IMG/VR virus record: IMGVR_UViG_3300047359_000133
Location: 1 to 20,362 of that record
Length of the DNA: 20,362 nt
Strand: one strand, 5' to 3'
Origin: a virus
Positions within the stretch are counted from its first letter, which is position 1. Every line of letters starts with the position of its first letter. Of the stretch, positions 1-20,362 are shown in pieces. Position numbers and translations under genes: made by a program. Below the pieces are notes generated by a model, which worked only from the letters and a program-made list of their open reading frames with translations, had not been told where the DNA came from and ran no database searches.

Positions 1-646
1 CGCGTATCTCTTCGATGCTCATAGTCTTGCCAACATACTTTTCGCAATGTTGTCGGGTCTTTGAGTCATCAGGCCCGAAATACTTAAACTCTGTGGCTCC
101 TGCCTCTAGTGACATATTGGTCGTGATGGTCCTATCGAAGTCCATCAGACCATCATTCAGTGCTACTTGCGCATAGCGTCCAAGGTCAGCGTCCACGCTC
201 TGCTGTATCTGCTCTACCGCCTGCGCGAATGGTAATCCGGTCAGCGTGTTCGCATACACCTGAGAAGCGACAGCCTCGACAAACTCTTCTCCTAGTGTCT
301 CAAGGCCACGAAATGACAACTGCTGTAACTGTCGCACTACCGACTCATCAAGCCTTGCAAGTGCTGTGTAGTTGCCAAGCATCAATTCTGCCTGTTGAGC
401 CACCACCGCGTAATCACGGATCATGTCGTCAATCTCTGTGAGATACTCTTCCTGCACGAATTGGCTGATCGTTGCGCGAGCGTTAACGGCCCACTCTAAA
501 TCGAACAAATCACCATCTCGTAACGGCGCACTGCCCATCAACTGCACGACACGCTGTGACAGTATGGCAAGCGCATTCTGCAATCTAAGCTCGTGCCTTT
601 TGGCGCGGTCGATTACATCTCTGGCGTGGTCAGTATCAGCCGCCAT
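1..646 (-). CDS. Minor head / head-morphogenesis protein (Mu gpF-like), partial at 3' end
   Basis: The frame is open from an ATG at 646 to the window edge, giving 215 visible residues starting MAADTDHARDVIDRAKRHE; the C-terminus is outside the window. The N-terminal half is helical and polar. Near the visible end is the segment GPDDSKTRQHCEKYVGKTM, which fits the D-x-x-T-R-x-x-C signature of the SPP1 gp7/Mu gpF head-morphogenesis family. Proteins of this family sit next to the portal and help assemble the procapsid. The start overlaps the portal stop by 11 nt, as expected for coupled translation. The position directly downstream of the portal agrees with the call. The family assignment is by motif and context only. 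Confidence 0.72.
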   Translation of the reverse strand, partial: MAADTDHARDVIDRAKRHELRLQNALAILSQRVVQLMGSAPLRDGDLFDLEWAVNARATISQFVQEEYLTEIDDMIRDYAVVAQQAELMLGNYTALARLDESVVRQLQQLSFRGLETLGEEFVEAVASQVYANTLTGLPFAQAVEQIQQSVDADLGRYAQVALNDGLMDFDRTITTNMSLEAGATEFKYFGPDDSKTRQHCEKYVGKTMSIEEIR

Positions 647-2144
647 CAGTTACCGTCTGCACTGGCTCGACGAGCGTATCGCCACCAGCGATGTCCTCCA
701 GCCCGATCTTCTCACGCACCTCGTTAGGCGTCACCATTCCACTATCGATGTGGTACTTGTAAATCTGCGTCTCTTTGGTGAAGTCACCGACCGCTGTAGT
801 GGCCTCTTCAATCTCCGCGTGTGCCTGTGCAAGCACTTGGTCATCAAGCACAAGGTCTGCGATCTGCTTATCAATCTCACGCAACAACGTAACTGACTTG
901 ACACCACTAGCACGGGTCTTCTGTAGAAACTCAAGCTCTGTCCCGTAATCACGAATGTCAAAGCTGTCAGGATAGCTGACCTCTACCTCGTGCAGATTGT
1001 GACCCTGCCACCGACACCACAACTCCCACAGCTGTTCTTCAGCAAGCTCGAGGATGTCGGCCTTCTCTGCTAGCTTGGCGTTTAGCATTTGGAACTCAGT
1101 CTGCATAGCCACGCCTGACTGCGTCATTGCCTCTGTGCCGCGTACTGCGCCCATGTGGGCCATACGATTGATCGAGTCGATCTTGTCCTCTATAGAGGCT
1201 CTAATGGCGTCTAGGTTAGCTCCAGACGGTTGCATCTGGTAAGGCTTTAATCCTGCGTCGATATCATCGCTGATGTTAATGACTGCACCAGCACCAGCAG
1301 TCGCGTCAGTGTCAAAGGTTTTAACGAGCGTCGGGTGGTTTGAGATGCGGATAAGCTGTTCGATTTCCGATAGCTCTTGGTAGATCGCTTGTTGCATATA
1401 GCTGATGTCAGAGATGTCGCTGATACCAATGCCGCGAACGATTGACCGGTTGGCCGGTATGTTGACCGCCGGTATCTTGCCGATAGGGTTGTCGATAGTC
1501 TCGACGGTGGTTGCCTCGTCACCGTGGTAACGAATGAGCTGAATTTGCTCTTTGGTCCAGATGCGAAAATACGTTTCTGTCGTCGTGCCGTCTATGCGGT
1601 TAACTGACTCGCGCACCTTCATGTAGGTCAACTCATGGCGACCGCTTGGCATTCGCTCATACTTCCAGTCGTAGACATTCTCTGGCGTGACCAGCGTGAC
1701 GTAGGGCCGTATCTCTTGATCTAACTCTTCGGCTCTAGTGCTTGCCGTCGACTGTGGCTTATCAAGCATGATCCATACGTGACCGTATACGCTCGACCAT
1801 ATCTGAGCTTCACGCATAAAGCTGTTGAAGTTCTGTCCGTCGAGGTTGGCGTCCTTGATGAATGCGATGAGGTCTGCACTACCTTCCATCTGCTGAAAGT
1901 TGCGAGTAGGCGGCTGACGCCATAGGAACGATGAATAAACGTGGACCACGTTGCGGCAGTGGTTGTCTAGCGGTGTAAGCGCCAAGCGCCGCGAGTATGC
2001 GTTCTTGTCCTCATTGAGGTAGCTGGTCAGGTAAGAACCATCGCGATAGTCTTGCCCGCCCATGTATGACCGAACATAAAACTCCCAGCGGTCCAGATTG
2101 TTTTCATAGTCGGGGTGCTGGTACTCAATATCTTCGTAATACAT
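636..2144 (-). CDS. Portal protein (DUF4055-type)
   Basis: 502 residues, a normal length for a portal. It lies directly downstream of the large terminase and upstream of the minor head gene, the standard head-module order. Recognisable pieces are the N-terminal YLTSYLNEDKNAYSRRLALT segment, the central SISDISYMQQAIYQELSEIEQL-type helix region (about residues 240 to 265), and a segment around residues 325 to 355 rich in MAQSGVAMQ-type residues. These match my memory of DUF4055 portal-like proteins. The portal forms the dodecameric DNA entry channel at one vertex and docks the terminase. The ATG at 2144 follows the terL stop with no gap, and an AGAGGTGG Shine-Dalgarno lies inside the end of terL. 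Confidence 0.85.
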   Translation of the reverse strand: MYYEDIEYQHPDYENNLDRWEFYVRSYMGGQDYRDGSYLTSYLNEDKNAYSRRLALTPLDNHCRNVVHVYSSFLWRQPPTRNFQQMEGSADLIAFIKDANLDGQNFNSFMREAQIWSSVYGHVWIMLDKPQSTASTRAEELDQEIRPYVTLVTPENVYDWKYERMPSGRHELTYMKVRESVNRIDGTTTETYFRIWTKEQIQLIRYHGDEATTVETIDNPIGKIPAVNIPANRSIVRGIGISDISDISYMQQAIYQELSEIEQLIRISNHPTLVKTFDTDATAGAGAVINISDDIDAGLKPYQMQPSGANLDAIRASIEDKIDSINRMAHMGAVRGTEAMTQSGVAMQTEFQMLNAKLAEKADILELAEEQLWELWCRWQGHNLHEVEVSYPDSFDIRDYGTELEFLQKTRASGVKSVTLLREIDKQIADLVLDDQVLAQAHAEIEEATTAVGDFTKETQIYKYHIDSGMVTPNEVREKIGLEDIAGGDTLVEPVQTVTDGG

Positions 2145-3356
2145 TTACGTCCACCTCTGCGGGGCTTGCGGCTTATTCACCTTTCGTATGGGAAACAGAT
2201 ATTCAACGGCATAGCCCAGTGCGTCATTCATGTGATCGAAGCCGTCCTTCTCTGGCTGACTGGTGCCTTCCTTGTAGGTGTGGCGTTCCAATGATTCGAT
2301 CACCTTCTTGCACTTAGGGTCTACAAACAAGCGCCGCTGACCATCTTTAGACAGTAGACGCGAGTTTACGCTGTTTATCCTATCTCTAACCGCCGCGTGT
2401 GATGACCTTACTTTCACATCAAATCCCGCGTTTTGCAGAATGGACAAATCCGTTCTACCCCCTGCGCTCGTTTTCCGTTGACGCGATGCAGGGTCAGGGT
2501 ATATGACTATTGTACCATTTCCGTAGCGTGTGCGAATCTCTGCGACCATCTCATCGGTGTTTGAGCCAAACATAACAATCTCATCGAATACGTGCAGTGT
2601 GTCGCCTTTGCGGGTCATCAGTACGGCAGACATCGGATCGAGGTTAAAGTCCATCCCGACATGGATGACAGGGTGTTCACCATCATGCCTAATTACTGAC
2701 TCTTCTCGCTTAAAGCCGTAGTAAATAATTCCACTGTAATTTACGAAGGCCGCGAGGTATTCCTGCTGAAATGTCCGTTCGTCTAAATCTGCTTTAGCTG
2801 ACTCAATTTCTGACGGTGGGACATTACCGCCCTCAACAGTTGTATATTGATGCGAACTCCAGCCAGCATCCTCATCTAGTCCTTTCGCCCATAGATCATA
2901 AAAGTGATTTCGTCCTTTTGGCGTGCCAATGAAAACGGCACTTCCCATTTTATCGGATAAAGACGGCCTGATTACCTCATACCATGCCTGTGGTTTCATA
3001 TCTGCAAACTCATCAAGCACAACGAAATCTAATGACCGCCCTCTTAAATTGTCAGGCTTTTCAGCACCTTTCAGTGAGATAGTTGATCCATTTAATAAGT
3101 AAATAGTAAGTGATGATTCATTCGTTTTTGCTATGTACTCACTAGGTATCTGCTCAATGAGCATTTCCCATGCAATTTCTTTTGCGGCTTTATATGTTGG
3201 AGCGACATACCATACGTTTTGGTCTTTTGCGGTTAGTGCGCGACTAAGTATCTCTGCTGTACTTAAAAAGGTTTTGCCGAATCGACGGCCAGCGACTATG
3301 ACACGGAAACGAGAGGAGTCGTCATATATTTTTGTCTGAGGTTTAGTTAGCTTCAT
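2145..3356 (-). CDS. terL: Terminase large subunit (ATPase-nuclease)
   Basis: 403 residues. This is the DNA-packaging motor: an N-terminal ATPase translocates DNA into the procapsid and a C-terminal RNase H-like nuclease cuts the concatemer. Visible motifs in order are Walker A AGRRFGKT (22-29), Walker B FVVLDEFA (111-118, with D115 and E116), and coupling motif FIGTPKG (142-148). The nuclease acidic residues appear in GMDFNLDP (D236), YPDPA (D288) and DHMNDALGYAV (D374, D378). All key residues are present, so the enzyme looks intact. The start ATG overlaps the end of the small-subunit gene by 14 nt. It is on the short side for a large terminase but complete. Confidence 0.95.
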   Translation of the reverse strand: MKLTKPQTKIYDDSSRFRVIVAGRRFGKTFLSTAEILSRALTAKDQNVWYVAPTYKAAKEIAWEMLIEQIPSEYIAKTNESSLTIYLLNGSTISLKGAEKPDNLRGRSLDFVVLDEFADMKPQAWYEVIRPSLSDKMGSAVFIGTPKGRNHFYDLWAKGLDEDAGWSSHQYTTVEGGNVPPSEIESAKADLDERTFQQEYLAAFVNYSGIIYYGFKREESVIRHDGEHPVIHVGMDFNLDPMSAVLMTRKGDTLHVFDEIVMFGSNTDEMVAEIRTRYGNGTIVIYPDPASRQRKTSAGGRTDLSILQNAGFDVKVRSSHAAVRDRINSVNSRLLSKDGQRRLFVDPKCKKVIESLERHTYKEGTSQPEKDGFDHMNDALGYAVEYLFPIRKVNKPQAPQRWT

Positions 3357-3699
3357 CGCGTGTAAGTTGTATTACTACAGGCGGTAAGTCTTGTGCTTCC
3401 GTTTCTGTTTCTTTCCACCCTGCCTGTGTCTTTAAGTAAAAGATTTGCGCTGTAGTGTTACCGTCTGTTGCGCTTCGTAACAAACTTTGACTCACTCGAC
3501 CTATTGCTCTTGCCCTGCCTTTTTTATAGGCGGCAGAAACCGATTCATCACGGGCGAAAATAGCACGAAGTGTTCGAGCTGGTATCCCCATATAATCGGC
3601 TATTTGATCTTGATTAAGTACAGCGGCTAGCGTTTCAAGTTCTGCTACTTGGCTGTCAGTAAGTTCTGTGCGCGGACGTCCTCCGCTGTTTTTAGCCAT
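3343..3699 (-). CDS. terS: Terminase small subunit
   Basis: 118 residues from the ATG at 3699. That ATG overlaps the stop of the Mom-like gene by 8 nt, which is why it is preferred over an in-frame ATG 17 codons upstream that would overlap by 59 nt. The N-terminus (MAKNSGGRPRTELTDSQ) followed by QIADYMGIPARTLRAIFARD is a helix-turn-helix that would bind the packaging site. It is followed by the region AYKKGRARAIGRVSQSLL and then TAQIFYLKTQAGWKET. The KTQAGW motif is common in this class of small terminases. It recognises phage DNA and recruits TerL, encoded immediately downstream. Confidence 0.85.
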   Translation of the reverse strand: MAKNSGGRPRTELTDSQVAELETLAAVLNQDQIADYMGIPARTLRAIFARDESVSAAYKKGRARAIGRVSQSLLRSATDGNTTAQIFYLKTQAGWKETETEAQDLPPVVIQLTRDEAN

Positions 3700-4381
3700 T
3701 AGGTTGGAGCGTACAGGTCGGAGTTGCACCGCCCAGACTAGGTTGGTCACCTAGCGCCTGCTCTTTTGTACGCTTAGGGTATGGCTTTGAAAGTTTTGCA
3801 ACGCGCTCTTTAACTTTATCATCAAGCGGCATTAAATAGCGATGCTTACTTAACTTAACTACGTCTTGCACCCATCCTTTTTCAATCCATTCGTTTAATG
3901 AGTACGGGCTATCACAAACCATTTGCATAAACGCTCTGTTAGTAAGGCGCTTGCCTTTATATGTCACCTCTGCATTTGCCGCCGTCTCACCTGCATAAAT
4001 CCAGTTTGTCGCTTGATAAATACCACCGTGATGGTTTTGAGACTTCGCCGCAAATGAAACTACAAGTTTAATATTAGGGTTAGACCGCTTCAAAAACTTC
4101 AGACTCAAAGCAAGCATTTTGCTTACAGGAGCCTTATGAGACTTGAGGGCAACGCGAGTTAGCTCCACGCATTCTGCCTGCGTCAGACTATAAGCCGTGC
4201 CTAAATGACGTGCTGTGCCTCGACTATAAATAATACAGCCTATGTATTTGCTGTCTTCCCACACACCAACTTTCACTAATTTGCCGATAGGTAAGCACTT
4301 GCTGTAGTGCCAATTCACACAAGCAAACTTAGCCGCCTCGTGACTAGCCCAATCTATTTTAAGCGTAGGCTTCTGTGACAC
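3692..4381 (-). CDS. Mom-like DNA modification protein
   Basis: 229 residues. The core (about residues 10 to 130) contains NWHYSKCLPIGKLVKVGVWE, YIGCIIYSRGTA, ECVELTRVAL, KMLALSLKFLK and the segment VVSFAAKSQNHHGGIYQATN. This pattern matches the GNAT-fold Mom family. Phage Mu Mom converts adenine in DNA to a carbamoylmethyl derivative and so blocks many restriction enzymes. The basic C-terminus (KLSKHRY, KRTKEQ) could bind DNA. The start is a GTG at 4381, with only a distant GGTGAG as possible ribosome site, and overlaps the upstream small ORF by 23 nt. The gene is followed directly by terminase, so modification would be expressed as DNA is packaged. Family membership is by motif memory; which substrate is made here is unknown. 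Confidence 0.78.
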   Translation of the reverse strand: MSQKPTLKIDWASHEAAKFACVNWHYSKCLPIGKLVKVGVWEDSKYIGCIIYSRGTARHLGTAYSLTQAECVELTRVALKSHKAPVSKMLALSLKFLKRSNPNIKLVVSFAAKSQNHHGGIYQATNWIYAGETAANAEVTYKGKRLTNRAFMQMVCDSPYSLNEWIEKGWVQDVVKLSKHRYLMPLDDKVKERVAKLSKPYPKRTKEQALGDQPSLGGATPTCTLQPNG

Positions 4382-4568
4382 TTTTTAATCGCTCACCAAA
4401 TTTATTTTTAACTGACTTAACCACTGACTCGATGCCCTTGTAATCAAGGTCTACTACTGTCATTTTTGTGCCGTCAAAAAGCTCAACTCTAAAAGCCTTA
4501 CTGCGTGCGCCACCTTCTTTAGCTTCAAAGCGATTGAGAATGTTTTTGTTTTTTGTTTCGTGATTCAT
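4359..4568 (-). CDS. Small unknown protein between ParB-like and Mom-like genes
   Basis: 69 residues, basic N-terminus, then the compact segment SKAFRVELFDGTKMTVVDLDY and a helix ESVVKSVKNKFGERLKS. I do not recognise the family. The start is well supported: ATG at 4568 with GGGAGG four bases upstream, and ATGA overlap with the ParB-like gene. Its 3' end overlaps the GTG start of the Mom-like gene by 23 nt. In phage Mu a similarly small ORF, com, overlaps mom and controls mom translation. This protein lacks the cysteines expected of Com, so only the layout is analogous. It may be a partner of the modification enzyme or a translational coupler. Confidence 0.75.
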   Translation of the reverse strand: MNHETKNKNILNRFEAKEGGARSKAFRVELFDGTKMTVVDLDYKGIESVVKSVKNKFGERLKSVTEAYA

Positions 4569-5080
4569 TCGACCTCCCTCAAATCAAACTGTTGTTGACA
4601 GTGCGGGCAAGTTACCCACTTAGGGTCTAACTCATCTAGCTGGCCTTGATCTTCTTCGCTTGCAGGCTCAAAGTCTACCTCATTAAGTAATAACGACAGT
4701 TCATCACTATCAAACCCTAATAGGTCAAGGTTGAAGTCGAACTCTTGCAACCGTTTCAACTCAGTAAACAGTGCTTCGTTATCCCAACCTGCGTTGAGTG
4801 CTAGTTTATTATCTGCGATGACGTAGGCTTTGCGTTGTGCCTCACTTAGCCCAATAAGCTCAATAGTAGGCACCGCCGGTAGCTTCAAACGCTTTGCCGC
4901 TAACAAGCGGCCATGTCCCGCAATAATGCTATTTTTTTCGTCGACAAGTATGGGGTTAGTAAATCCGAACTCCATAATGCTTGAGGCTATTTGTGCTACC
5001 TGTTCATCGCTGTGTGTGCGACTGTTCATAGCGTAGGGAAATAGGTCTTGAGTTAGCTTATAGCTGATAGATAGATTCAT
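4565..5080 (-). CDS. ParB-like N-terminal domain protein with CPHC tail
   Basis: 171 residues. The ParB/Srx-like domain covers about residues 8 to 110, with NSRTHSDEQVAQIASSIMEF (19-38), PILV, IIAGHGRLLAAKRL (52-65) and IADNKLALNAGWD (88-100). In place of the partition ParB GERR box it has GHGR, as in phage ParB-like proteins. There is no helix-turn-helix, so it should not bind parS by itself. The acidic C-terminal part ends in CPHC (158-161), half of a zinc site, which might be completed by dimerisation. In many phages such domains are fused to or sit beside DNA methyltransferases; here a Mom-like gene takes that place, suggesting a DNA-modification accessory. No clear ribosome site is seen; it starts 3 nt after the upstream stop. 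Confidence 0.85.
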   Translation of the reverse strand: MNLSISYKLTQDLFPYAMNSRTHSDEQVAQIASSIMEFGFTNPILVDEKNSIIAGHGRLLAAKRLKLPAVPTIELIGLSEAQRKAYVIADNKLALNAGWDNEALFTELKRLQEFDFNLDLLGFDSDELSLLLNEVDFEPASEEDQGQLDELDPKWVTCPHCQQQFDLREVE

Positions 5081-5083
5081 AGT

Positions 5084-5284
5084 TTATAAAGGTGACGGTA
5101 TACCTTCGGCCCAGTATAGGCCATGTGTTTGCCCGTCTTTCACTTCTCCGCGTTTTATGTCTTGGTGTGACATTGGATAGGTTTCTACTGCGCCATCATC
5201 AAATGCGACGAGGTAGTCACCTTCATTTTTCGGCATACCGCCAACCTCGACAGGATGCCATGCTATCGTTACGGTTTGCAACAT
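5084..5284 (-). CDS. Small unknown protein, first gene of the late unit
   Basis: 66 residues from the ATG at 5284 (MLQTVTIAWHPVEVGG...). This start has AGGGGA six bases upstream. An upstream in-frame ATG at 5302 would lie within or before the predicted transcription start of the promoter at 5303-5311, so the shorter start is preferred. The segments PKNEGDYLVAFDDGAVETYP and HGLYWAEGIPSP resemble the small DUF551-like phage proteins, but the match is loose. It is followed 3 nt later by the ParB-like gene. Function unknown. Confidence 0.65.
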   Translation of the reverse strand: MLQTVTIAWHPVEVGGMPKNEGDYLVAFDDGAVETYPMSHQDIKRGEVKDGQTHGLYWAEGIPSPL

Positions 5285-5302
5285 ATAGTGTCCCCTGCTC
5301 AT

Positions 5303-5311
5303 ATTATACCA
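5303..5311 (-). promoter_or_regulatory. Extended -10 promoter of the late (modification-packaging-head) unit
   Basis: On the minus strand the sequence reads TGGTATAAT: a perfect TATAAT (5308 to 5303) preceded by the TGn of an extended -10 element. No good -35 box is present at 16-18 bp. Transcription would start near 5296, leaving a leader of about 12 nt before the ATG at 5284. It lies just downstream of a terminator, which marks a new transcription unit. Confidence 0.6.
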
Positions 5312-5336
5312 ATATATGCTAAAAAGGTGCGGACAA

Positions 5337-5353
5337 TAAATAACGCTTATTTA
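5337..5353. promoter_or_regulatory. Palindrome TAAATAA-CGC-TTATTTA upstream of the late promoter
   Basis: Perfect 7-bp inverted repeat with a 3-bp centre, centred about 49 bp upstream of the predicted start at 5296. The same arms occur at 6344-6361 upstream of another promoter. The place relative to a promoter lacking a -35 box suggests an activator site, but an AT-rich UP-like element is possible. Confidence 0.5.
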
Positions 5354-5375
5354 ATATCCGGCATATCACAGGCAT

Positions 5376-5398
5376 AAAAAAGCCCGCACTCGGCGGGC
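5376..5398 (-). terminator. Rho-independent terminator ending the middle unit
   Basis: On the minus strand a GC-only 6-bp stem (GCCCGC/GCGGGC, 5398-5393 with 5387-5382) and a 5-nt loop are followed by six T (5381-5376). It lies 25 bp after the stop of the last gene of the middle unit and 65 bp before the late promoter. Confidence 0.9.
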
Positions 5399-5423
5399 AA
5401 GGGGTTTCTCACGCCCAAGGAAG

Positions 5424-5603
5424 CTAAACATCGTAACGGATAATCTCTAGGGGTGGCTCGTCATTTTCTTTAAGTTTAACCACCCTAAAGTCTTTGAGTA
5501 TGGCGACGTCTTCTCGCCATCTTTTAGCCATTGTCTCTGCGGCCCTTAATGCGATGATCCAGTCTTCTATGTCCTCATTCGTCAGCGAGACAAGTCTTTT
5601 CAT
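5424..5603 (-). CDS. Small unknown protein, last gene of the middle unit
   Basis: 59 residues from the ATG at 5603 (MKRLVSLTNEDIEDWIIALR...), which has GAGG five bases upstream. A second candidate start at 5639 (AAGGA, five bases upstream) would add 12 residues but lengthen the overlap with the membrane-protein gene from 29 to 65 nt. The protein is a helical segment EDIEDWIIALRAAETMAKRWRED followed by a short strand region. Not recognised. A terminator follows. Confidence 0.55.
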   Translation of the reverse strand: MKRLVSLTNEDIEDWIIALRAAETMAKRWREDVAILKDFRVVKLKENDEPPLEIIRYDV

Positions 5604-5784
5604 AAATTCCTCGCCAGTCAGGATGCCCGTCTTTGCCATTTGTCCTTTCCCACAATTCAACGAATTCGCAGTAAATGTCTTGCTGACTGACGGCTTCTTC
5701 GTAATCACCTTGCCCCGCTACCCCGAATGCTATCACTACTAGTAAAAAAATCACTGCGTATTTTATGTTCGGATTCAAGTGCAT
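5575..5784 (-). CDS. Small single-pass membrane protein
   Basis: 69 residues. Residues 9 to 24 (YAVIFLLVVIAFGVAG) form a membrane anchor or signal segment. The remainder, with DYEEAVSQQDIYCEFVELW and HPDWRGIYEKTC, carries two cysteines and would be periplasmic. The pattern of a short TM, a D-Y-x-x-A helix, then YC-x-x-V and a W/HPD-W segment recurs in small phage and bacterial proteins of unknown role. The start has AAGGGG seven bases upstream. It overlaps the sigma-like gene by 80 nt and the next gene by 29 nt, which is unusual even for a compact phage. Confidence 0.65.
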   Translation of the reverse strand: MHLNPNIKYAVIFLLVVIAFGVAGQGDYEEAVSQQDIYCEFVELWERTNGKDGHPDWRGIYEKTCLADE

Positions 5785-5929
5785 CGTAGTACCCCTTTAA
5801 TTTTGGATCTTTACTTAGTTTTTTTAAGGCTTTAATTTCGATCGTTCTAATTGTTTGACGGCTGACACCCATGACATCCGCAATTTCTTGATGTGTCATG
5901 TGATAAGTAAAATCAAGCGCCCTAGGCAT
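5705..5929 (-). CDS. Stand-alone sigma-70 region-4-like DNA-binding protein
   Basis: 74 residues from the ATG at 5929, which overlaps the preceding gene's stop by 8 nt. Residues 11 to 38 (MTHQEIADVMGVSRQT then IRTIEIKALKKL) closely follow the helix-turn-helix of sigma-70 region 4, which contacts the -35 box. Regions 1 to 3 are absent, so it cannot be a complete sigma factor. Phage proteins of this kind can appropriate host RNA polymerase or act as co-activators. It is encoded shortly before the late promoter, which has an extended -10 but no -35, so it is a reasonable candidate late regulator. The C-terminal 25 residues overlap the next gene and look unconserved. Confidence 0.75.
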   Translation of the reverse strand: MPRALDFTYHMTHQEIADVMGVSRQTIRTIEIKALKKLSKDPKLKGYYDALESEHKIRSDFFTSSDSIRGSGAR

Positions 5930-6263
5930 CTTCAAGACCCCCATACTGTCGCAAAAAATTAACCGCCGGACCGTAAAAAGCAATTCGCCATTTATCTGTA
6001 AAATCTATTCTTTGTGAAACCTTAATACTCCACTGACCTAAATTGTTGCGGAGAATATCGTAGCGGTATTCAGTGTCACCGTGAATTTCGTGGCTTTCTG
6101 TTTTTTCTGCTTTTTTGTTAGCTTTAAGAAACGATTCATATGTTAAATCGCCGCCGTCTAATACAGCGTTGTTAAGAAGTTGTGCGGCACCTTCTGGATA
6201 GCCGTCCCAATGATGATAGGCCGTTTGTCCTGAAAAAAATCTGTAAGTTGCTCTTGTTGCCAT
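5922..6263 (-). CDS. Conserved phage protein of unknown function (HWDGYP family)
   Basis: 113 residues. The N-terminus MATRATYRFFSG followed by HHWDGYPEGAAQLL is a pattern I have seen in many phage hypothetical proteins, with no known function. Downstream come SFLKANKKAEKTESHE, GDTEYRYDIL and WSIKVSQR. The start has an AGGGAGAGG ribosome site. It is the first gene after the promoter at 6305-6333, in one unit with the sigma-like gene. Confidence 0.8.
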   Translation of the reverse strand: MATRATYRFFSGQTAYHHWDGYPEGAAQLLNNAVLDGGDLTYESFLKANKKAEKTESHEIHGDTEYRYDILRNNLGQWSIKVSQRIDFTDKWRIAFYGPAVNFLRQYGGLEDA

Positions 6264-6304
6264 TTTGCCTCTCCCTTGTTTGTTCTTTATTGAACTTACA
6301 AAGG

Positions 6305-6333
6305 ACTATATTCGGCTTTGAGTAACCTGTAAA
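6305..6333 (-). promoter_or_regulatory. Sigma-70 promoter
   Basis: Minus strand: -35 TTTACA (6333-6328), 17-bp spacer, -10 TATAGT (6310-6305); predicted start near 6298. It reads into the unknown/sigma-like/membrane protein unit that ends at the terminator 5376-5398. Confidence 0.7.
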
Positions 6334-6343
6334 CTATTTTCGT

Positions 6344-6361
6344 ATAAATAAACTTATTTAT
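6344..6361. promoter_or_regulatory. Palindrome ATAAATAA-AC-TTATTTAT upstream of a promoter
   Basis: Perfect 8-bp inverted repeat with a 2-bp centre, about 54 bp upstream of the predicted start at 6298 and just upstream of the -35 box. It shares its 7-bp arms with the palindrome at 5337-5353. It slightly overlaps the stop codon of the 62-residue gene. Candidate binding site of a phage regulator. Confidence 0.5.
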
Positions 6362-6549
6362 TTAGGGCAGTGCTTTGCAATTTCAGCTATAAATCGTTCT
6401 TGATCTGGATGTCTCGACAACACATCTAAATAGGTTTGTTCAGTAAACCCTTTGTCTCGACTCAGCCTTGTGAGCAAATCCACTATTTTTTGACTAACTA
6501 CTAAATTGTTTCGTTCTGCGAAACTTTGTCTTTGCTGATGTATACACAT
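6358..6549 (-). CDS. Small unknown protein
   Basis: 63 residues from the ATG at 6549, which has AGGAG nine bases upstream; a TTG three codons earlier directly abuts that ribosome site and is rejected. The sequence is helical (MCIHQQRQSFAERNN, VDLLTRLSRDKGFTEQ, RFIAEIAKHC) with no recognised domain. It has its own candidate promoter at 6579-6584. Confidence 0.6.
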   Translation of the reverse strand: MCIHQQRQSFAERNNLVVSQKIVDLLTRLSRDKGFTEQTYLDVLSRHPDQERFIAEIAKHCPK

Positions 6550-6578
6550 AACTCGCAACTCCTGTGGCCGCCAGATAC

Positions 6579-6584
6579 ATTATA
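6579..6584 (-). promoter_or_regulatory. Candidate -10 box (TATAAT)
   Basis: A perfect TATAAT on the minus strand in the short gap after the HNH gene, about 30 bp before the ATG at 6549. No convincing -35 at the usual spacing, so only a moderate call. Confidence 0.4.
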
Positions 6585-6590
6585 CAATAA

Positions 6591-6974
6591 TTAGTTATAA
6601 GATACGAATATGTGGCTTTGATCCTTTTCATATAGCTTTATCTGTTCACGGTAGTGTTTGGCTATCTCATCACGAACGATTTTGTTTTCTTTTAGAATGC
6701 CACGGCACTTCTCTGTCAGTATTTCTAAATGCCCTGCGCCTAGCTCTATCTCTAGCCAGCCACTAAAGCTCAATGGGTTTTCTGTAAATACACGGTGATG
6801 GTGGTGGCACAACGTGACTGCGTTGTCCATTGAGTACCTAACGATCTTTCGTCTGCGTCCGTAGATGTGTGCGCATTCAAGCGATTGATCGGTGCCACAA
6901 ACTAAACAATGGCCGTCTCTAAGTCTGACAGCCTTGCTAAACCATATATCGGCGTTCGTTCGCTTTATTGCCAT
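6591..6974 (-). CDS. HNH endonuclease
   Basis: 127 residues. The HNH fold is clear: CLVCG (C23, C26) and CHHHH (C56, H59) form the zinc site, AH (H36) is the first catalytic histidine, and DNAVTLCHHHHRVFTENP completes the beta-beta-alpha-metal motif. The C-terminal third is helical and unique. It overlaps the zinc-ribbon gene by 38 nt. HNH proteins in phages act in packaging, recombination or homing. This one is among recombination and replication genes rather than beside the terminase, so a role in DNA processing is more likely than packaging. It does not interrupt any gene. Confidence 0.85.
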   Translation of the reverse strand: MAIKRTNADIWFSKAVRLRDGHCLVCGTDQSLECAHIYGRRRKIVRYSMDNAVTLCHHHHRVFTENPLSFSGWLEIELGAGHLEILTEKCRGILKENKIVRDEIAKHYREQIKLYEKDQSHIFVSYN

Positions 6975-7113
6975 AATACGTCTCTATAGTAAATTGTCTC
7001 TCGCGTAGTATTGCTTTCTCTGTATTCCCGCACTCACACGACCAGCCTTCTAGCTTGCCGCCCTCAGCCGTAAACATCGGCATCATGTTTTTATGGCACT
7101 TAGTGCATACCAT
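6937..7113 (-). CDS. Small zinc-ribbon protein
   Basis: 58 residues from the ATG at 7113, which overlaps the preceding gene's stop by 14 nt; a longer in-frame start at 7155 would lie deeper in that gene. CTKC (C3, C6) and WSCEC (C26, C28) form a four-cysteine cluster, though the second knuckle has one residue between cysteines instead of two, so the fold may be atypical. The C-terminus is charged. Function unknown; possibly nucleic-acid binding or a partner of the HNH nuclease encoded next. Confidence 0.65.
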   Translation of the reverse strand: MVCTKCHKNMMPMFTAEGGKLEGWSCECGNTEKAILRERQFTIETYYGNKANERRYMV

Positions 7114-7342
7114 GATCTTCACGCATCTCTGACATAGGGGTAATGAGTGCCGCAAGCCAACTCTGAGTAAACGAGTCGATGTCTACGTCTATTGTTATGC
7201 CCTCGGGACACATGACCTCGACATAAACATCGGTCAAATCTTGGTTTCGGATGTTGCTTGTTGCTCCGATTATTGCCTCCACTCTGCAAACAACTGACCC
7301 GCCATCAGGTAGCGGCATCGAGAGTATCGGAAGTGTAATCAT
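7100..7342 (-). CDS. Unknown small protein
   Basis: 80 residues from the ATG at 7342, which forms an ATGA overlap with the phosphoesterase stop; the longer upstream frame would be buried in that gene. The sequence is beta-rich (MITLPILSMPLPDGGSVVCR, DVYVEVMCPEGITIDVD) and ends in a helix SWLAALITPMSEMRED. No family recognised. Confidence 0.65.
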   Translation of the reverse strand: MITLPILSMPLPDGGSVVCRVEAIIGATSNIRNQDLTDVYVEVMCPEGITIDVDIDSFTQSWLAALITPMSEMREDHGMH

Positions 7343-8499
7343 TGCAGTGCCTCTATACCGACTTTGAACCGACTGAACTCGCCGTGTTCTTTGTCTAATA
7401 CTACACAAGAAATTGAGCGTTGTGACCCGTAGCCACTGGCTGAATGCCATGCGTCAGGCGGTGGCAGTACAGACCAGCTTTCCCAAGTAAGCCCACCCAA
7501 TTCCTCAGCTTGCTTGTGATGAATGTGACCAGTCCATGCAAAGCGATACTTGGTGCGCCCCCACTCCTGCGCATAGTCTCGAGTGATTGCCTCGTACAGT
7601 TGCCGAGTGCGTATCTTGTCACCGTGATGAGTGATGACGAAGTTATTGCCCCACTCAAAGTGGATGAACTTGTTGAAGTTGTCGAACACCTTGACGCGCT
7701 TTTCCTTCTCGTAGTACATCCGAAGCATTTCGTTGAGCCATAGAGAAGCGTCAGGGTCATGGTTGCCGCGAGCGTTAATCAGCCACACCTCGTCGTACTG
7801 CTGAAGCATTCTAGTGACAATGATTTGAAAAAGGTTGCCTGCGGCTCTGATTGTCTTGCCTGCTCTGCCATCAACGTCAAGGGGCGTCCCTGCGCCTGTC
7901 TCACCTTTTAAGTTGTTAGCGTGGATCATGTCACCTACGTTAAGCAAAACGCCTACAGCGCAATCGCCGGTGCTTGCCACCAGTTTATCAACGCCCTTAA
8001 TTAGGGTGTCTTGTGCTATCTGCAAGTCCCAAGGATCAGCGCCTGTCTCTGGTGTCCAAGCCAGCATACCAAGGTGATGGTCACCGACGATGGTAACGGC
8101 CATGCGGCTTTTTTCTTTCTTCGCCTTGCTTTTCTTTATCGGCTTTGCCAACCCTTTCAAGTCGTCTTTCAACCCTTCTTTAAAGCTATCAAGCGCGACT
8201 TGCAGGACGTGTTCTTTGTCAGACTGGCTCTTCACCCACTGCCCTGTAGGATTCCCGTCAGCGTCATAGTAAGTCGAGACACCTTTGACAATGAACCCGT
8301 CAGGGACAGGGTGATTATAGTCATGGGCTGGACTGTAACCCTGTAAGCTGGCTTTCTTTTGCACAGCCTTCAAATGGTCGCGAACAGTAGTCCTACTGAT
8401 ACCAAGGTCCATTCCTATTTCACGGGCGCTCATGCCCTTGTCTACTCGGCTCGCTACCTCTCTTTGCCTTTCGGTTGTGCAAAACTGTAATAAGCTCAT
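7339..8499 (-). CDS. HTH-domain fused to a calcineurin-like metallophosphoesterase
   Basis: 386 residues. Residues 8 to 48 form a helix-turn-helix (MSAREIGMDLGISRTTVRDH), followed by a linker with a very basic stretch (KPIKKSKAKKEKSR, 119-132). The metallophosphoesterase domain starts near 134. It has all its metal ligands: GDHH (139-142), NVGD (187-190), GNHD (245-248), H291/H292 and GHIHH (324-328). Such two-metal enzymes cleave phosphodiesters; phage members resemble SbcD/Mre11 nucleases or phosphatases. The N-terminal DNA-binding part suggests that it acts on DNA, but the substrate is not known. The start has a run of G eight bases upstream and follows the NinB-like stop by 2 nt. Confidence 0.88.
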   Translation of the reverse strand: MSLLQFCTTERQREVASRVDKGMSAREIGMDLGISRTTVRDHLKAVQKKASLQGYSPAHDYNHPVPDGFIVKGVSTYYDADGNPTGQWVKSQSDKEHVLQVALDSFKEGLKDDLKGLAKPIKKSKAKKEKSRMAVTIVGDHHLGMLAWTPETGADPWDLQIAQDTLIKGVDKLVASTGDCAVGVLLNVGDMIHANNLKGETGAGTPLDVDGRAGKTIRAAGNLFQIIVTRMLQQYDEVWLINARGNHDPDASLWLNEMLRMYYEKEKRVKVFDNFNKFIHFEWGNNFVITHHGDKIRTRQLYEAITRDYAQEWGRTKYRFAWTGHIHHKQAEELGGLTWESWSVLPPPDAWHSASGYGSQRSISCVVLDKEHGEFSRFKVGIEALQ

Positions 8500-8501
8500 G
8501 C

Positions 8502-8939
8502 TTATCCCCCCAGCTTGCTGTACTCCGAATTCTGAGGCTTAGTCAATTTGACACCCAGATCAATACACCATGCCTCTACTTGTTGCATGAAGTATAGCAT
8601 TTCCCCCCGATCTAGCGTCGATGTGCGCCGAACCTGCGCTGGTATGTTCGTACTGCCGACCTCGATATCCTCTGTGCCGAGGAACTTGTACTTCACCATT
8701 AGCTTCATTTCTTCTTCTGTGCCAGTAAAGCCACCCTTCTTTTTGAAGTGCCTAAGCATATCCCTGACCCAGACATGAAACAGGTCGTTCTGGCTCATTG
8801 AGCGGCGCGGCTTGTACTCTTTGACCTGCCAAGACACTGGCTTGTCCCAGCACCATTCTTTTTCGAGAAATGTCTGAAACGCCTTGATGCGGTCTTTTAT
8901 TTCTATCGGGTCTTTTATAAGCCAGAATTCACCGAACAT
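8502..8939 (-). CDS. ninB: NinB-like recombination protein (lambda Orf family)
   Basis: 145 residues from the ATG at 8939 (AGGA eight bases upstream; a TTG two codons earlier is too close to it). The segment RRSMSQNDLFHVWVRDML matches the RS-x-x-QN-x-x-x-W hallmark of NinB. The C-terminal VRRTSTLDRGEMLYFMQQVE with EAWCIDLGV parallels the lambda protein's final helix region. NinB/Orf binds single-stranded DNA and helps load recombination proteins in place of RecFOR. This fits the annealing protein and SSB-like protein encoded earlier in the same leftward gene set. The start overlaps the upstream gene's stop by 11 nt. Confidence 0.75.
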   Translation of the reverse strand: MFGEFWLIKDPIEIKDRIKAFQTFLEKEWCWDKPVSWQVKEYKPRRSMSQNDLFHVWVRDMLRHFKKKGGFTGTEEEMKLMVKYKFLGTEDIEVGSTNIPAQVRRTSTLDRGEMLYFMQQVEAWCIDLGVKLTKPQNSEYSKLGG

Positions 8940-9282
8940 AGTCAAAATCCTGCGGTGTTAGTTCTTGTCTATAGGTTGCTTTTGTGTCCTCTGATACTTG
9001 CTCACGTAATCGGAAAAACCCTTCGTATTGCGGGTACATTTTCATAAATCGACGGGCATAAAAAGCACGGTAATTGTTGTTTAATTTAAATTGAGTTTTG
9101 CCGTCCCCGCCGATGTCTTTTTCCCATCTAATGCGCTCAAAAATGCCATTGATTGAATAATGCTTAAAACCTCTGTTTTTCATTTCTTTACTAAACCGTT
9201 TCAGCATTTCCCAAACTTCGGGGTGCTGTTCATGGAAGGCCGAACATTGCATTTTCATTTCTTCATATCGTGACTCAGTCAT
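8929..9282 (-). CDS. Conserved phage protein of unknown function, replication-gene neighbour
   Basis: 117 residues. The sequence is distinctive: AFHEQHPEVWEMLKRF, then RGFKHYSINGIFERIRWE, then FKLNNNYRAFYARRFMKMYP and EGFFRLREQ. I recall this pattern from many phage and prophage proteins near replication genes, with no assigned role. It begins with an ATGA overlap on the preceding gene and a GAGAGAGGG ribosome site. The many aromatic and basic residues suggest nucleic-acid contact, which is inference. Confidence 0.8.
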   Translation of the reverse strand: MTESRYEEMKMQCSAFHEQHPEVWEMLKRFSKEMKNRGFKHYSINGIFERIRWEKDIGGDGKTQFKLNNNYRAFYARRFMKMYPQYEGFFRLREQVSEDTKATYRQELTPQDFDYVR

Positions 9283-9653
9283 CTCGTTACCCTCTCTCCG
9301 CTGTAGGTTACATACTGCCCAAACCGATCAAGGCAATACTGCCGATAGCTTTCGCTTTGCATAAAATCGTGAGTGCAGTCGTCAAGCTGAGTCCACTTTT
9401 TCATTGGTATTCTGCCGGTTTCTTTCTCGGCTTCTTGCGCAAACGGACTGCCACCCTTTTGATTAGCACGTGATAGCCATGAGTTAATAAAACGAGGCAT
9501 TCCGCGCTCTGTCTTGCGTTTAGGTTCGTTCGATTCGAGCCATACAGCCATGACGTTAAGCTCTGCAAATACGTCAACTTCTGGGTAAGCGTGTTGCCAA
9601 CTTAGCAACTGTTCATCTGTTGGTTGCCAATCATTTCCACTTTTACAAATCAT
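9279..9653 (-). CDS. Replication-protein-like small protein
   Basis: 124 residues. The N-terminal half, with LLSWQHAYPEVDVFAELNVM, AVWLESNEPKRKTERGMPRF and INSWLSRANQ, resembles the C-terminal domain of phage replication initiators and DnaT-like primosome proteins. In those, a W-x-x-x-YP-x-V-D helix leads to an R-F-I-x-x-W-L-x-R helix. The usual N-terminal winged helix is missing, so it is either a stand-alone version or a remnant. The C-terminus (HDFMQSESYRQYCLDRFGQY) is unique. Both ends show 4-nt ATGA overlaps, so it is a well-embedded operon gene. Confidence 0.65.
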   Translation of the reverse strand: MICKSGNDWQPTDEQLLSWQHAYPEVDVFAELNVMAVWLESNEPKRKTERGMPRFINSWLSRANQKGGSPFAQEAEKETGRIPMKKWTQLDDCTHDFMQSESYRQYCLDRFGQYVTYSGERVTR

Positions 9654-10036
9654 AGCAAAGCCTCCAACTTACTTTCGAGGAGTTCAGCCGCTTTGAATTT
9701 TCTAGCTTTCTTTAACACTTCTATGGCTTTTTTTAGCTTTTGCTCACTAGCCGTGTTAATTCTGGCCTCCCTTACTTCTTTTAAGCCACTATTTATACAC
9801 TCATAACAGCAAAAATGATTACCTTCGTTTTCAGTTCGCATTACTTTGTAGCTTGTAAGTTGTGCATTTAAAACTTTCAAAGGTATTTTTCTTTTTTCCC
9901 CACACTTGTAGCAACTAACCTCATGAAATTTTCTTTTTGCGTCAAAAATTTTACGCTCTGTTTTTGTTTTTTGGCTTGTATTTGCTTTTGATTCACCAAC
10001 TATTTGCGCAAAGTATCTCGGTATTTTGCTATTCAT
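9650..10036 (-). CDS. Zinc-cluster protein, first gene after the 10.0-10.4 kb control region
   Basis: 128 residues from the ATG at 10036, which has GAGG seven bases upstream; upstream in-frame starts lack ribosome sites. SCYKCG (C42, C45) and FCCYEC (C76/C77, C80) form a likely four-cysteine zinc site with a 30-residue insertion. The N-terminus is basic (ANTSQKTKTERK) and the C-terminus is a helical pair rich in K, A and E. It probably binds nucleic acid. No family recognised. It overlaps the next gene by 4 nt. Confidence 0.7.
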   Translation of the reverse strand: MNSKIPRYFAQIVGESKANTSQKTKTERKIFDAKRKFHEVSCYKCGEKRKIPLKVLNAQLTSYKVMRTENEGNHFCCYECINSGLKEVREARINTASEQKLKKAIEVLKKARKFKAAELLESKLEALL

Positions 10037-10199
10037 TGTTTTTCCTCTTTTAGTCATCCTTAATTTATCTACTGATACACTTAACCCTTTTAATGCCCTT
10101 ACGGGCAAAAAATTAAAAAAGTTAATAATGACGAGTGTTAATCACCGTATCGAATCTTGTCTTCTATTCCCGTTACCTACTCTCGGCACTGGGAGGCGA

Positions 10200-10205
10200 A
10201 TTATA
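10200..10205 (-). promoter_or_regulatory. -10 box of the leftward replication/recombination unit
   Basis: Perfect TATAAT on the minus strand; predicted start near 10193, giving a leader of about 157 nt before the ATG at 10036. At -35 there is only CTCGGA, which is poor, and a palindrome covers that position. Suggests an activated promoter. Confidence 0.45.
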
Positions 10206-10223
10206 GAGAGGGTCAACTCCGCT

Positions 10224-10245
10224 CCGAGGTTCTTAAGTTCCTCGG
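10224..10245. promoter_or_regulatory. 22-bp palindromic operator candidate
   Basis: CCGAGG-TT-CTTAAG-TT-CCTCGG: symmetric at 18 of 22 positions, with only the TT/TT pairs mismatched. Its centre (10234.5) is 41.5 bp upstream of the predicted start at 10193, the position typical of class II activators. It is more GC-rich than the surroundings. Confidence 0.5.
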
Positions 10246-10342
10246 CCTAACGCCCGATGATTTCTGAATAATAAAAAGATGGATGTAAAACAGCTATGTG
10301 CTTATAATTATCACATCTTGTTAATTAGACACTTCCAAGATA

Positions 10343-10370
10343 TTCGCTTTCTATTCCCTTGTAAAGCGAA
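10343..10370. repeat. 8-bp inverted repeat abutting the terminator
   Basis: TTCGCTTT (10343-10350) and AAAGCGAA (10363-10370) form a perfect 8-bp stem with a 12-nt loop. It begins at the base next to the terminator hairpin, so two stems would stack in the minus-strand transcript. It competes for the weak T-tract of that terminator. Confidence 0.5.
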
Positions 10371-10390
10371 AGCCCCCGTAAAAGGGGGCT
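10371..10390 (-). terminator. Terminator after the HTH gene
   Basis: Stem AGCCCCC/GGGGGCT (7 bp, five G-C in a row), loop of 6 nt, followed on the minus strand by TTCGCTTT, an interrupted T-tract. It lies 5 bp after the stop of the HTH gene and ends the leftward unit that starts near 12160. Confidence 0.75.
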
Positions 10391-10395
10391 ACCTT

Positions 10396-10605
10396 CTACT
10401 CCCCTAATTTGTTGAGTTCATCCAGACTTAACTCAAACAGATCTGCTAGCTTTTTTACATTGCTAAACATCATGTCGTCACAGTAACGCCATGATGCTAT
10501 CTGTGATGGGTTGCATCCCATATGTTCAGCTACTTTTACGTTACTGATACTTTTAGCTGTTTGTGCCATACGTATGGCTTTGCCAATATTAGAATGGTAG
10601 GTCAT
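10396..10605 (-). CDS. Cro/CI-like helix-turn-helix protein
   Basis: 69 residues from the ATG at 10605, which has AGGAG seven bases upstream. VKVAEHMGCNPSQIASWRYCDD is a classic XRE-type helix-turn-helix, followed by VKKLADLFELSLDELNKLGE, the last helices of that fold. It is one compact DNA-binding domain with no cleavage or oligomerisation domain, as in Cro. It is the last gene before a terminator and just upstream of a control region with a 22-bp palindrome. That palindrome and the palindromes at 12146-12159 and 12227-12254 are candidate operators. It overlaps the SSB-like gene by 17 nt. Confidence 0.8.
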   Translation of the reverse strand: MTYHSNIGKAIRMAQTAKSISNVKVAEHMGCNPSQIASWRYCDDMMFSNVKKLADLFELSLDELNKLGE

Positions 10606-10876
10606 CTTCCAGCTCCTGTGTCTGCTTTGCGGCTTGACGTGCATTAGCTATTCCTTGCTTTGCAACTTCGGCTTGATCTGGCTCAAACGTATCCATCTTT
10701 ACGTACAACTTTCCAGCTTTTGAACGCATGATCTCCATGTTTGCCGAATCACCTGCAAGGGAATTCAAAAACGGAATAAACTCCGACTTTTTCACCCATA
10801 ACTTACATATCGCATAGTCAGGTGCGTTGTCGTTTCTTTTCGGTATCAATCCATCTACAAATGTAATATCAGCCAT
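10589..10876 (-). CDS. Single-stranded DNA-binding protein-like
   Basis: 95 residues. The body (residues 1 to 65, with FVDGLIPKRNDNAPDYAICK and LWVKKSEFIPFLNSLAGD, then GKLYVKMDTFEPD) resembles phage proteins encoded next to annealing proteins. Residues 66 to 90 are a low-complexity A/Q/E linker. The last residues, DDLPF, match the conserved acidic tip of bacterial SSB (DDIPF), which docks partner enzymes. Together this indicates a phage SSB-like protein with a short OB-type domain, though the fold is not proven from sequence. It overlaps the annealing-protein gene by 8 nt. Confidence 0.65.
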   Translation of the reverse strand: MADITFVDGLIPKRNDNAPDYAICKLWVKKSEFIPFLNSLAGDSANMEIMRSKAGKLYVKMDTFEPDQAEVAKQGIANARQAAKQTQELEDDLPF

Positions 10877-11531
10877 TGTTTGCTAACTCCTTTCTTGCTT
10901 GATTGAATGCGTCGTTGCCCTTACAGGACGCCCGCTCTGTGGTTGTGAAAATGCCGCCCTTTGTCGGCGCTCTAAATAGCGTTGCCATCGTATCGTGGTC
11001 AATGTCGCCCCACATGCCAGCGAGTGAATACCAATCCTCATTAGCAATTGCTTCTTTTGCGCCGTTGATCCAATCCCAATGTTCACGGACGGCTTCGTTG
11101 TACTCCAGCAGTTCATTGTCTGAACTAGGCTTTGCGTCCTTGAATTCTTCCGCCTCTGACTCGGAGTACACGTCACCATGCAAACCTGCCAGCTTTAAAA
11201 TTACTCTATCCTTAGCTCGCTTCTCCGCCATAGCAAAGGGATATGCGTTCTTGCAATTAGCAGGTGATACTTCGCCAATCGACCAAGCCTCAGCCACGGC
11301 GTATTCTTCTGAAATCACTCGGCGACCTTTGACCTGCATCGCGACTTGTTTGTTAACTGGATCAGTTACTAAATGAAGTGGCTCATCGAACTCTATGCCT
11401 AAATGAGCGGCTAGCTTTTCTAGTGCTTTATGCAAAATGACAGGGGTTCCGTGACAATCCCAGCAAGCTGTTGCAGGTGTTTCTCCAATCTCACGTAAAG
11501 CCTGCCCTACTTTTTCCGGTATGTTTTTCAC
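10869..11531 (-). CDS. Putative single-strand annealing protein (Rad52/ERF-like)
   Basis: 220 residues. The core is WSIGEVSPANCKNAYPFAMA followed by EKRAKDRVILKLAGLHGDVY (about residues 83 to 122). This A-EKRA-x-x-R-x-x-L-x-x-x-G helix is typical of Rad52-superfamily annealing proteins (Sak/ERF type) that pair complementary strands during phage recombination. The N-terminal part includes HGTPVILHKALEKLAAHLGI and the C-terminal part (140-220) is divergent. The start is a GTG at 11531 with a perfect AAGGAGG six bases upstream, so it should be well translated. The SSB-like gene next to it and NinB further along make a coherent recombination set. The family is inferred from a single motif and context. 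Confidence 0.65.
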   Translation of the reverse strand: MKNIPEKVGQALREIGETPATACWDCHGTPVILHKALEKLAAHLGIEFDEPLHLVTDPVNKQVAMQVKGRRVISEEYAVAEAWSIGEVSPANCKNAYPFAMAEKRAKDRVILKLAGLHGDVYSESEAEEFKDAKPSSDNELLEYNEAVREHWDWINGAKEAIANEDWYSLAGMWGDIDHDTMATLFRAPTKGGIFTTTERASCKGNDAFNQARKELANNG

Positions 11532-11533
11532 TG

Positions 11534-11821
11534 CTAACCTCCTTGGTTTTTATACTGATAGCAGTCAGCGTAACCAGCGTTGTACGCCTCTGACTTGCCT
11601 GCACGATGTTCGATGCCTTCTTCACAGTCAGTCCAGCCACGAATGAAGTCTTGCTCTGACAGCTCTAAGAAGTCAGCCATCCGTGCTTCCATTACCGCTT
11701 CTTGCACATGAAACGTCATTGGCTTGCGTATTGACAGGTTGTGCAGTTGACCGACTAACGAGTCAAGTTCTTGGATCAGCTCTGCCTTAATTGGCTTCGG
11801 CTCTACAAATTTAATTGACAT
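11534..11821 (-). CDS. Unknown small protein
   Basis: 95 residues. A helical N-terminal half (IKAELIQELDSLVGQLHNL) is followed by ARMADFLELSEQDF and a C-terminal GWTDCEEGI...AYNAGYADCYQ segment, a motif seen in many small phage proteins (a G-Y-x-D-x-Y tail) without known function. It overlaps the preceding gene by 11 nt, and its end supplies the ribosome site of the annealing-protein gene. Confidence 0.7.
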   Translation of the reverse strand: MSIKFVEPKPIKAELIQELDSLVGQLHNLSIRKPMTFHVQEAVMEARMADFLELSEQDFIRGWTDCEEGIEHRAGKSEAYNAGYADCYQYKNQGG

Positions 11822-12128
11822 AATCTAGCCCCTCCAGTTTTGCGCAGACTTCCTCTGCATTGATGATGTTGTGGTCTTGCCACTTGCACGAATGAACACA
11901 AATTCCGATTTCTTCAACAAACTCTGTACGCCCCTCAAACTCAACGGGATAACGACCGCCTACAGGGTGGTAGTGATCGTCGATTGATTTTTGATCTACC
12001 AGAATCGTGACAATTTTTGTCTCTGCGTTATAGTCATCAGCACGAGCAGTGTTGTCGATTTGCTCAAGCTCATCTACCCATTTGTCCCAGTTATCAATTT
12101 GCTTGCTAATTTGTATTGCTATTTGCAT
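11811..12128 (-). CDS. Unknown protein, first gene of the leftward unit
   Basis: 105 residues from the ATG at 12128, six bases after AGGGAG. Earlier in-frame ATGs at 12134 and 12161 are rejected: the first abuts the ribosome site and the second lies at the predicted transcription start inside a palindrome. The sequence (QISKQIDNWDKWVDELEQID, IVTILVDQKSIDDHYHPVGG, EEIGICVHSCKWQDHNIINA) is acidic, with no recognised domain. As the first gene after the leftward promoter it is probably expressed early. Confidence 0.7.
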   Translation of the reverse strand: MQIAIQISKQIDNWDKWVDELEQIDNTARADDYNAETKIVTILVDQKSIDDHYHPVGGRYPVEFEGRTEFVEEIGICVHSCKWQDHNIINAEEVCAKLEGLDYVN

Positions 12129-12145
12129 TTGCATCTCCCTTGTAA

Positions 12146-12159
12146 GTTCCACATGGAAC
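12146..12159. promoter_or_regulatory. parS-like palindrome / leftward operator
   Basis: GTTCCACATGGAAC: 6-bp perfect arms. It differs from the 14-bp core of the Pseudomonas-type parS, GTTCCACGTGGAAC, at one central position. It lies immediately downstream of the predicted start of the leftward transcript (near 12160), where a bound protein would block transcription. Confidence 0.55.
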
Positions 12160-12166
12160 AATAAAG

Positions 12167-12174
12167 ATAATATA
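12167..12174 (-). promoter_or_regulatory. Leftward early promoter (-10 region)
   Basis: Minus strand TATATTAT gives two overlapping -10 candidates (12174-12169 or 12172-12167); a -35 such as TTACTA is weak. Upstream are T/A tracts, including three TTTAA repeats and a run of eight T on the plus strand (12197-12218), that could act as an UP element. Confidence 0.45.
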
Positions 12175-12223
12175 ACAACCTAGCCAAAATAGTAAGTTTT
12201 TTTTAATTTAATTTAATTCTTCG

Positions 12224-12252
12224 TTTACATCATAAGAAATACCTAATATGAT
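12224..12252 (+). promoter_or_regulatory. Rightward sigma-70 promoter
   Basis: TTTACA (12224-12229), 17-bp spacer, TATGAT (12247-12252); predicted start near 12259 and an AAGGGA ribosome site before the ATG at 12286. Strong by consensus, suggesting early expression by host polymerase. Confidence 0.7.
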
Positions 12253-12254
12253 GT
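12227..12254. promoter_or_regulatory. Inverted repeat overlapping the rightward promoter
   Basis: ACATCAT (12227-12233) and ATGATGT (12248-12254) are perfect 7-bp arms with a 14-bp spacer. One arm overlaps the -35 and the other covers most of the -10, so a dimer bound here would repress. Confidence 0.5.
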
Positions 12255-12285
12255 TTACATAGTCACCAACCAAGGGAATAGAGAC

Positions 12286-12540
12286 ATGAATAATTTTTTT
12301 ACTCGGAGCGAAGTATCTCAGTTTGGCGCTGTAGTTTGGGATGAGTCACTTACGCAGTGGAACCCAAAGAAAACTGACGTTTATCATCACGTTGTTGCGG
12401 TTATGAAGGCGGAAGGCGATAACACCTACAGGGCGATGAAGCGGCATTCAAACGGTCAATTTGAGCTTGTAAGTGGCGAGCGCACTCTTAATGATGCCGT
12501 CAATGTTCTAATGAAAATGTTTAGTGATAGAGCCGCATAA
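12286..12540 (+). CDS. Unknown small early protein 1
   Basis: 84 residues, preceded by AAGGGA and a good promoter. Sequence features: QFGAVVWDESLTQWNPKKTD, then YHHVVAVMKAEGDNTYRAM and a final helix LNDAVNVLMKMFSDRAA. No recognised domain. It is the first of only three genes on the plus strand, which read toward the lysis genes. Location behind a consensus promoter and small size fit early phage proteins that act on the host, but nothing in the sequence proves it. Confidence 0.75.
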   Translation: MNNFFTRSEVSQFGAVVWDESLTQWNPKKTDVYHHVVAVMKAEGDNTYRAMKRHSNGQFELVSGERTLNDAVNVLMKMFSDRAA

Positions 12541-12565
12541 GCGGCCTTTACCAAGGGAGAAGGGA

Positions 12566-12823
12566 ATGGAAATCAAATTTAACAGTCAAAGAGAAGTCGA
12601 GTTGTTCTACATTGGGATGCTCATGGGCAATTATTTAGACGTTGATTCGGAATGGCAGACAATCGACTCGATGGGGTTTGGAGATTTTGAGGGCTTGTGT
12701 CTACAGCTTTGCAAAAAAACACTGAATCTCGAGTTTGGTCATACGGAAGGCCGCGATAAATACTACGCCACGATTGGCATTGTCCATGATGCCGAGCGAG
12801 AAATTAGAGAATGGCTTAAATAA
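12566..12823 (+). CDS. Unknown small early protein 2
   Basis: 85 residues from the ATG at 12566, directly preceded by AAGGGAGAAGGGA; longer in-frame starts would run back into the preceding gene. It is acidic, with VELFYIGMLMGNYLDVDSEW, FGDFEGLCLQLCKKTLNLEF and a C-terminal helix HDAEREIREWLK. Not recognised. It lies 25 bp after the previous stop in the same short operon. Confidence 0.75.
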   Translation: MEIKFNSQREVELFYIGMLMGNYLDVDSEWQTIDSMGFGDFEGLCLQLCKKTLNLEFGHTEGRDKYYATIGIVHDAEREIREWLK

Positions 12824-12824
12824 A

Positions 12825-12980
12825 ATGTTTGGTTACACAATCATCGGTAGAGACGGATGCGAAGCGTACACCTCTGAGCCTGAGTATGAGACATATCAAG
12901 AGGCGTATAAAGCTGGCGATCACGCCCTGTGCGACATGAACGAAGGGTCGCTAGAAGTTTGGGAAGAAGACTATCCGTAG
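12825..12980 (+). CDS. Unknown small acidic protein 3
   Basis: 51 residues, starting at an ATG one base after the previous stop (12821-12823) and so probably coupled to it; it has no ribosome site of its own. The chain (MFGYTIIGRDGCEAY, YETYQEAYKAGDHALCDMNE, GSLEVWEEDYP) is strongly acidic at the C-terminus. Its final 10 nt overlap the end of the endolysin gene on the other strand. Function unknown; acidity and size fit a DNA mimic or inhibitor, which is speculation. Confidence 0.65.
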   Translation: MFGYTIIGRDGCEAYTSEPEYETYQEAYKAGDHALCDMNEGSLEVWEEDYP

Positions 12981-13318
12981 GTCCACATTACAGGTGTGGT
13001 TGCGCGCATATCGACATGGACGAATGAGCGAGCCACGCCTATCCCACCAAATCCCATGTTCAGGGCTTCTTTAACAATCCGCATTCTATCAACGCCATTC
13101 GATACGGCGATGTCACAAGCGATTCCCTGTGTGTGTGTGCCGCCTTTTTCTTTGTTGCGCTCTGCTGTGTGTTCTTTTGAGCGATACCCTGACGTAATGA
13201 CCATTGGCTGACCAACACGCTCACGTAGCTCATCTAGCATATGGATGAACTCAGGCTTCATGTCACTCTCGCCAGTCTCACGACAGCGAAACTCGCTGAT
13301 ATCAAAATGCTTATACAT
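12971..13318 (-). CDS. Endolysin, M15-type peptidase
   Basis: 115 residues from the ATG at 13318, which shares one base with the holin stop. ITSGYRSKEH (41-50), THTQGIACDI (H62, D69) and FVHVDMR (H101, D103) are the metal-binding signature of the M15 D-Ala-D-Ala peptidase/endolysin family, which cuts the peptide cross-links of peptidoglycan at lysis. No signal peptide is seen, so release depends on the holin encoded just upstream. It is a single catalytic domain without a cell-wall binding domain, as usual for Gram-negative phages. A TTG one codon earlier is a possible alternative start. Confidence 0.9.
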   Translation of the reverse strand: MYKHFDISEFRCRETGESDMKPEFIHMLDELRERVGQPMVITSGYRSKEHTAERNKEKGGTHTQGIACDIAVSNGVDRMRIVKEALNMGFGGIGVARSFVHVDMRATTPVMWTYG

Positions 13319-13716
13319 CAATTTTCTCTCGATACACCTTTGGTTTTTTCGTAGCTACGCATTGCGCCCAATCCTAACATACCCATTAGTACCGGCATCA
13401 TTGTCTCAAGGTCAATTAGTGGGATGGTCACTTCAATAGCCAGCAGAGCCAGAACAAAGTTAGTAAACGGTATTACCATAAAGTTGCCGGTCATGCCTAG
13501 AACACAGCACCAACCTACAGCAGGACGCCATCCAGATACAAACAATGACTTATGTGCCGCCTCTACCTTGTTGACCTCAAGCTGTGCCTTTGCGAGTTCC
13601 TGCGCGTGGCGCTCTGCCATCGTGCTTAACTCGTGAGCTATGCGAGCCTTCTGGTCTTTGTCCTCAATAAACTTATCAAGCAAGCCAGCGACTGGTCCTA
13701 TCAATGATTCGATCAT
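13318..13716 (-). CDS. Holin, GTA-type 3-TM family
   Basis: 132 residues. Residues 15 to 55 form a charged amphipathic helix (AERHAQELAKAQLEVNKVEA). Then comes the family signature SGWRPAVGWCCVLGMTG (61-77), further membrane segments at about 78 to 97 and 104 to 118, and the terminal GMLGLGAMRSYEKTKGV (112-128). This G-W-R-P...Y-E-K-x-K-G-V pattern is that of the 3-TM holins used by gene transfer agents and phages. The holin opens the inner membrane so that the endolysin (next gene, 1-nt overlap) can reach the wall. Confidence 0.9.
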   Translation of the reverse strand: MIESLIGPVAGLLDKFIEDKDQKARIAHELSTMAERHAQELAKAQLEVNKVEAAHKSLFVSGWRPAVGWCCVLGMTGNFMVIPFTNFVLALLAIEVTIPLIDLETMMPVLMGMLGLGAMRSYEKTKGVSREN

Positions 13717-13718
13717 AT

Positions 13719-13907
13719 TTACTTAAAGTAATCGGCTAGAAAAACAGCGCCAACAATAAAAGGATACAAAGCAAAGACAGCGTTGCGGTTACTGGCGATG
13801 TCTTTATGTGCGGCATCAATCTTCTCATCGAGGCGGCGTAGGCGTTCTTCACACAACTTCTCATGGTGTGCCAATTTCTCAAGAGCTTTTTCTGCAAGTT
13901 CCATCAT
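13719..13907 (-). CDS. XhlA-like coiled-coil membrane protein, lysis cassette
   Basis: 62 residues from the ATG at 13907 (AGGA five bases upstream; the GTG at 13940 has no ribosome site). An N-terminal coiled coil (AEKALEKLAHHEKLCEERLR, then LDEKIDAAHKDI) is followed by one membrane segment (FALYPFIVGAVFLADYF). This layout equals that of XhlA-type lysis helpers and of some antiholins. Its place directly before the holin supports a role in lysis; the exact role is not determinable. No spanin pair is visible in the window. Confidence 0.65.
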   Translation of the reverse strand: MMELAEKALEKLAHHEKLCEERLRRLDEKIDAAHKDIASNRNAVFALYPFIVGAVFLADYFK

Positions 13908-13944
13908 CCTATTCCTATGTCCGATGACGTATTTTATCACACGG

Positions 13945-14400
13945 TCAAGAAAAGATGAGCATCACAATTCCGCTGATTAGTCCTAGACACAAAAAAATGC
14001 CCACACTAAACATTAGGTTTTCACGCATCTCGATCTGCCGATAAACAGCTTCCTCGCGCTCCTTGGCGACCTGCTTGCGTAACTCCCTAAACTCAGTCAG
14101 CCCTTGCGCCCCATAAGCATAGTTAATCATTTGTATAATTTCGGATTGCTGAGACTCAATTTTTTTGCGGAGGGCGAAGAGGCGCACAGCCTCAGCCTCA
14201 ACTGATTTAGAAAAAACAATGCGTTTAAAAGGGGAAACATTCTTAACTTTCTTATCAGCATACAGCACATCAGATGCCGCGCCGTAAAAGTTAGCCACTT
14301 GGCCCATAACATCGTGTGCTTCACGACCAGCCTCAACCAAGGCTTTTACCATCGCGTAGGCTTTAGTCGCGGTTGCCGCCGCTGTGATTGGATCAAGCAT
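13945..14400 (-). CDS. Phage membrane protein of unknown function
   Basis: 151 residues from the ATG at 14400; an in-frame GTG four codons earlier is the alternative. The N-terminus MLDPITAAATATKAYAMVKA is a small-residue-rich helix, followed by ALVEAGREAHDVMGQVANFY, a basic region around FKRIVFSKSVEAEA, then a long coiled coil (LRKKIESQQSE, LRKQVAKEREEAVYRQIEMR) and a C-terminal membrane anchor SVGIFLCLGLISGIVMLIF. I have seen MDPIT-type proteins like this near lysis or tail genes in marine phages, with no known function. Confidence 0.7.
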   Translation of the reverse strand: MLDPITAAATATKAYAMVKALVEAGREAHDVMGQVANFYGAASDVLYADKKVKNVSPFKRIVFSKSVEAEAVRLFALRKKIESQQSEIIQMINYAYGAQGLTEFRELRKQVAKEREEAVYRQIEMRENLMFSVGIFLCLGLISGIVMLIFS

Positions 14401-14427
14401 AAAAAAGCCCACCGTGTAGATAGGCCT

Positions 14428-14436
14428 ATTTTACCA
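14428..14436 (-). promoter_or_regulatory. Candidate extended -10 promoter of the lysis genes
   Basis: Minus strand TGGTAAAAT: an extended -10 like that at 5303-5311 (TGGTATAAT), without a clear -35. Start near 14421, about 20 nt before the ATG at 14400. Low certainty. Confidence 0.35.
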
Positions 14437-14449
14437 TGTGCGAAAAATA

Positions 14450-14665
14450 TTAGTGTTTAGCGTTATCTTCCTCACTATCCAGTGGAAGCTCTCCTGCAAT
14501 TGGAGGCTCTGCCGCTTCTGGCTGTTGTGCTTTGGCCTGCATGAGCGCAATTTGCGCCTCTAAATCAGCAATACGAATTGCTTGCTGTGCGTTCTGACGT
14601 GCTAACGATTCCATTCGCTGACCCAGTACGAACTGCTCTTCTGTTACTTGTTGTTGCTCTGACAT
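14450..14665 (-). CDS. Small coiled-coil protein
   Basis: 71 residues. Residues 1 to 46 form a coiled coil rich in Q, A and L (VLGQRMESLARQNAQQAI, RIADLEAQIALMQAKAQQ), and the C-terminus is acidic and proline-rich (EAAEPPIAGELPLDSEEDNA). The ribosome site AAGGG is well placed. Similar small coiled-coil proteins occur between tail and lysis genes in several phages; role unknown. Confidence 0.7.
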   Translation of the reverse strand: MSEQQQVTEEQFVLGQRMESLARQNAQQAIRIADLEAQIALMQAKAQQPEAAEPPIAGELPLDSEEDNAKH

Positions 14666-14724
14666 ACGTCACCCTTTCAGTTAGTGGTGACTGTATTGTG
14701 GTGCCAACATAACTGTTTTTCAAG

Positions 14725-16035
14725 TTAGTTACCGCCTGTATGGTTTATATAATATGTGAAAGTCGCAGTAGTCGTATAGGACGTACTCCTCGGGTGTCGC
14801 GCTTCCAGGGTAATAAGACCGGCGGCGTCCATCTCACCGTTGTTCGACATAGTAGCAGTCACCGTTATGGCGGACTCACTTGCGCCGTATGAGTCCGTAT
14901 ACGCAAACGTATGCGATGTTCGATTGCCTGCCACTTTTAGATCTCGGACAACACCGTCAAAGCTAATCTGGAACGTATTTAGCGTACCTAAGTTGTACAA
15001 AAACGACGTGACCTCATGCGTAATTCGGTAGTCCATACCGTCTTCCATATCAGGGCCGAATCCCATCTCCCAATTATTGCGACTCCAATTCAATACAACC
15101 GAATCATTGCCGAAGCCAAAGCCCTGTAGATTTGGTGGTGGCGTTGAGAAAAATATAGCTGTAAAGGAGCTATAAAAGTCGTCTAATTGTATGGCCCCTG
15201 ATGCTGGCACTCCTGAGTTATTAGGTGAGCCAGTTGTATTTGACGGCACATATGAACCGCCGCGATAGTAGTTACCTAAAGATGGTGATCCTAGTCGCGG
15301 GCCAAAGAACTCCCGCAGATCGTTCATGCTAATAGCCCCACTCGAAACGGGGAATGGTATGCGCGTGTATTGAGTCGCTGGATCAGCCGCTGTGGTAATC
15401 GTCTTATTAACTGTACGAGTGCCTACAGTCACCGCGATAGTGGTCTGAGTGCTATAGGAGCTTGATGCGTCTGCCCAAATGAATATTGTGTCGCCGTTGC
15501 TTACGGTTTTGTTGCTTGCGTCTTTGTCGCCGTCAGAGCCAACCCTGCTCTCTGGATTGCCGGTGCCGGAGACACTGCACGTCACGCTCGTGTTAATGCC
15601 CGAGATCGTAAACGACCCAAGAAAATACTCTTGGCTTCTATTAGCATTACTGACCGTATCGAGGTCTGAACTAAAATTATCGGGTGTCGTGTCGGGTGGC
15701 GCAGTAGGGTTATTAATTTCAACGTAAATTAGGCCCGTCGTGTAGCCAGTCTGCACCGCACTGATAACGTCTGTCGTGTCATAGGTCGCACCTGTTTTTA
15801 CAGTTTTAACCGCAGACGATCCGCGAGCAATATAGACCGTGCCGACGTTAGTCCAGTGACTGCTCGCCCAGCCTTGTACTGGAATACTGCCGCTAATCTG
15901 TGAGCCAGAGGAATGCGTGACAGTAAGGGTATCGCCCTCATCTAAATCTATTGGATTGCTAGATGACCCGCCATTTAAGACTTGTATTTCACTAAGCTCA
16001 GAATCGCCACTTATCGTGACGGTATGGTTAGCCAT
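14725..16035 (-). CDS. Tail/adhesin-type structural protein with ISMNDL module
   Basis: 436 residues, beta-rich, few charged or cysteine residues. Residues 1 to 110 and 120 to 215 look like Ig-like or similar beta modules (TVTISGDSELSEIQVLNGGS; TCSVSGTGNPES). Residues 231 to 290 contain the phage tail module SSGAISMNDLREFFGP, then GNYYRGGSYVP and GAIQLDDFYSS. The I-S-x-N-D-L and I-x-L-D-D-F-Y halves repeat one another. The C-terminal 140 residues are a further beta domain. It lies between tail fibre and lysis genes and overlaps the neighbouring start by 1 nt (TAATG). Probably part of the receptor-binding apparatus. Confidence 0.75.
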   Translation of the reverse strand: MANHTVTISGDSELSEIQVLNGGSSSNPIDLDEGDTLTVTHSSGSQISGSIPVQGWASSHWTNVGTVYIARGSSAVKTVKTGATYDTTDVISAVQTGYTTGLIYVEINNPTAPPDTTPDNFSSDLDTVSNANRSQEYFLGSFTISGINTSVTCSVSGTGNPESRVGSDGDKDASNKTVSNGDTIFIWADASSSYSTQTTIAVTVGTRTVNKTITTAADPATQYTRIPFPVSSGAISMNDLREFFGPRLGSPSLGNYYRGGSYVPSNTTGSPNNSGVPASGAIQLDDFYSSFTAIFFSTPPPNLQGFGFGNDSVVLNWSRNNWEMGFGPDMEDGMDYRITHEVTSFLYNLGTLNTFQISFDGVVRDLKVAGNRTSHTFAYTDSYGASESAITVTATMSNNGEMDAAGLITLEARHPRSTSYTTTATFTYYINHTGGN

Positions 16036-16304
16036 TAGTCAGTCCAAACAGCCGCCGCAATGTCTTGAACCATCTGGTCGTGACTGGTCATGTCTGTAGC
16101 CGTAGAAGTTTCTGTACCATCTTCATCCATAGTCACAACGTACCGCGTCAAATGGACAACCTTATCTGTCGTGACTGGAAGCTCTGCGTCATCTGTGTCG
16201 TCGAATGTGTGCTGATAAACAATCATCATAGTTGAATGCTCGTCGGCACTCATTGCTGGGTACACTTCGCAACGCTGAACTGTTCGTGTGTTAGTTATCG
16301 CCAT
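16035..16304 (-). CDS. Small protein paired with the tail fibre
   Basis: 89 residues, overlapping the tail fibre stop by 14 nt and the next gene by 1 nt. The sequence (MAITNTRTVQRCEVYPAMS, MIVYQHTFDDTDDAELPVTT, HLTRYVV, then QDIAAAVWTD) looks like a small beta domain. I recall similar MAIT-N-T-R-T-V-x-R-E-V-Y-P proteins in marine phages next to fibre genes, with no assigned function. Possibly a fibre assembly factor or small tail protein. Confidence 0.75.
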   Translation of the reverse strand: MAITNTRTVQRCEVYPAMSADEHSTMMIVYQHTFDDTDDAELPVTTDKVVHLTRYVVTMDEDGTETSTATDMTSHDQMVQDIAAAVWTD

Positions 16305-19300
16305 TTTCTAAATCCTCTATCCGTTTGTTTAAGTCTTTAACAGTTTCAACCAATAGCCCGATTATGGCTTGGTAATCCACTGCCTTCATTTCATCGCCGT
16401 CGCGAATACTTACCTCTTTGACCACGTCTGGCATGATTTGCTCGACCTCTTGAGCTATTACGCCGCCTGAATGCTCGCCCGTGTTTTTCCAGTCAAATGT
16501 GTAACCAGAAATTTGCTTAACCTTTTCAATGGGGTCGCTAATTTGCTGGATATTTTCTTTCTGGTTGATATCCGAAATACTGGTTGTTGAGTAGGCCGTT
16601 ATATTTCCTTCGCACTCCAAGTCGCCACCACTCGTAACTCGGACGCGATTAATTATATCAATGTAGTCTGTACCACCCTCAACGCAGTCGAGCATAAGCA
16701 CGTTGCCAGCAGTAAGCTGAATTCTATCGGTAAGGAACTTAATATGCGTGTTCGTGTCGTTATTGTGGCGGATGAAGTCATCCACACGTAATTCATGGAT
16801 AAAGCTGATGGCGCTTGGTTGAACGAAGTAGGCTGTTGGATTGGCGGCATCCGTAAATCTGGTGCTTGTAACTTGACCACTACTAGTAATAGCACCACTA
16901 GAGATTGTGCCTGCAAAGGTTGCGCTTTTGTCAGATAAATTCAGTGCAAGAACATCATTTGAGCCGCTGGGAGAATTTGTCTTGCCAAAGAATAGTCCGT
17001 TAGCATTATTGACAATATAAGCGTCTAAATCTGATCCCGCCGTATCAACAAAATACAAGCGGGGGAAATCTCCACTTATCGTTATGTCGCCACTAGAAAT
17101 AGAGCCGCTCACATCTAAAGCATGAGTCGCTCCAGGTGTTGTGGTGTCATTAACTCCATATCCAAGCCGCATTGAGTGGCTTACTGTCATCTTGCCTTCT
17201 GTTGTAAGCGCCATCGCGCCTTGAGCATCTGTTTGGATATTATTGCCCCACCACCAACCACGAGTAGCGGTAGAATTCATCTGGAAGCACATTGCGTATT
17301 CATTTACGAGGCCACCGTAAGAAAAGCCGGTTTTCATGCCTATACCGTATGTAGTGCCACTCCAAACCGAAAACTTAACTCTGTATGCCCCTGAGCCTCC
17401 AATAAAATAGGGGGCATTAACTATCCCACTGCTGGTGATAGCCCCACTCGTGATGGCGCCTCCAAACGATGCATTTTTAGAGGCATCAAGCGTTAATGAC
17501 GCATTCGCTAGGCTTGTGCTTAACCCGTTAGTTCCGAAAACTAGATAGCCGCCTGTCTGATCTGCAAAAATATAATTTGCACTTGGTCTTTTAAAGAATT
17601 GATTACCGCCCGTAGAATTGCCTACAGATAAAGTCGTACCCAAAACGTCTACGTTACCGTTGCCGAACACGCTGAACGTCTTAACGCTCGTTCCCTTGTA
17701 ACCGGCGTTGTATTGGCTGTGAAAATGTATATTGGTTTTGCTTTGGTCGTATTCTGCCCCAATGCCTGCAATATTGTTTGCGCCGTCATGCCAAACGAGA
17801 CTCTTTAGGTAACCCGCGTGTTGTGACCACGACGACATCTGCAAACGCAAGTAATCAACATCGGCAGACGTTATCGACCTTGTTCCTTTAATTAGCCCAC
17901 CGCCGGTAATCGCACCCGAGGTCAGACTGACTGCTGTAATATTGCGACTAGCGTCGACGAGGGTAATGCCGCCTACCTGTATTGGGTTTGTCGCTGAAAC
18001 AAAGTTTGCCGAACCTTGAAAGCGCGCTAGTCCGTAAACCTTGAGATCATAAAAACTTTCTGCCGCACCGCCAGCGCCGATTGCGCCTGCTACAGTTAAA
18101 TTTCCATCACCACCATCACTTGAACTTCCGCTATAAGCATTGATATTTACATCGCCATAGAATGATGCGGCTAAAGGATCTACATAAGTATTCGATCCTC
18201 TGCCGTGCAATTGAAATTTTAAGCCATTACCTTCTTCATAAAAATTAAGATCAAAATCTGGGAAATTACTCGCTGTTGGTACATTTTTGATCGTCCAGAC
18301 ACCAGTTCTTGCAAAAGCATTGTTTACATCCCATCCGCTTGCTTCAAATGCCACTGATGCTGAACTAAATTGCGCGCTTGATGATGTTGCAGTTCCTTGT
18401 TTTGCAAGGGCGACCTGCGTGCCAAACGTTCCAGTGCCGATGTTGATTAGGTTGCGACTAGCGTTAATGACGGTAAGGCCGCCCATTTTTAGCGAGGTGC
18501 CTAGCCATAAATCTTGCCAATACTTATCAGTTCGACCAAGGGCATCTTGGTTTGTTACGGCGGGTGACAGTCCACCGTTAGTAAGTAACTGACCGCCACT
18601 TGGTGTGAGGTATAGCGTATCGCTACCACGAACAAGCTCTAAATGGTTCGCGTAATTAGCATTGCTTATAGTCAGCTTGCCAGAGAACGCGCCTGTGCCT
18701 ATGTTGGTTAGGTTGCGACTAGAGCTAATGACAGTAGTGCCGCCAATTTGAACCCCACCAAACGTCGAAGTGCCTGTGCTAGTGATAGCCCCACTCGAGA
18801 TGGTGCCTGTAATGTCGATACCTGAGCTACTCGTGGCTAGTCTGACTAAGTTGTTGTGATAGAGAGTTACAGCGCCATCAGCGGCACCTAGCATCATGCT
18901 TTCAGTGCCAGCGGCATTTTTAACACTGAAGCCATTGGTTTGAATAAACAAAGTACCAGTGTCGTTATCAAGAAAACCATTATTTCCATTATGAAATAAC
19001 GACATGTCGCTACCAGTGCCGAAGATAGCTTTGCCGTTGTCAGCAAAGGTTAGAGTTTCATTACTAGCTGACCATGTTAGTTTTGCGGTCGTGCCAGTGT
19101 CTTCGTAGAAGCTAATGTCGCCGCCTTCAGCAACAGAAAGGCTTTTGCTGTTATTTGTATATAAATCTATTCCTCGTGTACCTGCGGTAGTGCCTGTAGC
19201 AATTACTACATTATCTGAGCCATCCAAATATAAAACATTGCGATTGCTTGAGCCTGAGTCAGTAAATGCAATAACGCCATCAACAGTAAGCCCATCCATC

Positions 19301-20362
19301 GTGGCTGTGCCAGTAAACACAGAATTTCCAACACTATTAATTTCAAGCCTATCCGCTAGAACGCCATTGATAAGCGTTTGGAAGTGAATAGAGCCGTCTT
19401 CAGCACCATTATCTGTTTGGTCTGCTACGCCATAAATAGTTGCAAACGTATTTGTAGCGCCAACCGTGTCTTCACCTGTAAACGTAATTTGACCAATTAA
19501 GTCACCGTTTGTGCCAGTGCCTGAGTTTCTCCAAAGATTAAGCTGTGGCCCCACTAAGGCATCTGTATCTGTAGAGATAAGCGTAACTTGTGCGCTGTTG
19601 TCCGCAGTTGTAAAAGTACCTGTGCCAGTTACGTCGATGCCTGTTCCCGAGACTTTGAGCTTCTGCTGTCCATTCGCAAGAAAGGCGACCTCGTGGTTAG
19701 CTGGGGAGTACATACCGGTATTTATGTCGCCATTAAACCCATACGACGCTGTAGTTGTAGATCCAAGACCTGTCTCAATACTGCCGTTAAACCTATTCGG
19801 AACAGTGTCAGCGATGTACACGCCCCAAGCTGTTGTTGGTAATGTTCCCGCATAGTTACCATAAAACAGATAGCCATTGGTTATGGTGACATCGCCAGCA
19901 CTATCGTTGTCGAACTGTGCTTCCACACACATAGCGGTTGAGACGGCAGTGCTTGCGCTAGAGGCGTCAACTTCAACCTCGGCATAAACACCAGTCATCT
20001 TATTGACGTTTGAGTCTTGCGCGCCTAAAGATATTACTTTGAAAAAACCGCCATACGCATTACTTATGATAGAGCCAGTGGCGCTACCTAAACTTGAGTA
20101 CCCATAGACAGCATATTGATTGCTCAGAGTTCCAGAGGTTACGTCTCCCCTCGCCTCACTGTAAACGCCGTATAAATGGCTTACTGTACCTGCTGTTTGC
20201 TGTGCTTCTGCAACATTGTGAAGTCCGTAAATGATATCACTGTCACCAGTACACCTGACGTTTATCTGTTGACCATACACCCTATGTTCGTCACTTGTAG
20301 TACCGCCTGTAGCACTGCTATCTACGTCAATAACGAAGCCTTTGTGGGCTCGGTCTGCTCCT
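16291..20362 (-). CDS. Tail fibre/spike with S74 intramolecular chaperone, partial at 5' end
   Basis: 1356 visible residues. The frame is open to the right edge with no start, so the N-terminus is missing; an apparent GTG start at 20280 is internal to this frame. The body is a repetitive beta-structure, with recurrent SSGAITSSG and G-G-(x)-T-V-I-x-x-S-R-N-L-T-N-I-G-T-G modules. The last 97 residues are the S74 chaperone: ISDINQKENIQQI with Ser and Lys five residues apart as in the S74 catalytic dyad. After these come YTFDWK, GGVIAQEVEQIMPDVV, AVDYQAIIGLLVE and a final coiled coil. This domain trimerises the fibre and then cuts itself off. The fibre is the likely host receptor-binding protein. 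Confidence 0.92.
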   Translation of the reverse strand, partial: GADRAHKGFVIDVDSSATGGTTSDEHRVYGQQINVRCTGDSDIIYGLHNVAEAQQTAGTVSHLYGVYSEARGDVTSGTLSNQYAVYGYSSLGSATGSIISNAYGGFFKVISLGAQDSNVNKMTGVYAEVEVDASSASTAVSTAMCVEAQFDNDSAGDVTITNGYLFYGNYAGTLPTTAWGVYIADTVPNRFNGSIETGLGSTTTASYGFNGDINTGMYSPANHEVAFLANGQQKLKVSGTGIDVTGTGTFTTADNSAQVTLISTDTDALVGPQLNLWRNSGTGTNGDLIGQITFTGEDTVGATNTFATIYGVADQTDNGAEDGSIHFQTLINGVLADRLEINSVGNSVFTGTATMDGLTVDGVIAFTDSGSSNRNVLYLDGSDNVVIATGTTAGTRGIDLYTNNSKSLSVAEGGDISFYEDTGTTAKLTWSASNETLTFADNGKAIFGTGSDMSLFHNGNNGFLDNDTGTLFIQTNGFSVKNAAGTESMMLGAADGAVTLYHNNLVRLATSSSGIDITGTISSGAITSTGTSTFGGVQIGGTTVISSSRNLTNIGTGAFSGKLTISNANYANHLELVRGSDTLYLTPSGGQLLTNGGLSPAVTNQDALGRTDKYWQDLWLGTSLKMGGLTVINASRNLINIGTGTFGTQVALAKQGTATSSSAQFSSASVAFEASGWDVNNAFARTGVWTIKNVPTASNFPDFDLNFYEEGNGLKFQLHGRGSNTYVDPLAASFYGDVNINAYSGSSSDGGDGNLTVAGAIGAGGAAESFYDLKVYGLARFQGSANFVSATNPIQVGGITLVDASRNITAVSLTSGAITGGGLIKGTRSITSADVDYLRLQMSSWSQHAGYLKSLVWHDGANNIAGIGAEYDQSKTNIHFHSQYNAGYKGTSVKTFSVFGNGNVDVLGTTLSVGNSTGGNQFFKRPSANYIFADQTGGYLVFGTNGLSTSLANASLTLDASKNASFGGAITSGAITSSGIVNAPYFIGGSGAYRVKFSVWSGTTYGIGMKTGFSYGGLVNEYAMCFQMNSTATRGWWWGNNIQTDAQGAMALTTEGKMTVSHSMRLGYGVNDTTTPGATHALDVSGSISSGDITISGDFPRLYFVDTAGSDLDAYIVNNANGLFFGKTNSPSGSNDVLALNLSDKSATFAGTISSGAITSSGQVTSTRFTDAANPTAYFVQPSAISFIHELRVDDFIRHNNDTNTHIKFLTDRIQLTAGNVLMLDCVEGGTDYIDIINRVRVTSGGDLECEGNITAYSTTSISDINQKENIQQISDPIEKVKQISGYTFDWKNTGEHSGGVIAQEVEQIMPDVVKEVSIRDGDEMKAVDYQAIIGLLVETVKDLNKRIEDLENGDN
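16881..18810 (-). repeat. Imperfect DNA repeats within the tail fibre gene
   Basis: Two repeat families are visible in the plus-strand text. Family A is AGGTTGCGACTAG followed by a degenerate TAATGACGGTA segment, at about 17939, 18447 and 18709. Family B is CTAGTGATAGCCCCACTCG and variants, at about 16885, 17434 and 18780. They encode the S-R-N-L and S-S-G-A-I modules. Their DNA similarity suggests recent duplication or recombination. Confidence 0.6.

Follow-up and report, generated by a model that had tools for sequence, protein, structure and literature searches.

A stand-alone sigma-70 region 4.2-type protein as a probable activator of a conserved late promoter in uncultivated phages

In phage lambda, the Q gene lies at the end of the delayed-early operon and its product acts at a single late promoter, pR'. 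At the MotA/AsiA-dependent middle promoters of phage T4, a phage-specific box replaces the -35 element upstream of a host-type -10, which is often accompanied by TGn (PMC2988021). A further T4 protein, gp33, does not resemble sigma in sequence; it binds the flap of the polymerase and does not recognize DNA (PMC2988020). The late-gene switches of uncultivated phages have been little studied. Here we describe a compact protein and promoter pair in a 20,362-nucleotide stretch of viral DNA (the whole of which is referred to as the window), and we consider it probable, on the basis of sequence comparisons, that its 74-residue protein is a dedicated late-gene activator that binds a conserved dyad and recruits the host polymerase.

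A first-pass annotation of the window had described this protein as consisting essentially of a sigma-70 region 4 helix-turn-helix. The description holds, specifically for the region 4.2 half: the Pfam family Sigma70_r4 (PF04545) is matched with E = 3e-10 and 39.9 bits, against a cut-off of 24.1 bits, and the match is confined to profile positions 17–49 of 50. Judged from its sequence, the protein corresponds to the half of the domain by which sigma reads the -35 element, the region 4.2 helix-turn-helix, and most of region 4.1 is missing. When 21 relatives were combined into a profile, sigma region 4 chains of the PDB were matched at 8.6e-10, in an alignment extending to about residue 49, close to the sigma C-terminus. 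The predicted model has helices at residues 13–20, 24–40 and 45–58 and none before residue 13, and a second structure, predicted from a broader alignment, was similar and no better, again with no helix before residue 13. Foldseek returned no match to the model at E < 0.001, the model being too small to be informative, and VIA-align gave Z of at most 3.6, which is uninformative at such a small size. A LuxR/GerE helix-turn-helix was considered and rejected as a resemblance in fold only (GerE Pfam E = 0.15, 12.1 bits versus a cut-off of 23.5 bits). The predicted pI of the protein is 9.4. Judging from codon substitutions, the activator gene is under purifying selection; dN/dS among the relatives is mostly 0.04–0.17, with many synonymous distances near saturation.

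The positions of the promoter elements and of the neighboring genes are collected in Table 1. On the minus strand, the stretch that follows the terminator reads ATTAAATAAGCGTTATTTATTGTCCGCACCTTTTTAGCATATATTGGTATAATATG and leads into AGGGGA, the ribosome site, and then the ATG at 5284. The first-pass annotation had noted an extended -10 without a -35 within 400 bp downstream of the protein, as well as a palindrome upstream of that promoter, and both were found as described. TATAAT occupies 5308–5303 and is preceded by TGG at 5311–5309; the activator gene ends 397 bp before the extended -10, with two small genes and the terminator in between. The transcript is expected, from the sequence, to start at about 5296, some 12 nt before the late gene. 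The -10 on its own is not significant, because TGNTATAAT occurs twice in the window compared to 0.71 occurrences expected by chance. A -35 element was sought at spacers of 15–19 in 38 distinct promoters, and the best match to TTGACA reached 3 of 6 positions. The palindrome differs by one mismatch from the dyad consensus, AATAAATA-N5-TATTTATT, and no other site in the window has fewer than three mismatches; by chance, 0.13 sites with three or fewer would be expected. The palindrome is followed by the TGTCCGCA box, ahead of the spacer. The functional case for this promoter block rests on conservation and not on the single sequence.

Table 1. Features of the late promoter region and adjoining genes in the window
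Feature	Position	Strand	Remarks
Sigma-70 region 4.2 helix-turn-helix protein, stand-alone, 74 aa	5705..5929	-	Pfam and models; proposed late activator
69-aa membrane-type small protein, phrog_6168, overlaps activator gene	5575..5784	-	syntenic in 48/48 loci tested
71-aa protein, last gene ahead of terminator	5424..5639	-	similarity in 48/48 loci tested; shortened in some
Intrinsic terminator GCCCGCCGAGTGCGGGC then TTTTTT, between activator operon and late promoter	5382..5398	-	
Dyad operator ATTAAATA-AGCGT-TATTTATT, -59 to -39	5335..5355	-	
Conserved box TTGTCCGCA, -40 to -32, at and just upstream of -35 position	5328..5336	-	no TTGACA match at normal spacing
8-nt spacer, sequence variable, length constant (7 nt in L008)	5320..5327	-	
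Conserved GCATATATTGGTATAATATG containing extended -10 TGGTATAAT	5300..5319	-	
First late-operon gene, 66 aa if ATG 5284 is the start, AGGGGA ahead	5084..5284	-	
ParB-like protein, late operon	4565..5080	-	
Mom-family DNA modification protein, late operon	3692..4381	-	
Putative small terminase, precedes large terminase	3343-3750		named by inspection
Large terminase	2145..3356	-	
Putative portal, after large terminase	636-2144		named by inspection

The block recurs among IMG/VR relatives, where a search with the protein returned 24 loci. DNA-only scans with either the operator half or the -10 half of the block recovered the two together: the operator-only scan with TTATTTATTGTCCGCA gave 66 stretches, of which the majority contain the whole block and many encode a diverged protein upstream, and the scan with the -10 half only gave 52 matches. 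A scan with the -10 and the ribosome site, in which the box was not used, matched 59 contigs. The operator is present in 57 of these (56 by an exact test, plus L178 with a variant box), and the activator protein is encoded in all 48 that have at least 760 bp of upstream sequence. Among 37 distinct operator sequences the right arm is conserved in every one and the left arm is mostly AATAAATA or ATTAAATA; the arms are conserved while the five central bases vary. Two subfamilies, A and B, can be compared, the proteins of subfamily B having 28–40% identity to that of the window. Between them the operator is 85% and the -10 box 98% identical, whereas the upstream flank has 31% identity and the 8-nt spacer 51%; the TGTCCGCA box is 100% identical, partly by construction because it belonged to one selection pattern. 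Synonymous sites of the activator gene are near saturation already within subfamily A. A shift of recognition-helix residues along with the operator between the two subfamilies was sought in the alignment and not seen. The window and four block-carrying records that were scanned whole contain one operator per genome.

These sequence counts make the association between protein and promoter considerably stronger than adjacency alone, in support of the link that the first-pass annotation had drawn; its further suggestion of a protein that replaces or bridges the -35 contact is supported in part, the DNA-reading 4.2 half being present and the 4.1 half missing. The co-occurrence is not specific to the regulator, because the 69-aa and 71-aa neighbors are likewise present in 48 of 48 loci, and synteny alone could lie behind the association. 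Of the genes checked beside the promoter, only that of the sigma-like protein encodes a recognized DNA-binding protein.

A dyad at fixed spacing upstream of an extended -10 that lacks a -35 has the geometry of an activator-dependent promoter, and the conservation of this dyad at -59 to -39 argues for a DNA-bound, probably dimeric activator. In the mechanism we propose, a probable dimer of the region 4.2-type helix-turn-helix would occupy the dyad at -59 to -39, its reach possibly including the TGTCCGCA box, and the bound protein would recruit host RNA polymerase to a promoter without a usable -35. The extended -10 would be read by the polymerase's own sigma, and the packaging and structural operon would thereby be switched on. 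DNA binding, dimer formation, activation and the polymerase surface contacted are all steps that we infer.

The extended -10 might instead fire with host polymerase alone, with the protein serving as a repressor or delay factor or acting elsewhere and the dyad belonging to another regulator. A perfect TGGTATAAT could suffice for such firing, the promoter occurs without the dyad in L013 and L014, and the adjoining 69-aa and 71-aa genes co-occur equally. We regard this as unlikely, as the dyad precedes the polymerase core site at a fixed spacing, which is the usual geometry of activators, no other recognized DNA-binding gene is constant in the block, and the operator occurs once per genome tested.

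The position of the conserved box at -40 to -32 would permit a contact with the -35 region, made through this non-consensus element by the 74-residue protein or by a remodelled sigma. The first-pass annotation had proposed a protein that bridges or replaces the -35 contact; the box speaks for this proposal, and the absence of the flap-holding 4.1 half speaks against it. One form of it would be a split recognition, the extended -10 being read by host sigma-70 and the -35 region by a free phage sigma 4.2 fragment, through the box, the dyad or both. We consider such an arrangement conceivable and rather improbable; if it were true, a detached sigma domain would have been turned into a dedicated activator. 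Displacement of host sigma region 4 from the beta-flap, giving a composite sigma for which the -40 to -32 box would be a new -35, appears quite unlikely. It would agree with a protein sequence that corresponds to sigma 4.2 almost to the sigma C-terminus, with a conserved box in the -35 region, and with the residue aligned to E. coli E585, which is Q, H, V or T and never E in the family alignment and would fit an altered choice of DNA. However, the flap-contacting region 4.1 is absent, with a profile match that starts at position 17 and no helix before residue 13, the upstream dyad would need a separate explanation, and no region 2 partner was found in a search with a positive control. The anatomy of the 74-residue protein does not support a replacement of sigma region 4 on the polymerase. 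The search for a split sigma with a region 2 partner (PF04542) covered 16 records, many of them incomplete, and found none, with the control positive in 11 of 14 genomes; PF00940, for a phage RNA polymerase, had no match, but its control gave none either.

The activator gene encodes a small, basic product and stands at the end of the early cluster, immediately ahead of the late promoter, and the terminator ahead of the promoter is retained in relatives. This is also the genomic position of Q, at the end of the delayed-early operon and just ahead of the late promoter, and the protein could accordingly be imagined as a lambda Q-like antiterminator on transcripts from that promoter. We find this highly improbable: no Q Pfam family was matched at E up to 1, the terminator precedes the promoter, and the late gene starts about 12 nt past the expected start. 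The conserved block might also have no regulatory role and serve as a signal for packaging or replication (pac/cos), in keeping with its location a few genes ahead of terminase. Such a signal is very hard to reconcile with the fixed distance of the block to the extended -10, the ribosome site and the start codon, or with the variation of the genes between the block and terminase.

Several other features of the region were observed. The Mom-family protein (3692–4381) lies close to the ParB-like protein within the late operon of this uncultivated phage, and a probable peptidase M15-type endolysin was recognized by inspection at 12971–13321 on the minus strand. The 71-aa gene is shortened in L002, L011, L013 and L016, where it is followed by a 65–66 aa open reading frame starting VKLTYKQVSDAAQ, a possible helix-turn-helix.

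Some members of the family depart from the common arrangement. In L013 and L014 the protein is intact and the extended -10 is kept, and the dyad is not present; ambiguous bases occur nearby in these contigs. L013 and L014 (L176, L177) constitute a natural promoter variant in which TGGTATAAT is kept and both dyad and box are missing. L022 and L023 keep the helix-turn-helix and have a different late module and no promoter block; by inspection, TTGAGA-17-TAAAAT stands just ahead of their late gene and may be an ordinary promoter. Their activator gene (L022:446-664 and L023:1636-1854) looks recombined, with a first half like subfamily A and a second half that, together with the late module, resembles another group (L157-L161, L166). 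A second conserved promoter, TTTTGTTATAAT (or TTTTGCTATAAT, TTTTGATATAAT), was observed about 570–800 bp upstream of the activator gene in L003, L005, L013, L016 and L019, with an extended -10, no obvious -35 and no dyad. The missing -35 alone is thus no sign of an activator, because in relatives without the dyad extended -10 promoters with no obvious -35 also precede the regulator.

More distantly related members of the protein family stand beside other promoters or have none visible nearby. The homologues in L114-L125, L148-L156 and similar contigs belong to phages that by inspection have a T7-like primase-helicase gene, and a conserved TATATAGTCTATACAGTAAGTACTA stretch lies downstream of their extended -10 promoter. 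In these phages with T7-like replication genes an extended -10, TGTGGTATACT or TGTGGTACAAT, lies 65–74 bp after the homologue gene, in some together with a fair -35 (e.g. TTGGCA at 18 bp), and the operator is not common to them. The link of the family to extended -10 promoters may be wider, because these distant members also precede one. In L111, L112, L126 and L167 the homologue closes its run of genes, and convergent genes on the opposite strand come next. The operator was looked for in these and other distant relatives, where weak box matches inside G001/G002 structural genes were judged to be chance occurrences.

Outside the uncultivated viruses, a collection of annotated phage records yielded ordinary sigma factors and short weak matches and no clear homologue of the activator; no clear homologue was found either in isolated pelagiphages, in which the nearest large terminase occurs (about 53% identical), and bacterial genome contigs gave a single short match. 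The compact protein and promoter pair thus recurs in dozens of contigs without a clear homologue in the phage records searched, and it would illustrate the reuse of a sigma factor domain as a free activator.

Among described systems, the sigma appropriation of T4 is, by analogy, the closest mechanistic parallel. The MotA box is centered at -30 and AsiA is needed, whereas here a dyad centered near -49 is combined with a box at -40 to -32, and the MotA family is not among the Pfam matches of the 74-residue protein. T4 gp33, which acts with gp55 and has a clamp-binding C-terminus, is likewise a small phage protein that takes over a function of sigma region 4, at late promoters that lack a -35. 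The likeness to phage late co-activators of this kind, which had been suggested earlier, is weak: gp33 is a flap-binding protein without DNA recognition (PMC2988020), and the anatomy appears to be reversed here, with a protein that by its sequence is a DNA-binding helix-turn-helix. Lambda Q shares the genomic position and the targeting of one late promoter; it has no homology to the 74-residue protein, and the arrangement here suggests control of initiation, not antitermination. The RinA/Ltr regulators of phages of Gram-positive bacteria are similar in position, as small basic proteins encoded at the end of the early cluster and upstream of the late promoter, but they have about 130 residues compared to 74 here and belong to a different phage lineage, and no match to the NCBIfam RinA or ArpU models was found at E up to 0.01. 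RinA/Ltr proteins activate late genes through upstream DNA, with which the dyad at -59 to -39 would be consistent; unlike the RinA/Ltr sequence family, the regulator described here has a plain sigma region 4.2 identity. The 74-residue protein is most likely to be placed among the phage late activators, as a variant with sigma 4.2 identity.
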